Shown here in pieces: positions 1 to 64,000 of a stretch of 64,000 bases of DNA. The notes under the pieces are model-generated. The model was not told the DNA's origin, did no database searches, and saw only the letters and a list, made by a program, of their open reading frames with translations. This stretch comes from Bacteroidales bacterium (GTDB lineage: Bacteria > Bacteroidota > Bacteroidia > Bacteroidales > WCHB1-69): NCBI GenBank assembly GCA_024686335.1, contig JAILCI010000054.1, forward strand, positions 1-64,000, given 5' to 3'. Numbering within the stretch: position 1 is the first letter of the stretch; each line of letters begins with the position of its first letter. A program made the position numbers and the translations under genes.

Positions 1-48
1 CTGAATGGACTCACGGGCAGAAAAATTTACAGATAAAAACCTATGCCA

Positions 49-86
49 AACGAATCACGGCAAGGGTACCCTTGCCGTGATTCGTT
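49..86. repeat. 38-bp perfect palindrome, possible terminator
   Basis: Bases 49-67 are exactly complementary to 68-86, with no unpaired loop; the centre is GGTACC. The palindrome lies 68 bp beyond the aroB stop codon. Read on the plus strand it is followed by TAAAAATTG, a weak U-tract. It could terminate transcription in either direction or be another dispersed palindrome. A TAATTTTG box at 95-102 (plus) points into the antisense of aroB with no gene to serve. The rest of 1-154 shows nothing recognisable. Confidence 0.75.
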
Positions 87-154
87 AAAAATTGTAATTT
101 TGCATCCGTAAAAACCTGTAACGGTTATTTAGGACTAGTCAACATTCATATTAA

Positions 155-1180
155 TTATATCTGACAGGAAAGTAAAAGCCGACACTCCTCAACTTCCACA
201 CAGAAATCCTCTTTGGCCTCACCAATGGAATGTAACACTGTGAAGTTAATAAGACCATCCCTATTCTTCTTGTCTCGTTCCATCAAAGAGACTATGTCAT
301 CAATCTTATGCGCAAGATCAATCGGCTTAAAATGCCGCCTAATTAACTGCTGTATTCTCTGCCACTCCGCATCCGATAAAATGCCACAATTCCGCGACAA
401 AAGAGCTTCGTACAACATGCCTTCAGCAACGGCTACACCATGCGAAATCGGCTCTCCCATGGAGGCTAAAGCTCCTTCAATAGCATGCCCTACCGTATGA
501 CCAAAGTTTAAAATGTGCCGATATTGCTCGTCGTTTGGATCCACTGCCACTACAGATCGTTTGAAATCAGCACAAGTCTCGACCCAACTTTGCTGAATAT
601 CAACAGATTTCAAAGTCTCTAACCTCTCCAACTCTTCAAATAAATCCGGCAAACCTATCAGTGCATATTTAATCATCTCTCCAATTCCACTCAACAATTC
701 ATCATGCGGAAGTGTTTGAAGCAAGAACATATCTGGATCCATCACCGCCAATGGTTGACTGATGAGTCCAACAACATTCTTAGTATGTGAAAGATTGACA
801 CCCGTCTTGCCGCCAATAGCAGCATCTACCATGGCTATCAATGTGGTAGGAACATTTACAAAACGAACGCCTCGCTTATAAATGGAAGCGGCAAAACCTC
901 CCAAATCGGTGATCATACCTCCGCCAAAATTGAGCATGCAAACAGACTTGTCATAACCATTCTCCAACAGTTGACGACAAATAAACTCCACATTTTGCAT
1001 ACTTTTGGAACTTTCTCCAGGAGAAACTACGATTTTAAAGGGCTTCCGACCTCCAAAATTCAGTTCTGAAAAGTAATCGGAATATAATTTATCTACATTG
1101 GAATCCGTAAGTATCACTAAAGAAGAGACTTTCTGTTCCGTCAACAAGTCGCCAAGCCGCTGGATGGAAGTGCTTTTCAT
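155..1180 (-). CDS. aroB: 3-dehydroquinate synthase
   Basis: Cytoplasmic enzyme of the shikimate pathway that converts DAHP to 3-dehydroquinate using NAD and a divalent metal. At 341 aa it is close to the usual family length. The NAD-binding glycine motif GGGMITDLGG is at residues 86-95. The substrate segment PTTLIAMVDAAIGGKTGVN is at about 111-129. The metal ligands appear as Glu168 (GEMIKYA), His228 (NFGHTVGH) and His247 (ISHGVA). It is the last gene of an apparent typA-methyltransferase-aroB transcription unit, 14 bp after the methyltransferase stop. No other aromatic amino acid genes are nearby. The family call is secure. Confidence 0.96.
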   Translation of the reverse strand: MKSTSIQRLGDLLTEQKVSSLVILTDSNVDKLYSDYFSELNFGGRKPFKIVVSPGESSKSMQNVEFICRQLLENGYDKSVCMLNFGGGMITDLGGFAASIYKRGVRFVNVPTTLIAMVDAAIGGKTGVNLSHTKNVVGLISQPLAVMDPDMFLLQTLPHDELLSGIGEMIKYALIGLPDLFEELERLETLKSVDIQQSWVETCADFKRSVVAVDPNDEQYRHILNFGHTVGHAIEGALASMGEPISHGVAVAEGMLYEALLSRNCGILSDAEWQRIQQLIRRHFKPIDLAHKIDDIVSLMERDKKNRDGLINFTVLHSIGEAKEDFCVEVEECRLLLSCQI

Positions 1181-1194
1181 GACAATTGGATTCC

Positions 1195-2010
1195 TTATTT
1201 TTCAAAAACCATGTTAAGACCGAAGAAGCAGTGCTCTCGGAACCATTTTTTGGGATACCAATAGGATTGCTCCCTCTCTATTACCTCTTGACAACTGCGT
1301 TTTTTATATGCTGAAGGTGGTAAAATTCTTGTGTAATAGAGTGAATCTTTCAGCAAGGTAAAAGGTGTTTTGGCAAACAACTCAAGCCATTGCGCTTCCG
1401 AACGGATGTTTTCATTACCCATCAAAACTTTTTTCTTGAGAGTCTCATCATACATCTCAACCACCCTTTTGTTACCCCTCTGCATAAAAAGCATTAAACT
1501 CTTCACGATACAGCCTCCATTCTCTTCAATCAAAATCACACGTCCACCTTTCTTCAAAGCACGATAGAACAGATTTAAGGCCTTTTCTACTGGCTCAATA
1601 TGATGAAGGGTATCCTGCATAATGATGACATCATAACTCTCAGGCTCGATGTTTTCGTCAAAAACATTGGCATAATGGTATGTAAAGAGTGAGGTGTCTC
1701 CAAACTGTTGCCAGAACTTTCGTCTGTTATCTAATTGGTCTATATAATATTCAAGCGATGAACCGATGCTGGGAATGCCGTTCATGGCTAAATAAAGACC
1801 TGTAGTACCATAACCACAACCGCAATCCCAAATCTTCAGTGGCTTGGAAAAATCCAAGTGTTTCTCCAAATACTCAAGCCGCTGCATGAAGTAGGCTTTA
1901 CGGAACTGCTGCTGATGTTCGCTGCCGTGTGTCAATTTATAATAGGGATACAAGGCCGGATTCTGCCGCAATTCTTCGCAAAGATGGGTATAAAACTCCT
2001 CCTTTAGCAT
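1195..2010 (-). CDS. Class I SAM-dependent methyltransferase, substrate unknown
   Basis: A 271-aa soluble protein with a Rossmann-type methyltransferase core. SAM motif I is KIWDCGCGYGTTG at about residues 59-71. The post-motif YDVIIMQDTLHHIEP at about 125-139 resembles the family with small-molecule or lipid acceptors (Methyltransf_11/25 type). The N-terminal 50 residues are helical and charged; the C-terminal third is basic and aromatic. It sits 9 bp downstream of typA and 14 bp upstream of aroB, so it is probably co-transcribed with both. Neither neighbour reveals the substrate. No signal peptide or membrane segment is visible. Confidence 0.8.
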   Translation of the reverse strand: MLKEEFYTHLCEELRQNPALYPYYKLTHGSEHQQQFRKAYFMQRLEYLEKHLDFSKPLKIWDCGCGYGTTGLYLAMNGIPSIGSSLEYYIDQLDNRRKFWQQFGDTSLFTYHYANVFDENIEPESYDVIIMQDTLHHIEPVEKALNLFYRALKKGGRVILIEENGGCIVKSLMLFMQRGNKRVVEMYDETLKKKVLMGNENIRSEAQWLELFAKTPFTLLKDSLYYTRILPPSAYKKRSCQEVIEREQSYWYPKKWFREHCFFGLNMVFEK

Positions 2011-2019
2011 GTCTGAATC

Positions 2020-3837
2020 TTATATTGTATCTGTATTTTTCTTATCTGCGCGTTTGCGTTCTAACTCATCCAAGATAATCTTTCTCAGACGTAATGACTG
2101 AGGAGTGATCTCCAAATACTCATCTTTTGCAATAAACTCCATATACTGCTCAAGGGAGTATTTGATAGCCGGTGCAAGCACCAGTTTTTCGTCGGAACCT
2201 GCAGCACGCATATTGGATAACTTCTTAGACTTACAAACGTTGATAACCAAGTCTCCCTGACGAATATGCTCACCAATAACCTGTCCAGCATATACCTGAT
2301 CACCAGGCTCAATGAAGAACTTACCACGGTCTTGTAACTTGTTAAGAGCATAAGCATAAGCTTGACCGGTCTCCTGAGAGATAAGAGAACCAGCATGGCG
2401 ACCTGGAAGCTCTCCCTTCCAAGGCTGAAACTCCACAAAACGATGGGATATGATAGCTTCACCCTCTGTAGCTGTCAACAGCTGGTTTGACAAACCGATC
2501 AAACCACGGGATGGAATATTGAAATTCAAGTGTACACGATCATTGACCGTCTCCATTGAGAGCAATTCGCCCTTACGACGGGAAACGTAGTCAATAACAC
2601 GACTAGACATCTCTTCGGGAACCAACACCATCAATTGCTCAATAGGCTCGCATTTTTCACCGTTAATTTCTTTGATGATAACCTGCGGCTGACCAACCTG
2701 CAATTCATAACCCTCACGACGCATTGTCTCAATCAAAATGGAGAGATGAAGAATACCACGACCAAAGACATTAAGACGGTCAGGAGAATCTGTCTCTTCA
2801 ATACGCATAGCGAGATTGCGCTCCAACTCTGCAAAAAGTCTATCTCTCAAATGTCTGGAGGTCACATATTTGCCCTCTTTGCCGAAGAAAGGAGAGTTGT
2901 TGATGGTGAACAGCATACTCATCGTAGGTTCATCAACCTTGATAGGCGGCAACTGTTCAGGATTCTCAAAATCAGCCACTGTATCACCAATTTCAAAATC
3001 GTCAAGACCCAGAACTGCACAAATTTCACCAGCTTCTACGGGAGTTTTGATTTTTTCTTTCCCTAGTCCTTCAAAAACGTAAAGTTCTTTAACTTTAGAT
3101 TGCTGAACAGTACCATCGCGTTTTACGAGAGAGACCGTCTGTCCCCATTGAATACTTCCTCTCTTGACACGACCCACAGCGATACGTCCAACATAAGAGG
3201 AAAAATCAAGGGAGGATATCATCATTTGTAGATTTCCTTCATCCGCCTTAGGAGCCGGAATATATTTAACGATTGTATCTAAGAGATAAGAGATATCCGA
3301 GGTAGGGGTTTTCCAGTCAGGACCCATCCAACCATTCTTAGCAGAGCCGTAAACAGTCGGGAAATCAAGTTGCTCATCGGAAGCGCCTAAGTTGAACATC
3401 AACTCAAAGACAGCTTCTTGTGCCAAGTCGGGTTGACAGTTAGGCTTATCCACCTTGTTGATGACAACGATAGGTTTCAAGCCTAACTCTATAGCTTTCT
3501 GGGTTACAAAACGGGTCTGGGGCATCGGGCCCTCGAAAGCGTCTACCACCAGCAAAACTCCATCGGCCATGTTGAGCACACGCTCAACCTCACCGCCGAA
3601 ATCGCTGTGACCCGGAGTATCAATCACATTGATCTTCACACCTTTATAACGGACAGAAACATTCTTTGACAAAATTGTGATACCTCGCTCACGTTCCAGA
3701 TCATTATTATCAAGCACTAAATCCTGAACCTGTTGGTTGTCTCTGAAGAGGTGTGCCTGATATAAAATTCTATCTACAAGGGTTGTCTTGCCGTGATCGA
3801 CGTGAGCAATAATTGCTATGTTTCTGATATTCTGCAT
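2020..3837 (-). CDS. typA: Translational GTPase TypA/BipA
   Basis: Ribosome-associated GTPase of the EF-G/LepA superfamily, linked to 50S assembly and stress or cold adaptation. The length of 605 aa is normal. G1 AHVDHGKTT is at residues 11-19, the switch I region ERERGITI at 48-55, G3 [11 protein letters not shown] from 73, and G4 NKVDKPNC from 127. EF-G-like domains II, III and V and the BipA-specific C-terminal domain follow. The chosen start puts ATG 26 bp downstream of a TATTTTTG box at 3863-3870, giving typA its own promoter. It leads the typA-methyltransferase-aroB unit. Confidence 0.97.
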
Positions 3838-3862
3838 ATTAATAAAAATTCAAAAAGAAGTG

Positions 3863-3870
3863 CAAAAATA
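3863..3870 (-). promoter_or_regulatory. -7 box of typA promoter
   Basis: TATTTTTG on the minus strand followed by C, matching the Bacteroidota TAnnTTTG consensus. It lies 25 bp upstream of the typA ATG and downstream of the lptC stop, so typA is separated from the lptC operon. Confidence 0.7.
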
Positions 3871-3904
3871 CACTTTTTCTGCTTTTTGAGTAGAAAAATG
3901 ATCA

Positions 3905-4474
3905 CTAAAAGTCAAAACCACTCATCTCTCCGCGAGGATGGATGATGGTATATTTGGTAAAACGCTCGTCAGCGGTAAACCCGTCACCATAATTGATTGA
4001 GCCATCGGCCTTCTTTTGCTTAACCAGAACATTGGAATAGATGGTACGAGTCCGCTGATCCCAGATAATCTCTTCTGTTTCCAAGGTATCTCCCTTGATC
4101 ACATCATGAATGACGACATTTTTAGAAGCGCGATAGATGGAGTTATTTTCATAAGCAGCATAATCAGCTGTGATGATTGCCTGTTTCTCGCCCCACTCTG
4201 TATAGGAGACAATTGTTATACCTTCAGGACAATCCGTATATGGAATTGAATCTGACGAATAACTATTCAAAATAGGGGTAGAAACCACAAAACTAACCTT
4301 TCCCGAATCGCTCACAGTTATAGTTATGTTTTCCGCAGACTCGTCGGGATATTTTCCATGATAGGAGAAAAGCTGAGATTCTTCCTTGTGATCTTTACAA
4401 GAAAGAAGGAACACCACCAGGCAAATTGCCATGATGATGTTCCTTATATTAACCTTCCATGAACCGATACGCAT
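3905..4474 (-). CDS. lptC: LPS export lipoprotein LptC
   Basis: A 189-aa lipoprotein. A short basic N-terminus and hydrophobic segment (residues 12-24) end in a lipobox LLSC with Cys26. The rest is a beta-rich OstA/LptC-like domain containing the typical pattern of unmodified-strand repeats (ITADYAAYENN, LETEEIIWDQRTRTIYSNV). In the Lpt system LptC passes lipopolysaccharide from the LptBFG extractor to the LptA bridge. The neighbours coaX, an outer-membrane barrel and a TPR protein match the usual Bacteroidales lptC context. It lies 14 bp after the TPR gene and ends the operon. Bacteroidota LptC proteins are typically lipidated rather than membrane-spanning. Confidence 0.82.
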   Translation of the reverse strand: MRIGSWKVNIRNIIMAICLVVFLLSCKDHKEESQLFSYHGKYPDESAENITITVSDSGKVSFVVSTPILNSYSSDSIPYTDCPEGITIVSYTEWGEKQAIITADYAAYENNSIYRASKNVVIHDVIKGDTLETEEIIWDQRTRTIYSNVLVKQKKADGSINYGDGFTADERFTKYTIIHPRGEMSGFDF

Positions 4475-4488
4475 GGATGGAAGTATTA

Positions 4489-5955
4489 TTATCTAACAGT
4501 TGTGTTTTCCTGGATCCAGCAACCTACGTGGTAGGAAGAACCGGCGCTCAAACCACGTCTGAAGAGTTCGTCTTTTGACGGGAATCTCAGGGTTGCGCGG
4601 TGAGCATTAGCTTCAGATGCGCAAGAAGGATCTACAGCAGCGGCTTTACTGTATTTATCGGCAGCTGCCCAGTTAGTGTCATACGGTATACCATCAGAGC
4701 ATCTGCCACCAGAAGCCTTGTAGAGGTCACCTATCAAGATGTAAGCTTTACCGAAGTTGGGGTTAGCTTTCAGAGCAGCGTAAGCGGCGTTACGAGCTTC
4801 AGAATAGGAACCTTTGGTCATATAAGCTGTTGCCAGTACATAGTTAGCATCAGCTCTCTGCTCATTGTTCTCGCTCAGTCTGACAGCTTCCTGAAGGAAG
4901 TTAATTGCGGCATCAATCTCAGCTTTATCATTGTTAGTTGCGTAAGTATTCAATGAGAGCATACCCATCCAGTAAGCGGATGTTCTGCTGGGCTTAGCAT
5001 TGTGTTGGATAAGCAGAGCGTCTTTGAAAACCGGGCTGGTCAAGCAGCCACCCTTTGCCATCGTCACAACGACTTTATTGACAGCGGAGATATCATCCTT
5101 AATTGATTCCAGTTTCTTAGCATAGAGCTCTTCCAAAACGTCGCAAGATGCGTAAGGAGCTACAGATTTTTCAATCTTGGCAAGAGTCTTACGATAGTTC
5201 AAGACGAATTTCTGTTGACGAGCAGTATCAGCAGCAGGTTTCTTGCAGAGTTGGATCAGATAATCTGTGTCAATCTTGTTAGTTGTGTACAGATTTGTCA
5301 AGCTATCCAAAACTTCTACTTGCTTATCGTATTGAGCAAGTGAATTATTGATAGAAATATCCAAATAATCAGTTGCACGACCGTAGGCTTCAATCACGTA
5401 TGAAGTGTCTCTTTTGGCTTTGGTCATACTCTCAGCCAACTGATAGTATTTATCCCAGATAACGGGTTGGGTATTCTCCTTATCCAACTCCACAGCCTCA
5501 ATGAACATATTGAGGAGTTCCTCAACCTTATCGATATCTGTTCTGAAAGTCTTACTACGATATTGCAAGATGTTATAGGCTTGGAATCCCTTGCAGTAGC
5601 CTTTGGAGAATTTCTCCGGGAAAGCTTGGTTACGAACATCGTAGGAATAGAGCAGAGTATCAATCAAGCGCTCTCTTCTTGCAGAATCTTTTTCAGCCTT
5701 GATCATATTCTGGAACATATTCTGCGCGTTGGTATAAAGACCATCCCAGCAGCAGGGACTATTCTTTACCAAATATTGCCAAGCGGGGTAAGCCTCACCA
5801 TAATTTTTAGCCTTGTTAAACATATTGAAGTTCGTGAGTTGCTCGAGGCATTTCAAAGAGTCCTCCTCGTTTGCGCCGTATTTATACGGGCACTGCGCGA
5901 ACAAAAAACTACCTGAAAACAGGAGTACAAATAAAGTTACAACAATCTTTTTCAT
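4489..5955 (-). CDS. Secreted TPR-repeat protein
   Basis: A 488-aa protein with a clear signal peptide (MKKIVVTLFVLLFSGSFLFAQ, cleaved after about residue 20) and tetratricopeptide repeats. The clearest repeats are at about 365-425 (ADANYVLATAYMTKGSYSEA, then KAYILIGDLYKASGG). Cysteine pairs occur near the mature N-terminus and around residues 69-70. It lies between the OmpP1-like barrel and lptC in the usual Bacteroidales order. The family is conserved in that order but has no established function; a periplasmic scaffold role in envelope assembly is inference from context. Confidence 0.75.
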   Translation of the reverse strand: MKKIVVTLFVLLFSGSFLFAQCPYKYGANEEDSLKCLEQLTNFNMFNKAKNYGEAYPAWQYLVKNSPCCWDGLYTNAQNMFQNMIKAEKDSARRERLIDTLLYSYDVRNQAFPEKFSKGYCKGFQAYNILQYRSKTFRTDIDKVEELLNMFIEAVELDKENTQPVIWDKYYQLAESMTKAKRDTSYVIEAYGRATDYLDISINNSLAQYDKQVEVLDSLTNLYTTNKIDTDYLIQLCKKPAADTARQQKFVLNYRKTLAKIEKSVAPYASCDVLEELYAKKLESIKDDISAVNKVVVTMAKGGCLTSPVFKDALLIQHNAKPSRTSAYWMGMLSLNTYATNNDKAEIDAAINFLQEAVRLSENNEQRADANYVLATAYMTKGSYSEARNAAYAALKANPNFGKAYILIGDLYKASGGRCSDGIPYDTNWAAADKYSKAAAVDPSCASEANAHRATLRFPSKDELFRRGLSAGSSYHVGCWIQENTTVR

Positions 5956-6040
5956 CTTTCTTTTATTTTTTGGTGGTTTATAATCATGAAATGTCTTTTA
6001 GATAGTAGGAGTACAAATAAGTTTAATGAGATTCTATTTT

Positions 6041-7321
6041 TTAATCAAGTTTCTTCCTTTGATACCAACGTTCTTGCAGAGAGAAACTGAATCCTACACG
6101 GAAATAGTTTTGCTTGATGAGGTTATCTACAAGTGTACCTATTTTGCCATATTCGAACATCAGATTCAAAGAGGAGTGTGTATTAAATGTCGTCAAAGGG
6201 AATCCTAATCCAACAGTAACACCAAACTCATTGATTGCCCGATTCATCAAGACCAACTCGCCGGTAGAATATTTGGCACCAAGGCGGAAAGCCATCTTTT
6301 TGCCGAACTTTGTGGAGGTCGGATCAGGAATATATTGTAAACCTACAGATGCAGTTATAGAGTTAGACATAGAGTCTGCCGGGTTTCTGAATTTAAATTT
6401 GGCCCAGTTGTGCCAAGTCACATCAGCAGCAACTGTCAAACTATTGTTGTATGTGTAGCTCAACCCAGCACCTACAGACTGTGGTATCCGGAGATTTTCA
6501 TATTTAGTATTTGTATGAAGCACCGTATCATAAGTGGTGACAGAGCTGTAAGTTCCTGTATAGTAGTTAATAAGAAGGTCCTCGTTAGTCCAGATATAGG
6601 CAGTATTACTATAGGTAACACCAAGTCCAAGACGATGTTTCTCTTTAATATTGACAAAATATTGAAGGCCGGCAGTCAAATATATGCCATTCACACGATA
6701 GTCGTCATGAATGAGAGAGTTATAGAAATTGTCTTCCGAAAATGAGGTGTTGGATGTATGAGACAATGTTCCAAAGAGATAAGAAGCGTTGAGACCTATG
6801 GAAAGTCCCTTGCAAATTTTAAAAGCATTACCCCAATAGAGCTGGTTCAAGCCGCCTTTCCCGGAATAGGTGTAGGAGACATCTCCAATTTCATCAATCG
6901 TCTTACTGTCAGTGACATTATAACCGACAGAGCTGAACGGAACCACACCGACACTCGTACGCCAATGACGTGTAACGGGCAGTCCTATGGCGATATAACC
7001 AGGGCGCGCATAGGAGTTTTTCTGCGCAATGTTTCCCTGTTTCAGCGTGGAGATGAAGATGGAGGCACCCACATCACCTACAAAAGAAAGGGAGTCGAAT
7101 GCAGCATATGAAGCTGGATTACGGAAGTTGATAGTATAGGGATCCTGCATAGCAATGGCAGTACTACCCATAGCGTCTAAAATGCCGTTAGCGTTTTTAT
7201 TGAGCATGCCTATACCAAATTCGGAATAGGGTTGGCTAATCGTATTTTGTGCTTGCAAAGAAAACATAGAAAAGCACAACACCAACAAGCAAACGAACTT
7301 ATATGTAACGGCTTTAAACAT
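6041..7321 (-). CDS. Outer-membrane beta-barrel, FadL/OmpP1-like
   Basis: A 426-aa protein with a signal peptide ending at about residue 24 (SLQAQ). The N-terminus GIGMLNKNANGILDAMGSTA followed by NFRNPASYAA resembles the FadL/OmpP1/PorV hatch region. Alternating amphipathic strands rich in Tyr, Asn and Gly fill the rest. The last strand ends VGFSFSLQERWYQRKKLD, with a basic tail after the terminal aromatic strand. Its start overlaps the 3' end of coaX by 8 bp, which indicates translational coupling. It probably transports a hydrophobic ligand or serves envelope biogenesis; the ligand is unknown. Confidence 0.78.
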   Translation of the reverse strand: MFKAVTYKFVCLLVLCFSMFSLQAQNTISQPYSEFGIGMLNKNANGILDAMGSTAIAMQDPYTINFRNPASYAAFDSLSFVGDVGASIFISTLKQGNIAQKNSYARPGYIAIGLPVTRHWRTSVGVVPFSSVGYNVTDSKTIDEIGDVSYTYSGKGGLNQLYWGNAFKICKGLSIGLNASYLFGTLSHTSNTSFSEDNFYNSLIHDDYRVNGIYLTAGLQYFVNIKEKHRLGLGVTYSNTAYIWTNEDLLINYYTGTYSSVTTYDTVLHTNTKYENLRIPQSVGAGLSYTYNNSLTVAADVTWHNWAKFKFRNPADSMSNSITASVGLQYIPDPTSTKFGKKMAFRLGAKYSTGELVLMNRAINEFGVTVGLGFPLTTFNTHSSLNLMFEYGKIGTLVDNLIKQNYFRVGFSFSLQERWYQRKKLD

Positions 7322-8030
7322 TATATCTTAATATTCTAAATAATCCTGTTAGGACCAAATTTGGAGCGGCAAAGATAGGATTTTTTATTGAATTTTTCAA
7401 TAGGGAAGCATCACCACCCGTAAGAAGTACCTGAAGTCCAGAAAACTGCTTGCTATAATACTCTATCATACCATCTATTTCAAATAAAATACCGTGAAAA
7501 ACACCTGATAGAATGGAGGTTTCGGTGGACTTGCCCAGAACCTCCGCGTCAAAACGTGGTTGAATCAGAGGCAAGCGAGCGGTACCTTCTGCAAGAGCCG
7601 TGAAACGCATGTGCAAACCTGGTGCTATGGAACCACCCAAATACTCGCCCTCGGCAGTGACAAGATCGGCCACCAGACATGTACCGGCTTGGATAGCAAG
7701 CACGGGACAATCAGGGATGAGATAGTGGGCTCCCACTGCGGAGGCTATCCGGTCAGTACCCAAAGTCTTGGGAGTATCATACTTTAAGACTATAGGCAAA
7801 GGCATGGCCGAAGTGAACAACATCGTCGGAAAATGAAGTTTCAGCTCGTCAACCAACTGCGGACCATCGTTCCGAACTGTGGACACCAAACAAGCCTGTA
7901 TTTCATACGGAATGAGCGTACCTAACAACTCCGCTACCGTCTCCCAGCAACATTGTGAGACAATTTGCCCGTTTTCATCAAAAACAGCAGCCTTTTTTAA
8001 TGTATTTCCTATATCAATGACTAAAAACAT
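7314..8030 (-). CDS. coaX: Type III pantothenate kinase with altered active-site motif
   Basis: Catalyses the first step of coenzyme A synthesis. The protein is 238 aa, the usual size, with the acetate-kinase-like fold. DIGNT is at residues 6-10 (Asp6) and GTDR at 91-94 (Asp93). The third motif, normally an Asp followed by a small residue and GT, reads LAIQAGTC here with Gln114 (codon CAA). Three Asp residues at these positions are the conserved catalytic residues in Thermotoga CoaX. The glycine-rich GGSIAPGLHMR and GTARLPLI motifs are intact. It heads the operon with the barrel, TPR and lptC genes. The family is certain; full activity is less so. Confidence 0.88.
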   Translation of the reverse strand: MFLVIDIGNTLKKAAVFDENGQIVSQCCWETVAELLGTLIPYEIQACLVSTVRNDGPQLVDELKLHFPTMLFTSAMPLPIVLKYDTPKTLGTDRIASAVGAHYLIPDCPVLAIQAGTCLVADLVTAEGEYLGGSIAPGLHMRFTALAEGTARLPLIQPRFDAEVLGKSTETSILSGVFHGILFEIDGMIEYYSKQFSGLQVLLTGGDASLLKNSIKNPIFAAPNLVLTGLFRILRYNV

Positions 8031-8066
8031 AGCGCCCGTAAAACGTGAAAAAATGGAAATTATTGT

Positions 8067-8127
8067 TTATTAAGTTATTAAATCATGAAACTATGAAATT
8101 ATAAGGGGATAGGGGATAGAGGGGACA
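8067..8127. repeat. Octamer and heptamer tandem tracts
   Basis: Bases 8067-8106 read as five 8-bp units of related sequence (TTATTAAG, TTATTAAA, TCATGAAA, CTATGAAA, TTATAAGG). At 8105-8127 they run into 7-bp GGGGATA/GGGGACA units. The tract lies between coaX and umuC, with no promoter-like box seen inside. Tracts of the same kind occur at 22229-22265, 36429-36690 and 62464-62495. Confidence 0.6.
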
Positions 8128-8150
8128 ATTAAGAACCCGAGTTTTCAGCC

Positions 8151-9446
8151 CTACTTTAGTCGGATTATATCGCGCCAGCGGGTGGTTGGATTAGGACTGC
8201 GAAACTCGTGCTTGATAGCATTGGCAAAAACATCCGCCTTACCCTTACCTGTTTTGGGAGTATACTGTTGCGATCCTAACACAACTGTCTCTGAGCCATT
8301 TACCTTGTTGATCTTATCCAACACACGATCCAGTTTTTTTAGTTTATCAAACTGTTCTGCATTAATGTCAAACAGTGTCGTCTGGATAGCATCTTCGGAG
8401 GTCGTCTGCATTACGATGACACCTGCTTTTTTGTAATAATAACCAGGACGGTAGATTTTCTCTAACGCAGCGACACAGGCTTTCACAATTGTAATAGTGG
8501 AGTTTGTAGCCGTATAGAGCGGAATTTCCATAAAATTCTCATATTGAGGAAGATCCTCGCGGAATGGATTAGTCCTGACAAACACACTGACTGAAGAAGC
8601 TACAGAACCCTCTTTACGTAACTTCTCAGCACAGCGAGCGGCATAATTGGATATATGTGTCTTTAAATCAGCCAATTCTGTAACCATCCCATTGAAACTA
8701 CGACTGGTGCAGATACTCTTTTTCTTGGCGATTTCCTCTTCAGGAACGCAGTCTTCTCCATTCAACTCACGCCATGTGCGAAAGATGACCACATTGTGAA
8801 AGTTATAGCGCACCCATTCTGGTCTTTGGGATGCAAAATCCCAAGCAGTCTTAATATCCATCGCCTTAAGTTTGGCAGCATAACGGCGGCCGATACCCCA
8901 GACATCCTCAACCGGAAAGAGTTTCAAGGCCTTAATACGTTTTTCCTCATTGTCAATGAAACAGCAATGCTTATAGCCGGGATATTTTTTTGCAAAATGG
9001 CTGGCAACCTTGGCCAATGTCTTATTGGGTGCAATGCCTATGCTGATAGGCATTCCAACATAACGCAAAACCTTTTGATGCATTCTCTCTCCCCATTGCT
9101 TGAGATCGGTGGACTCCATTTTCTTCAAGTTGACAAAGCACTCGTCTATAGAATAACGGAAATAATTTGGCGCCTCCTGACGGATGAGACTAACCACACG
9201 GGCAGTCAACTCTCCGTAGAGTTCATAGTTTGAAGAAAAAACGGTAATCTGATTCCCGGGAAACTTCTCCTGCAGTTGATAATAGGGCATTCCCGCTCTA
9301 ATACCCATTTTCTTGGCCTCATTGGAACGGGCAACAATACAACCATCGTTGTTAGACAGGACAACCACGGGCTTGTGCTTCAGGTCGGGCCGGAAGACAC
9401 GCTCACAAGAGACATAGCAGTTGTCGCAGTCAATGATGCCGTACAT
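8151..9446 (-). CDS. umuC: Translesion DNA polymerase V subunit UmuC
   Basis: A 431-aa Y-family polymerase, the normal UmuC length. It begins MYGIIDCDNCYVSCER with catalytic Asp6 in motif I. The palm motif YSIDECF, at about residues 97-103, carries the other catalytic carboxylates. The helix-hairpin-helix thumb (VEDVWGIGRRYAAKLKAM) and the little-finger domain follow. It copies damaged DNA as a complex with processed UmuD. The start is 3 bp after the umuD stop, so the two form one transcript. No match to a known SOS operator was recognised upstream, so its regulation is not shown by sequence. Confidence 0.95.
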   Translation of the reverse strand: MYGIIDCDNCYVSCERVFRPDLKHKPVVVLSNNDGCIVARSNEAKKMGIRAGMPYYQLQEKFPGNQITVFSSNYELYGELTARVVSLIRQEAPNYFRYSIDECFVNLKKMESTDLKQWGERMHQKVLRYVGMPISIGIAPNKTLAKVASHFAKKYPGYKHCCFIDNEEKRIKALKLFPVEDVWGIGRRYAAKLKAMDIKTAWDFASQRPEWVRYNFHNVVIFRTWRELNGEDCVPEEEIAKKKSICTSRSFNGMVTELADLKTHISNYAARCAEKLRKEGSVASSVSVFVRTNPFREDLPQYENFMEIPLYTATNSTITIVKACVAALEKIYRPGYYYKKAGVIVMQTTSEDAIQTTLFDINAEQFDKLKKLDRVLDKINKVNGSETVVLGSQQYTPKTGKGKADVFANAIKHEFRSPNPTTRWRDIIRLK

Positions 9447-9449
9447 AGA

Positions 9450-9887
9450 TTATCGTTTCCAGGGTTTGATAGTCCAGACCACAACACCCCAAACCTCAAA
9501 ATCATCATCGGCGCTGATACGGATAGGTTGGTATTTTGGGTTGGCCGGCTTAAGTTCAATGTAGCCTTCCTTCTGATGCGAGAGGTCGAGGAACTTGATA
9601 GTAAACTCCTCGTTGAGGTAGGCCACGATCACATCTCCATGGGTAGCTTCCACAGCACGGTCTATCACGGCCAAGTCACCGTCGGAGATACCCGCCTCCA
9701 CCATTGAATCGCCATCCACCCGACCATAGAAAGTGGCTTCCGGATGTCGGATAAGATCGCGGTTGAAATCGAGCCCATCATGACGGTAGTCTTCCGCAGG
9801 TGAAGGAAATCCCGCCTTGATAGCATCCGCAAACTTCAGCTCATTTTGATGGGAAAACTCTTTCCCTAAAATCTTTACTTTGGCCAT
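9450..9887 (-). CDS. umuD: UmuD-type LexA-like self-cleaving peptidase
   Basis: A 145-aa member of the S24 family. The expected Ala-Gly cleavage site is at residues 25-26 in KAGFPSPAEDY, matching UmuD proteins. The catalytic Ser61 is in GDSM and Lys98 in FTIKF. There is no N-terminal helix-turn-helix, so this is UmuD rather than LexA. RecA-stimulated self-cleavage converts the family protein into the polymerase V accessory form. It is followed directly by umuC and has its own -7 box at 9921-9928. Confidence 0.94.
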   Translation of the reverse strand: MAKVKILGKEFSHQNELKFADAIKAGFPSPAEDYRHDGLDFNRDLIRHPEATFYGRVDGDSMVEAGISDGDLAVIDRAVEATHGDVIVAYLNEEFTIKFLDLSHQKEGYIELKPANPKYQPIRISADDDFEVWGVVVWTIKPWKR

Positions 9888-9920
9888 ATTCTGTTATGTT
9901 GAGATGGTGAATAACGGGTG

Positions 9921-9928
9921 CAAAGATA
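9921..9928 (-). promoter_or_regulatory. -7 box of umuDC promoter
   Basis: TATCTTTG on the minus strand followed by CACCCG, matching TAnnTTTG. It lies 33 bp upstream of the umuD ATG. Confidence 0.65.
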
Positions 9929-10007
9929 CTCTTTTCTTTTTTGATAGGGCGAATGAAACTTCTAAAAAGGATCGGGATTTGTACGGGCAAATTCGATTCG
10001 TATTTAC

Positions 10008-10026
10008 GGGCGAATGCGATTCGCCC
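10008..10026. repeat. Palindrome GGGCGAAT-GCG-ATTCGCCC
   Basis: Arms of 8 bp with a 3-base loop, directly upstream of a barrel gene promoter. The same arm pair recurs inside lacZ at 61536-61622. The flanking 9950-10005 contains degenerate pieces (AGGGCGAATGA, ACGGGCAAATTCG) suggesting older copies. It belongs to the GTAG-associated palindromes described in the findings, although its own left flank reads TTAC. Confidence 0.65.
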
Positions 10027-10041
10027 TTACAATATTTTGAT

Positions 10042-10049
10042 TATTTTTG
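10042..10049 (+). promoter_or_regulatory. -7 box upstream of small barrel gene
   Basis: TATTTTTG followed by CAGCG, a match to TAnnTTTG, 28 bp before the ATG at 10078. It excludes the long upstream extension of that reading frame as coding. Confidence 0.65.
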
Positions 10050-10077
10050 CAGCGCTAAATCCATAATGATTTCTAAA

Positions 10078-10662
10078 ATGAAAAAGATTCTTATAGCATT
10101 ATCATTGATATTAAGTCTGCCGATGTTCATACAGGCCCAAAATGTATCTGTGCCCTACAGTCTGCGTTCCGGAGAACGCCAGCAAGAGAAGAGCGAGAGA
10201 GCAGAACGCAACTACGACTTCTTTGTTGGAGGAAACATCAACAACAATTTTGGATACCAAATCGCTTTAATGGCGGAAGGCGGTGTCCGAATCATTGATA
10301 TGTTCACTCTTGGTGTAGGTCCACGCTACGAGGTGATATTCAACCCATATATGAGTTCTGTATATCATTGTTACGGTGGCAGCGCCTTCGGAGAATTTAC
10401 CCTGTTGGACTACGTGATTTTGCATGTAGGTTACGAATATTTAAACTATCCTTATGTTGACTATGACAACATGACGTATCGACATAATGTGCATGCTGTA
10501 GCTGCGGGAATAGGATTCAACTCAAACACGATGATTTCCTCCAAGCTCTCCATCTACGCCATGTATATTCTATATCCTTACCATTCCGATCGCCAATTTG
10601 AATTCTCTCTATACAAACCGTTCCCGATGTTTGCCAGAATAGGTGTTCGTTACTATTTCTAA
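10078..10662 (+). CDS. Small outer-membrane beta-barrel protein
   Basis: A 194-aa protein with a signal peptide (MKKILIALSLILSLPMFIQAQ). Alternating aromatic beta-strands follow, ending GVRYYF with the terminal Phe typical of barrel proteins recognised by BamA. The length suggests an 8-stranded OmpX/OmpW-like barrel. ATG 10078 was chosen because it opens a standard signal peptide; an in-frame ATG at 10066 adds MISK and is also possible. It lies 11 bp upstream of the LolC/E-like permease gene, suggesting co-transcription. The function is not known. Confidence 0.7.
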   Translation: MKKILIALSLILSLPMFIQAQNVSVPYSLRSGERQQEKSERAERNYDFFVGGNINNNFGYQIALMAEGGVRIIDMFTLGVGPRYEVIFNPYMSSVYHCYGGSAFGEFTLLDYVILHVGYEYLNYPYVDYDNMTYRHNVHAVAAGIGFNSNTMISSKLSIYAMYILYPYHSDRQFEFSLYKPFPMFARIGVRYYF

Positions 10663-10673
10663 ACCATTTGTAA

Positions 10674-11903
10674 ATGTCGCGAACTCCCTTTCATCTGTTT
10701 CTATCAAACCGGATTCTGAAAGACAAGGGCAACACTTTTTCCCGCCCTATTATTCGTCTTTCCGTTTGCGGCATCTCCTTGGGACTTGTCGTCATGATTC
10801 TGACGTTGGGGATTACCGCTGGATACCAGAAGGCCATCCGTGACCGCGTCATCTCAATGGGTTCTCATATCCGCATCTCGCATTTTGACCAAAACTACTC
10901 CTTTGAGCAAATTCCCATCAATAAAAATCAAGAGATAGTTCCATTGTTGCAAAAACATCCGGACATCGTCGGTGTACAAAATTATGCCACCAAAGTCGGT
11001 GTCGTAAAAACAGCAGACCAAGTGGAAGGTATTGTGTTAAAGGGTGTTGACAAGACGTTTCTCCCTGAATCTTTCCAGCAGAACATGGTGGAAGGGACCA
11101 TTCTTCAGCTATCGGACACTGCTACATCTAACCAGATCGTTATGTCCAAACGAATGGCTGACAAATTACAGCTAAAGGTTGGCGATAAAGTGCAGACCTA
11201 TTTTGTCCAGGACCCTCCCAGAGCACGCAGTTTTGTTATCTGTGGACTCTACGAAACCGGTATGACAGAATATGACGAACGATACGCATTGGTGGATTTA
11301 CAGCATATTCAAAAACTCAACGACTGGGACTCCTCACAGGTGAGCGGCATCGAGGTGTTGATCAGAGACTATGATAAGATTGACGAACTTGGCAACTATG
11401 TCCACACCCATGCCGACTACAACTTGAAAGCTGAAACCATCAAGCAACTCTACCCAGATATTTTCGATTGGCTAGTATTGCTTGACACCAACGTGGCTGT
11501 TTTGCTAAGCATTACCATGATTGTGTGCCTCATAACGATGGTATCCATCTTTTTCATCATCATTCTGGAACAGACACAAACCATAGGCATCCTAAAATCC
11601 ATGGGTATGCGGACTGGCAATGTGATGCGGTCCTTCATGCTGGTAGCTGGAAGGATTCTATTGCGCGGTATGCTGATAGGCAATGCTTTAGGACTACTGC
11701 TTGGCTTCCTTCAACAGAAATTACTGTTGGTAAAACTGGATCCGGAGACCTACTATGTAAGTGCTGTACCTATACACTTCAACGTAGGAAGTATCCTGTT
11801 GCTGAATATCGGTGTCTTCGCCATCTGTATGCTGGTACTTGTGATTCCCGCCTGGATAGTGGGTAGAAAAATCACGCCGGTAGAAGCAATAAGATTCGAA
11901 TAA
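10674..11903 (+). CDS. FtsX-family ABC permease, LolC/LolE-like
   Basis: A 409-aa inner-membrane protein with the MacB/LolE topology. A first transmembrane helix is at about residues 28-52, followed by a large periplasmic domain at about 53-265. Three C-terminal helices lie at about 275-300, 325-350 and 375-400, ending with the FtsX-type tail ITPVEAIRFE. Such permeases pair with a LolD-type ATPase to extract lipoproteins for outer-membrane targeting. No partner ATPase gene is adjacent, though Bacteroidota often keep lolD elsewhere. The last 5 bp before the convergent antitoxin gene are the only spacer. Confidence 0.8.
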   Translation: MSRTPFHLFLSNRILKDKGNTFSRPIIRLSVCGISLGLVVMILTLGITAGYQKAIRDRVISMGSHIRISHFDQNYSFEQIPINKNQEIVPLLQKHPDIVGVQNYATKVGVVKTADQVEGIVLKGVDKTFLPESFQQNMVEGTILQLSDTATSNQIVMSKRMADKLQLKVGDKVQTYFVQDPPRARSFVICGLYETGMTEYDERYALVDLQHIQKLNDWDSSQVSGIEVLIRDYDKIDELGNYVHTHADYNLKAETIKQLYPDIFDWLVLLDTNVAVLLSITMIVCLITMVSIFFIIILEQTQTIGILKSMGMRTGNVMRSFMLVAGRILLRGMLIGNALGLLLGFLQQKLLLVKLDPETYYVSAVPIHFNVGSILLLNIGVFAICMLVLVIPAWIVGRKITPVEAIRFE

Positions 11904-11908
11904 ATTCT

Positions 11909-12229
11909 TTACCAAAGAGCAATCCGTCCAAAATCACCTAAATCAAGACTGGCTGTTTGGACACCAAGCGCTTGGAAAGCCTTAACAATCGTGGCAAACG
12001 TAATGCTTTTTCCACTCTCTATCTTGGAAATTTCAGCTTTTTGTACACCTATTCTTTCTCCTAGTTGTTCTTGCGTAAGACCCTGTTTCTTACGCGTTTG
12101 TCTAATTGCCTCTCCTATAAGATAATTGTCAACTTCTTTTTTTAATTTCGCTTCAAAAGTATCGCGTTCCAGAGTTCCCACCTTTCCTACGACTCTATCA
12201 AGAACCTCTTCTTCAGTATATTTTTTCAT
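11909..12229 (-). CDS. XRE-family antitoxin, HigA-like
   Basis: A 106-aa protein with a helix-turn-helix at about residues 50-72 (LTQEQLGERIGVQKAEISKIESG) after a charged N-terminal helix. The start is one base after the toxin stop codon. The toxin-first order is typical of HigBA modules. HigA proteins neutralise the RNase toxin and repress the operon. It is convergent with the FtsX permease gene, 5 bp apart. Confidence 0.88.
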   Translation of the reverse strand: MKKYTEEEVLDRVVGKVGTLERDTFEAKLKKEVDNYLIGEAIRQTRKKQGLTQEQLGERIGVQKAEISKIESGKSITFATIVKAFQALGVQTASLDLGDFGRIALW

Positions 12230-12230
12230 A

Positions 12231-12566
12231 TTATTTATTTTTATCGTTAAAATATTCCTTACGAATCGTCTCAGCTCTATCTATTTCTTTTCTAGGTGTC
12301 TTTGTCGATTTCTTCACAAAACCATGTGTGGCTACTATTAACGTTTCTGTTCGCGTATCCCAAAACGACAACAAACGATAACAATTGCCGTCATATAATG
12401 CTCGAAATTCCCAAATATTAGTACCAGTCAGTTTTTTGAACACATTGGTATCCACAACACCCATTCGTATTTTCTTTACATTATAAACCAATTTATTAGC
12501 AGCCGTTTTATCAATTGTTAGTAGAAATTCAAGAGCTTCGGGTAGATAAATAACAATCTTTTTCAT
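12231..12566 (-). CDS. RelE/HigB-family toxin (Gp49-like)
   Basis: A 111-aa basic protein of the phage-derived Gp49/HigB type. It shows the core pattern LTGTNIWEFRALYDGNCYRLLSFWD at about residues 48-72, continuing to LIVATHGFVKKSTKTP. Family members are ribosome-dependent mRNA endonucleases. The upstream in-frame ATG at 12587 is rejected because it lies inside the -7 box at 12585-12592. It is coupled to the antitoxin with a 1-bp gap. Whether the pair stabilises the locus or responds to stress cannot be read from sequence. Confidence 0.86.
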   Translation of the reverse strand: MKKIVIYLPEALEFLLTIDKTAANKLVYNVKKIRMGVVDTNVFKKLTGTNIWEFRALYDGNCYRLLSFWDTRTETLIVATHGFVKKSTKTPRKEIDRAETIRKEYFNDKNK

Positions 12567-12584
12567 CGAGTAGTAATAGAGGTG

Positions 12585-12592
12585 CAAAAATA
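12585..12592 (-). promoter_or_regulatory. -7 box of higBA-like promoter
   Basis: TATTTTTG on the minus strand followed by CACCTC, 18 bp before the toxin ATG at 12566. It fixes the toxin start. Confidence 0.68.
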
Positions 12593-12633
12593 AAAAAAAT
12601 ATTTCCGAAATAGGAAACTTTAAAAAGCTTTTT

Positions 12634-12685
12634 TATAAAAAAATCTGCGATTTATGTAGTATACGCCAACATAAAAAGCAGATTT
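12634..12685 (-). terminator. Rho-independent terminator of the efflux operon
   Basis: Arms AAATCTGC (12641-12648) and GCAGATTT (12678-12685) enclose a second stem, TTTATGT with ACATAAA. On the minus strand the hairpin is followed by TTTTATAAAAAAG. It lies just downstream of the MacB permease stop at 12708. Confidence 0.75.
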
Positions 12686-12707
12686 GATAAAGATTTACGG
12701 AGTTTAT

Positions 12708-13928
12708 TTATTCGTATCTCAATGCTGAAATCGGGTCCATGTTGGCAGCTTTCTTGGCCGGATACCAGCCGAAGAAGACACCGGTGAAAGCACAGACAAG
12801 AAACGAGATAAGGATAGCGGGTGTACTGACAACGTAAGGCATATTCATCAATTTTGATGCCACATAGGAGATTATCAAGCCCAGGATAATACCGATAATA
12901 CCACCGAAAAGGCTTAGGATAACACTCTCGGAAAGAAATTGTAGTTTTATGTCACGATTATGAGCGCCGATAGCCATTCGGAGACCAATCTCCTTAGTAC
13001 GTTCTGTAACAGTAACATACATAATGTTCATAATACCGATACCACCCACTACAAGTGAAATGGAAGCGATTGCTGCCAACAAGGTAGTCATCACTTTGGA
13101 AATAGAACTAATTGATGAAACCAACTCTTCTTGTGTACGAATGTCGAAATCATCCTCCGCTCCAGCCTTAATACCATGATTACTACGTAAAATGTACGTG
13201 ATCTCGGTAGCGGCAAGTTCAGACTCCTCCTCAGAGGTTGCTGAAGCAAACAGCATATTGAAATAGTTGATACCCAAAAAGCGCTTCTGGATAGTCGTAT
13301 ACGGTGCCAAAACAATGTCGTCCTGATCATTACCCATACCGTTTTGGCCTTTCGACTCCAAAATGCCGATTACAGTCATCGGAATAGAACCAAAACGTAT
13401 AGTTTTGCCAATAGGGCTTTCGCCGTTAGTAAACAACTCTTCAACTACAGTTTGACCGATAAGGCAGACCTTGTTATAACGTTTCACATCTTCGTCGGTA
13501 AACATCACGCCTTCAGCCAATTCGTATTTTCGGATTTCAAGATAGTCGGCAGAAACACCGTTAATGGAGCAGCTATGGTTATTATTTCCATAAATCAGTT
13601 GCTTACTGCTGCTAACCATAGGTGAGACAGCTGCCACGTATCGAGTGTTATTTTTAAGGGATTCTAAATCTTTATTATCCAAAGATTTAGAAGATGACAT
13701 TCCCATATCCACACCACCACGCTGCTGACGAGCGGGCATAATCATAATCATGTTGGAACCCATAGAGGAGAGTTCTGTCCTGACACTTTGGGTTGAAGCC
13801 TGGCCAATGCTGACCATCGCGATGACGGAGGCAATACCTATCACAATGCCGAGCATAGTGAGGGCGGTACGCATCTTATTGCGAAACAGGCTTTGAATAG
13901 CTATTTTGATAAGATTTCCAATATTCAT
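12708..13928 (-). CDS. MacB-type ABC transporter permease
   Basis: A 406-aa inner-membrane protein with MacB_PCD and FtsX domains. The first helix is at about residues 19-42 (ALTMLGIVIGIASVIAM). The periplasmic domain runs to about 275, followed by three C-terminal helices and the ending KKAANMDPISALRYE. In MacB proteins the ATPase is usually fused N-terminally; here it is a separate upstream gene with a 3-bp gap, a common Bacteroidota arrangement. Together with the MacA-like adaptor and TolC it forms a tripartite exporter for macrolides, peptides or other envelope substrates. It is the last gene of the operon. Confidence 0.9.
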   Translation of the reverse strand: MNIGNLIKIAIQSLFRNKMRTALTMLGIVIGIASVIAMVSIGQASTQSVRTELSSMGSNMIMIMPARQQRGGVDMGMSSSKSLDNKDLESLKNNTRYVAAVSPMVSSSKQLIYGNNNHSCSINGVSADYLEIRKYELAEGVMFTDEDVKRYNKVCLIGQTVVEELFTNGESPIGKTIRFGSIPMTVIGILESKGQNGMGNDQDDIVLAPYTTIQKRFLGINYFNMLFASATSEEESELAATEITYILRSNHGIKAGAEDDFDIRTQEELVSSISSISKVMTTLLAAIASISLVVGGIGIMNIMYVTVTERTKEIGLRMAIGAHNRDIKLQFLSESVILSLFGGIIGIILGLIISYVASKLMNMPYVVSTPAILISFLVCAFTGVFFGWYPAKKAANMDPISALRYE

Positions 13929-13931
13929 AGC

Positions 13932-14675
13932 TTAGTCTTCTTTTTGGAGGTTAATAGCGGCCAAGGCATCTGCAGCCGACTGTGTGTTGATAGGAGAATC
14001 CTCGATAATCTGTCCATCGCGGAGCTTGATTTTTCGGGTAGTAAATGTGGCAATGTCGGGTTCGTGCGTGACGAAGGCGATAGTTTTGCCTTGGCTGTGC
14101 AGATCTTGGAAGAGACTCATAATTTCGTATGAAGTACGGGTATCCAGGTTGCCGGTAGCCTCATCGGCCAACAGGATAACGGGGTCGTTGACAAGAGCTC
14201 GGGCGATGGCCACACGCTGTTGCTGACCACCGGAGAGCTGGTTGGGCATGTGCTCCATACGATTCTCGAGACCGACAAGTTTTAAGGCTGCCTCCGCACG
14301 CTCACGACGCTCTTTGGCGGGAACATCACTATTGTAAAACAATGGCAACTCTACATTTTCTATAGCCGTAGTACGAGCCAACAGATTGTAGTTCTGGAAA
14401 ACAAAACCAATCTTTCGGTTCCGCAGAGTAGACATCTCATTCTTACTCAAATTCTTGATAGAAACACCATCGATGATGTAATCACCAGCAGAGGGTGTGT
14501 CGAGACAACCCAAGATATTCAGCAAGGTGGACTTACCCGAACCACTGGTTCCCATAATGCTCACGAACTCTCCCTCCGTGATAGTGAAGGAGACTCCGCG
14601 GAGAGCATGTACATCCTCGCTACCCACACGAAAGATGCGTTCCAGTTTTTCAACTCTTAAAATATCTTTTGCCAT
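13932..14675 (-). CDS. MacB/LolD-type ABC transporter ATPase
   Basis: A 247-aa nucleotide-binding protein. Walker A GTSGSGKST is at about residues 42-50, the signature LSGGQQQRVAIARA at about 143-156, and Walker B VILLADEAT at about 163-171. The switch His is in FVTHEPD. A 25-residue acidic tail follows the core. It lies 2 bp downstream of the adaptor gene and 3 bp upstream of the permease gene, so it is the motor of this exporter. LolD proteins look similar; the neighbours favour MacB. Confidence 0.93.
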   Translation of the reverse strand: MAKDILRVEKLERIFRVGSEDVHALRGVSFTITEGEFVSIMGTSGSGKSTLLNILGCLDTPSAGDYIIDGVSIKNLSKNEMSTLRNRKIGFVFQNYNLLARTTAIENVELPLFYNSDVPAKERRERAEAALKLVGLENRMEHMPNQLSGGQQQRVAIARALVNDPVILLADEATGNLDTRTSYEIMSLFQDLHSQGKTIAFVTHEPDIATFTTRKIKLRDGQIIEDSPINTQSAADALAAINLQKED

Positions 14676-14677
14676 AA

Positions 14678-15916
14678 CTATCTCGTCTTTCTTTCAGGTC
14701 TTCCTGGCATGAAAGGATTGGAACTTTTTTCATCCTTACCTTTATTTGGCATACCAGCCATAGCTTCGCTGACACCTGTTACCACCTCTTGACCTGTTTG
14801 CAAACCATCGGTAACCAAAGTCTTAACACCATTATTCAACCCAACGGTTACACGGACCTGCTCGTAATTCTTGTCTCCTTTTTTAACCCAAATATTCTTT
14901 TTGGTAATATCTTTCAAACCCTGAGTCAGTTCCTCCTGATTTTTGTAAAGAGATTTAAAGGTGTATCCTTTTTTCTCAAACTGCTTGAGCACATCTGGAG
15001 CAATGTTAGAGTAGAGGGCGGTCATAGGAATGCACACGCCAGTCTCCTTCTTTGTAATGATGGTCACACTAGCGGTCATACCCGGAAAAAGTTTAGTCTC
15101 GGGATTTGGTGCATTGATGATGACTGTGTAGGTAACCACATTGGAGGTCACAGTAGGATTAATGCGTACCTCTTTTACAATACCGCTGAAAACATCATCA
15201 GGAAACGCATCCACGGTGAAAGTTACAGGTTGACCAGCCTTCACCTCGCCTATATCAGCCTCATCCACAGAAGCTTCCACTTGCATCTGTGTCAAGTCGT
15301 TAGCAATAGTGAACAGTGTGGGAGTACTGAATGATGAAGCCACAGTCTGACCCTCTTCCACTGCCTTGTCCATAATGACACCATCGATAGGAGAATAGAT
15401 AGTGGCATAAGAAAGGTTTGTCTGAGCACGTGACAACTCTGACTGGGCTGTCTTCAGCTGATTTTTAGCCAGATTTAAAGAGTTAGTCGCAGATTCGTAA
15501 GACTCTTGAGTTGCCGCCTTGTTGTCGTATAATGCCTTGATACGATCGTATTGTTGCTGAGCGAGTGTCAAGTTACTTTTGGCATTAGAAACACTGGTCT
15601 GAGCCTGAGTAAGTTGCTCATTCAAGTTAGAACGGTCGAGTTCTGCCAGCAGCTGGCCTTTTTTCACTTCAGAGTTAAAGTCAACGTAGATACGCTCCAC
15701 GATACCGGAAACCTGCGTACCTACATCCACTTTATAAACTGGTTGCAACTCGCCAGTGGCTGTGACGGTAACTTCAATACTATCAATAGTGCTTCTCTCC
15801 GTATTGATCTGCATCTCTGTCTTTTTGCCTTTTTTAGCAACAATCATTATGATTAAGACAAGAAGAAATGCTGCAATAACGCCAATAATCCACCATAGTT
15901 TTTTCGACTTTTTCAT
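14678..15916 (-). CDS. MacA-like periplasmic adaptor (HlyD/MFP family)
   Basis: A 412-aa protein with one N-terminal membrane anchor (WWIIGVIAAFLLVLIIMIVA, about residues 8-27). Next is a biotinyl-lipoyl half, then a coiled coil at about 90-170 (AQTSVSNAKSNLTLAQQQYDR and its return helix). The lipoyl half ATIYSPIDGVIMDKAVEEGQ and a beta-barrel and membrane-proximal domain follow. It joins the inner-membrane MacB pair to TolC. It lies 48 bp after tolC and 2 bp before the ATPase. The C-terminus is low-complexity and basic (NPFMPGRPERKTR). Confidence 0.92.
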   Translation of the reverse strand: MKKSKKLWWIIGVIAAFLLVLIIMIVAKKGKKTEMQINTERSTIDSIEVTVTATGELQPVYKVDVGTQVSGIVERIYVDFNSEVKKGQLLAELDRSNLNEQLTQAQTSVSNAKSNLTLAQQQYDRIKALYDNKAATQESYESATNSLNLAKNQLKTAQSELSRAQTNLSYATIYSPIDGVIMDKAVEEGQTVASSFSTPTLFTIANDLTQMQVEASVDEADIGEVKAGQPVTFTVDAFPDDVFSGIVKEVRINPTVTSNVVTYTVIINAPNPETKLFPGMTASVTIITKKETGVCIPMTALYSNIAPDVLKQFEKKGYTFKSLYKNQEELTQGLKDITKKNIWVKKGDKNYEQVRVTVGLNNGVKTLVTDGLQTGQEVVTGVSEAMAGMPNKGKDEKSSNPFMPGRPERKTR

Positions 15917-15964
15917 ATTTAGATACTACTTTTATCGGTTATTAATTCTTTTCATAATAGATAA

Positions 15965-17290
15965 TTAGAGTGAGACTGGGACACCCATCATCACATCTAA
16001 GATTTTACGTTTGAGAACATATGAATATTTTGCCTGCATATACTTATTGAGTTGGTTCAAATAGTTGGTCTGTTGCTGTATGAGGTCCACAGCTGTAATA
16101 GAACCATATTTGAATTTGTACGAATAGGCATTATAGTTAGCCTCGTATGCATCCTTCTGTGCCTCGGTCACCACATAATCATTCTGGGCAGAAAGAACAT
16201 CAATATAATATTGTTGTAGTTCTTGATTTATTTGATTACGGGTCTCCATATTGCTCAATTCTGCCTGTTGAACACGCAGTTGGGCCTGCTGCACATTGTG
16301 GCGCACATTGCTATGCTGATAAATTGGGATACTGAGATTCAGACCCACGTTTTCTCCAAGTCCATGCCATAGTTGCGTACCCCATTTCTCGTTGTCGGTC
16401 AAATTGCTATTATTATAACCTGTACTGACACCTGCACTGAGGGAAAGTGTCGGATAAAAATTGGCTTTTTGCAATTTAACATCGTAGTTGGCATCCGTAA
16501 TGTCATTTTCACTCATTTTCAACTCAGGAAGATACTGATTGGCATTACTCAGGACCATATCGAGGGAAGGAATCTCCAGACTCTTGAAAAGTGTGGCACT
16601 GTCAGGACGGACAATAGAAATTTCCTTATTGGGATCAATAGAAAGCAACTGTTTGAGTGTCAAAAGATTATTGCGAATATTAAGTTTTGTATTCTCAACA
16701 TTGTAGCTGTCAGAGGTATACTGAGCCTGTAACATTTTATAATCACTCTCCAAAATCTGCCCGACTTGGAATTGCTGTTGACCCTGCTCCATCTGCTCAC
16801 GACTGCTCTCCATAACCTCTTGTTGGTAAACCAAAAGATCCTCATTCATCATCACAGAAAGAAAAGCCTGTATGATGGAGATCCGTATATTATTTCGATT
16901 CTGCTCGACTTGCAATTTAGATTGTTCAACCTGCAACTTGCTCTGTTGGATAGAGTTATAATTATTTAATCCTTTAAAAAGAGTCATACCGGCGTTGACT
17001 CCATAATTACCGTTCCAGTTCACAGATTTCTGGTAATTATTGGCACTGAGTCCTTGCGATGCAGAAGCTGTCACCGACGGAGCAATATTTTCCTTCGCAG
17101 ATTTCAGGCTTAATTCTGAAGAAGTGATATTAAGGGCTGAACTTTGGAGAGAATAATTATAGGTTTCCGCATACTGGATGCACTCTTCCAATGTAAATGA
17201 ATTCTTGTCGGCTGGAATTGTCCCTGCTGTCTGTGCTAAAGAAAATATTATCAAGCAGTTAGACAATATTATCAAGGTAAGTTTTTTCAT
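15965..17290 (-). CDS. TolC-family outer-membrane efflux protein
   Basis: A 441-aa OEP-family protein with a signal peptide (MKKLTLIILSNCLIIFSLAQ). It contains two repeats of long alpha-helical segments rich in Gln, Asn and Leu, such as QQSKLQVEQSKLQVEQNRN at about 125-143, separated by short strands. TolC proteins trimerise to form an outer-membrane and periplasmic duct. It is the first gene of the efflux operon, behind a -7 box and a 12-bp palindrome at 17332-17355. Confidence 0.92.
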   Translation of the reverse strand: MKKLTLIILSNCLIIFSLAQTAGTIPADKNSFTLEECIQYAETYNYSLQSSALNITSSELSLKSAKENIAPSVTASASQGLSANNYQKSVNWNGNYGVNAGMTLFKGLNNYNSIQQSKLQVEQSKLQVEQNRNNIRISIIQAFLSVMMNEDLLVYQQEVMESSREQMEQGQQQFQVGQILESDYKMLQAQYTSDSYNVENTKLNIRNNLLTLKQLLSIDPNKEISIVRPDSATLFKSLEIPSLDMVLSNANQYLPELKMSENDITDANYDVKLQKANFYPTLSLSAGVSTGYNNSNLTDNEKWGTQLWHGLGENVGLNLSIPIYQHSNVRHNVQQAQLRVQQAELSNMETRNQINQELQQYYIDVLSAQNDYVVTEAQKDAYEANYNAYSYKFKYGSITAVDLIQQQTNYLNQLNKYMQAKYSYVLKRKILDVMMGVPVSL

Positions 17291-17331
17291 ATAAACATTA
17301 ATAAAAAAGTTATGACAACCTCCTTTTTCGT

Positions 17332-17355
17332 TTGTTTAAACAATCGGCAAAAATA
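17332..17355 (-). promoter_or_regulatory. Efflux operon promoter with operator-like palindrome
   Basis: The -7 box TATTTTTG is at 17348-17355 (minus), with a TTTG at 17378-17381 as a possible -33 element. The perfect palindrome TTGTTTAAACAA at 17332-17343 covers the expected transcription start, where a repressor could block initiation. No regulator gene is adjacent. Confidence 0.55.
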
Positions 17356-17420
17356 TCTAAAAAAAATGTAGGAATGACAAAACAATATACCTTTACCAAG
17401 AAAAATTATTGAATTTTGAG

Positions 17421-17428
17421 TATTTTTG
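17421..17428 (+). promoter_or_regulatory. -7 box of recG promoter
   Basis: TATTTTTG followed by CAGTTG, 53 bp upstream of the recG ATG. It is divergent from the tolC promoter, which lies 66 bp away. Confidence 0.65.
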
Positions 17429-17481
17429 CAGTTGAATTATATCTTTACAAAGATGGTCATCATTTAGTGAGACTGTGAAAA

Positions 17482-19596
17482 ATGGAAAACGGAATAGACA
17501 TATTACAAACTCCCATTGAGTATTTGAAAGGAGTGGGTCCAAAGAGGGCGGAAGTGTTGCGTAAAGAGTTCAACATCAGCAATTACCGCGACCTTTTGAC
17601 CTATTATCCGTATCGTCATATTGACAAGACTCACATCTATAAGGTACATGATATTGTGGAGAATGGGGGTTATATTCAATTGAGAGGCACGATTTCTAAT
17701 GTCCAACACATAGGACAACAGCGTGCCAAACGCATGACTGCCATTTTCAAAGATGATACTGGACAATTGGAGCTAGTCTGGTTCAACGGTCTCAAATGGG
17801 TGGAGGAGATGTTGAACAAACGTCAGGACTACATCATTTTTGGAAAGCCCACGCTTTTCAATGGGCATTGGAACATGACACATCCGGAAATGATAGATCC
17901 CACAGTGCAATCGGAGTCAGCCGTGCCGATGAACTTCATGCCGTTATACAACACCTCTGATGTCGCCAAGAAAAAGACCTTGGACTCTAAAGCTATCAGC
18001 AAGTTGGTGGCCAATCTTCTGCCCATGGTCAAGAATGCCATTCCGGAAACGCTCTCCGACAGAATGGTGAAGGAGTTGAAATTGATGCCTCTTAATGAAG
18101 CATACTGCAATATTCACTATCCGGCTAACAACCAAGACCTTGCGCGGGCAGCGCTGCGACTCAAATTCGACGAGCTCTTCTTCACGCAGATGAAGATGCT
18201 CTCGTTGAAACTGATCAACACGCAGACTATACAGGGACATCTTTTCAAGAAGGTGGGCGACTATTTCAACAATTTCTACAAGCACTACATCCCATTTCAG
18301 CTGACAAACGCACAGAAGCGGGTCATCAAGGAGATACGGGCTGACGTAGGCAGTGGTCGGCAGATGAACCGACTATTGCAGGGCGATGTGGGCAGTGGTA
18401 AGACCATCATCGCGCTCTTTATCATGCTGTTGGCAAAAGACAACAACTTCCAGTCCTGCCTGATGGCGCCGACGGAGATTTTGGCCACGCAGCATTTTGA
18501 GAAGATCAGCAAACAGGTAGCACCGCTAGGACTGCGCGTGGAGTTCCTCTCCGGGACCACCAAGACAGCCAAACGGAAACAGATTCTGGAAGGCCTGAAA
18601 AATGGAGACGTCGATATCCTCATCGGAACGCACGCTTTGATAGAGGACAATGTTGTTTTCAACAACTTAGGACTTGTTGTCATCGATGAGCAGCATCGTT
18701 TTGGCGTGGAGCAGCGTGCCAAGCTATGGCGGAAGAACAGCACCCCACCCCATGTGTTGGTGATGACCGCCACCCCGATTCCCAGGACATTGGCTATGAC
18801 CTTATATGGTGACCTTGACATCTCCGTCATCGATGAGTTACCACAAGGTCGTAAGCCCATTGTAACCAAACACATATACGACAAAGATAGATTAGCCCTT
18901 TATGGCTTCATGAAAAAGCAGATTGCTGCTGGTCGGCAGGTTTTCATCGTTTATCCGCTCATCAAAGAGTCGGAGAAGTTGGATCTGCTAGATTTGATGG
19001 CTGGTTATGAGGCTATTCAGCGTGAATTTCCTGAACCGGAGTACGGCATCGGCGTCGTACATGGCAAGATGAGTGCGGAAGACAAAGATTTTGAGATGCA
19101 GCGCTTTGCCAAGAACCAGTCGCAGATTCTCCTTTCAACCACGGTTATTGAGGTCGGCATTGACGTACCCAACGCCACGGTGATGGTCATCGAGAATGCC
19201 GAGCGTTTCGGACTGTCGCAATTGCACCAGCTGCGAGGTCGTGTGGGGCGTGGCGGCAACCAGTCCTATTGCATCTTGATGTCGAAATATGAGTTGAGTT
19301 CCGAGGGCAAGCAGCGCCTCAACGCGATGGTGAGCACCACCGACGGTTTTGAGATTGCCAACTTCGACTTGAAGTTACGAGGCCCGGGCGACATCCAAGG
19401 CACTCAACAAAGCGGCATGCTGGACTTCAAAATTGCGGACATCAGCAAAGACGAACAGCTGGTAGCCTATACTCGTAAGTTGGCTATGCAAATTCTGGAC
19501 AACGACCCGTCACTCTCCCAACCGGAGCATCAGCGGATAGCCGTCACCTTACGTGAGATGATGAAAAGAGAGAAAAACTGGACTCGAATCAGCTGA
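17482..19596 (+). CDS. recG: ATP-dependent DNA helicase RecG
   Basis: A 704-aa superfamily 2 helicase that reverses stalled replication forks and processes recombination junctions. An N-terminal wedge/OB domain (about residues 60-150) precedes Walker A GDVGSGKT at 301-308. The DEQH box (VVIDEQHRFGVEQ) and motif III VMTATPIPRT follow. Motif VI includes the QLRGRVGRG segment. Length is normal for the family. The gene is transcribed alone and ends 4 bp before the convergent U32 peptidase gene. GC content rises visibly in its second half. Confidence 0.97.
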   Translation: MENGIDILQTPIEYLKGVGPKRAEVLRKEFNISNYRDLLTYYPYRHIDKTHIYKVHDIVENGGYIQLRGTISNVQHIGQQRAKRMTAIFKDDTGQLELVWFNGLKWVEEMLNKRQDYIIFGKPTLFNGHWNMTHPEMIDPTVQSESAVPMNFMPLYNTSDVAKKKTLDSKAISKLVANLLPMVKNAIPETLSDRMVKELKLMPLNEAYCNIHYPANNQDLARAALRLKFDELFFTQMKMLSLKLINTQTIQGHLFKKVGDYFNNFYKHYIPFQLTNAQKRVIKEIRADVGSGRQMNRLLQGDVGSGKTIIALFIMLLAKDNNFQSCLMAPTEILATQHFEKISKQVAPLGLRVEFLSGTTKTAKRKQILEGLKNGDVDILIGTHALIEDNVVFNNLGLVVIDEQHRFGVEQRAKLWRKNSTPPHVLVMTATPIPRTLAMTLYGDLDISVIDELPQGRKPIVTKHIYDKDRLALYGFMKKQIAAGRQVFIVYPLIKESEKLDLLDLMAGYEAIQREFPEPEYGIGVVHGKMSAEDKDFEMQRFAKNQSQILLSTTVIEVGIDVPNATVMVIENAERFGLSQLHQLRGRVGRGGNQSYCILMSKYELSSEGKQRLNAMVSTTDGFEIANFDLKLRGPGDIQGTQQSGMLDFKIADISKDEQLVAYTRKLAMQILDNDPSLSQPEHQRIAVTLREMMKREKNWTRIS

Positions 19597-19600
19597 CGGT

Positions 19601-20845
19601 TTAGAACTCGTCAACCACAGTAACCCATTTGTATACTTGGTCGCCACGGCGTACCAATTGCTTGACAGGAACAGAGCAAAGCTCACCCTGCGGGGCAGTC
19701 TGTGTGGGTTTCAAATCGACGCGAATCTCCCCTACCGTCTCCTCATGGACACCAGTTGTCGGACCAATGATGAGCATCTCGTCACCCACAGAGAGAGAAT
19801 CCTCCTCAATAGCGATTTCAGCTACAGAAATATTACCGAAGAAGTTGGTTACCTTGCCAACGTGTTGTTTGACGCGCGTAGCCTGAGAGCCGTAGCGTTC
19901 AGACCACTCACCCATTTTGCGACCGAGATAGTAACCGTCCCAGAAATCACGGTTATAGACACTGCGTAGTCGTTGTGTCCAATGGTCCACTTTTTCTTTG
20001 GTATATTCCTGATTTTGAACAGCTTCTATAGCCTCATGATAACATTCTGTAACAATTTTGACGTACTCCGGAGAACGACCTCTACCTTCAATCTTGAATA
20101 TTGAAACTCCAGCTTTAATCATCTTGTCGATAAAACCGATAGTACAGAGGTCTTTGGGAGACATAATGTATTGATTATCAACGAGGAGTTCTATCTCATT
20201 GTCGTAATCGGTAACATGATAGGCGCGGCGACAGGGCTGGATACAGGCACCGCGGTTGGCGGGATAGTTATAGTTGTCGAGGCTCAGATAGCACTTGCCG
20301 GAAACAGCCATGCAGAGAGCGCCATGAACGAACATCTCAACCTGGACAAGTTCTCCTTTTGGACCTGTAATATGTTCATCTTGAATAGTTTGGCATATAT
20401 CGGCCACTTGACGGAGATTGCACTCACGACCTAGTACGACGACATCGGCGAACTGAGCATAGTAGCGCACAGCCTCCACATTAGTGACATTGCACTGAGT
20501 GGAGAGATGGATTTCCAGACCAATCTGGCGGGCGTACTGGATGACGGCCATATCGGAAGCGATGATAGCGGTGACTTGTGCCTTCTTGGCGGCATCAAGC
20601 AGGTCGTGGCACTTCTGAATCTCATCGTTATAGACAATCGTGTTGACGGTAAGATAGGAGTTGACCTGATGTTCACGGCAAATATCGGCAATCTGCTGCA
20701 AGTCGTCATAGGTGAAGTTTGCTGCGGAGCGGGAGCGCATATTGAGGGCGCCCACACCGAAATAGACGGCCTTGGCACCCGCCTGGATGGCGGCCATCAG
20801 CGACTCGTAGGAGCCGGCGGGAGCCATCAACTCGAGATGTTTCAT
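19601..20845 (-). CDS. Peptidase U32-family protein (TrhP/RlhA-like)
   Basis: A 414-aa protein beginning MKHLELMAPAGSYESLMAA, the characteristic U32 start. ATG 20845 was chosen because it follows the upstream stop by 2 bp; the longer frame would overlap that gene. The cysteine-bearing core HGALCMAVSGKCYLS and NRGACIQPCRRAY is near residues 165-200. Family members such as TrhP and RlhA are now linked to prephenate-dependent hydroxylation of tRNA or 23S rRNA, rather than proteolysis. It follows a pseudouridine synthase gene, consistent with an RNA modification role. Which RNA it acts on cannot be decided. Confidence 0.85.
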   Translation of the reverse strand: MKHLELMAPAGSYESLMAAIQAGAKAVYFGVGALNMRSRSAANFTYDDLQQIADICREHQVNSYLTVNTIVYNDEIQKCHDLLDAAKKAQVTAIIASDMAVIQYARQIGLEIHLSTQCNVTNVEAVRYYAQFADVVVLGRECNLRQVADICQTIQDEHITGPKGELVQVEMFVHGALCMAVSGKCYLSLDNYNYPANRGACIQPCRRAYHVTDYDNEIELLVDNQYIMSPKDLCTIGFIDKMIKAGVSIFKIEGRGRSPEYVKIVTECYHEAIEAVQNQEYTKEKVDHWTQRLRSVYNRDFWDGYYLGRKMGEWSERYGSQATRVKQHVGKVTNFFGNISVAEIAIEEDSLSVGDEMLIIGPTTGVHEETVGEIRVDLKPTQTAPQGELCSVPVKQLVRRGDQVYKWVTVVDEF

Positions 20846-20847
20846 TA

Positions 20848-22068
20848 TTAATTCTCCTCTTCTTTGGTTTTGGTAGAGATCATCTTCAGGAAAGCGACCT
20901 CCTTCTTGGTCAGAAAACGCCATCTGCCACGAGACAGATCTTTCTTGGTAAGTCCGGCGAAGACTACGCGGTCGAGTTTCTCCACCTCATAGCCCAAAGC
21001 ATCGAACATACGACGGATGACGCGGTTTTTGCCAGAGTGGATTGTGATGCCGACCACCTTCTTGCTGTCGGAGCTGTCCACATACTGCACATCATCGGGA
21101 ACAACAACACCATCGCTCAGTTCCACACCATTGCGGATAGTCTCCATATCGACGGAGGCGAATGGCTTGTCGAGTTCCACCATATAGACCTTCTCAATCT
21201 GAGAGCTCGGGTGTGTCAGCTTTTTGGTCAGGTCGCCATCGTTGGTAAAGAGCAGCAGACCTGTCGTGTCGCGGTCGAGGCGGCCAACGGGATAGATACG
21301 CTCTTCGCAGGCGTCGCGCACCAACTCCATGACATTAGCACGATCGCGCTCATCGTCAGTGGTGGTGATATAGTCTTTCGGTTTATTCAAAAGCACATAA
21401 ACGGGTTTTTCTCGTTGGAGAATCTTGTCGCCATAGCGAACCTCATCCGTGGGCATCACCTTGTGGCCCATCTCGGTAATCACCTCACCGTTGACAGTGA
21501 TGGCGCCGGAAGCGATGAGCACGTCAGCCTCACGACGGGAACAGATACCGGCGTTGGCAATATATTTGTTCAGGCGGATCGGACCATGTTGTTCTTCAAA
21601 CTCTAAAGTCAAGATCTTAGGTCTTTGCGGACGCTGACGACCCTCTTGTCTGCGGCGCTCCACTATCTCGCTCAGAATTTCCGAATCAGCGGTTATATTG
21701 CGGCGGTTTTGACGGCGGTCGCCATCACGACCTTTGCGATCATCGAACTTACGGCCACGTCTATTGCCACGGTCACGGCCAAAACCATTATCGCGGTCAA
21801 TGCTACGACCACGGCTGCGGCCACGACTATTGTCATCGCGATCGCCACCATTAAAGGATCTCTTGCGAGGATAACTTCTGCCCTCATTTTCCTCATCATT
21901 ATCGTTGAAACGGCGTTTCGGGCGGGCCGGCTTGCCATCGCGAGAAGAGGAAAAAGAGCGCTTACCTGAACGGTTGTCATCACGACGAGGACGGTCAGAT
22001 TTGCGAGGACGTCTGTTCTCGGAATACTGGTTGTCGTCTATATCTTCGGTATTGAATTTTCTTTCCAT
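20848..22068 (-). CDS. rluB: RsuA/RluB-family pseudouridine synthase with charged N-terminal extension
   Basis: A 406-aa protein. Residues 1 to about 140 are a low-complexity extension of Arg, Asp, Gly and Asn (for example RGRSRGRSIDRDNGFGRDRG), probably disordered and RNA-binding. An S4 domain follows (IRLNKYIANAGICSRREAD). The catalytic domain has the active-site Asp in GRLDRDTTGLLLF. The product modifies 23S rRNA uridine in the RluB family, though RluE or RluF specificity is possible. ATG 22068 was chosen because a -7 box lies in the longer frame at 22092-22099. The basic, acidic extension is common in Bacteroidota homologues. Confidence 0.88.
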   Translation of the reverse strand: MERKFNTEDIDDNQYSENRRPRKSDRPRRDDNRSGKRSFSSSRDGKPARPKRRFNDNDEENEGRSYPRKRSFNGGDRDDNSRGRSRGRSIDRDNGFGRDRGNRRGRKFDDRKGRDGDRRQNRRNITADSEILSEIVERRRQEGRQRPQRPKILTLEFEEQHGPIRLNKYIANAGICSRREADVLIASGAITVNGEVITEMGHKVMPTDEVRYGDKILQREKPVYVLLNKPKDYITTTDDERDRANVMELVRDACEERIYPVGRLDRDTTGLLLFTNDGDLTKKLTHPSSQIEKVYMVELDKPFASVDMETIRNGVELSDGVVVPDDVQYVDSSDSKKVVGITIHSGKNRVIRRMFDALGYEVEKLDRVVFAGLTKKDLSRGRWRFLTKKEVAFLKMISTKTKEEEN

Positions 22069-22091
22069 TAAACAGTATAAATTTTGCGCGG

Positions 22092-22099
22092 CAAAAATA
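22092..22099 (-). promoter_or_regulatory. -7 box of rluB promoter
   Basis: TATTTTTG on the minus strand followed by CCGCG, 23 bp upstream of ATG 22068. It likely drives rluB and the U32 peptidase gene. Confidence 0.68.
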
Positions 22100-22178
22100 G
22101 CAAATTCTCGCATATAAAGGAGTTAAAAAGATGAGGTGAGCCTCAATGCGTGAATTCGTACGTACTAAGATAAAAAAA

Positions 22179-22204
22179 TAGAGACGTTCCATGGAACGTC
22201 TCTA
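22179..22204. repeat. 26-bp perfect palindrome, GAGACGTTCC family
   Basis: Arm TAGAGACGTTCCA (22179-22191) is followed by its exact complement (22192-22204), centre CCATGG. The 22-bp core GAGACGTTCC-AT-GGAACGTCTC recurs at 36516-36537 and 37841-37862. It lies between rluB and the barrel gene at 22255, downstream of the latter's stop in its direction. Confidence 0.8.
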
Positions 22205-22228
22205 CAAAGGGTAATCCAAAAAACATAT

Positions 22229-22265
22229 TTTCATAGTTTAATAACTTAATATCTTCATAACTCAT
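22229..22265. repeat. Octamer tract
   Basis: Consecutive 8-bp units TTTCATAG, TTTAATAA, CTTAATAT, CTTCATAA and part of a fifth. The tract runs into the last codons of the barrel gene ending at 22255. The units resemble those at 8067-8106 and 36544-36583. Confidence 0.5.
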
Positions 22266-23907
22266 ACCCAATGCCCACAGCACCCAAACCCTTATAACCG
22301 GCACCTAACTCAAGACTGGCAAACCAGTGACGCCAACCGGCTTTGAGACCAAAGAGGGTGACATGCAGGGTGGAAAACTCGGTAGGAAAATGAGAACTAT
22401 TCAGGAAATTACTGCACCAAGGACTGGCATTTTCTGGATAGGACAGGTTGTTAACAATCTGGTCACCGAAGAACTGCGCCAGTCCGACCGATAGAGCCGA
22501 GTAAAGAGTCACGTGAGGACGATTCAGGTAGGAGAAACGCACCTCCGGCATAAGGGCCAGTGTATGAAAAATGCGAATGCAATCACCTGTAATGGACTGA
22601 TTTGTTTGAATTACAGACTGCTGATCCCTATAGTGCGCATAACTCAAGGAGATGCCAAGCCAGAACCACTTGGCAGCGCGGTAATGATAGGCAACAGAGA
22701 AGACCGGCGTGCTATGAAATCCTGAACTGCGCCATGATTCATTCGGCGGCAGCTGCTCGGGATAAACATAGACAAAATATCGGTCAAATAACATCACGCA
22801 TGTCGGATCACACACTTCGAATTTAAACTCATGGCGGAAAAGCTGCTTGTCGCTACTCCAATGAGGTTTGGCGGCAGATTTCTGCTTCTGCTTTTGAAAA
22901 GTTTGAATGAAGGCAAGTTGCGTATAGAACATGTGACTGCGCAGACGGAATGAGCCATTCTCATACGTCGTACTCGTTGAAGGCATAACATTTTGTGCGG
23001 GGTCAAGGCGAAGGGAGAAGGTCCCGGAGGCAAAATCGCGAAACGCGATGTTGGCACCGACAGTCCAGCGAAGCAGACCACCATGAGGCAATTGCACATA
23101 AAGACCTACATCTGCAATGAGATCCAAATTAAGGCGGTTAGGGTCTATACTCTCATCGGACAAGAGCAGGCCAGGCAAAGAGTTCGGACTGCTGACATCG
23201 TCATCGTAACCTGTGATGAAAGTGTTCCACGGCATGCGAAGTCGCAGTCCAGCTGAAGCTGTAAACCAAATTTTAGACCATTGAGACTTCCCTAATGTGT
23301 GAAATTCAAATTTCAAAGGCATGGATAAACCGGTTCTGTATATGCCAAAATGCTTATAATCAAATAGACTATAATCAGCATTATCTTGACGGGCATGATA
23401 TCGAAAAGCGCCGGTTGTTCCATAAGCTAAACCCGCTGACAACCCAAAATATTTGGCAAAATGATAAGAGAACTCCAATCCGATATGACCGCCAACGCCT
23501 GGATTTGCTTTAAGGGGAGCGTTTTTATTTGAGCCTATAAAGGTTTCATAATCAGCATTATCATAATGAAGCTTGGCGGGTGTAAGAATTCCAACATCCA
23601 TCAATATACCCAGATGAAAACCTTCAAAGGGGTTGGGTTTATTAGAATTCTTCACCGCTCTATAATCAGGGTCCTGTTCTTCCCAATCGAAACCCTCCAA
23701 TTGCCCCATTGCAGTATCGATGTTAACAGTATCAGAAATAGAGTGAATTTCCTTCAAGTGCAACGTATCGTGAAGAAAGAGCGTATCGCGCTGAACAATA
23801 GTATCATAAACAATCTTTGTTTCCGTCACATAGACCGTGTCGCGCTGCTGAGCGAAAAGTTGGACGCCCAGCAATAAAAGTGCTAGAAAACAGATACTAC
23901 GGTACAT
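22255..23907 (-). CDS. Outer-membrane beta-barrel of the ECF sigma operon
   Basis: A 550-aa protein with a signal peptide (MYRSICFLALLLLGVQLFAQ). The mature N-terminus is built from the repeated motif RDTVYVTETKIVYDTIVQRD and DTLFLHDTLHL at residues 22-55. A short linker precedes two stretches of amphipathic beta-strands: about 95-340 with PGVGGHIGLEFSYHF, and about 350-550. These suggest a large or double barrel. Its start overlaps the upstream gene by 11 bp (ATGTACCGTAG), so the two are translationally coupled. The DTV motif matches the C-terminus of that upstream protein. Function unknown; it is probably a target or sensor of the sigma system. Confidence 0.7.
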   Translation of the reverse strand: MYRSICFLALLLLGVQLFAQQRDTVYVTETKIVYDTIVQRDTLFLHDTLHLKEIHSISDTVNIDTAMGQLEGFDWEEQDPDYRAVKNSNKPNPFEGFHLGILMDVGILTPAKLHYDNADYETFIGSNKNAPLKANPGVGGHIGLEFSYHFAKYFGLSAGLAYGTTGAFRYHARQDNADYSLFDYKHFGIYRTGLSMPLKFEFHTLGKSQWSKIWFTASAGLRLRMPWNTFITGYDDDVSSPNSLPGLLLSDESIDPNRLNLDLIADVGLYVQLPHGGLLRWTVGANIAFRDFASGTFSLRLDPAQNVMPSTSTTYENGSFRLRSHMFYTQLAFIQTFQKQKQKSAAKPHWSSDKQLFRHEFKFEVCDPTCVMLFDRYFVYVYPEQLPPNESWRSSGFHSTPVFSVAYHYRAAKWFWLGISLSYAHYRDQQSVIQTNQSITGDCIRIFHTLALMPEVRFSYLNRPHVTLYSALSVGLAQFFGDQIVNNLSYPENASPWCSNFLNSSHFPTEFSTLHVTLFGLKAGWRHWFASLELGAGYKGLGAVGIGYEL

Positions 23908-24445
23908 AAACGGTATCTTTTATGGTGATAGTCTCTTTTATATGAACGGTATCACGCTTTTCAACGACCGTCTTCACCACTACGGGCTCTTCTGCTGTCT
24001 CTTTTTGCTTCGATGAGACAACATTATGATCAATAGGATGTGTAACCACTCGATTATTCGTAGGAGAGATTTCCTTTTGTTTCAAAATTGATGTTTGAGA
24101 ATTCTTCTCATCAGAAACAACTGGATAATTGACCACATCTCTTTTCTCCTCAGAGGCATTGAGAGTATCCGATGACGCAACCACTTCATTCTCATTATAT
24201 TGACTATGCAAAGCCTCGTCGTTGGACTTATGGGTGGCAAGCAGGGTTACGCCCACTCCTGTTGCGAAAGAGACCACACACACAACTATCTCCTTGAGAT
24301 GGGAAAGCAACCAGATGCCCGCTCCGGACTTAGAGGCACTGGCGGCAGCGGCAATCCGGGCATCCGACAATGGAGTCTTAGGAGCACGGGAAAGATTGGA
24401 GGTTCCCTGCTCAAAAAGGCGGTCTATTTGAGATTTGTTTTTCAT
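23897..24445 (-). CDS. Single-pass membrane protein, candidate anti-sigma factor
   Basis: A 182-aa protein with about 46 N-terminal cytoplasmic residues (IDRLFEQGTSNLSR near the start). One transmembrane helix follows at about residues 51-70 (IVVCVVSFATGVGVTLLAT). The periplasmic tail of about 110 residues is Ser, Glu and Lys rich and ends RDTVHIKETITIKDTVYVP. The topology and its place in an ECF sigma operon suggest an anti-sigma factor, but no conserved anti-sigma zinc motif is present. The C-terminal motif resembles the first 30 mature residues of the barrel encoded next. The assignment is inference. Confidence 0.55.
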   Translation of the reverse strand: MKNKSQIDRLFEQGTSNLSRAPKTPLSDARIAAAASASKSGAGIWLLSHLKEIVVCVVSFATGVGVTLLATHKSNDEALHSQYNENEVVASSDTLNASEEKRDVVNYPVVSDEKNSQTSILKQKEISPTNNRVVTHPIDHNVVSSKQKETAEEPVVVKTVVEKRDTVHIKETITIKDTVYVP

Positions 24446-24451
24446 CGTAAA

Positions 24452-24946
24452 TTACTTCGCAGAGTTGATATAGGGTATGGAGAGATTATAATGCTCATCT
24501 GTTATGGAATAGGTGAATTTGCCATACGAAGAATAACCATTGAAAAAGGGACCTTCGTTCTGTCTCTCTTCATAGGAAAAATTCTCTGACTGAAGGTTAT
24601 ATGGACCAATTCCTGTCGTATCCTCACAAGAATAGACTATTCCAGAATCTCCGAAATCGAAAATCATTCTATCATAAGAAAGTAGAAATTGTCTGAACAT
24701 ATTGAAACCTTCTTCGTAAGTGGCAGTGCCAATTCCACCAAGCTGGGCAATGATGAACTCCTCATTGGGGGCTAGTGTATAGGTCTGCGCTGTTTCCACA
24801 CTCCCATTAACAGAGATAGGAATAATGGTCACTGTATGTGATGAAGCATTGCGGATGGAGACAATCTCGGTATAGCCGGGATCACAGGCTGTCAACAGAA
24901 TGACTGCCGTCAATACATAAACTAATTTACTGATAATCTGTTTCAT
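24452..24946 (-). CDS. Lipoprotein of the ECF sigma operon
   Basis: A 164-aa lipoprotein with signal MKQIISKLVYVLTAVILLTAC (lipobox LTAC, Cys21). The mature part is beta-rich and begins DPGYTEIVSIRNASSHTVTI, like a small Ig-like or DUF-type immunoglobulin fold. I do not recognise a specific family. It lies 6 bp upstream of the anti-sigma candidate and 12 bp downstream of the other lipoprotein gene. It is probably anchored in the inner leaflet of the outer membrane, or surface exposed. Confidence 0.65.
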   Translation of the reverse strand: MKQIISKLVYVLTAVILLTACDPGYTEIVSIRNASSHTVTIIPISVNGSVETAQTYTLAPNEEFIIAQLGGIGTATYEEGFNMFRQFLLSYDRMIFDFGDSGIVYSCEDTTGIGPYNLQSENFSYEERQNEGPFFNGYSSYGKFTYSITDEHYNLSIPYINSAK

Positions 24947-24958
24947 AATGTTTATCTT

Positions 24959-25459
24959 TTAATCTAATAATTCAATACCTTGAGATTCGTGAGGTTTTAC
25001 AAAAGAAATGCTATAACCGTCATAGCAATTATCGCTTAAAGTCAGTATTTGGTTTTTGAAAGAGTCTTCACTGATAACGGCAACGGACTTCACAAAAAGG
25101 GGAATTTTATTGCCTGTGGCCTCCATAATATCCTTACATTGAGCTTCAGGAAAGGTCAAAGAAAACCAAACTATGTGTCCATCGTCAGAGTTAATAAAAA
25201 TAGGCATATCCACGTCGGTGTTGATCTGATAAAGGCCTGAGGCTATCTTTTCTCCACTCTTATAGAAAGTGAAACGGTTACCCTTAAAGACTATTTCTGC
25301 CTCAAAACCTTCAGTTGCCGGAGTATATAAATCCCCAGCAAAACCGCCTGAGGTTTGGATCCAGCGCCAAGTGCCAGATAGTTCTTTTCTTTCTGGTTTA
25401 CAGGCTGTTACAATAACAGCCAATATCATAATGGTGATAATTTTAATGGTATTTTTCAT
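24959..25459 (-). CDS. Lipocalin-like lipoprotein of the ECF sigma operon
   Basis: A 166-aa lipoprotein with signal MKNTIKIITIMILAVIVTAC (Cys20). The mature start ELSGTWRWIQTSGGFAGD and the following strands (FKGNRFTFYKSGEKIASGLY) resemble the lipocalin-like domains of Bacteroidota lipoproteins that open with G-x-W. It lies 11 bp after the sigma factor gene. The function is unknown; such domains may bind small hydrophobic molecules. Confidence 0.68.
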   Translation of the reverse strand: MKNTIKIITIMILAVIVTACKPERKELSGTWRWIQTSGGFAGDLYTPATEGFEAEIVFKGNRFTFYKSGEKIASGLYQINTDVDMPIFINSDDGHIVWFSLTFPEAQCKDIMEATGNKIPLFVKSVAVISEDSFKNQILTLSDNCYDGYSISFVKPHESQGIELLD

Positions 25460-25470
25460 ATCACTGTCGG

Positions 25471-25995
25471 TTATTTGTTCTGACTTTTCATCTTTTTTCG
25501 AGCTATGGCAGACAGGATGCCTTGCAATTCGTTTCGGGCGCGGGAGAGCAGCACTTTAGAGTTCGTGACGGAGATATTCAGAGTCTCCGCAATCTGATTG
25601 TGCGGAAGGTGCTCCACCGCATAGAGGTTAAAGACGGCCCGTTGTCTGGCTGGCAGTCTGCCCATCGCCTCCAGCAACTCCTCCTGAGAAAAATCCGTCT
25701 GTCCGACGGGCAATTCTTCTGGAGTCTCATCTGGCATCGCCATATTCTCATCCACCGTTTCCGTCTCAAGGCGGTTGCGCAGATACATCAGAGCTTCGTT
25801 GACGGCAATCTTCTTAAGCCACCCTTCGAAATTACCCCATCCGTGAAAAGAGCGTCCTTTCTCCATCGCTTTCAGGAAGGCGTCCTGAGCAAGATCCTCC
25901 GCCACCTGCCAATCGGAGACATAGCGATAACACACGCCAACCATCTTGCCGATGTGGTCCCGATACTGCTTCGTCCAGAATTCTTCCTTCTTCAT
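25471..25995 (-). CDS. ECF RNA polymerase sigma factor
   Basis: A 174-aa sigma-70 family protein of the extracytoplasmic function type. Region 2 is at about residues 12-80 (AEDLAQDAFLKAMEKGRSF, GWLKKIAVNEALMYLRNR). Region 4 is at about 112-165 (LPARQRAVFNLYAVEHLPHNQIAETLNIS). There is no region 1.1 or 3. It heads a five-gene operon with two lipoproteins, a single-pass membrane protein and a barrel, which suggests an envelope-stress or surface-signal circuit. Its own -7 box at 26022-26029 looks like a housekeeping promoter. Confidence 0.92.
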   Translation of the reverse strand: MKKEEFWTKQYRDHIGKMVGVCYRYVSDWQVAEDLAQDAFLKAMEKGRSFHGWGNFEGWLKKIAVNEALMYLRNRLETETVDENMAMPDETPEELPVGQTDFSQEELLEAMGRLPARQRAVFNLYAVEHLPHNQIAETLNISVTNSKVLLSRARNELQGILSAIARKKMKSQNK

Positions 25996-26021
25996 TCGTA
26001 GCTCTCTCTGATTATAGGATG

Positions 26022-26029
26022 CAAAAATA
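26022..26029 (-). promoter_or_regulatory. -7 box of ECF sigma operon
   Basis: TATTTTTG on the minus strand followed by CATCC, 26 bp upstream of the sigma factor ATG. It matches the housekeeping TAnnTTTG consensus, so basal transcription does not obviously need the ECF factor itself. Confidence 0.65.
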
Positions 26030-26163
26030 GGAAAAGGTTACAAAAAAAAAAGAGAAATAACGATATGGGCATCGCGGTTTTAACAACACCCTCGAACCTA
26101 ATGGTCTATAGGTAAAACATATCTGATTTTTGTCAAAAGAGCATTTCTACAGTAATATTTTTA

Positions 26164-26171
26164 TACATTTG
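26164..26171 (+). promoter_or_regulatory. -7 box of the HdeD-like gene
   Basis: TACATTTG followed by CACTT, a match to TAnnTTTG, 54 bp upstream of ATG 26226. The longer reading frame beginning at 26130 is therefore not coding at its start. Confidence 0.62.
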
Positions 26172-26225
26172 CACTTTCTCTTTTTTCAGAAAAAAAAAGT
26201 TCAAAAAGATCTAAAGCTCAGAATA

Positions 26226-26777
26226 ATGAAAAAAAGTTCAAAAATCTTGCTGACAATTGCAGGTATTCTGCTGTTAATTTTAGGTGTAGTCTGCCTATTC
26301 AAGCCTGTTGAAACACTTTTTGCCAGCGCATGGCTTATCGGTCTCATCACCCTAATTTCAGGTTTGATGATGTTAATGTTCACCTTCCGGACCCAAATGT
26401 TTCTGCCCAACAGCGGTACCCGTATGCTTTCAGGCCTGCTTCAAATGTTCTTAGGCATCTTTTTCTTAAGTCACAGTGCTGCCTTGACGGCTTCCCTACC
26501 CTACGTATTCGCCATTTGGGTTGTTGTAGAAGGCTTTACACTGTTCATCGAGTCTTTCGACTTCAAAAGATTTGGCTTCAGCTGCTGGTGGTGCATCATG
26601 CTGCTCGGTCTGGCCGCTGCCGTGCTTGGCTTCTTCGGTCTGAGTAACCCTGCAGCTGCTGGCAAAACACTCACCGTGCTCATCGGTCTTGGCATCATCG
26701 CCAACGCCATCTGTTATTTGGTAGCCCTTGCCGGTCTCGACAAACTCGTCACTAAGGTGAAAGAGGTAGTGGAATAA
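26226..26777 (+). CDS. HdeD-like DUF308 membrane protein
   Basis: A 183-aa inner-membrane protein with six predicted helices in three pairs, such as ILLTIAGILLLILGVVCLF and WLIGLITLISGLMMLMF. The repeated helix pair and short loops are those of the DUF308/HdeD family, associated with acid resistance in enterobacteria but of uncertain function elsewhere. Cys-Trp-Trp-Cys near residue 119 is unusual. ATG 26226 was chosen because a -7 box lies upstream at 26164-26171. Confidence 0.82.
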   Translation: MKKSSKILLTIAGILLLILGVVCLFKPVETLFASAWLIGLITLISGLMMLMFTFRTQMFLPNSGTRMLSGLLQMFLGIFFLSHSAALTASLPYVFAIWVVVEGFTLFIESFDFKRFGFSCWWCIMLLGLAAAVLGFFGLSNPAAAGKTLTVLIGLGIIANAICYLVALAGLDKLVTKVKEVVE

Positions 26778-26788
26778 TATTGTAAATG

Positions 26789-26808
26789 GTCGATGTACAC
26801 ATCGACCC
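26789..26808. repeat. Palindrome GGTCGATGT-AC-ACATCGACC
   Basis: Arms of 9 bp with a 2-base loop. Read on the minus strand its left flank is TGTAGG and its right flank CATTTACA. This matches the copy at 37892-37911, which has GC instead of TA at the last stem pair, a compensated change. It lies 11 bp after the stop of the HdeD-like gene. The ATG inside it is not a gene start. Confidence 0.75.
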
Positions 26809-26819
26809 TACAAAAATTA

Positions 26820-27590
26820 ATGATGATCATAAATTTTAAAATAAAAGGCCTATTACTCGTCATTTTGTCCTTATCTCTTGGACTTACTCAGACTTTTGCC
26901 CAAGTTCCTACCATTGAGATGGTATATGTGCGCGGGGGAGACTTCTGGATGGGCTGCACGGGCGAGCAGCGGGCCGATTGTTCCCTGAATGAGACCCCAG
27001 CTCATTTGGTTCATCAAGATGATTTCCTCATAGCAAAATACGAGGTTACCCAAGAGCTTTGGATTGCAGTCATGGGTGGCAAGAATCCATCCAAAGTGAT
27101 AGGCGACAGTCTGCCTGTAACTCGCATCACCTGGTATGCGGCACGCGAATTCATCCAGAAATTGAACAAGATGACCGGCAAGAAATTCCGTCTGCCCACT
27201 GAGGCAGAGTGGGAATACGCCGCACGTGGTGGAGCTGAAAGCCAAGGCTATATGTTCAGCGGCTCAGATAATCTTAATGAGGTGGCTTGGTATCGCAAAA
27301 ACAGCGGACGAAAACCTCAGCCCGTAGGCACAAAAAAGCCTAATGAACTGGGCATCTATGATATGAGCGGCAATGTTTACGAATGGTGCTACGACGGCTT
27401 CGAATATTATGATCTGAGTCTGAACAATACGTACAACCCATACGGCGATGACTGGAACAACAATAAGATATTCCGTGGCGGTTGCATGACCAGTTTCCCG
27501 GATGTCTGCCGAGTATCCGCCCGAAGTCAAGGCTATAATACCTATCAATATAACTATGTCGGGTTCCGACTGGCTATGGATGTTGAGTAA
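26820..27590 (+). CDS. SUMF1/formylglycine-generating-enzyme-like secreted protein
   Basis: A 256-aa protein with a signal peptide (MMIINFKIKGLLLVILSLSLGLTQTFAQ). An FGE-sulfatase domain begins IEMVYVRGGDFWMGC. Typical landmarks are YEVTQELWIAVMGG, PVTRITWYAAREFIQKLN, FRLPTEAEWEYAARGG and NVYEWCYDGF, ending GFRLAMDVE. Catalytic FGEs carry two copper-binding cysteines in RGGSYM-C type motifs; here the matching region RGGCMTSFPDVCRVSARS has a different spacing. A non-catalytic or divergent role is therefore likely. ATG 26823 is an alternative start. The ATG inside the palindrome at 26789 is rejected. Confidence 0.8.
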   Translation: MMIINFKIKGLLLVILSLSLGLTQTFAQVPTIEMVYVRGGDFWMGCTGEQRADCSLNETPAHLVHQDDFLIAKYEVTQELWIAVMGGKNPSKVIGDSLPVTRITWYAAREFIQKLNKMTGKKFRLPTEAEWEYAARGGAESQGYMFSGSDNLNEVAWYRKNSGRKPQPVGTKKPNELGIYDMSGNVYEWCYDGFEYYDLSLNNTYNPYGDDWNNNKIFRGGCMTSFPDVCRVSARSQGYNTYQYNYVGFRLAMDVE

Positions 27591-27640
27591 TTTTATAAAG
27601 TATTGATATGAAGATAATTATAAATTAAAAACATAAAATT

Positions 27641-28192
27641 ATGAAAAGAACCAATGTTATTATCCTCTGCCTTCTGTTTGTGACAGGCCTTTTTTTCCAT
27701 GCTAATGCTCAAGCACCCTACAAAAATGGTATTGGTATTACCGCTGGTAACATGCAGGCGCTCTCTTTCAAGACTTTTGGTGGTAACCATTTTGCCTTCC
27801 AGGTGGATTTGGGAACCAAATACATCACCACGACCGGCCGCTTCAAAAACGTGGAACTCGACAATGTGGATTTCTGGACTTTGGAGCTGAACCCTAACTT
27901 CATGTTTGAAGGAAGATTAGGAGGAAAACTCTATGGTTTAGTCGGTATTGGTGCAAGTATCGGCTATTGCTGGAACACTCTCCAATATGAAGGATTTTTG
28001 GGAATCTGGCACACCCGCAGCGACTTTGGCAAGTGCGGAGCTAATGGTATCTTCGGCTTAGAATACAAATTCAACGCTCCTATAGCCTTGCAACTCGACT
28101 TCAGACCTGGTTACGGCTGCCTATTTGCAGAAAATTTCGATGCCCACTACTTCGACTGGAGTGCAAATCTAGGTGTCCATTATACATTTTAA
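27641..28192 (+). CDS. Small outer-membrane protein
   Basis: A 183-aa protein with signal peptide MKRTNVIILCLLFVTGLFFHANAQ. The mature part has amphipathic strands with Gly-rich turns (GNMQALSFKTFGGNHFAFQVD, LYGLVGIGASIGYCW) and ends HYTF. The size is compatible with an 8-stranded barrel. It follows the SUMF1-like gene by 50 bp and precedes the DUF1295 gene by 12 bp, so the three may be one transcript. No specific family recognised. Confidence 0.66.
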   Translation: MKRTNVIILCLLFVTGLFFHANAQAPYKNGIGITAGNMQALSFKTFGGNHFAFQVDLGTKYITTTGRFKNVELDNVDFWTLELNPNFMFEGRLGGKLYGLVGIGASIGYCWNTLQYEGFLGIWHTRSDFGKCGANGIFGLEYKFNAPIALQLDFRPGYGCLFAENFDAHYFDWSANLGVHYTF

Positions 28193-28204
28193 TAAATCAT
28201 CATT

Positions 28205-29083
28205 ATGAAACTTAAAGAATCTCGCAGCCTCAGCTTCATCACCATCTTAGTGGTGTATGTTCTGGCTTTTATTGTCGGACTGTTGGTATGGCGCGGTTTG
28301 GAGAACACTGGATGGCACTACTTGTGGCGTCTCTTCACCGCTGATGCAGTAGCCACGGTGGTGGTTTGGTTCTTCGGGCTTATCTTCCGCAATGTGTCTG
28401 TCTATGATCCTTACTGGAGCGTCGTCCCGCCGATAATGCTCACCTTATGGGCCGTCCATGTGGGCAGTTGGACATCCGCCACCATCTTACTGCTGGTTGC
28501 CGTTTGGTACTGGGGCATCCGTCTAACGGGCAATTGGGCCTTCACCTTCAAAAATCTGAACAGTGAAGACTGGCGATACACCAAATACAGAACCGAGCAG
28601 TCCCCATTCATTTTCCACCTGATCAACTTCTTCGGACTCAATATGATGCCGACGGTCATCGTCTTTTTGGTGATGATTCCGGGCTTTTTCGTCATCGATG
28701 CGGCCTTCTCTGCCAATTTGGTAACCATCTTAGGTTTTCTGATGTGCATTGCTGCCGCTACTATCCAGCTAATTTCCGACACCCAGCGTCATCGTTTCGC
28801 AAAGAGTCATAGAGGAGAAGTCTGCAATGTCGGACTCTGGAAACACGGTCGTCATCCCAACTATTTTGGCGAGGTCATGATGTGGTGGGGTCTCTTTATG
28901 ATGTTCATCTCAATCAACATCGGCAACCCGCAAGGTTACACTATGAGAGATCTCTGCTTCATCGGTCCTCTGTTGAACTCCTGTCTTTTCTGTTTCATCA
29001 GCGTTCCTTTAATGGAAAAACGGCAGTTGCAAAACAAGCCGGGCTATGCCGAGTATCGCAAAGAGACGAGAATGTTTATTTAG
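28205..29083 (+). CDS. DUF1295 membrane protein (steroid reductase-like)
   Basis: A 292-aa inner-membrane protein with about seven helices. The C-terminal signature of the DUF1295/ICMT-like superfamily is present: SHRGEVCNVGLWKHGRHPNYFGEVMMWWGLF at about residues 196-226, and the end MEKRQLQNKPGYAEYRKETRMFI. The family includes NADPH-dependent steroid 5-alpha-reductase-like and isoprenylcysteine methyltransferase-like enzymes acting on lipids. The substrate is unknown. A strong terminator follows at 29115-29154. Confidence 0.87.
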   Translation: MKLKESRSLSFITILVVYVLAFIVGLLVWRGLENTGWHYLWRLFTADAVATVVVWFFGLIFRNVSVYDPYWSVVPPIMLTLWAVHVGSWTSATILLLVAVWYWGIRLTGNWAFTFKNLNSEDWRYTKYRTEQSPFIFHLINFFGLNMMPTVIVFLVMIPGFFVIDAAFSANLVTILGFLMCIAAATIQLISDTQRHRFAKSHRGEVCNVGLWKHGRHPNYFGEVMMWWGLFMMFISINIGNPQGYTMRDLCFIGPLLNSCLFCFISVPLMEKRQLQNKPGYAEYRKETRMFI

Positions 29084-29114
29084 ACTATAATCTTTTATAG
29101 ATTTAAAAAAAGTT

Positions 29115-29154
29115 AAAATGGGGAGGTGACCAACTATGATTACCTCCCCATTTT
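29115..29154 (+). terminator. Rho-independent terminator
   Basis: Arms AAAATGGGGAGGT (29115-29127) and ACCTCCCCATTTT (29142-29154) with a 14-base loop, followed by TTATCC within a T-rich run. It ends the DUF308-to-DUF1295 group. The rest of the 29084-29408 spacer holds a 14-bp palindrome at 29196-29209 (AATGTTTAAACATT) and the ligase gene promoter. Confidence 0.9.
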
Positions 29155-29336
29155 TTATCCTATAAACCATAAATGATAGACTAACACCATAAATCAATGT
29201 TTAAACATTCACAAATAAAATAAGATTTTAAACCTATCTGATTGGTTAGGCGGAAGTCACACCAACAATAATCCATCATATAAAAGTGTCTCTAGACAAA
29301 ACTTAATTTTTCTTAATCTAGGTTTAGAAAATAGTG

Positions 29337-29344
29337 TATTTTTG
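29337..29344 (+). promoter_or_regulatory. -7 box of acyl-CoA ligase gene
   Basis: TATTTTTG followed by CGCCTC, 64 bp upstream of ATG 29409. An upstream in-frame ATG at 29334 overlaps this box and is rejected. The perfect palindrome AATGTTTAAACATT (29196-29209) lies about 130 bp further up. Confidence 0.65.
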
Positions 29345-29408
29345 CGCCTCCATTTTTGATGGGTGGGTTTTCTCACTCTTACTCTATTTAGAAACTAAAA
29401 TTAAGAAG

Positions 29409-31145
29409 ATGATAAAAGAGAATTTTGTCCGACTATTTGAAGACTCATTCCGCAGATACTGGGAACTCGAGGCTTTCACCGATTACGAAACGAAATACAC
29501 TGTAACCTATGGACAGGTAGCGGAACAAGTTGAAAAGCTGCATCTTTTATTTGAGCAGTGTGGCATCCAAAAGAATGACAAGATTGCACTTATCGGTCGC
29601 AACTGCACCAATTGGGCGATTGCCTACATTGCAACTATCACCTACGGTGCTGTCATCGTTCCCATTCTGCAAGACTTCCGTCCTGAAAACGTTCACCATA
29701 TTATCAAACACTCCGACTCCAAGTTGTTGTTCTCAGGAGACTACTACTGGGATCATTTGGATGAGAATGAATTAGGTCAGGTTAGAGCAGTCCTCTCCCT
29801 TACCGACTTTCACCCGGTCACGGTCATCGAGTCAGCGCTGCCTGTCATCGATGAAGAGCATGGGGTACATTTTTCCCTGCCCCGCGAAATTATCACTCAA
29901 GAGGCTATCCAACGTCTCTTTGACGACAAGTTCAAAGGTCAGTTCTTTCCCGACAGCATCCGTTACGACTACAAAGACAACGACGAAGTCGCCTCTATCA
30001 ACTACACTTCAGGCACCACGGGATTCTCCAAAGGTGTTATGACTACCGGACGTGCCTTGGCTTCCAACGCCATCTTCGGTCATCACGCATACGCTGCCAG
30101 CAACCCGTCGCAGCACCTGTTGTTCCCAGGTGACCGCATGGTGACCTTCTTGCCCTTGGCTCACGCATACGGTTGCGCTTTCGACTTCTTGGGCAACGCC
30201 ACCATTGGTGGTCATACCTACTTCATCACCAAGACCCCGACTCCAAAAGTGCTGATGAGCGCCTTCTCCGAGATAAAGCCCACCCTTATCTTGAGTGTAC
30301 CACTCATCATCGAGAAGATCTATAGGAAGCAGATTCAGCCGATGATTGCCAAACCGCCTATGAACTGGGTTTTGAAGGTTCCCTATCTTGACGACGTGGT
30401 GCTCAGCCAGATTAAGAAAAAACTCGTGGGTGTCTTTGGAGGTTCCTTTGAGCAGATTATCATCGGTGGTGCCGCCCTGAACGCCGAAGTGGAGAAATTT
30501 ATGACCAAAATCAAATTTCCATTCACCATCGGCTATGGTATGACAGAGACGGCTCCTCTGATCTCCTACTCCCACTGGACTGAATTCAAACCCACCAGTT
30601 GTGGCAAACATCTCGACAACATGGATGTCCGCGTCGACAATGTCAACGATAGTGGCGTGGGCGAGATCGTGGTCAAGGGCGACAACGTTATGCTAGGCTA
30701 CTACAAGAACGAGGATGCCACGGCCAACAGTTTCACCAAAGACGGATGGCTACGCACTGGTGACCTCGGATATGTAGACAAAGATGGAAATATCTTCATC
30801 AAAGGCCGTTGCAAGACCATGTTGCTTGGACCTTCAGGACAAAACATCTACCCTGAAGAGATTGAGGACAAACTCAACAACATGCCCTACGTCATGGAGA
30901 GCATCGTAGTACAAAGAGAAAACAGAATCGTGGCATTGATTCACCCTGACATTGACGCTTGTGACGCCGCAGGCCTTGACTCCAAGGGTGTGGCTAAAGA
31001 GCTCGACAATGTGAGAAAAGAGGTGAACAAGACCCTCGCCGCCTACGAGCAGATTAACGAGGTGGAGGTTCACATTCAAGAGTTTGAAAAGACACCGAAG
31101 AAGAGTATCAAGCGTTACTTGTACTCTGACATGAATGCCGTATAA
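29409..31145 (+). CDS. Long-chain acyl-CoA ligase (AMP-binding enzyme)
   Basis: A 578-aa ANL-superfamily enzyme that adenylates a fatty acid and transfers it to CoA, or possibly to acyl carrier protein. The P-loop YTSGTTGFSKG is at about residue 198 and GYGMTETAPL at about 374. The hinge TGDLGYVDKDGN is at about 453 and the catalytic-lysine end KTPKKSIKRYLY at about 561. Length and motifs fit the FadD/FAA group. It is transcribed alone between two terminators. The substrate chain length cannot be inferred. Confidence 0.92.
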   Translation: MIKENFVRLFEDSFRRYWELEAFTDYETKYTVTYGQVAEQVEKLHLLFEQCGIQKNDKIALIGRNCTNWAIAYIATITYGAVIVPILQDFRPENVHHIIKHSDSKLLFSGDYYWDHLDENELGQVRAVLSLTDFHPVTVIESALPVIDEEHGVHFSLPREIITQEAIQRLFDDKFKGQFFPDSIRYDYKDNDEVASINYTSGTTGFSKGVMTTGRALASNAIFGHHAYAASNPSQHLLFPGDRMVTFLPLAHAYGCAFDFLGNATIGGHTYFITKTPTPKVLMSAFSEIKPTLILSVPLIIEKIYRKQIQPMIAKPPMNWVLKVPYLDDVVLSQIKKKLVGVFGGSFEQIIIGGAALNAEVEKFMTKIKFPFTIGYGMTETAPLISYSHWTEFKPTSCGKHLDNMDVRVDNVNDSGVGEIVVKGDNVMLGYYKNEDATANSFTKDGWLRTGDLGYVDKDGNIFIKGRCKTMLLGPSGQNIYPEEIEDKLNNMPYVMESIVVQRENRIVALIHPDIDACDAAGLDSKGVAKELDNVRKEVNKTLAAYEQINEVEVHIQEFEKTPKKSIKRYLYSDMNAV

Positions 31146-31154
31146 GACAATCCC

Positions 31155-31180
31155 CTGCCCGCCTACTCATTGGCGGGCAG
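31155..31180. terminator. Bidirectional terminator overlapping tatD
   Basis: Arms CTGCCCGCC (31155-31163) and GGCGGGCAG (31172-31180), 8-base loop, then TTTTTTAAAT on the plus strand for the ligase gene. The right arm and loop encode the last residues (LPANE) and stop of tatD on the opposite strand. Confidence 0.85.
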
Positions 31181-31945
31181 TTTTTTAAATATGCGATAAA
31201 CATTGCGTGAAGTCTGCTCCATGACCTCGCGAACAGAGACTTGGAATATCTCCGCAATTTTCTGAGCGATGATAGGAATATAGGAACTCTCGTTGGGCTT
31301 TCCACGGTGCGGGGTTGGTGCCAGATAGGGAGCATCCGTTTCCAAAACAATATTTCCCAGGCCAACCTCCCCAACCAACTGAGGAAGTTTGCTGTTTTTG
31401 AAGGTCACGATACCACCCACGCCGATGGCGAAGTTGTGGGCAACAGCCCATTTGGCCTCCTGAATACCTCCAGAAAAGCAATGGAGGACGCCAGACAACT
31501 CACCTGGCTTGAACTGTTGTAGAATCTCAAGGGCCTCATTATAGGCACTGCGAATGTGCAGTGACAGTGGTAATTGCAGATCGCGTGCCCAGCATAACTG
31601 TTTATAAAAGACTTCCTTTTGCTGTTCCGCAGTATCGCGGTCATAATAAAAGTCGAGGCCTATCTCACCCACAGCGATGACATTGCGATCGTTAAGGCGA
31701 GTATGGAGATACTCCAGAACCTCAGGATAATCCTCACGCACATCAGAAGGATGCAGACCAACCATCGCATAGAGGTTGTTAGGAAAGAGTTCCACAACTT
31801 CTTGGATTTGGTCTGGTGTCTCCCGGTTGACGCAGGGCAGCAGCATCTGCTTAACATTTGCATCAATAGCGCGCTGAATCACCTCCTCGAAGTTGTCGGG
31901 ATAATACTCGCGGTAAAGATGAGTGTGAGAATCTATATAGTTCAT
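31163..31945 (-). CDS. TatD-family metal-dependent hydrolase
   Basis: A 260-aa TIM-barrel nuclease-like protein. The metal site is set by HTH at residues 7-9 (DSHTHL) and Glu in GEIGLDFYYD at about 95. His residues are in LHIRSA and LHCFSGG, and Asp in LETDAPYLAP at about 208. The family acts on DNA 3' ends in repair or on other phosphoesters. It is convergent with the ligase gene and shares its terminator. The last codons coincide with a terminator stem. Confidence 0.92.
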   Translation of the reverse strand: MNYIDSHTHLYREYYPDNFEEVIQRAIDANVKQMLLPCVNRETPDQIQEVVELFPNNLYAMVGLHPSDVREDYPEVLEYLHTRLNDRNVIAVGEIGLDFYYDRDTAEQQKEVFYKQLCWARDLQLPLSLHIRSAYNEALEILQQFKPGELSGVLHCFSGGIQEAKWAVAHNFAIGVGGIVTFKNSKLPQLVGEVGLGNIVLETDAPYLAPTPHRGKPNESSYIPIIAQKIAEIFQVSVREVMEQTSRNVYRIFKKLPANE

Positions 31946-31962
31946 AAGGTAAAAATATTAGA

Positions 31963-31997
31963 AAAATAGCCGGCCTCGTCAAGAGGTCGGCTATTTT
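31963..31997 (-). terminator. Terminator after the small barrel gene
   Basis: Arms AAAATAGCCGGCCTC (31963-31977) and GAGGTCGGCTATTTT (31983-31997), 5-base loop and one mismatch, sit 18 bp downstream of the stop at 32015. On the minus strand the run of T in the right part follows the stem. It separates the F0/barrel unit from tatD. Confidence 0.82.
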
Positions 31998-32014
31998 AGA
32001 TTAAATCGTTTGGA

Positions 32015-32506
32015 TTAGAATCTGTAGCGAAGACCAAGGGCAACGCTATAGAAATTATTGTAGATAGGATAAGAGTTTCCTCTTACAAAGCCCAATACGT
32101 TAACCATAGGACGCCAATCCAAGCTGATGTTCAATGGGATGCCAAATTGATATTCAATACCAATTTGTCCGCCAACATTCAAACTGACAGGAATATAATC
32201 ATAATCGCGCCAATAATGACCATAGTTGAAGCCAAGACCAGCACCAGGTCCTACATACCAGTTCCAGTTGCTTGCACCAATACCCCAAACCCAGTCGAAC
32301 ATAGCAGTTACACCTGCGGTTCCCCAAGGGTTCCAGAAGTTGTAGGCACCTGCGGTAAGGTCAACCATCATAGAGCCGGCTGCGATAGAGTGTTGATAAG
32401 AAAATTCAACGTTGCCACCGATACGAGCACCGATAGCACGCGGCTGAGCCATAGCAACACCTGCCATGGTACAAATCAAAACTAAGGATACAACAAATTT
32501 TTTCAT
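32015..32506 (-). CDS. Small outer-membrane beta-barrel protein
   Basis: A 163-aa protein with signal peptide MKKFVVSLVLICTMAGVAMA. Short strands rich in Trp, Tyr and Gly (GVTAMFDWVWGIGASNWNWY, VGPGAGLGFNYGHYW) end in GLRYRF with a terminal Phe. It is likely an 8-stranded barrel of unknown function. It lies 38 bp downstream of atpF, where atpH would normally be found. Confidence 0.7.
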   Translation of the reverse strand: MKKFVVSLVLICTMAGVAMAQPRAIGARIGGNVEFSYQHSIAAGSMMVDLTAGAYNFWNPWGTAGVTAMFDWVWGIGASNWNWYVGPGAGLGFNYGHYWRDYDYIPVSLNVGGQIGIEYQFGIPLNISLDWRPMVNVLGFVRGNSYPIYNNFYSVALGLRYRF

Positions 32507-32544
32507 AACTAATAAATTTTAATGAATAATAAGGTTGATGGTAA

Positions 32545-33039
32545 TTAATTCAATTTACAATTGTCTACCCACTCCTCGATGAGTTTCTCCTGACGCTCTT
32601 TATCTGAAAGTTCTTCTTTAAGCACTTTCTGAGCAATGTCGATAGAAAAGTTGGCAATCTCATTCTTCACGTCTGTGATAGCCTTCATTTTTTCGTAGTA
32701 GATAGCCTGTTTAGCATCATCAATGATAGCTTGGGCTTCATTATTAGCCTTGAGTTTAGCCTCTTCGTAGAGTTTCTCGCTAACCTTACGGGCATCGGCA
32801 ACAATTGCATCGCGCTCAGCCTTGGCATCTGCGAGCATCTCCTCATATTTTTGATTCATATTCTCCAATTCTGCATGCACGCGAGCAGCCTCGTCAAGTT
32901 GATCCTGAATCTTCTTATTACGACTGGCGATACCATTGGTGATAACCGGCCATGCAAATTTTGCCAAAATGAAGAAAAGGATTCCGAAACCTATCAGCAT
33001 CCAGAAAATAAGTCCGAAAGAGGGTTTTATAAGTTCCAT
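32545..33039 (-). CDS. atpF: ATP synthase F0 subunit b
   Basis: A 164-aa subunit of the peripheral stalk. One N-terminal membrane helix is at about residues 8-30 (FGLIFWMLIGFGILFFILAKF). A long charged helix follows from about 36 to 150 (NKKIQDQLDEAARVHAELEN). It links F0 to the F1 head. It follows atpE by 103 bp, a spacer that holds a strong hairpin. The genes expected next (atpH, atpA, atpG) are absent. Confidence 0.94.
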   Translation of the reverse strand: MELIKPSFGLIFWMLIGFGILFFILAKFAWPVITNGIASRNKKIQDQLDEAARVHAELENMNQKYEEMLADAKAERDAIVADARKVSEKLYEEAKLKANNEAQAIIDDAKQAIYYEKMKAITDVKNEIANFSIDIAQKVLKEELSDKERQEKLIEEWVDNCKLN

Positions 33040-33101
33040 ATCTAGTTAATTGTATGTCTTCTAATAATTATTGTTGTTTTTCTAATTTTTCGTCTAAGAA
33101 A

Positions 33102-33136
33102 TTAAAGTTTCTCCACCAATCGTGGAGAAACTTTAA
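33102..33136 (-). promoter_or_regulatory. Intercistronic hairpin between atpE and atpF
   Basis: Arms TTAAAGTTTCTCCAC (33102-33116) and GTGGAGAAACTTTAA (33122-33136), exact 15-bp stem, 5-base loop. On the minus strand it lies 6 bp after the atpE stop and is followed by TTTCTTAG rather than a clean T-run. It could be a partial terminator or a 3' stabilising structure that raises subunit c output over subunit b. Confidence 0.75.
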
Positions 33137-33142
33137 AAAGAA

Positions 33143-33400
33143 TTACGCGATAGCGATCAGCAAGCAAACCACAACGGCGAACAGAGCCACACCTTCGATC
33201 AAGGCGGCTGCAAGGATCATGTTGATACGGATGTTACCGGCGACTTCGGGTTGACGAGCGATAGCGGACATGGCATCTCTACCAATATTACCAATACCGA
33301 GGCCAGCACCAATAGCGGCTAAACCTGCACCAATACCTGCACCCATCTGGCCGATGCCGAGGATAGGAGCTGCTTGCAATAATGTTAATAATGTTGACAT
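33143..33400 (-). CDS. atpE: ATP synthase F0 subunit c
   Basis: An 85-aa rotor-ring subunit with two membrane helices joined by the polar loop ARQPE at residues 48-52. The ion-carrying carboxylate is Glu69 (AAALIEGVALF). The residue after it is Gly, and helix 1 (GAGLAAIGAGLGIGNIG) lacks the Gln of sodium-binding rings. Proton specificity is therefore more likely. It is flanked by atpB upstream and by the hairpin at 33102-33136 downstream. Confidence 0.95.
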   Translation of the reverse strand: MSTLLTLLQAAPILGIGQMGAGIGAGLAAIGAGLGIGNIGRDAMSAIARQPEVAGNIRINMILAAALIEGVALFAVVVCLLIAIA

Positions 33401-33438
33401 AACTTTATAAAATTAAAGTGATTAAATAAAGGTTTCTA

Positions 33439-34554
33439 TTAAGCTAATTCCGTACTCTCCTCATGCTCCTCCGTAGCGGTGCCAATGTAGATGGCACTGA
33501 GCAACGTGAAGACAAAAGCTTGGATGAAGGCAACCAACAACTCCAAGACTCCCATGAAGACGTAGAACAGCAGGGAGACAACGGAGACGCCGTAGCCAAT
33601 GTACGGAGACATCTGTCCAAAAATAAAAATCAAAGAGATAAAGCCCAATACGATGATGTGTCCTGCCGTAATGTTGGCGAAAAGACGGACCATCAACACG
33701 AAAGGTTTTGTGAAGATACCTATCAACTCCACGAAGGGCATAATTGGAAGAGGAAACTTCAACCACCAAGGCACACCAGGGGTGTTGAAGATGTCGACCC
33801 AATACTCCTTTTTAGCGGAAATATTCGTAATGAAGAAGGTGATCAATGCTAAGATACCCGTCACGACAATATTACCAGTAAGGTTAGCACCTCCCGGGAA
33901 GATGGGAATTATACCCAACATATTATTCAAAAGGATAAAGAAGAAAAGCGTTAAAAGGTAAGGGGTGTATTTGGGCGCACGGTCTCCCAGTGAGGGGTTA
34001 ATGACCTCTTCTTGCAAAAAGACGACAACCGGCTCCACCAAACCTTGCAGTCCGCTGGGGGCCTCGTCAGGATGTTGTTTATAGCGCTTAGCCACTGTCA
34101 GGAAGATTGTGGCAATCAGAATCAGAGAGATAAACAGGGCACAGACATTCTTTGTGATGGAGATGTTGAACTTGCAGACATGATCAACTGCATAGTTCTC
34201 TCCTTCCGTCAGATGACCGGTATAGTCACTATCCAATTTAACGATAGAACCTTTCTGGTCGCCCCAACCCATGGCATAACCATTATAGGCAGCATGACCA
34301 TGATGGAGTTTACCGGAAGAGAAGCATACCAGATGACCATCGTCTATCAAAATGATAGGCAACGGGATGGTAACACTCTTGTCGCCATCACCACAGATAT
34401 GCCATCCATAGCTGTCGGTGACGTGTTCAATAATAAACGGGCCAGCTTGAAAGCCCTCTTCCTCTTCAGCAGCCTGCGCATTAAAGGGAGTAAAAACGAG
34501 TAATGCCGCAAAGAAAAGCAGTAATACCGAGAGCCGTTTAAAAATATATTTCAT
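33439..34554 (-). CDS. atpB: ATP synthase F0 subunit a with periplasmic extension
   Basis: A 371-aa subunit a, about 120 residues longer than the enterobacterial form. A signal-like N-terminus (residues 1-28) is followed by a soluble His-rich domain to about 130 (DSYGWHI, GKLHHGHAAY). The core has 5-6 helices with the essential Arg290 in VLMVRLFANITAGH. The extension is a Bacteroidota trait. It is the first gene of the isolated atpB-atpE-atpF set and is divergent from the chromate transporter genes. Confidence 0.95.
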   Translation of the reverse strand: MKYIFKRLSVLLLFFAALLVFTPFNAQAAEEEEGFQAGPFIIEHVTDSYGWHICGDGDKSVTIPLPIILIDDGHLVCFSSGKLHHGHAAYNGYAMGWGDQKGSIVKLDSDYTGHLTEGENYAVDHVCKFNISITKNVCALFISLILIATIFLTVAKRYKQHPDEAPSGLQGLVEPVVVFLQEEVINPSLGDRAPKYTPYLLTLFFFILLNNMLGIIPIFPGGANLTGNIVVTGILALITFFITNISAKKEYWVDIFNTPGVPWWLKFPLPIMPFVELIGIFTKPFVLMVRLFANITAGHIIVLGFISLIFIFGQMSPYIGYGVSVVSLLFYVFMGVLELLVAFIQAFVFTLLSAIYIGTATEEHEESTELA

Positions 34555-34585
34555 AATATATCAAATAGTTACATTTGTTAATAAC

Positions 34586-34604
34586 CCATTTTGACTCAAA
34601 ATGG
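34586..34604. promoter_or_regulatory. Hairpin in the atpB leader
   Basis: Arms CCATTTTG (34586-34593) and CAAAATGG (34597-34604) with a 3-base loop. It sits 31 bp upstream of the atpB start in the divergent spacer. It could be an operator or a leader hairpin; no function can be assigned. Confidence 0.4.
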
Positions 34605-34658
34605 AAAAACGGCGCAATATACACTTTTTTTAATACTTGTGGCTTTTTTATAATTTTG

Positions 34659-34666
34659 TACTTTTG
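34659..34666 (+). promoter_or_regulatory. -7 box of chromate transporter genes
   Basis: TACTTTTG followed by CGATTC, a TAnnTTTG match, 12 bp upstream of ATG 34679. An in-frame ATG at 34637 would lie upstream of the box and is rejected. Confidence 0.6.
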
Positions 34667-34678
34667 CGATTCAATTAT

Positions 34679-35281
34679 ATGGAGAACTCAGAAGTAACTA
34701 AAACAAATGCCAATTCACAGGCGGACAAAAAGGTAGGATTACCTGCCCTTTTCTCATCTTTCTGTAAGATAGGTGCTTTCACCATTGGCGGTGGCTATGC
34801 CATGATTCCGTTGATGGAAAAAGAGCTGGTGGACCGTCATCAGTGGGTGGACCGCGAGACCTTCATGGATGTGCTCTCTCTGTCTCAGGCAATGCCCGGT
34901 GTCTTTGCCGTCAACATGGCAAGTAACATAGGTTATCGGTTGCGCGGCATTGCGGGCACGGTGACTGCTGTGCTTGGCAACATACTGCTGCCTATTGTCA
35001 TCATCATCCTTTGGGCTACCTGTTTTAAGTTTCTGAGCGGCAATCCTATTTTCGAAGCCATTTTCAAGGGTATTCGTCCGGCTGTAGTGGCACTCATTGC
35101 CTCGCCGGTCTTCACCATGGCCATGACTGCGAACCTGAACTGGCGAAACGCCTGGATTCCGGCCATTGCGGCGCTATTGATTTGGCTGCTCGGCGTCTCT
35201 CCCATCCTCATCATCATCGCTGCGGGTGTCGGTGGTTTTATATATGGTAAATATTTAGAAAGAAAGGGGGAGAGCTTATGA
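34679..35281 (+). CDS. Chromate transporter family protein, first half
   Basis: A 200-aa membrane protein of the CHR family in its short, split form. The family motif FCKIGAFTIGGGYAMIPLM is at about residues 27-45 and LSQAMPGVFAVNMA at about 67-80. Five or six helices follow, including IVIIILWATCFKFL. Its stop overlaps the start of the second CHR gene by 4 bp (ATGA). Paired short CHR proteins are thought to form an antiparallel heterodimer equivalent to the long ChrA. They may export chromate or another oxyanion; the substrate is not proven. Confidence 0.88.
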   Translation: MENSEVTKTNANSQADKKVGLPALFSSFCKIGAFTIGGGYAMIPLMEKELVDRHQWVDRETFMDVLSLSQAMPGVFAVNMASNIGYRLRGIAGTVTAVLGNILLPIVIIILWATCFKFLSGNPIFEAIFKGIRPAVVALIASPVFTMAMTANLNWRNAWIPAIAALLIWLLGVSPILIIIAAGVGGFIYGKYLERKGESL

Positions 35282-35868
35282 TATTCCTGAAACTCTTCTA
35301 TACTTTTCTGCGCATCGGCATCTTCAACTTTGGAGGTGGATATGCGATGATTGCGCTCATCCAGAATGAGGTGGTTACCCGTAATGGCTGGATGACGATG
35401 CAGGAATTTGTGGATATGGTGGCCGTCTCGCAGATGACCCCCGGACCTATCGGCATCAACGTGGCCACCTACGCTGGCTACTCGGCAGTTATCCATGCGG
35501 GCTACTCCGTTCCGATGGCCATCTTAGGTTCCTTCATCGCCTCCTTCTCGGTCATTCTTCTGCCGGTAATAGCAATGTTACTAGTGACCAAATTTCTTAT
35601 GAAAGTCCAAAACCAACCTGCTGTTCAGACGATGCTCAAGACCTTGAGAATTGTTTTCGTGGGACTTATCGCTGCAGCGGCACTTCTGCTGCTGACTCCC
35701 GAATCATTTGGTTCCCCAACAGAACAAACCACACAGTTCATTATTAGTGTAATCCTCTTTCTAGCCACCTTCATAGCGGCCTTCAAATTCAAAGTAAGCC
35801 CGATCCTCCTGCTCGTGTTGAGCGGTGTGGCGGGCTATATCATTTACGGACTTATATTACCGGCTTAG
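35278..35868 (+). CDS. Chromate transporter family protein, second half
   Basis: A 196-aa CHR-family membrane protein with motif FLRIGIFNFGGGYAMIALIQ at about residues 10-29 and VSQMTPGPIGINVATYAGY at about 51-69. It starts inside the stop region of the first CHR gene (4-bp overlap), which indicates coupling. It is convergent with purE, sharing a 4-bp overlap (TTAG) of stop codons. Confidence 0.88.
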   Translation: MIFLKLFYTFLRIGIFNFGGGYAMIALIQNEVVTRNGWMTMQEFVDMVAVSQMTPGPIGINVATYAGYSAVIHAGYSVPMAILGSFIASFSVILLPVIAMLLVTKFLMKVQNQPAVQTMLKTLRIVFVGLIAAAALLLLTPESFGSPTEQTTQFIISVILFLATFIAAFKFKVSPILLLVLSGVAGYIIYGLILPA

Positions 35869-36374
35869 TTCGTCTTGAACTTATAGGTATCGATTGCGGC
35901 CAAGTCGGCATTGGCCTTCACAATTTTCTGCTTCAGCTGTTCCTTATGACGGATAACGCGCTCCATCATCATGGGGTCGCCGTTTGCGAGGATCTGCATG
36001 GCGAGGATGGCTGCATTCTGCGCACCATTGATGGCCACGGTCGCAACGGGAATGCCAGGAGGCATCTGCAACATTGCCAGGGCGGCGTCCATACCGTCCA
36101 GAGAAGACTTGATGGGGACTCCGATGACTGGCAGGGGTGTCATAGCGGCGATCACACCAGGCAGGTGTGCGGCCATGCCCGCACCCGCGATGATGACCTC
36201 CACTCCTCGCTCGTGGGCATGCTTGGCATACTCCGCAACCTCGTCGGGCGTACGGTGGGCTGACAGCGCCAGCATCTCAAAAGGAATCTCGTTGCTCTCC
36301 AAAAACTTGCAGGCTCCCTCCATGACCGGCAGGTCAGAGGTGCTGCCCATAATGATAGTTACTCGTGGTTTCAT
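35865..36374 (-). CDS. purE: N5-carboxyaminoimidazole ribonucleotide mutase
   Basis: A 169-aa purine biosynthesis enzyme of class I PurE type. The opening RVTIIMGSTSDLPVMEG carries the SxSD phosphate-binding motif. The catalytic His region is ALSAHRTPDEV, with the loop GAGMAAHLPGVIA after it. ATG 36374 was chosen because the upstream in-frame stretch is the 7-bp tandem repeat tract and a -7 box (36395-36402). The gene is convergent with the CHR genes, overlapping by 4 bp. Confidence 0.95.
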   Translation of the reverse strand: MKPRVTIIMGSTSDLPVMEGACKFLESNEIPFEMLALSAHRTPDEVAEYAKHAHERGVEVIIAGAGMAAHLPGVIAAMTPLPVIGVPIKSSLDGMDAALAMLQMPPGIPVATVAINGAQNAAILAMQILANGDPMMMERVIRHKEQLKQKIVKANADLAAIDTYKFKTN

Positions 36375-36394
36375 TGTATTGGTATTTGAAAACG

Positions 36395-36402
36395 CAAATG
36401 TA
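36395..36402 (-). promoter_or_regulatory. -7 box of purE promoter
   Basis: TACATTTG on the minus strand followed by CGTTTT, 20 bp upstream of the purE ATG. Confidence 0.62.
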
Positions 36403-36428
36403 CAATTTTTTTGGGAAAATGGATAAAA

Positions 36429-36491
36429 GGGAATAGGAAACAGGGGATAGGAGATAGGGAATAGGGGATAGGGGACAGGGGACAGGGGATA
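36429..36491. repeat. Nine 7-bp tandem units (GGGGATA type)
   Basis: Exact heptamer register: GGGAATA, GGAAACA, GGGGATA, GGAGATA, GGGAATA, GGGGATA, GGGGACA, GGGGACA, GGGGATA. The tract is upstream of the purE promoter. On the minus strand it forms an open frame that inflates purE. The same heptamers occur at 8105-8127. Confidence 0.85.
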
Positions 36492-36515
36492 GTAAAAGTG
36501 CAGAGTCACTTTGTA

Positions 36516-36537
36516 GAGACGTTCCATGGAACGTCTC
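36516..36537. repeat. Palindrome, GAGACGTTCC family, copy 2
   Basis: GAGACGTTCC-AT-GGAACGTCTC, 22 bp perfect, with left flank TTGTA, giving the GTAG head. It lies in the purE-prfA spacer between the heptamer and octamer tracts. Confidence 0.8.
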
Positions 36538-36543
36538 AATCAA

Positions 36544-36690
36544 TGAAATTATGAAGTCATTAATTTATGAAACTATAAAGACAATGGCGTTAACAACTAA
36601 TCACCTCAACAATTCAACATCTAATCACCTCAACAATTCAACAATTCAACACCTCAACAATTCAACATCTAATCACCTCAAGAATTCAAC
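36544..36690. repeat. Octamer tandem tracts upstream of prfA
   Basis: Units at 36544-36583 are TGAAATTA, TGAAGTCA, TTAATTTA, TGAAACTA and TAAAGACA. At 36595-36690 twelve exact 8-bp units follow, drawn from AACTAATC or ATCTAATC, ACCTCAAC and AATTCAAC in a mixed order. The AATTCAAC octamer is the reverse complement of GTTGAATT found at 62464-62495. The frame through this tract is not part of prfA. Confidence 0.88.
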
Positions 36691-36699
36691 AAATTTTCC

Positions 36700-36707
36700 T
36701 ATTTTTG
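36700..36707 (+). promoter_or_regulatory. -7 box of prfA promoter
   Basis: TATTTTTG followed by CCGCTC, 26 bp upstream of ATG 36734. It supports the downstream start over the repeat-derived extension. Confidence 0.68.
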
Positions 36708-36733
36708 CCGCTCCTTTTGAAGACCATTTCATT

Positions 36734-37813
36734 ATGAACGATTTACTGCAAAAATTAGAACTAATATATCAACGCTGGCTCCAGATAGGAGAGGATATTG
36801 CCAAGCCCGACGCGATGAATGACATGAAGAAGTTCATCAAGATGAGCAAGGACTATAAAGACCTGCAAGCGGTGGTGGATGCCTACAAACAATACAAAAA
36901 TGTCATCGGCAACATTGCCAATGCCAAGGAGATTGTAGCCAACGAAAAGGACGAGGAGTTCCGAGACATGGCCAAAGCTGAGCTCGACAACTTCATAGAG
37001 GAGCGTGACAAATTGGAGGAAGACATCCGTTTCCTGTTGCTGCCTAAAGATCCGCAAGACAGCAAAAATGCGCAGATGGAGATCCGCGCAGGCACGGGCG
37101 GCGACGAGGCCAGCATCTTTGCCGGCGACCTCTTCCGCATGTACCAGCACTATTGCGACAAGAAAGGTTGGAAGATAGAGGTTCTCTCCATGACTGAAGG
37201 CACCATGGGCGGCTACAAAGAGATCGACTTTGCCGTGAATGGTGATGGCGTCTATGGCATTATGAAATACGAGTCTGGCGTTCACCGCGTGCAGCGTGTG
37301 CCGCAGACCGAGTCCCAAGGACGTGTACACACCTCCGCTGCCTCAGTAGTCGTGCTGCCCGAAGCCGACGAGTTCGATGTGGAACTCAAGCAGAGTGACA
37401 TCAAGAAGGAGACCTTCTGTGCCTCAGGTCCTGGCGGCCAGTGCGTCAACACCACCTACTCGGCAGTGCGCCTCACCCATATCCCGACAGGCATCGTAGT
37501 CTCCATCCAGGATGAAAAATCCCAGATCAAGAATCTCGAAAAGGCCATGCGCGTGCTGCGTACCCGTCTGTTCGAAATGGAGTACAAAAAATACTTGGAC
37601 GAGATAGCCTCCAAGCGTAAGACGATGGTCTCCACTGGCGACCGTTCCGCAAAAATACGTACCTACAACTATCCGCAGAACCGCGTCACCGACCACCGTA
37701 TCAACTACACGATGTATAACCTCGGCAATTTCATGAACGGCGACATCGAAGAGGTGCTGCAAGCCCTCCAGGTGGCCGAAAACGCCGAGAGGCTGAAAGA
37801 GGCAGTAGAATAA
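36734..37813 (+). CDS. prfA: Peptide chain release factor 1
   Basis: A 359-aa class I release factor. The GGQ motif at residues 234-236 (SGPGGQCVNTT) triggers peptide release. The tripeptide PQT at 190-192 (RVPQTESQGRVHTS) aligns with the PxT anticodon element of RF1, which reads UAA and UAG. The start MNDLLQKLEL follows a promoter at 36700-36707. Transcription ends at the palindromic terminator 37841-37862. The length is normal. Confidence 0.97.
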   Translation: MNDLLQKLELIYQRWLQIGEDIAKPDAMNDMKKFIKMSKDYKDLQAVVDAYKQYKNVIGNIANAKEIVANEKDEEFRDMAKAELDNFIEERDKLEEDIRFLLLPKDPQDSKNAQMEIRAGTGGDEASIFAGDLFRMYQHYCDKKGWKIEVLSMTEGTMGGYKEIDFAVNGDGVYGIMKYESGVHRVQRVPQTESQGRVHTSAASVVVLPEADEFDVELKQSDIKKETFCASGPGGQCVNTTYSAVRLTHIPTGIVVSIQDEKSQIKNLEKAMRVLRTRLFEMEYKKYLDEIASKRKTMVSTGDRSAKIRTYNYPQNRVTDHRINYTMYNLGNFMNGDIEEVLQALQVAENAERLKEAVE

Positions 37814-37840
37814 AACAGTGCCTTACGGACACACCCTGTA

Positions 37841-37862
37841 GAGACGTTCCATGGAACGTCTC
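37841..37862 (+). terminator. prfA terminator made from a dispersed palindrome
   Basis: Perfect 22-bp palindrome GAGACGTTCC-AT-GGAACGTCTC (family copy 3), head TGTA, followed by TTTTTTTG. The hairpin plus T-run is a canonical intrinsic terminator 27 bp after the prfA stop. Confidence 0.85.
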
Positions 37863-37891
37863 TTTTTTTGCAATATTGCCCACCCCTGTAG

Positions 37892-37911
37892 GGTCGATGC
37901 GTGCATCGACC
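37892..37911. repeat. Palindrome GGTCGATGC-GT-GCATCGACC
   Basis: Arms of 9 bp, 2-base loop, left flank TGTAG, right flank ATTTTTGTA. It is the sister copy of 26789-26808 with one base pair replaced by its compensating pair. It is 30 bp from the copy-3 palindrome. Confidence 0.8.
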
Positions 37912-37929
37912 ATTTTTGTAAAAAAGAAA

Positions 37930-37996
37930 TTCCCCAAGACCTCAGTCTTGGGGAATACGTTTGTGCTGTCTGAAAAGGCTATAAAAATGACAGCAC
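37930..37996 (-). terminator. Terminator region of the S8 peptidase gene
   Basis: Two hairpins. TTCCCCAAGAC (37930-37940) pairs with GTCTTGGGGAA (37945-37955) and on the minus strand is followed by TTTCTTTTTT. GTGCTGTC (37963-37970) pairs with GACAGCAC (37989-37996) closer to the gene stop. Confidence 0.82.
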
Positions 37997-38026
37997 GTGA
38001 CAAGTAAAAAGTTATGTTTGATTAAT

Positions 38027-40381
38027 TTAGAATAGCTGGATTCCGACTTCTATCTTTGGCATATCTGCCCAAGGGGCTCCGTCCATCTGTTTCCAGATAC
38101 GGGAGATGCGATATTGACCATAAATGGAGAAATGCTCCCAACCTACACGAAGCCGTACACCCCAAGCTAGTTTGTTCATATTATTGCGCATATAGTGATT
38201 ATCTATCCATGACAACTCATCTTTGTTGTCGTTGAGGAATTTTTCTTTCAGACGACTGCCAGTATTCCACATGCCATAGACGCCCATGTCAATGATTGCT
38301 TTGTTCCGAGCACTCTTGCTCAGGTAGAATCGCTGATAAAGTTCCAAATCGAACGAGGTGACTTTCAGATTCTTCTTTTTCAACTGGTAACCAGCTGCAA
38401 GATACTCTATGGGGGTTCTCAATGCACTGCTGTCCACAGAAAACCAGGTGGAGCCGAAGCTGAGGTTCAAACCCAAGGCATACACTTTGGCTAATTTAAA
38501 GTTGTTGCCCCATACTAAAAACAGCGAGCGGGAAATACGATCTGTCTGGTGGATATTCTTTTCTGGGGACCACATGGAAGCTATGTCAAAACCAGTTCTG
38601 AGACTAAAACTAGGTGAATAGATTTTCGGCTTCTTGTTATATGTGCTTTCCGCAGAATCCCAATCCCAGAAACTGGGGCCTTCCACTTCCGTGCCGGCAA
38701 AAGAATAGGTAGTATCATCTGACAGTTCGGGCAAAGACGGCAAACGGTCTTTTCCTTTCTCATAAGTTTTATAGGTGTCATCATACCAGAAATGTACAAC
38801 CTGACCATCTACCAGTTCGTCCTTAGCCATCTCAAAGCCTTTTTCAGCCTTGCCAATCCACTGATTGTCATATCTTTCGATAGAACCATCATTATTTACA
38901 ATCTTAAAGTAGACTTTACTTTCAAGCCAAGGCCGATAAGAACCACTTTCTTCATTTCCATTTTCATCTATTTTAATATAAACCTGATCATCGCTCTCTT
39001 CAGGTATATTCATATTGGTTGGAATTAAATAGACATAGTCCTTATCCTCATAGAGTTTGAATGACTCTGTCTGAGATTTTTCTCCGAAGAAATAACTGGC
39101 CTGTGGGACTCCGTATCCGTAAGAGTAGTCATAATAGGGATAGTGATTACCCGACTTTTCAATTTCTTTCAGCAGCTGCATAGCGGTGTAATCCGGATGC
39201 ATCTGTTTAACGCAAGCGGCAAAGCCTGTCACCATAGGTGTTGCAAAAGAGGTACCTGAATTGTAGCCATAATTACCGCAAGATTCGGCTACCAGGTCAT
39301 TACCTAAGGCCACCACGTTGGGTTTCAGACGTCCGTCGGCGGTAGGTCCGATGGAACTGTAATAGGCTCTATGGTTCAAATCCGTTACGGCACCTACAGA
39401 GAGGACATTGTCGACATCAGCAGGGGTGACGAGCACCTTCCACTCCGACTTGCTACCTTCATTACCCATGGCAGTGCATACGAGGATACCTTTGTCAGCG
39501 GCGAGGGCGGCGCCTTTTGCCACGTAGGAGGTCTTGCCGTCCATGTCTTTCGCATAATAGCGGGAGTCTCCATAACCCAGGGAGCTGTTCACAATGTCGG
39601 CACCGTTCTGGTCAGCCCACTCCAGAGCCTGCACCCACCATACCTCCTCTTTGCGAATCTCCGTCTTGACCTCGGTGCGTGCCAACAGGAACTGGGCATC
39701 AGGAGCCAGACCCAACAGAGTGGTGTCACCCTGGATGCCGGCAATACAGCTCAGCACCATACGGCCGTGATAATGACCAAGATAGACATTTTCTTTCTTC
39801 TTCACAAAGTCCCAGGTTTTTACAATCTGGTTATTCTTGAACAGATGGGAGAAGGCTTCATGAGTGTCCACACCATCGAAGCCTCCGTCAAAGACAGCAA
39901 TGCGCACACCCTTACCGGTATAGCCGGCACTGTAAAACTTCTGACCTTCCATCAATGAAACCTGCTCTATAAAAAAGTTGCTTTCTATATCTTGGTTAGG
40001 AGTCTCCATTTCAGACACCTCCGCAAGATCGGCATCGCAATGGATCTGCTGGACATCGGCCACAAAGGGCAGCGAGCGAATGGCGGCAATCTGTTCACCA
40101 TCAGCCACCACGGCGGTAGCGTTGAACCAGCGGGACTCGCCCACATACTCCGTAGCCAAAGCGGTCACATCGTTAACGTATGAAGCGTTGACTGGATAGT
40201 TGGTCTCGTCGTACAGGTCAGCCCCAGCCTGATGATAGCGCGCAATGGCCTTGGCGTCGAAATACTCATACGGGTTGAAACCGTCGTGCTGTTTATCGGT
40301 AAAGATTACCCAATAGAGCTCCTGAGCCGACATCGTGGCAGCACAGATAAATAACGTTGCTAATAATAATAGTCTTTTCAT
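38027..40381 (-). CDS. S8 subtilisin-like peptidase with C-terminal barrel-like domain
   Basis: A 784-aa exported protein with signal peptide MKRLLLLATLFICAATMSAQ. A propeptide-like region (about 21-130) precedes the S8 domain. The catalytic residues are Asp165 (IAVFDGGFDG), His205 (GHYHGRMV) and Ser378 (SGTSFATPM), with the oxyanion Asn307 (GNEG). The protein continues past the peptidase domain into a linker of about 150 residues. The last 200 residues are amphipathic strands (FKLAKVYALGLNLSFGSTWF, KVTSFDLELYQRFYL) ending GIQLF, like an outer-membrane barrel. It probably acts at the outer membrane. It is 11 bp downstream of the GntR gene and may be co-transcribed with the ABC operon. Confidence 0.85.
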   Translation of the reverse strand: MKRLLLLATLFICAATMSAQELYWVIFTDKQHDGFNPYEYFDAKAIARYHQAGADLYDETNYPVNASYVNDVTALATEYVGESRWFNATAVVADGEQIAAIRSLPFVADVQQIHCDADLAEVSEMETPNQDIESNFFIEQVSLMEGQKFYSAGYTGKGVRIAVFDGGFDGVDTHEAFSHLFKNNQIVKTWDFVKKKENVYLGHYHGRMVLSCIAGIQGDTTLLGLAPDAQFLLARTEVKTEIRKEEVWWVQALEWADQNGADIVNSSLGYGDSRYYAKDMDGKTSYVAKGAALAADKGILVCTAMGNEGSKSEWKVLVTPADVDNVLSVGAVTDLNHRAYYSSIGPTADGRLKPNVVALGNDLVAESCGNYGYNSGTSFATPMVTGFAACVKQMHPDYTAMQLLKEIEKSGNHYPYYDYSYGYGVPQASYFFGEKSQTESFKLYEDKDYVYLIPTNMNIPEESDDQVYIKIDENGNEESGSYRPWLESKVYFKIVNNDGSIERYDNQWIGKAEKGFEMAKDELVDGQVVHFWYDDTYKTYEKGKDRLPSLPELSDDTTYSFAGTEVEGPSFWDWDSAESTYNKKPKIYSPSFSLRTGFDIASMWSPEKNIHQTDRISRSLFLVWGNNFKLAKVYALGLNLSFGSTWFSVDSSALRTPIEYLAAGYQLKKKNLKVTSFDLELYQRFYLSKSARNKAIIDMGVYGMWNTGSRLKEKFLNDNKDELSWIDNHYMRNNMNKLAWGVRLRVGWEHFSIYGQYRISRIWKQMDGAPWADMPKIEVGIQLF

Positions 40382-40392
40382 AATGTATATTT

Positions 40393-40752
40393 TTATTGGT
40401 TTTTCTTGTTATACTCGCTCACCACCTCGTCCATAGAGATACCTAAAAGGTTGATAGTCTTGAAGAAAAGAGGCATCTCCTCCTCCAAGAATTCTTTTTT
40501 CCTTATAGATAAGATGATATTTTTGGCTTCGGGGGCCACAAAAAATCCTATTCCGCGACGATTGACAATCACCTCTTGCTGCTGGAGATATTCGTAGGAG
40601 CGCATCACTGTGTTGGGATTGACCTCGAACCGGACTGCCGATTCACGCACAGACGGAATCTTGTCCCCGGGTTGCCAGGCCTCCTTCAAGACCTGCTCAA
40701 AGACCCAGTCCACAATCTGCATATAGATAGTTTTCGTATTGTTGAAATCCAT
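40393..40752 (-). CDS. GntR-family regulator, YtrA-like
   Basis: A 119-aa protein consisting almost only of a winged helix-turn-helix (GDKIPSVRESAVRFEVNPNTVMRSYEYLQQQ at about residues 29-59). A short helical tail follows, as in the YtrA subfamily, which lacks a ligand-binding domain. YtrA-type proteins repress adjacent ABC transporter genes. It follows the permease gene by 2 bp within the cluster, an order that puts the regulator last rather than first. Confidence 0.88.
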   Translation of the reverse strand: MDFNNTKTIYMQIVDWVFEQVLKEAWQPGDKIPSVRESAVRFEVNPNTVMRSYEYLQQQEVIVNRRGIGFFVAPEAKNIILSIRKKEFLEEEMPLFFKTINLLGISMDEVVSEYNKKNQ

Positions 40753-40754
40753 AA

Positions 40755-41516
40755 CTAAACCTCCGTTTCTCTCAGTCGCAAGAAACTGAGTGCATAGTTA
40801 TAAACGATCACGATTGAACCCACTACATTCATAATAATGCTAAAGGTCTTGTCAGGTATATCGACATTCATGAAAATATTGTCAAATTCTGATGACGAGG
40901 AGATGCTGAGTTTGAGAACCAGAATAGCGAGAATTAAAAATATAAATCCAATGACGAGCAGACTGCCGATTGTTTTCACCAAAGCATTCTTTTTGAAATA
41001 GATTGCACCGAAGAAAGATACTGAGATAATTACGTACATTGTGAAAAGATTGGCCACTACATCTTTAAGATAAATCTTATAACATGCACCCACCAAAGTA
41101 GCATACGATACTGCAGATGAGTCGTGACGGAACAAAATGATCAAAAGCGCGATGGCCAATCCTAACATAAAGGCCACAAAAGCCAAAAGTACATAATAGA
41201 CATTGGCCAACAACATTTTTGCCACAAGTTTTTCACCTGTAGAGGCAGGAATCATCAGTTCGTGGATACTGGATGAGGTTCTTGACAGATTTAAAAACAA
41301 GAATGAGGCCAAAATCATACTTGCCAGTATCATAAATCCTCCTACTGAAGCATCCGGCATTCCCCAGTCATTTGACAATGACATAAATACTTTTGAGACA
41401 AATGGGAAGCTAAATAAAAACATAAGGCCAGCCATCACCAAAAAATAGGAGAGATCTTTTCGCCAATTTTCAATAAAAAAGGCGGTGAGCAATTTTTTTA
41501 TGTTTAAAATATTCAT
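40755..41516 (-). CDS. ABC-2-type membrane permease
   Basis: A 253-aa inner-membrane protein with about six helices. Examples are YFLVMAGLMFLFSFPF, GGFMILASMILASFLFL and VYYVLLAFVAFMLGLAIALLIIL. Weak similarity to ABC-2 permeases is visible in topology only. It is the membrane partner of the ATPase at 41742. It lies 25 bp after the small membrane protein gene and 2 bp before gntR. The transported substrate is unknown. Confidence 0.75.
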   Translation of the reverse strand: MNILNIKKLLTAFFIENWRKDLSYFLVMAGLMFLFSFPFVSKVFMSLSNDWGMPDASVGGFMILASMILASFLFLNLSRTSSSIHELMIPASTGEKLVAKMLLANVYYVLLAFVAFMLGLAIALLIILFRHDSSAVSYATLVGACYKIYLKDVVANLFTMYVIISVSFFGAIYFKKNALVKTIGSLLVIGFIFLILAILVLKLSISSSSEFDNIFMNVDIPDKTFSIIMNVVGSIVIVYNYALSFLRLRETEV

Positions 41517-41541
41517 GTTGAATCAATTTTAAGGTTAAAAA

Positions 41542-41745
41542 CTATTTTTTCTCCACATTGGAAGAGTCAATGACTATAGTAGAGGGGGCTTTATCTTCTG
41601 CGCGATACTTAATGGGAGCATACTTGTCTGGATTTTCTTTCATATCCTTCTGGACTCTCCGAACCTCCACAGTAAGACCTATAGACATAGCGATAGCGAG
41701 AACAACCAATGTAATAATCAAAATTTTGTTGGTATATTTTTTCAT
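41542..41745 (-). CDS. 67-aa single-pass membrane protein
   Basis: A small protein with one helix at about residues 6-26 (NKILIITLVVLAIAMSIGLTV) and a charged C-terminal tail (RRVQKDMKENPDKYAPIKYRAEDK). Its start overlaps the ATPase gene stop by 4 bp (ATGA), and the permease gene follows by 25 bp. Its conserved place between ATPase and permease suggests an accessory subunit. No family recognised. Confidence 0.72.
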   Translation of the reverse strand: MKKYTNKILIITLVVLAIAMSIGLTVEVRRVQKDMKENPDKYAPIKYRAEDKAPSTIVIDSSNVEKK

Positions 41746-42587
41746 AATGAAGAGGGTTTTTCGGTGAATAATGCAGCTATCTCTTTGGAATTATGCATCA
41801 TAGCATTAAAGAAAAGCTCAAGATCAATTTTGGAATCTTCCCCGTTCGGGTTATCCATGATAGCGCTGATACCTCCGGCGAACTCTTCCTGATAATAGGC
41901 CTTGCGACCCTCAACATACTGTCCGAAGAAGAGTTTTGAGGTGATGTCATACACAGATGTGTTCAACAAAATACGGCCACGTTCCAAAATGGTAACCATG
42001 TCGATAAGGCTGTGCAGGTCGCGCACCTGATGAGTGGAGATGAGGATGACTCGGTTCTCGTCAGCGGCAGAGGCCATGATACGACGGAAAGCACTCTTGG
42101 AGGGAATGTCAAGTCCGTTAGTCGGCTCGTCCATGATGAGGACCTTCGTGTTGGTAGCCAGAGCAAAGGCAATCAAGAATTTCTTCTTCTGTCCGTGAGA
42201 GAACTTGTCTGCATAGCCATGACAACCATCCATCTCCAATTCAGACATATAATATTGGAAACGCTCATGGTTGAAATAGGGATAGAAGGGAACGTAGGAT
42301 TTAAGGTATCCCTCAATGGTGAGATGCGGCACATAGATCTCCTCCTGAAGGAAGAAGATGTCGCGGAGAGCCTCTGCCTTACGCAAAGGAGCATTCAGAC
42401 CGAGAATCTCGGAAGTGCCGCTGTTGGGGAACAGTAATCCCGTCATGATTTTCAGCAGGGTGGTCTTGCCCGCCCCATTTTTTCCTAGCAGGCCATAAAT
42501 ATGACCAGCTTCCATCCGCATGCTGACATCCTCAAAGAGGATATTCTTGGGATGGTAACCGAACCGGATGTTTTGTAATTGTATCAT
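41742..42587 (-). CDS. ABC transporter ATPase of the GntR-linked cluster
   Basis: A 281-aa ATPase. Walker A GLLGKNGAGKTT is at about residues 33-44, the signature region (KFSHGQKKKFLIAFAL) at about 128-143, and Walker B KVLIMDEPTNGLD at about 148-160. The signature reads FSHGQ in place of LSGGQ, a frequent feature of this ATPase subfamily. ATG 42587 was chosen because the longer frame overlaps the -7 box at 42627-42634. It leads the ATPase-small protein-permease-gntR unit. Confidence 0.88.
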   Translation of the reverse strand: MIQLQNIRFGYHPKNILFEDVSMRMEAGHIYGLLGKNGAGKTTLLKIMTGLLFPNSGTSEILGLNAPLRKAEALRDIFFLQEEIYVPHLTIEGYLKSYVPFYPYFNHERFQYYMSELEMDGCHGYADKFSHGQKKKFLIAFALATNTKVLIMDEPTNGLDIPSKSAFRRIMASAADENRVILISTHQVRDLHSLIDMVTILERGRILLNTSVYDITSKLFFGQYVEGRKAYYQEEFAGGISAIMDNPNGEDSKIDLELFFNAMMHNSKEIAALFTEKPSSL

Positions 42588-42626
42588 TGTGTTACTGATT
42601 TGGTGTATTAATAAACTAGAACACCG

Positions 42627-42634
42627 CAAAAATA
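42627..42634 (-). promoter_or_regulatory. -7 box of the ABC transporter cluster
   Basis: TATTTTTG on the minus strand followed by CGGTG, 39 bp upstream of ATG 42587. A start at 42629 would lie inside the box. Confidence 0.65.
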
Positions 42635-42805
42635 TAGTTTTGAATAATATGTTGTTCCATTTTTTAAAAATTTTTTCTCGCTTATTATCAATAAGTTATA
42701 TTGATGATGATTTTTTTTCTCCAAAAAAGGGTTAAAATTTTCGGAGGAAAAGTGTATTAGTGTGCTAATACAGTAAAATTTTTAGATGAAGTATTAAAAA
42801 AAATC

Positions 42806-42813
42806 TATTTTTG
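42806..42813 (+). promoter_or_regulatory. -7 box of the small membrane protein gene
   Basis: TATTTTTG followed by CAGTC, 45 bp before ATG 42859. The rest of the 42630-42805 spacer is AT-rich with no gene seen. Confidence 0.65.
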
Positions 42814-42858
42814 CAGTCAGCAAGAAATGTAATACATACAAACTAAAATAGAAAGAAT

Positions 42859-43233
42859 ATGAAAAACAAAACGATGCCATTGGTGATTGCGGCTTTAGTA
42901 GCTATTGCGGCTATTGTAATAGCCATTCTTATCTTATCCAGTACTGGACATAAAATCAAAAAACTGGATAAATTTGCAACAAAAGTTGAGCAGGAGTACA
43001 ACAATTACTCTGAATCTGACTTAGAAAAAGCTCAGGCTAAATTTGAAAAACTGGTTGCCAAGGCTGAAAAGAAAGATCTGACAGGTGAGCAACGGAGTGT
43101 TGTCAACGAGCTCAAAGGCAGATGCAAAGGTTATTTTGCCCAAGCCAAAGCCCGCATGATTTTACGGGATTTTCAAGATGCTGTTAACGAAGCAGGCGAC
43201 GAGGTGAAAGGGGCTATTGAGTCTATGCAGTGA
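42859..43233 (+). CDS. Small membrane-anchored helical protein
   Basis: A 124-aa protein with one membrane helix at about residues 7-27 (PLVIAALVAIAAIVIAILIL). A Lys/Glu-rich helical region follows (LDKFATKVEQEYNNYSES, KAQAKFEKLVAKAEKKDL). It resembles the small Bacteroidota DUF6565-type proteins. No function is known. It is transcribed alone. Confidence 0.7.
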   Translation: MKNKTMPLVIAALVAIAAIVIAILILSSTGHKIKKLDKFATKVEQEYNNYSESDLEKAQAKFEKLVAKAEKKDLTGEQRSVVNELKGRCKGYFAQAKARMILRDFQDAVNEAGDEVKGAIESMQ

Positions 43234-43301
43234 GGAACAGCGATTGGCTATTAGATGTTGGCCGTTGGCTGACACAACAGATGGGACGGGTGTGTCTCTA
43301 G

Positions 43302-43418
43302 CAGCATGTCGCGGGAGCTAGCAACCGCATCTCTGTGACAGGATTGCCTCCGGGCATGTATTTCCTGACCCACACTGGACAGGGCAAAAAAATCACCCGA
43401 AAGTTTGTAAAGGAATGA
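43302..43418 (+). pseudogene. Relic of a type IX secretion C-terminal sorting domain
   Basis: An open stretch from just after a TAG at 43299 to TGA at 43416-43418. It reads QHVAGASNRISVTGLPPGMY followed by FLTHTGQGKKITRKFVKE. This is the classic end of a T9SS type A sorting domain (x-x-L-P-x-G-x-Y-x-x-x-[IV]-x-x-x-G-x-x-x-x-K-x-[IV]). No start codon, and nothing of the rest of the domain or of a cargo protein is present upstream. It is a fragment left by deletion of a secreted cargo gene. The rest of the 43234-43530 spacer shows nothing else. Confidence 0.72.
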
Positions 43419-43530
43419 GAATGCCTGTCAGTAGACAATGTCGATCTTTATATTGTTGGAAACATATTATAATCAGATAATCGAATTATTTTAACGACAT
43501 TATTATAAACCCTATAAATCAATCACACGT

Positions 43531-45120
43531 ATGTACGACAAAGAACACGGGCTATACATAGCACACTGCTCCGACGGAGCGCTTTCCATAGTTGGTAAAA
43601 TGGCCAACCGCCACGGTCTCATCGCCGGGGCTACCGGTACGGGTAAGACTGTCACTCTGCAGGTTATGGCAGAGTCTTTTTGTCAAGCAGGAGTCCCTTG
43701 TTTCATGGCCGACATGAAAGGAGACCTCTCGGGCATCAGTCAGAGCGGTAAGATTAACGGCTTCATTGAGAAGAGAATGCCGGAGTTTGGCATTGAGAAT
43801 CCGGAATTCCAGGGCTGTCCCGTCCGCTTCTACGACGTCTTCGGCGAACAGGGTCATCCTATCCGCGCCACCATTTCGCAAATGGGTCCGCTATTGATTT
43901 CCCGTCTATTAGGTCTTAACGACACGCAAGAGGGCGTGTTGAACATCGTCTTCCGTATCGCCGACGAGCGTGGTCTGCTCATCCTCGACATGAAAGACCT
44001 CCGGTCGATGTTAGACTATGTTTCAAAACATGCCAAAGAGTACACAACCACCTACGGCAACATCTCCTCGGCTACTGTAGGCGCCATCCAGCGTTCGCTG
44101 CTCCAGTTGGAAGATCAGGGCGGCAACAAATTCTTTGGGGAACCTGCTTTCGACATCCACGACTTCCTGCAGACAGAAGGTGGCAAAGGTGTGATGAGTG
44201 TGTTGGCTGCAGACAAATTGATGATGCAACCCAAGTTGTACAGCACCTTTCTGTTGTGGTTGCTCTCCGAACTCTACTCCACTCTACCGGAAGTCGGTGA
44301 TTTGGAACTGCCGAAGTTGGTCTTCTTCTTCGATGAGGCCCACATGCTCTTCGAGGATACCTCCAAAGCCTTAACTGAAAAGATCGAGCAGGTCATCCGA
44401 CTGATCCGAAGCAAAGGTGTGGGTATCTATTTCATATCCCAATATCCTAATGACCTTCCGGACAACGTGTTAGGACAATTAGGAAACCGTGTACAGCATG
44501 CTTTGCACGCATATACGCCTAAAGATCAGAAGGCTGTGCGCACGGCAGCCGACACCTTCCGTGCCAATCCGGACTTCAAAACTGATGAGGCCATCACCAC
44601 GTTGGAGACAGGTGAAGCTTTGGTCAGTTTCTTGGACGAAAAAGGTGCACCGGGTGTTGTACAACGCGCAAAAGTTCTTTTCCCGTTATCACAAATCGGT
44701 GCCATCACCGAAGGACAACGCTTTGACATCATCAAACAGAGTCGTGTTTATGGCAAATATGACACCCCTGTAGATAGCGTGAGCGCATACGAGATGTTGA
44801 TGAAAGAGATCGAAGAAGAAGAGGCTATTGCTACTACAGAAAAGGGTGGTGATATCGAGAAGGAAGAAGAGGAAAAGCCGGCCAAAAGCGAGAAAAAGAA
44901 ACCCAACATCTTCTCCAAGGTCTTAAAAGCCATCATTACCGCACTCACTGCCACACTCGGCACCGTTGTGGGCACAGCTGTTAGCAACAAAGTGACGGGC
45001 AAAAAGAGTAAATCGACCAAGAGTACAGCTGAAAAAGTGGTTAAAAACACCACTTCTGCTGCAACTAGAACCATCACCCGTGAAATTACCCGTGATATTC
45101 TTGGCAATTTAATTAAATAA
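43531..45120 (+). CDS. HerA-like helicase/ATPase (DUF853)
   Basis: A 529-aa P-loop ATPase. Walker A is GATGTGKT at about residues 33-40, preceded by NRHGLIA. Walker B/sensor is [14 protein letters not shown] at about 267-280. The DUF853 signature [25 protein letters not shown] follows. The C-terminus (from about 445) is Lys/Glu-rich with a hydrophobic segment ([18 protein letters not shown]). Proteins of this type belong to the HerA/FtsK clade; the cellular role is not established. It stands alone with its own terminator. A phage defence partner such as NurA is not adjacent. Confidence 0.86.
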
Positions 45121-45140
45121 TATACCTTATTATTATATTT

Positions 45141-45180
45141 ACGTAGAGACGCAATGCACGTTGCGTCTCTACGTTTTTTT
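45141..45180 (+). terminator. HerA-like gene terminator, GTAGAGACGC palindrome
   Basis: Arms ACGTAGAGACGCAA (45141-45154) and TTGCGTCTCTACGT (45161-45174), 6-base loop, then TTTTTT. It is a GTAG-headed palindrome related in design to the GAGACGTTCC family, and functions as an intrinsic terminator. Confidence 0.85.
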
Positions 45181-45290
45181 TAAAGGACTATATACCTGAT
45201 GGCACCTTGTTTGTCCAAGTATGTTGCTTATGGACGATTTTTAATGAGACAAGGGCTTCATAGCAGGCAACTCCCACAATTATCATTCTT

Positions 45291-45540
45291 CAACTTTTCT
45301 CTTGATAGAAAAGTTGCCAAAAGATCAAGCCGACATGAATGCCAACCCGCTCTGTCCGCCCTCTGACAGCGGCGGCAAACGGGAACAAAAATGCAGCATG
45401 TAGCAAACGGGAAAATACACGGAAGGCATGCATTTTTGTAAACGCAAGCGCCTTTGCACGCCGCTGTTGGAGGTCGGCCATTCACGCCGCGTCCGCACCG
45501 CATGTCGGCCTGCCCGCCCGCGTGCTCTATGGGTAGGTGC
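45291..45540. other. GC-rich structured non-coding segment
   Basis: CAACTTTTCT (45291-45300) pairs with AGAAAAGTTG (45307-45316), while CTTGAT (45301-45306) can pair with ATCAAG (45324-45329), so two foldings compete. ACAAAAATGCA (45385-45395) pairs with TGCATTTTTGT (45429-45439). The segment is visibly richer in G and C than its surroundings. Short reading frames on the minus strand are low-complexity and do not look coding. 45181-45290 and 45541-45671 show nothing more. The role is unknown. Confidence 0.45.
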
Positions 45541-45671
45541 CTCGGAAAATCTTATTGAGGTTAAAATGCAATTTGTTTTTAGACTTTGTGTTCATCTTAG
45601 TTGTACTATCTTATATCGAACTCTATTTTTTTTTATGACAAAATAATAGTACATATATCGAATATTTGTTG

Positions 45672-45679
45672 TATTTTTG
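45672..45679 (+). promoter_or_regulatory. -7 box of metK-fabD operon
   Basis: TATTTTTG followed by CCGTTC, 123 bp upstream of the metK ATG. The predicted transcript therefore starts just before the riboswitch. Confidence 0.7.
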
Positions 45680-45689
45680 CCGTTCGAAA

Positions 45690-45745
45690 ACGTGGACGGA
45701 TTTGTCATGATTGCAACCACACAAAAAAATGCTAAACCATACAGA
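45690..45745 (+). ncRNA. SAM-II-like riboswitch upstream of metK
   Basis: The leader reads CGTGGACGGATTTGTCATGA then TTGCAACCACACAAAAAAAT then GCTAAACC. Stem P1 is GTGG (45692-45695) with CCAC (45717-45720). The hallmark positions of SAM-II (metA) RNAs are in order: GATTTG in the P1 loop, TTGCAACCAC, an A-rich linker and GCTAAA. A 3-bp pairing GCA with TGC may represent the pseudoknot. SAM-II binds S-adenosylmethionine, so feedback repression of metK is expected. The class is best known in alpha-proteobacteria and is reported in Bacteroidota. Identified by eye, not by covariance model. Confidence 0.78.
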
Positions 45746-45802
45746 TTCAGCCTCGTTTTCAGTAGTTTATTTTTTTAGTATTAACCTTAAATAAAGTTAA
45801 TT

Positions 45803-47032
45803 ATGAGCTATCTGTTCACATCTGAATCAGTATCTGAAGGACACCCTGACAAATTGTGTGATCAAATTTCAGACGCTTTACTGGACGCCTTTTTGAAGGA
45901 GGATCCGGAATCCAAAGTGGCTTGCGAAACCTTAGCAACGACCGGACTCGTAGTTTGTGCCGGCGAAGTCAAAACCGAGGCTTATGTCTCCATTGATGAT
46001 GTAGTAAGAGACGTCATCAAAGAAGTGGGTTACGACAAGAGCGACTATCAATTTGATTACAAATCATGTGGAGTGCTATCCGTCATCCACAGTCAATCCC
46101 CCGACATCAACCAAGGTGTCGAGCGTAACGACATCAAATCACAAGGTGCTGGCGACCAAGGCATTATGTTTGGTTATGCCTGCAACGAGATGGACAACTT
46201 CATGCCGCTGCCCATTGAGTTGGCGCACCGTTTTGTACAAGAGTTGGCCTACATCCGCAAAGAGACCGACCTTATGCCCTATTTACGTCCCGACTCCAAA
46301 TCACAGGTAACGGTAAAATACTCTAACGACCACAAGCCGGAGCGCATCGACACCATTGTACTCTCTACGCAACACGACCCGAAAGTTAACGGGAAAAAGT
46401 TGACCTCCAAAATGATTGCTGACGACATCCAAAAATACCTTATTCCTCGAGTGATAGAGAGCTGTCCCGAAAAGGTGCGTGCACTCTTCGACAGTAACTA
46501 CAAGTTATATGTCAACCCGACCGGATCCTTTGTCATCGGCGGACCGCACGGCGATACAGGTCTGACGGGCCGTAAGATCATCGTGGACACCTACGGTGGC
46601 CGCGGTGCACATGGTGGTGGAGCTTTCTCCGGTAAAGATCCATCTAAAGTGGACCGTTCCGCAGCATATGCCGCTCGTCACATTGCCAAGAACATGGTGG
46701 CAGCAGGCATTTGTGACCAGGTGTTGGTGCAGCTCAGCTATGCCATTGGTCGTGCAAAACCGGTAGGTATTTTCATCGACACATACGGCTCTGCAAAAGT
46801 GAACAAAAACGATGGCGAAATCGCTAAAATCATTGAGAAGACCTTCGATTTGACACCTTATGGCATCATCGAACGCTACAAATTAAAAAATCCTATCTAT
46901 CAACCGACAGCATCTTACGGACATTTCGGCCGCGACCCATACACCAAGACTATAAAGGGTAAAAAGGTTGAATTCTTCACTTGGGAGAAGTTGGACAGTA
47001 TAGATTTGTTGAAAAACGCATTCAACAAATGA
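45803..47032 (+). CDS. metK: S-adenosylmethionine synthetase
   Basis: A 409-aa enzyme that makes SAM from methionine and ATP. The N-terminal GHPDK segment (SEGHPDKLCD, residues 11-20) supplies His14. The later motifs are GAGDQGIMFGYA at about 114 and GGPHGDTGLTGRKIIVDTYGG at about 243. The protein is slightly longer than the enterobacterial form. Its stop overlaps the fabD start by 4 bp. Control is likely through the SAM-II-like leader at 45690-45745. Confidence 0.97.
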   Translation: MSYLFTSESVSEGHPDKLCDQISDALLDAFLKEDPESKVACETLATTGLVVCAGEVKTEAYVSIDDVVRDVIKEVGYDKSDYQFDYKSCGVLSVIHSQSPDINQGVERNDIKSQGAGDQGIMFGYACNEMDNFMPLPIELAHRFVQELAYIRKETDLMPYLRPDSKSQVTVKYSNDHKPERIDTIVLSTQHDPKVNGKKLTSKMIADDIQKYLIPRVIESCPEKVRALFDSNYKLYVNPTGSFVIGGPHGDTGLTGRKIIVDTYGGRGAHGGGAFSGKDPSKVDRSAAYAARHIAKNMVAAGICDQVLVQLSYAIGRAKPVGIFIDTYGSAKVNKNDGEIAKIIEKTFDLTPYGIIERYKLKNPIYQPTASYGHFGRDPYTKTIKGKKVEFFTWEKLDSIDLLKNAFNK

Positions 47033-47931
47033 GCCTAGCATACGTATTCCCGGGACAGGGATCTCAATATTCCGGTATGGGCAAAGAGTTGTACGACCGT
47101 TTTGAAACGGCCAAGAAACTCTTTGCCCAAGCGGATGAGATTTTAGATTTTTCTCTCTCCAACATCATGTTCAATGGTAGTGATGAGGAACTGAAAGCCA
47201 CCCATGTCACGCAGCCGGCCATCTTCTTGCACTCATACATAGCTTACCGTTGTCTGGCGGATCAGAAACCGGACATGGTGGCCGGGCACTCATTAGGTGA
47301 ATACACTGCTCTAGTTGCTTGTGGAGCGCTGCAATTTGAAGATGCGCTACGTCTCGTAGCTTGTCGTGCGGATGCAATGCAAGAGTGTTGTCTTCAGCAA
47401 GAGTCGACTATGGCTGCGGTCATGAAATTTGACGCACAGAAAATCGAAGAGATTTGTGCAAGTGTCACGGATGAAATTGTGGTGGCTGCCAATTACAACA
47501 GTCCCCAGCAGGTTGTCATCTCCGGAAGCATTGCCGGCATCGAAAAAGCAACTGAACAACTAAAGGCGGCTGGGGCGCGACTCATCATACCCCTCAATGT
47601 TGGTGGCGCCTTCCACTCACCGTTAATGGAATCCGCACGTCAAAAATTGGCTTCTGCTATTGCTAAAACAGAATTCGGTGTGCCATTTTGTCCTCTGTAT
47701 CAAAATGTTAATGCACTTCCTACCACAGATCCGGACATCATTCGGGAAAATCTTGTTGCACAGTTGACAAGTCCCGTTCTTTGGACACAAAGTATCGTAA
47801 AAATGGTAGAAAATGGCGCTTCTGCATTCGTGGAATGCGGACCCGGAAACACCCTTCAAGGCCTTATAAAACGTATTGATTCCACGGTTCAGACCCGGAC
47901 TATTTCAGAAAAAATTGAATCAAATAACTAA
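47029..47931 (+). CDS. fabD: Malonyl-CoA:ACP transacylase
   Basis: A 300-aa fatty-acid synthesis enzyme that loads malonyl units on acyl carrier protein. It begins SLAYVFPGQGSQYSGMGKE. The nucleophile Ser88 is in the GHSLGEY motif; Arg and His partners lie in ACRADAMQ and GGAFHSPLM. ATG 47029 was chosen because it overlaps the metK stop by 4 bp (ATGA). Pairing with metK in one operon is unusual for metabolism and may reflect only packing. Confidence 0.96.
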   Translation: MSLAYVFPGQGSQYSGMGKELYDRFETAKKLFAQADEILDFSLSNIMFNGSDEELKATHVTQPAIFLHSYIAYRCLADQKPDMVAGHSLGEYTALVACGALQFEDALRLVACRADAMQECCLQQESTMAAVMKFDAQKIEEICASVTDEIVVAANYNSPQQVVISGSIAGIEKATEQLKAAGARLIIPLNVGGAFHSPLMESARQKLASAIAKTEFGVPFCPLYQNVNALPTTDPDIIRENLVAQLTSPVLWTQSIVKMVENGASAFVECGPGNTLQGLIKRIDSTVQTRTISEKIESNN

Positions 47932-47953
47932 GAAAATTTTTCAAATTTCAAAC

Positions 47954-47986
47954 AAAAAAAGCGTCACTTTGTGGCGTTTTTTTTTA
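47954..47986 (+). terminator. metK-fabD terminator
   Basis: AAAAGCGTCAC (47957-47967) pairs with GTGGCGTTTT (47971-47980), allowing two G-T pairs, with a TTT loop, then a T-run. The 47987-48226 spacer before nrdJ is AT-rich with one weak CTGAT/ATCAG stem (48088-48104); no cobalamin riboswitch was recognised. Confidence 0.82.
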
Positions 47987-48226
47987 TTTATCTCATTATC
48001 AAAAAGAAAAATTATCAACGTTATTTTGTTGATATTAAAAAGAGAATACCATATAATAAATACGAGGCAATTTATTATTTTAGCAGTCTGATATTTTTCA
48101 TCAGGAATTAACGGCAAGTATTTCTGATTCAAACCATTAACCTATAAGATACTTATTCTTACATACAAATCTCGAAACAATTGCCGCCAATTGATTAAGT
48201 AACCCTTTTAAAGCGAATTGTAGCTT

Positions 48227-50941
48227 ATGAGTAATGATTTATCACTTTTCGGATTTGAAGAAAACGCTGCTGAAGAGACCGTAGCTGTGGACAAACAGCC
48301 CAAGTCATCGTTGGTGCAGTTGAGGGAGCAAACCATGCATCAGTCTTTGCATCAGGAAAAGCAGGAGCCAGAGACAAAGGCTGTCGAGCAACCTGAAGCA
48401 GAGGTAAAGGAGGTAAAGACCTACACCAAGCAGGAGATTTTACCTGATGTGATAAATTATTTTGGCGGAGACGAGTTGGCGGCAGGTGTCTGGATAGACA
48501 AATATGCTCTAAAGAACAAGTATGGCCAACTCACGGAGCGTACGCCGGAAGATATGCACCGACGTATGGCCCGCGAGTTTGCCCGTATCGAACGCCGTTA
48601 TATCCATCCGATGAGTGAGGACGAGATCTTCTCCCTCTTCGACCACTTCAAATACGTCATCCCGCAAGGCAGCCCTATGGCCGGCATTGGCAACAATGAA
48701 CAGATTGTTTCATTGTCCAACTGCTTTGTTATCGGCAATGAGGGCAACTCCGACTCTTACGGCGGCATTATCCGCATGGACGAGGAGCAGGTGCAGTTGA
48801 TGAAGAGACGTGGTGGTGTGGGTCATGACTTGTCCGACATCCGTCCTTCCGGCAGTCATGTGCAAAACTGTGCGCTAACCTCCACAGGCGTTGTTCCTTT
48901 CATGGAGCGTTACTCAAACTCCACCCGCGAGGTTGCCCAAGATGGTCGTCGTGGCGCCTTGATGCTCACCATCTCCATTAAGCATCCAGACTCAGAGAAG
49001 TTTATCGATGCTAAGATGACAGAAGGCAAGGTGACCGGCGCTAACGTGTCTGTACGTATCGACGATGAATTCATGAATTCCGTGAAAAGCGGAACTCCTT
49101 ATACACAACAATATCCCGTAGAGAGCAAGAACCCCACTGTCACCACAGAGGTAGAGGCTACTAAACTTTGGGATAAGATTATCCACAACGCATGGAAGTC
49201 TGCTGAACCAGGTGTGCTTTTCTGGGACACTATCCGTCGTGAGTCTGTGCCCGATTGTTACCAAGACGAGGGCTTCAAAACTACTTCTACCAACCCCTGC
49301 GGTGAGATTCCGCTCTGTCCTTACGACAGCTGCCGTCTTATCGCCATGAACCTCTACAGCTACGTTGAGGAGCCTTTCACGGAGAACGCACATTTCAACA
49401 TGCCGCTCTTCCGTCAGCACGTTCAGTATGCTCAGCGTCTGATGGATGACATCATCGACTTGGAGTTGGAAAAGATTGACAAGATTCTGGCCAAGATTGA
49501 AAGTGATCCGGAGAGCAAAGACCTGAAGAGTGTGGAACACAGCCTCTGGACAAAGATTCGTAATCAGTCTCTGAAGGGCCGTCGTACTGGTCTGGGCATC
49601 ACCGCTGAAGGCGACATGCTGGCCGCTCTTAATATCCGCTACGGATCTGACGAGGGCAATGCCTTCTCCACAGAAGTACACAAACAACTGGCCTTAGCTG
49701 CTTACCGTTCTTCTGTCAATATGGCCAAAGAGCGTGGCGCTTTCCCAATCTACAGCTGCATCAAAGAGGGTCACAACCCCTTCATCCAGCGCATCCAAAA
49801 GGCTGATCCGAAACTTTATGAAGACATGGTTCGCTACGGACGTCGTAACATTGCCCTGCTGACCATCGCCCCGACAGGTAGCGTGAGCATTTGTACCCAG
49901 ACGACCTCCGGTATTGAGCCTGCCTTCAACGTGGTCTATAAACGCCGCCGCAAAATCAACCCCAACGACATCAACATCTCCAAAAATATCGTCAAAGACT
50001 CCATGGGCGACCAATTCGAGGAGTATATGGTCTTCCACCAGAAATTCGTCACTTGGGCTGAGACCAAAGGTTATACCCTTGAGCAGATGCGCAACATGGA
50101 TGAGAAAGAGATTCAAGGACTTGTGGAGCAATCTCCGTACTTCAAATCCACTGCCGCCGACACCGACTACATCAAGAAGGTAGAGTTGCAAGGATCTGTA
50201 CAAAAATGGGTAGACCACTCCATTTCCGTCACCGTTAACCTGCCCACAGACATCTCCGAGCAGACTGTTGCAGACCTTTACATGAAGGCCTGGGAGTCCG
50301 GTTGTAAGGGTTTAACTGTTTACAGAGAAGGTTCTCGTGATGGCGTGCTGAATAGCATAACCCCGAAAAAAGAGGAAAAACAGACTCCAAAGAACTTCAA
50401 ACGTCCGAAAGAGCTGAATGCTGATATCATCCACTTCAAAAACAATAACGAAGACTGGGTGGCTTACATTGGTCTCTACAATGGACAACCGTACGAAATC
50501 TTCACAGGTAAGACTGGTGACGAGCACTTCCTCCTCCCGAAATGGGTTGAGCATGGCATCATCATCAAGAACAGACATGAGGATGGCACCAAGACCTATG
50601 ACTTCAAATATTACGATAAGGCCGGTTATGAAGTGTTGCTTCGCGGATTGGACCGTTGCTTTGACCAAGAGTTCTGGAACTACGCTAAGTTCACCTCTGC
50701 TCTGCTACGTAACGGCATTCCGATCCTCAACATTGTCAATATTATCTCTAGTTTGAACTTCCGCCAGGAGAGTATCAACTCTTGGCGAAACGGTGTTTGC
50801 CGCGCATTGAAGAAATTTATCCAAGATGGTACCAAACAAAAAGGTGTAATTTGTCCGAAATGTGGTCAGGTAGATACCTTAGAGTTTAAAGAGGGTTGTC
50901 TAGTTTGCTCCAACTGCGGCCATTCCAAATGTGGTTCCTAA
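48227..50941 (+). CDS. nrdJ: Adenosylcobalamin-dependent (class II) ribonucleotide reductase
   Basis: A 904-aa enzyme that reduces ribonucleotides with a cobalamin-generated thiyl radical, so it works with or without oxygen. The first 75 residues are charged and low-complexity. The catalytic core includes SNCFVIGNEGNSDSYGG, the KRRGGVGHDLSDIRPSG segment and the active-site NPCGEIPL motif with the thiyl Cys. A C-terminal zinc-ribbon-like end (CPKCGQ and CSNCGHSKCGS, last 30 residues) matches the long NrdJ form. It is co-directional with the CCG-domain gene 9 bp later. Confidence 0.95.
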   Translation: MSNDLSLFGFEENAAEETVAVDKQPKSSLVQLREQTMHQSLHQEKQEPETKAVEQPEAEVKEVKTYTKQEILPDVINYFGGDELAAGVWIDKYALKNKYGQLTERTPEDMHRRMAREFARIERRYIHPMSEDEIFSLFDHFKYVIPQGSPMAGIGNNEQIVSLSNCFVIGNEGNSDSYGGIIRMDEEQVQLMKRRGGVGHDLSDIRPSGSHVQNCALTSTGVVPFMERYSNSTREVAQDGRRGALMLTISIKHPDSEKFIDAKMTEGKVTGANVSVRIDDEFMNSVKSGTPYTQQYPVESKNPTVTTEVEATKLWDKIIHNAWKSAEPGVLFWDTIRRESVPDCYQDEGFKTTSTNPCGEIPLCPYDSCRLIAMNLYSYVEEPFTENAHFNMPLFRQHVQYAQRLMDDIIDLELEKIDKILAKIESDPESKDLKSVEHSLWTKIRNQSLKGRRTGLGITAEGDMLAALNIRYGSDEGNAFSTEVHKQLALAAYRSSVNMAKERGAFPIYSCIKEGHNPFIQRIQKADPKLYEDMVRYGRRNIALLTIAPTGSVSICTQTTSGIEPAFNVVYKRRRKINPNDINISKNIVKDSMGDQFEEYMVFHQKFVTWAETKGYTLEQMRNMDEKEIQGLVEQSPYFKSTAADTDYIKKVELQGSVQKWVDHSISVTVNLPTDISEQTVADLYMKAWESGCKGLTVYREGSRDGVLNSITPKKEEKQTPKNFKRPKELNADIIHFKNNNEDWVAYIGLYNGQPYEIFTGKTGDEHFLLPKWVEHGIIIKNRHEDGTKTYDFKYYDKAGYEVLLRGLDRCFDQEFWNYAKFTSALLRNGIPILNIVNIISSLNFRQESINSWRNGVCRALKKFIQDGTKQKGVICPKCGQVDTLEFKEGCLVCSNCGHSKCGS

Positions 50942-50950
50942 AATCTCATT

Positions 50951-51700
50951 ATGAGCTCTTCTACAGAAAACATAGTCAACATCTTCATACCATGTCAGAT
51001 GGACCAGTTCCAGCCTGACAGTGCACATAGTATGCGGAATGTTCTGGAATCCATTGGTTTGCATTGCCAATACTTCAGCGAGTTGACTTGTTGTGGACGA
51101 AGATTCATGATGGAAGGTAATGAAGAGTATGCTTTAAAACTGGGTAGTCAGATTGTGGACACTATGGGGTCTAAGACCCACATTATTGTACCAGACTGCA
51201 GTTGCGCCGGATTCATGAAGAAGTACTTCAAAAAGATTCTCGCCCAACGCCATTCTACTAGGGAGCTCCAAGACTTTACCCGCAATATTTTTGAGCTTTG
51301 CGACTATATCGTCAATATTCGCAAAATAGAGAAGCTAGGAAACAACTTTAACCATAGGGTTTATTATTTCAAATCTTGTGCAGCACGCAATTTATACCCA
51401 CAAAATGACGCTCCCGAGACATTACTAGCTAATACCAACGGGCTGGTTCTATTGACTTCTCCTAATCAACCTGTTTGTTGCGGTGCTAACGGCAATTTCG
51501 CTATGGCCAATCCAGAGGTGGCAGAAGGTCTCACAGGCCAAATTGTAGAACAAGCATACCAAATGGGCGCTGAGTACATAACCTCAACGGACATTCATTG
51601 TTTGCAAATGATTGATGCTTATAAGACTGCCCACAATGTAGACATTGAAATTATGCCGATTGTAGACATCCTTCAAGGAGAGAAACCTGCCGAGTACTAA
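50951..51700 (+). CDS. Cysteine-rich CCG-domain protein, LutA/heterodisulfide reductase-like
   Basis: A 249-aa protein with two CCG (DUF224) half-domains. The first is around TCCGRRF with DCSCAGF; the second is around SCAARNLYP with CCGANGNFAM and the final TDIHCLQM. LutA of the lactate utilisation complex has the same pattern. No LutB or LutC gene is next to it, so a lactate role is not supported; the neighbour nrdJ suggests a redox or radical role at most. It ends in a 4-bp overlap with the era stop codon. Confidence 0.8.
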   Translation: MSSSTENIVNIFIPCQMDQFQPDSAHSMRNVLESIGLHCQYFSELTCCGRRFMMEGNEEYALKLGSQIVDTMGSKTHIIVPDCSCAGFMKKYFKKILAQRHSTRELQDFTRNIFELCDYIVNIRKIEKLGNNFNHRVYYFKSCAARNLYPQNDAPETLLANTNGLVLLTSPNQPVCCGANGNFAMANPEVAEGLTGQIVEQAYQMGAEYITSTDIHCLQMIDAYKTAHNVDIEIMPIVDILQGEKPAEY

Positions 51701-52596
51701 TCCCCGTAATCGTATCCAAAGCGACGCATCTGCAATTCGCTATTGCGCCAATCCTTCAACACTTTCACTGAAATATCCAGGAATACATGTTTCTGGAGAA
51801 AATCTTCTATTGCCAAACGGGCTTCTGTTCCCAATTTCTTAATAGCAGCTCCTTTCTTACCAATAATGATAGCTTTCTGAGTATCACGTTCCACATATAA
51901 TGTAGCTCCGATACGAATCATCTGGTCATCCTCTTTATAGCTATCTACAACAACTTCAACGCTATAGGGAATCTCCTTCTGATATTGAAGAAGAATCTGC
52001 TCTCGAATTAGCTCAGAAACGAAGAATCGCATAGGGCGATCAGTAAGTGTATCTTTAGGAAAATAGGGCGGGCATAAAGGCAACAACTCTATGATTCTCT
52101 CGCATAATGCATCCACATTAAGGCGCTGTAGTGCTGAAATAGCAAAGACATCCGCTTGGGGAAATACCTGAGTCCATACCGCTTTAGCAGCCTCTATTTG
52201 TTCTTCGGTGCATTTATCTATCTTATTTATAATCAAAACGATGGGCTTGCCCAATTCTTTGATTCTATTTATCAATTCCTCATTATATTTTGTCTCGTTA
52301 CATTCTACAAGATAGAGAATGATATCAGCATCTTGGAGGGAATCAACCACAAAGCGCATCATCATCTTCTGCATCATATAGGCCGGATCCAGCACACCGG
52401 GAAGGTCCGAGTATACAATTTGAAAGTCGTCGCCATTAACAATACCCTTAATTCGGTGACGGGTGGTTTGGGCCTTGGAGGTCATAATAGAAATACGCTC
52501 CCCAACCAACTGGTTCATGAGCGTACTTTTTCCGACATTAGGATTGCCGATGATGTTGACAAAACCGGCTTTATGATTTTCAGGTATACTATTCAT
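51697..52596 (-). CDS. era: GTPase Era
   Basis: A 299-aa ribosome biogenesis GTPase. G1 GNPNVGKST is at about residues 16-24, and G3 appears as DLPG in YSDLPGVLD. G4 is NKIDKC at about 127. The C-terminal KH domain (IIGKKGAAIKKLGTEAR) binds the 3' end of 16S rRNA. ATG 52596 was chosen from the standard Era start; it overlaps lpxH by 8 bp, so the two are coupled. The gene is convergent with the CCG-domain gene, overlapping by 4 bp. Confidence 0.96.
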   Translation of the reverse strand: MNSIPENHKAGFVNIIGNPNVGKSTLMNQLVGERISIMTSKAQTTRHRIKGIVNGDDFQIVYSDLPGVLDPAYMMQKMMMRFVVDSLQDADIILYLVECNETKYNEELINRIKELGKPIVLIINKIDKCTEEQIEAAKAVWTQVFPQADVFAISALQRLNVDALCERIIELLPLCPPYFPKDTLTDRPMRFFVSELIREQILLQYQKEIPYSVEVVVDSYKEDDQMIRIGATLYVERDTQKAIIIGKKGAAIKKLGTEARLAIEDFLQKHVFLDISVKVLKDWRNSELQMRRFGYDYGD

Positions 52597-53380
52597 TATT
52601 AATATCTTCGTTAAAATTAAAGAGTTGTGGTTCCTCAATATCAGGAGTAATGAGAAGATAAGTTTTATGCTCCAACCAATCTCCACAGTTGAAATAGATA
52701 GATTTGTCTGACAAAACATACCTTTGTGGCACGTGACGATGGGCAAAAATAAAATAGTCTATCGAATCTGTCTTGAGCACTTGGCGAGCATAGCGCACTT
52801 GCGGTTCTTCCTCATCAAGAAAAATCAGATCCTCTTTTTTATGGGATTTCCGGCTTTTATATGAGAAAAATCGAGCAACAGCAAATGCTATACGTGGGTG
52901 TAACATACTGTATACAAACTGATTAGGCTTAAAAGCAAAAATCGATTTAATAAGTCGATAGCGGTATTGCTTGCCTCCTATACCATCACCATGCCCAATG
53001 ACACAACGCTTCCCATTGATAATAAACTGACGAGGATCATGATAAACTTGACAACCTATCTGTTCTGGAAAAAACTCTTGAAGCCACATATCATGGTTAC
53101 CCGTGAAGTAGTATATTTGCACTCCTTTGCATCGAAGGTCGTAAAAGATGTTAAAAAGCTTGAAATATCCTTTAGGCATTACATCCTGATATTCAAACCA
53201 AAAATCGAAGATATCACCCAGCAAAAAAAGGTGTTGGATTTTATCCGACATCTGATGCAGGAACTGTACCAGCAACTCTTCACGAAAACGGCTCTCACTA
53301 TCTGCCGGCACAGCAAAATGAGTGTCAGAGATAAAACAGGCGTTTCCTTGTATGGTGATAGGCTCTTCTGAAGATTTCAT
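52589..53380 (-). CDS. lpxH: UDP-2,3-diacylglucosamine pyrophosphatase
   Basis: A 263-aa calcineurin-like phosphoesterase of lipid A synthesis. The five metal motifs are visible: ISDTHF at about residue 18, LLGDIFDFW at about 55, GNHD at about 98, HGDG at about 134, and AHRH at about 212. It removes UMP from UDP-2,3-diacyl-GlcN on the inner membrane face. It lies 12 bp after the GT9 gene and overlaps era by 8 bp. LpxH rather than LpxI is indicated by fold and motifs. Confidence 0.93.
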   Translation of the reverse strand: MKSSEEPITIQGNACFISDTHFAVPADSESRFREELLVQFLHQMSDKIQHLFLLGDIFDFWFEYQDVMPKGYFKLFNIFYDLRCKGVQIYYFTGNHDMWLQEFFPEQIGCQVYHDPRQFIINGKRCVIGHGDGIGGKQYRYRLIKSIFAFKPNQFVYSMLHPRIAFAVARFFSYKSRKSHKKEDLIFLDEEEPQVRYARQVLKTDSIDYFIFAHRHVPQRYVLSDKSIYFNCGDWLEHKTYLLITPDIEEPQLFNFNEDINNE

Positions 53381-53392
53381 AGTAAATGAGTC

Positions 53393-54376
53393 TTAAAATT
53401 TATTAACCCACTCGGCCACCTCCACAGAGGAAATTTTCTTCATACACTTGAAGTGTTTGTGCGGGCATCTCTTATGACCAAGTTTGGAACATGGACGACA
53501 GTGCAAAGGATAGACCTCAAAATTGCGAAATTGAGTCCTCATACCTGGCATATAAGGATACATTCCAAATTCAGGAATTGTATTACCCCACAAGACTGCT
53601 GTTGGCTTTTGGAATGCAGCTGCAATATGCATTAATCCCGTATCTCCCGTGATTACACAATCAGCCTGTTGCAGGATAGAGGCCGTTTGAAAGAGCGTGT
53701 ATTTACCGCATCCATTATATGCGCGCTCACCCAAAGCATCTTCCACTTCCTCGGCTGCTTTTTTCACATCCTCGCCGCCCAGTAACATAACTGGTTTGTG
53801 AAGGATTCTGCCTATCTCTATAACTTTCTCCACAGGAATGCGTTTAGTTGCATGTGCTCCTGCCATTACTATTGCCACGAATCCATCTTCAAACACCATA
53901 GGAAAATCATCTTCGTCAAAAACACCACTTTCTGGAATATAAAATTCCAAACCTTTATGATCATTATAGACGCTCAGCATGCGAACGGCTTCAAAATAAC
54001 GATTGACGATATGAATATCGGGCAAAAAGTTGAGTTTCAAATGCACACACATCCATTTTTTAAAGTTGAGTTTCTTCAAACGTAAAGGAGTAATATGCAG
54101 GCGTCGGCACAATTGGCGAGAACGGTGATTATTTTGTAAGTCTACTACTGTATCAAAATTCTCGGCTTTCAAAGTATTGACAAGTTCATCCTTTTTGTCT
54201 GTATCATACAGATGCAAATGATCGATGTGCGGGTTATAGGCCAACACATCTTTCATTGATTTCTTAACTAAAAAGTGTAATTCAGACTTCGGAAACTGTT
54301 CCTTGACAGCTCTGATGACTGGTGTCGTCAGTACAATATCTCCGATTGAACTTAATCGGATTATTAAGATTTTCAT
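53393..54376 (-). CDS. GT9-family heptosyltransferase-like glycosyltransferase
   Basis: A 327-aa enzyme beginning KILIIRLSSIGDIVLTTPV, the GT9 (ADP-heptose:LPS heptosyltransferase) signature. The acceptor-proximal motif VITGDTGLMHIAAAFQKP is at about residues 238-255, followed by TAVLWG. It probably adds a sugar to the LPS core. ATG 54376 was chosen since the sequence before it is not conserved; the frame opens 27 bases earlier. It is 42 bp after the acyltransferase gene and 12 bp before lpxH. Confidence 0.9.
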   Translation of the reverse strand: MKILIIRLSSIGDIVLTTPVIRAVKEQFPKSELHFLVKKSMKDVLAYNPHIDHLHLYDTDKKDELVNTLKAENFDTVVDLQNNHRSRQLCRRLHITPLRLKKLNFKKWMCVHLKLNFLPDIHIVNRYFEAVRMLSVYNDHKGLEFYIPESGVFDEDDFPMVFEDGFVAIVMAGAHATKRIPVEKVIEIGRILHKPVMLLGGEDVKKAAEEVEDALGERAYNGCGKYTLFQTASILQQADCVITGDTGLMHIAAAFQKPTAVLWGNTIPEFGMYPYMPGMRTQFRNFEVYPLHCRPCSKLGHKRCPHKHFKCMKKISSVEVAEWVNKF

Positions 54377-54418
54377 TGACGACGGGGGTTGTATTTCATC
54401 CATAATAGTATAAAAAAT

Positions 54419-55564
54419 TTATTGATGTTCGTTAATAAATTTATGGTTATGATTATCTACAGGCGTACCATAAATGCGCAATAGATAATGCTTCATCTTC
54501 TCGGGGGCGACATCAGCACATACCGATTGACGTTGGAGATAGACCTGAAAATTAGCTTTGTCTTCCTCGGTATAAAAATCAGCATAAGTAGAAGCATTGT
54601 GCAGCATGTCGTTAGCTATATAGTTGTTCGGATAAAGTTGATAGTTTTGATATATCTGTTTATCTATCAATTTACAGACAGCATCCAATTTAAGGTTATT
54701 GTTCAATTCAGGATCGATAGTGTCAATTTCCTCATGCAAGGGAGTTCCCAGTGTTAGGGCAACACGACCTTTCTGTTGGAAAATACCATGTTTAATACTA
54801 CTAAAATCCTCTCCCGGCTGTTTTTCATAGTGTCCTAGTTCCTTCATCGCTTCCTCTCGGGCCTTCAAGGCATCACAGGGCTCATACTCATATGAGATAG
54901 TCATTGGAACAATGTTCATTGCCTTGATAGTTTGCAGCAGGTCTTTGGTATGACCCATAGTAATCATCTTCAAAAGACCTTGTTTTGTGAAGTCGTCGCC
55001 ATTTTTGGTACGCCCATCACGTTGAGCAATCCAAACAGACTCGTTATCTTCAAATAGACTCTGTTGAATATATGCAGCGAGATGGTGAGAATTTTCTAAA
55101 CGCTCGCGAATGTCGGTAGCATCACGTTTGACAACAATCATCTTATTTGTTCGACCAATCTCACCGACCAAAGGTGTTGTCAACAAATTGTTGCCAATGC
55201 AAATCCTGGAAGAAAGATGTCCGGAGACAAAAAAATAGTACTGCAACATTGCCGGATCAAAAGTAATATCACGGTGGTTGCTGATATACAGATATGACTT
55301 GTGGAGGTCGGTATTCTCGATGCCGGAAAGTGTCAAGCCATGTGTAGTAGATTTAATAAAGACCTCCAAGATCGGGCGGATAAAGTTAAGCTGAATATCA
55401 CTAATAGATTGCCACTTTTCAAGTCCGTCGCGAAATTCCTCCATGGAATAATTTGGAAGACATTGTCGCACAACATCCTGAAAGCGAGGTTCCTCGGACA
55501 ATCTTAGATAAGCAGCCTTAGCCTCTTCAAAATTATATGGTCTTATATCTTCAAATTCACCCAT
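54419..55564 (-). CDS. PlsC-like glycerol/lysophospholipid acyltransferase
   Basis: A 381-aa acyltransferase-like protein. The catalytic motif is LYISNHRDITFDPAML at about residues 97-112, with NHRD in the Asn-His-x4-Asp position. A second conserved block VWIAQRDGRTKNGDD occurs at about 180-194. It may acylate a lysophospholipid or ornithine lipid precursor; the family is common in Bacteroidota. ATG 55564 was chosen because a -7 box is at 55588-55595 in the longer frame. It heads the acyltransferase-GT9-lpxH-era unit. Confidence 0.82.
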   Translation of the reverse strand: MGEFEDIRPYNFEEAKAAYLRLSEEPRFQDVVRQCLPNYSMEEFRDGLEKWQSISDIQLNFIRPILEVFIKSTTHGLTLSGIENTDLHKSYLYISNHRDITFDPAMLQYYFFVSGHLSSRICIGNNLLTTPLVGEIGRTNKMIVVKRDATDIRERLENSHHLAAYIQQSLFEDNESVWIAQRDGRTKNGDDFTKQGLLKMITMGHTKDLLQTIKAMNIVPMTISYEYEPCDALKAREEAMKELGHYEKQPGEDFSSIKHGIFQQKGRVALTLGTPLHEEIDTIDPELNNNLKLDAVCKLIDKQIYQNYQLYPNNYIANDMLHNASTYADFYTEEDKANFQVYLQRQSVCADVAPEKMKHYLLRIYGTPVDNHNHKFINEHQ

Positions 55565-55587
55565 TTTAATGAATAAAAAATGCGCTG

Positions 55588-55595
55588 CAAAGATA
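55588..55595 (-). promoter_or_regulatory. -7 box of acyltransferase-to-era unit
   Basis: TATCTTTG on the minus strand followed by CAGCGC, 23 bp upstream of ATG 55564. Confidence 0.66.
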
Positions 55596-55637
55596 ATGAA
55601 TTTATTGATATAAAGAGGATAGGAAACGGATGGGCAC

Positions 55638-55883
55638 GGGGATGGTTCTCCTAGCGGAGATCTGGGGAAAGAGAATGGGTAAATCATTGGGATAATTGAT
55701 CCCCGTAGTAATCACACGAAGACTCTTTTGAATAGATGCAAACGCTTTAACTCCACGAGTCCCTCTGGAATCTCGTAGAGATTCCATCCCTGTAGAAACC
55801 CGTGAGGCCCCCGATTCCTACCTACGAAGCACGGCAAAATCATACGGACTCACCAAGGAATCTCGTAGAGATTCCATCTCAAA
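55638..55883. repeat. Left repeat block of the transposase cluster
   Basis: About 245 bp, directly repeated at 56739-56984. It holds an inverted pair of one element: a degenerate form at 55644-55663 (GGTTCTCC with GGAGATCT) and a form at 55767-55785 (GGAATCTC-GTA-GAGATTCC). The second form is followed by ATCCCTGTAG. A second copy of that hairpin is at 55857-55875. Between the block and the transposase (55884-55981) only the transposase promoter is seen. Confidence 0.85.
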
Positions 55884-55949
55884 ACAATCGTCAAAATTAA
55901 CTATAAATTGTAAAAAGCGTTGATTATCAAAATGTTACAAATAATATAT

Positions 55950-55957
55950 TATTTTTG
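55950..55957 (+). promoter_or_regulatory. -7 box of the IS200-like transposase gene
   Basis: TATTTTTG followed by CTGCC, 24 bp upstream of ATG 55982. The host-type promoter suggests active transcription. Confidence 0.64.
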
Positions 55958-55981
55958 CTGCCTTATAATTTATTAACTACT

Positions 55982-56446
55982 ATGGCTAATGTTTACTCCC
56001 AACTCTACAATCATTTCGTAATCGTAGTACAGCATCGCGACTGTTTGATTCAACCCGAATGGCAAGAAGAATTGCACAAATATATGACTGGATGTGTAAC
56101 CAACCACAAGAAATGTAAATTGCTCAGCATTGGAGGAATAGCCGATCATGTTCATCTTTTTGTTGGAATGGGACCTGACATTTCTCCTACTGAACTCATT
56201 ACTGATGTCAAAAGAAGTGCCTCCTTATGGATTAATCAAAAATTCTACAGCCCAGGGGTGTTCTCCTGGCAAAAAGGATATGGAGTATTCAGCCATGCGC
56301 GGTCTACCTTGTCAACCGTGTGCAGGTACATTCAAAACCAAGCAGAACATCACAAGACAAAAACAATGCGAGAAGAATATATCCATATGCTGAAAAATGC
56401 GGGGGTAGAATATGACGAGCAATACATATTCAAAAACATATTTTAA
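55982..56446 (+). CDS. IS200-like HUH tyrosine transposase
   Basis: A 154-aa Y1 transposase (TnpA, IS200/IS605 superfamily). The HUH motif is HVH at residues 56-58 (IADHVHLFVGM). The nucleophilic Tyr116 is in RYIQNQAEHH. The family end DEQYIFKNIF is complete. ATG 55982 was chosen over 55955, which lies in the -7 box. TnpA proteins of this class act on single-stranded DNA hairpins, and REP-associated relatives (RAYTs) do not carry terminal inverted repeats. It is flanked on both sides by palindromes, and its stop codon opens the 56442-56594 repeat. Domesticated or mobile status is undecided. Confidence 0.88.
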   Translation: MANVYSQLYNHFVIVVQHRDCLIQPEWQEELHKYMTGCVTNHKKCKLLSIGGIADHVHLFVGMGPDISPTELITDVKRSASLWINQKFYSPGVFSWQKGYGVFSHARSTLSTVCRYIQNQAEHHKTKTMREEYIHMLKNAGVEYDEQYIFKNIF

Positions 56447-56594
56447 TTCGTAGATGAATCCTCTACGAGGATAATCGGCGGATAGCAATAGGGAACGCGC
56501 GAGGCTACAGGGATGGATCTCCTAACGGAGATCCGGAGAAAAGAGTGTGGGAAAATCATCGGAATAATTGATTTTTCTAATAATCGCACGAAGA
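56442..56594. repeat. 153-bp direct repeat, copy 1
   Basis: Begins at the transposase stop and matches 56672-56824 at an offset of 230 bp with few differences. It includes a stem ATCCTC-TAC-GAGGAT (56458-56472). It also includes the leader CTACAGGGAT with hairpin GGATCTCC-TAAC-GGAGATCC (56515-56534). Confidence 0.88.
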
Positions 56595-56671
56595 CCCATT
56601 TAAATGCTAAAATGGATCTACGGGGATGGTTCTCCTAGCGGAGATCCAGGGAAAAATATACGAAAACGTCC

Positions 56672-56824
56672 TTTAATTCGTAGATGAATCCTCTACGAGG
56701 ATAATCGGCGGATAGCAATAGGGGACGCGCGAGGCTACAGGGATGGATCTCCTAACGGAGACCCGAAGAAAAGAGTGTGGGAAAATCATCGGAATAATTG
56801 ATTTTTCTAATAATCGCACGAAGA
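56672..56824. repeat. 153-bp direct repeat, copy 2
   Basis: Second copy, preceded by AATATACGAAAACGTCC. This resembles the end of the transposase coding sequence (CATATTCAAAAACATAT), so a degenerate 3' end of a second transposase copy may precede it. Its hairpin is GGATCTCC-TAAC-GGAGACCC (56745-56764), with one stem mismatch. Between the two copies is another hairpin, GGTTCTCC-TAGC-GGAGATCC (56628-56647). Confidence 0.85.
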
Positions 56825-56984
56825 TTCTTTTGAATAAATGCAAACGCTTTAACTCCGCGAGGCCCCTTGGAATCTCAGAGAGATTCCATCCCTGTAGAAA
56901 CCCGTGAGGCCCCCGATTTCTACCTACGAAGCACGGCAAAAGCACACGGACCCACCAAGGAATCTCGTAGAGATTCCATCTCAA
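56739..56984. repeat. Right repeat block of the transposase cluster
   Basis: Direct repeat of 55638-55883. It contains the inverted pair: CTACAGGGAT leader plus hairpin (56735-56764), then GGAATCTC-AGA-GAGATTCC (56869-56887) followed by ATCCCTGTAG. The hairpin GGAATCTC-GTA-GAGATTCC is again at 56959-56977. It overlaps the 153-bp repeat copy 2. Confidence 0.85.
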
Positions 56985-57063
56985 TCCCGAAAAAAATGTA
57001 TTTTCGCAGGTCACATGACGATAAATCTAATAAATTGTACAACATATACAAAATCAACAAATT

Positions 57064-58011
57064 ATGGAAGCTTTAACCCATACACAATTTGAATTTCCGA
57101 AACAAAAAAGCGTTTATCATGGCAAAGTTCGTGACGTGTATAACATTGACGACAAGGTCTTGGCAATGGTAGCCACCGACCGTATCTCAGCATTTGACGT
57201 TATCTTGCCGAAGGGTATTCCTTGTAAAGGTCAGATTTTGAATCAGATAGCAGCCAAGTTCTTGGATGCCACAGCCGACATCTGTCCGAATTGGAAATTA
57301 GCCACTCCGGACCCGCGCGTGACGGTGGGTGTCTTGTGCAAAGGCTTCCCTGTAGAGATGATTGTACGCGGTTATCTCTGCGGCAGCGCTTGGCGTTTTT
57401 ACAAAAACGGTGGCCGTAACCTCTGCGGTCATATCTTGCCCGAAGGCATGCGTGAGAACCAGAAGTTCCCGACACCCTTGATCACCCCGACCACCAAGGC
57501 AGAACAGGGCGAACACGATGCCGACATCTCCAAAGAGGAGATTCTCGCAAAAGGTCTGGTTTCTCCGGAAGACTACGCAGTTATTGAGGATTACACCATG
57601 AAGCTTTTCATGCGCGGCACCGAAATTGCTGCTAAGCAAGGTCTTATCCTCGTGGATACTAAATACGAATTTGGCAAGGCCGACGGCAAAATCTACCTCA
57701 TCGACGAAATCCATACGCCGGATTCATCACGTTATTTCTACGCTGACAAATATGCAGAGAACTTTGAGAAGGGACTACCGCAGAAACAACTCTCCAAAGA
57801 GTTTGTTCGCGAGTGGCTCATGGCCAACGGCTTCCAAGGTCAGAAAGGCCAAAAAGTGCCCGAGATGACACCGGAAGTAGTGGAAAACATCACCAAACGT
57901 TACATTGAGCTCTACGAGCATATCACGGGTGAGAAGTTTGAACCTGCCTCCGCCGTCAATGTGGAGAAGCAGATTTTCGACAACGTCAGCAACTGGCTGA
58001 AGAATTGTTAA
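57064..58011 (+). CDS. purC: Phosphoribosylaminoimidazole-succinocarboxamide synthase
   Basis: A 315-aa purine pathway enzyme that joins CAIR and aspartate using ATP. Motifs: [13 protein letters not shown] at about residues 19-31 (nucleotide binding), [16 protein letters not shown] at about 98-113, and [12 protein letters not shown] at about 218-229. The length fits the long form seen in Bacteroidota and yeast-like ADE1 relatives. It starts 80 bp past the repeat cluster. A near-consensus TATTTTCG is at 56999-57006. Confidence 0.96.
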
Positions 58012-58038
58012 GCTTCTTCCCTTCTTTTCAAAAAATAT

Positions 58039-58066
58039 AAACCCCGCAAGGAAAATTGCGGGGTTT
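58039..58066 (+). terminator. purC terminator
   Basis: Arms AAACCCCGCAA (58039-58049) and TTGCGGGGTTT (58056-58066), 6-base loop, then GTTTTTATG. It lies 27 bp past the stop. Confidence 0.9.
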
Positions 58067-58120
58067 GTTTTTATGTGTCATGCAATTCAAAAATGGGTTG
58101 AAAAGGAAATAAGACTTTGA

Positions 58121-58412
58121 CCCCGCAAAAAACTTGGATTTTTTATAATCTGCTGAATATAAATATTTTGCATTATTCTTCCGAAGAAAAAAAATGTATT
58201 AAGGGGTTCACCCCGCGAAAAACCTGAGTTTTTTATAATCAGCTGAATATGAATATTTTACCTTATCATTCCGAAGAAAAAAATATATTAAGGGTTTCAC
58301 CCCGAAAAAAACCTGAGTTTTTTATAATCAGCTGAATATGAATATTTTACCTTATTATTCGAAGAAAAAAAATTTATTAAGGGTTTCACCCCGAAAAAAA
58401 CTTGGATTTTTA
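58121..58412. repeat. 89/90-bp tandem repeat, three full units plus a partial
   Basis: Units start at CCCCG: 58121-58210, 58211-58299, 58300-58388, then a partial from 58389. Each has the order CCCCG, A-rich, TGAG or TGGA then TTTTTTATAATC, TGCTGAATAT or AGCTGAATAT, and ends GAAGAAAAA then TTAAGG. Units 2 and 3 are closest to each other. CCCCGCAA matches the purC terminator stem arm. The tract has no open frame and no known repeat family. Confidence 0.9.
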
Positions 58413-58460
58413 TAAACGTATGATTATCAAAGTATTAATTATGTACTGTTTATTTGTTTC

Positions 58461-58606
58461 GCCCCATCGGGGCTTCTGGTAAACCACACACCATCACAAC
58501 AGGGGTTTGCACCCCTGCCTGTAATCTATCGCCCTTTCAGGGCTACCGAGCCCGACAGACCGACTTTTTAAAACATCATCGGGGCTACCGAGCCCGGCAG
58601 ACCGCC
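58461..58606. repeat. GC-rich palindrome cluster before lacZ end
   Basis: GCCCC-ATC-GGGGC (58461-58473), CAGGGGT-TTGC-ACCCCTG (58500-58517), and two copies of GGGCT-ACCG-AGCCC (58540-58553 and 58582-58595). The last pair sits in a direct repeat that continues with CGGCAGACCG or CGACAGACCG. These differ from the surrounding AT-rich sequence and look like decayed REP elements. Confidence 0.7.
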
Positions 58607-58636
58607 GGCCTTCAAGACTCCAGAATATGTTTTGGT

Positions 58637-63515
<4,879 letters not shown>

Positions 63516-63519
63516 AGCG

Positions 63520-63527
63520 CAAAGATA
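63520..63527 (-). promoter_or_regulatory. -7 box very close to a start codon
   Basis: TATCTTTG on the minus strand followed by CGCT and then ATG. With the usual start point a few bases after the box, the mRNA would be leaderless or nearly so. It serves the gene at 62499-63515. Confidence 0.6.
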
Positions 63528-63536
63528 GTCTTTCTT

Positions 63537-64000
63537 TTAGTCATTTTTAATGAAAAAAATAGATTTTCTTTCCCTATCTTTGCAAAGAATCAAAAGATAT
63601 GTCCCTGATGATATAGCTCTATTATTCAACAAAATACAATTGTCTTTTAAAACACCTCCCGATACTTTCCGACCTAGCATATTGACAATTTCATATCGAG
63701 CACCCTCAAAATCTTGGGGAAAGTCGATACAAAGTTTATCATGGACGGGATTGGGATATAACTTGAATTCGGATGTGCGGTTTTGGTGATTGTGAATGTT
63801 TGTTGGATTATCAGAAACCCCGAATTCGCTAAGATACGGTAGAAGATAATCGCGCAGATTAACATGCCACAGCTGTGCAGGAAGGTCTATATCAACATCG
63901 GCCAGCGTGGTCTCGAAGTGTTCACTTGTTAGATAAAAGTCTAGGGCATTATGTGTAGCGACTGCCTCTATCTGAGCCCATGTTGAAAAGTCAAAATCTA
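63537..64000 (-). CDS. Partial secreted protein with T9SS type A sorting domain
   Basis: The last 153 residues of a gene whose start lies past the window edge; the frame is open from 64000 to TAA at 63537-63539. The first part (DFYLTSEHFETTLADVDIDL, then VNLRDYLLPYL) matches the C-terminus of the 338-aa paralogue at 62499. A C-terminal sorting domain follows: FKLYPNPVHDKLCIDFP, then YEIVNMLGRKVSGG and ISSGTYLLILCKDRERKSI, ending FFIKND. Such domains direct secretion through the type IX system and are cleaved at the surface. The two neighbouring paralogues therefore differ in export route. The 5' part is not visible. Confidence 0.83.
   Translation of the reverse strand, partial: DFDFSTWAQIEAVATHNALDFYLTSEHFETTLADVDIDLPAQLWHVNLRDYLLPYLSEFGVSDNPTNIHNHQNRTSEFKLYPNPVHDKLCIDFPQDFEGARYEIVNMLGRKVSGGVLKDNCILLNNRAISSGTYLLILCKDRERKSIFFIKND

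Follow-up and report, generated by a model that had tools for sequence, protein, structure and literature searches.

The only Y1 transposase gene in the stretch of Bacteroidales DNA studied here and the palindromes around it very likely form a REPtron-like cassette, in which a single-copy, domesticated Y1 nuclease, assigned to TnpA_Y1 subclass 1.2, is surrounded by the single-strand substrates that it would serve. The locus would work like a REPtron, yet it lies outside the RAYT families, and an enzyme family that has been recorded without a repeat partner probably has one. Support comes from the anatomy of the element, its association with the gene, covariation, dispersal in relatives, same-site inheritance, purifying selection and an empty site.

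The window (the whole stretch of 64,000 nt that was analysed, contig G000:C40) belongs to an assembly of 2.74 Mb in 64 contigs that is 99.85% complete. The Y1 HUH gene sits in the interval between two genes that, from reading the ORFs, we take to be plsC-like and purC-like (Table 1). A preliminary description of this DNA had reported palindromes surrounding the transposase, and this is confirmed: eight related ones are present at the coordinates it gave, plus two further hairpins, and the two palindrome forms that it named are as described, as are both inverted pairs (56735-56764 with 56869-56897, and 55644-55663 with 55767-55795). Its view of a single element in two orientations holds for the five palindromes that share a CTAC leader (CTACAGGGAT at four, CTACGGGGAT at 56618). 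It fails for the three at which this leader is missing, those at 55644 (gCACGGGGAT) and at 55857 and 56959 (both with ATCTC there instead).

Table 1. Features of the cassette and its repeat array, in window coordinates
Feature	Position	Strand	Palindrome	Evidence or remark
Whole cassette, ~1.37 kb	55625..56990			Without counterpart in the plsC-purC interval of two relatives
Y1 HUH nuclease gene, 154 aa, DHVH / WQ / YIQNQAEHH	55982..56443	+		Pfam PF01797, NCBIfam NF033573, alignment
REP-like element, decayed leader gCACGGGGATG, imperfect hairpin GGTTCTCC-TAGC-GGAGATCT	55635..55663	+	55644-55663	R1 E 5.5e-5
REP-like element CTACAGGGATG + hairpin GAATCTC-TAC-GAGATTC	55767..55795	-	55767-55785	R1 E 3.0e-5
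Hairpin GGAATCTC-GTA-GAGATTCC, without CTAC leader	55857..55875	-	55857-55875	Palindrome scan
Further hairpin TCGTAGATGAATCCTCTACGA, first copy	56448..56468			Repeat comparison
REP-like element CTACAGGGATG + perfect hairpin GATCTCC-TAAC-GGAGATC	56505..56534	+	56515-56534	R1 E 2.2e-9
REP-like element CTACGGGGATG + hairpin GTTCTCC-TAGC-GGAGATC, one mismatch	56618..56648	+	56628-56648	R1 E 8.8e-8
Further hairpin TCGTAGATGAATCCTCTACGA, second copy	56678..56698			Repeat comparison
REP-like element CTACAGGGATG + hairpin GATCTCC-TAAC-GGAGACC, one mismatch	56735..56764	+	56745-56764	R1 E 1.0e-6
REP-like element CTACAGGGATG + hairpin GAATCTC-TCT-GAGATTC, inverted partner of 56735-56764	56869..56897	-	56869-56887	R1 E 1.5e-4
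Hairpin GGAATCTC-GTA-GAGATTCC, without CTAC leader	56959..56977	-	56959-56977	Palindrome scan
Left copy of 215-nt direct repeat flanking the gene (right copy 56770-56984, 89%)	55668..55882	+		Repeat comparison
180-nt repeat unit (second copy 56656-56835, 93%)	56426..56605	+		Repeat comparison

Two long direct repeats run inside the array (Table 1). When YTAC is required 11-12 nt ahead of a perfect 7-bp hairpin (the strict scan), the 64-kb window contains four elements, three of them at the locus, against none in 18 of 20 dinucleotide shuffles and one in each of the other two; the clustering of strict elements at the Y1 locus is not due to chance. Rfam gives seven weak matches at E<=1 between 55000 and 58500, none above its gathering score and none overlapping the array, which excludes a known RNA family at that threshold.

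The gene product (154 aa) matches Pfam Y1_Tnp (PF01797, E 5.5e-24) and the NCBIfam IS200 model (NF033573, E 5.5e-19), in agreement with the earlier identification as an IS200-type Y1 homologue. That it is the only transposase in the window also holds as far as Y1 is concerned (one of the six Pfam Y1 matches of the genome lies inside). Its relatives by sequence in PDB are IS200-type transposases (2xm3, 2a6m and others); 2a6m and 2xm3 are the solved IS608 and ISDra2 transposases. No tnpB was recognised beside the gene when the ORFs were read by eye. A phage origin is not supported: no relative turned up among viral contigs, and annotated phages give only 26% matches, in six Nodularia phage records. 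The best match on plasmids is 48.7%, to a Bernardetia plasmid.

The protein contains the motifs DHVH, WQ and YIQNQAEHH. According to the 2018 survey by Quentin et al. (PMC6006769), subclass 1.2 is defined by Y---Q--HH, DH[IV]H, WQ and a length of about 148 aa, and its table gives REP as 'no' for this subclass. Judged by motif, the window protein belongs to TnpA_Y1 subclass 1.2. The pattern Y---Q--HH is kept in all 17 aligned relatives and in most of a larger set (exceptions include L170, L173, L177 and L179). The RAYT-like identity suggested initially has to be dropped, as the motifs are those of subclass 1.2 in the survey and the E. coli RAYT is far away (no match to the A3 profile at E<=0.01). 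A classical RAYT is thus excluded by motif (YIQNQ, not Y---NP) and by the A3 profile.

A protein search finds five Y1 genes in the genome, of which the other four are 30-41% identical to the window protein, and Pfam adds a sixth, partial match. Low copy number with diverged copies is a trait of subclass 1.2. The trait of IS200 subclass 1.1, several near-identical copies, is not seen in the window genome; neither a second copy of the array nor a near-identical Y1 gene occurs elsewhere in it, which excludes an ordinary multi-copy IS200. The many identical transposase copies that the preliminary description had regarded as contrary evidence are therefore not there.

For the phylogeny we used 55 rows: 46 collected subclass 1.2 proteins, seven rows labelled IS200 (five from plasmids and two from order relatives, one of these two long-branched) and two of class 2. 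All seven IS200-labelled rows form one clade (100/100) with the window protein outside, and the latter clusters with the proteins of G010, G015 and G021 (100/100). The 46 subclass 1.2 rows do not fall on one side of a branch (two changes are needed). Since the class 2 rows, the E. coli RAYT and a subclass 2.6 protein, stand beside two subclass 1.2 rows on very long branches with weak support, the relation among Y1 classes is not settled by this tree. A grouping with either RAYTs or IS200 had been envisaged at the outset; the protein is placed outside the IS200 clade, and the E. coli RAYT stands elsewhere on its long branch.

The element itself consists of an 11-nt leader, CTACAGnnATG, followed by a 7-bp hairpin whose loop is mostly TAAC, TGAC or TAC. 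In four genomes (the window genome and G010, G015 and G021, which carry a 63-65% identical protein) we find 17 leader-plus-hairpin elements with a common leader (CTACAGnnAT, or the variants CTACGG and CTACAT) and differing stems (GAATCTC, GATCTCC, GAACCTC, GAACCCC, GAAGCCC, CATCCCC and others). Among the 12 rows with 4-nt loops, changes on both sides are seen at five of the seven stem pairs, and the covariation score of 0.42 is reached by none of 500 shuffles (these rows were picked for near-perfect hairpins). A hairpin that is kept despite letter changes, behind a leader that is kept as letters, fits an element that is read as a folded single strand. A GTAG/CTAC flank beside the hairpin had been taken as the hallmark of REPs; here the CTAC stands 11 nt before the hairpin and there is no GTAG at its foot.

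To count such elements we ran R1, a covariance model built wholly from elements of the four gene-bearing genomes, on 40 genomes (24 genus members and 16 outgroups of the order), most of which are metagenome assemblies; the first looks took up to 150 scored candidates per genome, and counts are lower bounds. Each of the 24 genus genomes has 3-55 matches at E<=1, with strong ones in most of these genomes, and the order-level outgroups have 0-4 (best E 0.005). Among the R1 matches listed, down to E 5.3e-6, all are in the genus, though for G003, G007 and G022 the best values (E 0.012, 0.45 and 0.015) are no better than those of outgroups. Four genomes without a Y1 match of at least 60% identity (G018, G019, G006 and G013) have 55, 35, 32 and 29 matches, and the four with a close Y1 gene have 14, 24, 51 and 36. 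Comparing genomes with and without the close gene gives a Mann-Whitney p of 0.044 (R1 itself was built from the gene-bearing four); the number of elements does not closely follow the presence of such a gene.

In the window genome eight R1 matches reach E<1e-3, six at the locus plus C14:9593 and C36:26260, and the exact palindrome does not occur elsewhere in it. A lack of further copies in the genome had been named beforehand as a finding against a REP/REPIN-like system, and this is nearly what we observe, with a unique exact palindrome and only two strong copies outside, the dispersal being seen in relatives. The REP/REPIN-like character is supported by the tagged hairpins around a single-copy Y1 gene, by the dispersed and inverted pairs in relatives and by the differences between lineages, but not by the window genome itself, which is nearly without dispersal. 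Concentration beside the gene is also reported, in PMC8266576, for the REPs of two Marinomonas REPtrons, where it is read as a recent arrival.

From the R1 matches listed we picked 60 sites, favouring pairs; at two of these (L106 and L108) the follow-up scan finds no element. Inverted pairs with the leaders inward make up 17 units with 122-131 nt between the elements, and these units, 179-189 nt long and present in seven genomes, are mostly 72-97% alike from end to end. Four units have their leaders outward and are arranged like the window pair; three such units of G018 (196-207 nt) are 84-87% alike. L102a has only its ends in common with other pair units, and L121 and L136 are direct pairs from near-identical sites. 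Some of the compared units are not independent, because L109/L145 and L148/L154 are matching sites of two genomes; other pair units lie at unlinked sites. These inverted pair units are REPIN-like repeats. Only 32 of 110 elements fall within crude ORFs, a smaller share than for random points (578 of 1160); the near-duplicate sites L121 and L127 are left out of this count.

Similar structures are observed beyond the genus. Among named loci of close subclass 1.2 relatives 506 were confirmed, and the best 80 were taken. Their 600-nt flanks contain 90 GC-rich hairpins, where shuffles give 4.9, and an identical hairpin is repeated at 15 of the 80 loci against 0 expected. In an unbiased scan of every 4-mer at offsets -21 to -4 over the 70 loci with hairpins, CTAC at -11 comes out on top (19 of 70 loci; random-position maximum 12), equalled in count by TACC at -10, which represents the same letters shifted. 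CTAC at -12 is found at four loci and TTAC at -11 at six, and GTAG at -4, -5 and -6 at none, one and two (the foot being 7 bp from the loop, GTGG not counted). By eye, L047, a locus of another Y1 clade, apparently has GTAG at the hairpin foot.

Strict elements (YTAC, 7-8 nt, hairpin) were then counted at 120 of 124 listed Y1 loci, leaving out the duplicates L158 and L159 as well as L036 and L165, which gave no protein; the sample includes the IS200-type L238 and L239 and several syntenic relatives. In total 74 are found at 40 loci, where 0.4 would be expected, and none at the remaining 80, including the four other Y1 loci of the window genome. When viewed by eye, one of these four (on C36) apparently has CTACCGGTACC before an imperfect hairpin, and the remaining three show hairpin clusters in which no such tag was recognised.

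Twenty rows, of which 18 come from outside the genus, give the consensus TTTTCTACCGATATT-TTGTCCC-TAAC-GGGACAA; these rows were chosen for perfect hairpins, and their stems covary. A second model, R2, finds 1-43 elements at E<=0.01 in each of the 12 genomes reached via named loci, with 21-43 matches in six other Bacteroidota or neighbouring genomes. G014 has 28 and the window genome three, and none is found in the outgroups G025, G029 and G030 at E<=0.01. Genomes that contributed no rows to R2 also have matches (10 in G046, 29 in G051, one in G044 and 18 in G018); in G040 and G050 most of the matches listed are gathered at the Y1 locus. For both R1 and R2 the pairing percentages are partly built in, because the source elements were chosen for perfect or near-perfect hairpins.

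These counts bear on whether hairpins and gene belong together. The hairpins might be neighbours only, a separate family of small repeats (terminators or RNA elements) that collects in gene-poor spacers, as could be argued from their preference for gaps between ORFs and their abundance in genomes without a close gene. We regard this as quite improbable: arrays flank Y1 genes from several clades, and although leader and stem differ from clade to clade, CTAC or TTAC stands at -11/-12; strict elements are present at 40 of 120 loci against the 0.4 expected; moreover, no Rfam family covers the array at E<=1 and no common T-run follows the hairpin (6 nt viewed per element). Still less probable is an array of self-binding operators, through which the hairpins would regulate or protect the Y1 gene and would not be mobile substrates. 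Such a role would suit the window genome, where nearly all copies are at the gene, and the position of elements both upstream and downstream of Y1 genes, but it is at odds with the dispersed copies and repeat units that relatives carry at a distance from Y1 genes, and with the R2 matches in the six further genomes.

The history of the locus can be followed in relatives. The aligned plsC-like and purC-like genes are 104 nt apart in G001:C52 and G005:C11 against 1439 nt in the window, and flank homology stops near 55624 and restarts near 56991, thereby bracketing palindromes and gene. The comparison of empty with occupied sites proposed earlier therefore shows the cassette missing in both relatives, though the two are letter-identical over the 190 nt compared, so that they count as a single observation. 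The empty site is not a clean junction, as about 31 nt of it have no homologous counterpart, and in G011 the interval contains two other long ORFs. An empty site with a bracketed cassette means that the cassette either arrived here as a unit or was lost in G001/G005. Relatives of the Y1 gene at 63-65% identity in G010, G015 and G021 are located at other places. Same-site Y1 genes are found in four species pairs (G021/G010, G014/G006, G011/G001 and G008/G023), and dN/dS is 0.05-0.19 in four pairs with dS below 1; the Y1 genes are under purifying selection.

Against this background the cassette could also be viewed as one copy of an immobile, otherwise ordinary IS200-like insertion sequence, with the hairpins as duplicated left and right ends. 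The protein is indeed of class 1 (Y---Q) with an IS200/IS605 name in NCBIfam, the cassette is a discrete segment missing from G001 and G005, and the YTAC before the hairpin recalls IS608, whose TTAC target lies before the left-end hairpin. Nevertheless this is unlikely given the genome without a second array or near-identical gene, the low dN/dS in pairs of relatives, the same-site inheritance across species pairs, the hairpins that occur many-fold on both sides and are scattered without the gene in relatives, and the separate clade (100/100) of the IS200-labelled rows.

For dispersed elements, empty sites were searched with L149 against six genomes, with G000:C14 and in about 400 kb of G010 and G021. 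No relative has both flanks of the G000:C14 site on one contig. In the ~400 kb, strict elements number one in G010 and two in G021, not above shuffles (0-2), and the single shared tagged element is occupied in both genomes; no single-element insertion was caught there. The G014 array has an extra 104 nt with two hairpin repeats that are missing from G006, differences for which recombination between repeats is as good an explanation as transposition. Between G014 and G017, 266 nt adjoining a shared unit are present in one only.

Returning to the REPtron-like reading, we infer binding, the place of cleavage, mobilisation and the service of this hairpin by this enzyme. The hairpin would fold when its strand is single-stranded, for instance in the lagging-strand template, and the enzyme would bind stem and loop. 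Its tyrosine might then cut at the CTAC tag or close to it; alternatively, bases around the hairpin foot might determine the site. The enzyme would afterwards rejoin the ends. Over evolutionary time single elements and inverted pairs could in this way be copied or moved into intergenic spaces, and the same activity may rearrange the array around the gene.

Known REPtrons and REPINs (class 2 TnpA_REP or RAYT; Bertels groups 2 and 3) resemble the locus in that a Y1 HUH gene, present in single copy, has short palindromes on its flanks that bear a tetranucleotide tag. Inverted pairs, dispersed copies and stems that are specific to a lineage are shared as well, as is the presence in one genome of several different enzymes with palindromes of their own, and the Marinomonas REPtrons (PMC8266576) add the concentration beside the gene. 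However, class 2 RAYT has Y---NP whereas the window protein has Y---Q--HH, and the tag of GTAG REPs is GT[AG]G 0-2 nt before the hairpin instead of CTAC at 11 nt. IS200/IS605 elements (IS608, ISDra2; subclass 1.1) are alike in sequence kinship and hairpins; the window differs by its lack of near-identical copies, the absence of a visible tnpB and its many hairpins in place of two ends, and its protein by purifying selection and a position outside the IS200 clade.

Subclass 1.2, as presented by Quentin et al. 2018, agrees with the window protein in length (~150 aa), motifs, low copy number, diverged paralogues and occurrence in Bacteroidetes. The survey gives it REP 'no' and describes it as generally lacking the end structures of IS200, whereas we find tagged hairpins at one third of the loci. 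Bacteroidetes subclass 2.6 with its 'atypical secondary structures' (PMC6006769) shares the phylum and hairpins without GTAG, but is of another protein class with YIH[QN]NP (example L261). The survey finds typical REPs flanking class 2 only and atypical structures with 2.6 and class 3; in its automatic search a hairpin had to have GT[AG]G no more than 2 nt from the foot, which may be one reason why subclass 1.2 was left without REPs. Within open-licence PubMed Central we found no published report of such repeats or their letters beyond PMC6006769, PMC3733652 and PMC8266576.

More tentatively, and with somewhat more doubt than confidence, we suggest that CTAC(-11) palindromes could be a further REP superfamily of Bacteroidota and neighbouring phyla served by subclass 1.2, that the tag could have survived from a YTAC target which, as in IS608, preceded the left-end hairpin, and that with subclass 1.2 IS200-type transposases could have been domesticated into REPtrons a second time and independently, on the IS200 side of the tree. 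In any case, YTAC followed by 7-8 nt and a 7-bp hairpin with a short loop is a simple and falsifiable candidate substrate for subclass 1.2. If true, REPtrons arose more than once from Y1 transposases.

CTACAG pair units (two tagged hairpins in opposite orientation) also occur in clusters. In the relative G021 several such units lie within approximately 5 kb, amid other ORFs (locus L346); the Y1 matches of this genome are on contigs other than C18, which carries the cluster. A resembling cluster is present in a second relative (G006, contig C70).

Three of the relatives carry a second element family, in which the leader CTACCGAGCTT is followed by TCGTCCC/TGCCCC hairpins. At some sites it forms mixed arrays with CTACAG elements, which lie 24-25 nt away, and the same leader adjoins the Y1 genes of loci L023, L024 and L035.

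The window's own genome (G000) furthermore contains an ATCTGCG-rich dispersed repeat that is distinct from the CTACAG elements: its matches within this genome are about 40-180 nt long and 81-96% alike, and the copies are without a tagged hairpin. Downstream of the purC-like gene of the window, another repeat was counted by eye in 3-4 copies.

Location of the repeats
Feature	Genome and contig	Coordinates or loci
Locus L346, containing the CTACAG pair-unit cluster	G021:C18	106000-118000
CTACCGAGCTT-leader family	G018, G019, G014	L120, L124, L125, L128, L134, L023
ATCTGCG-rich repeat (L060)	G000:C14	9669-9838
ATCTGCG-rich repeat, ~21 other sites	G000: C14, C12, C52, C55, C11, C61, C6, C38, C4	
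Repeat 'ttcaccccg...aaacctgagttttttataatcagctgaatatgaatatttt'	window	58040-58420

Three more Y1 genes are found in G000 (L003 on C41, L004 on C44, L005 on C8). Their hairpins differ from one locus to the next (GCGTGTCGAAGACACGC, CCCCGCACTCGCAGTGTGGGG, CAGGGGTGTGAACCCCTG), and no CTAC tag was recognised beside them. The Y1 genes of L045, L046 and L047 belong to a different clade and are accompanied by GCGTGCY hairpins; as read by eye, GTAG overlaps the hairpin foot in some of these, and they are closer to canonical REPs.
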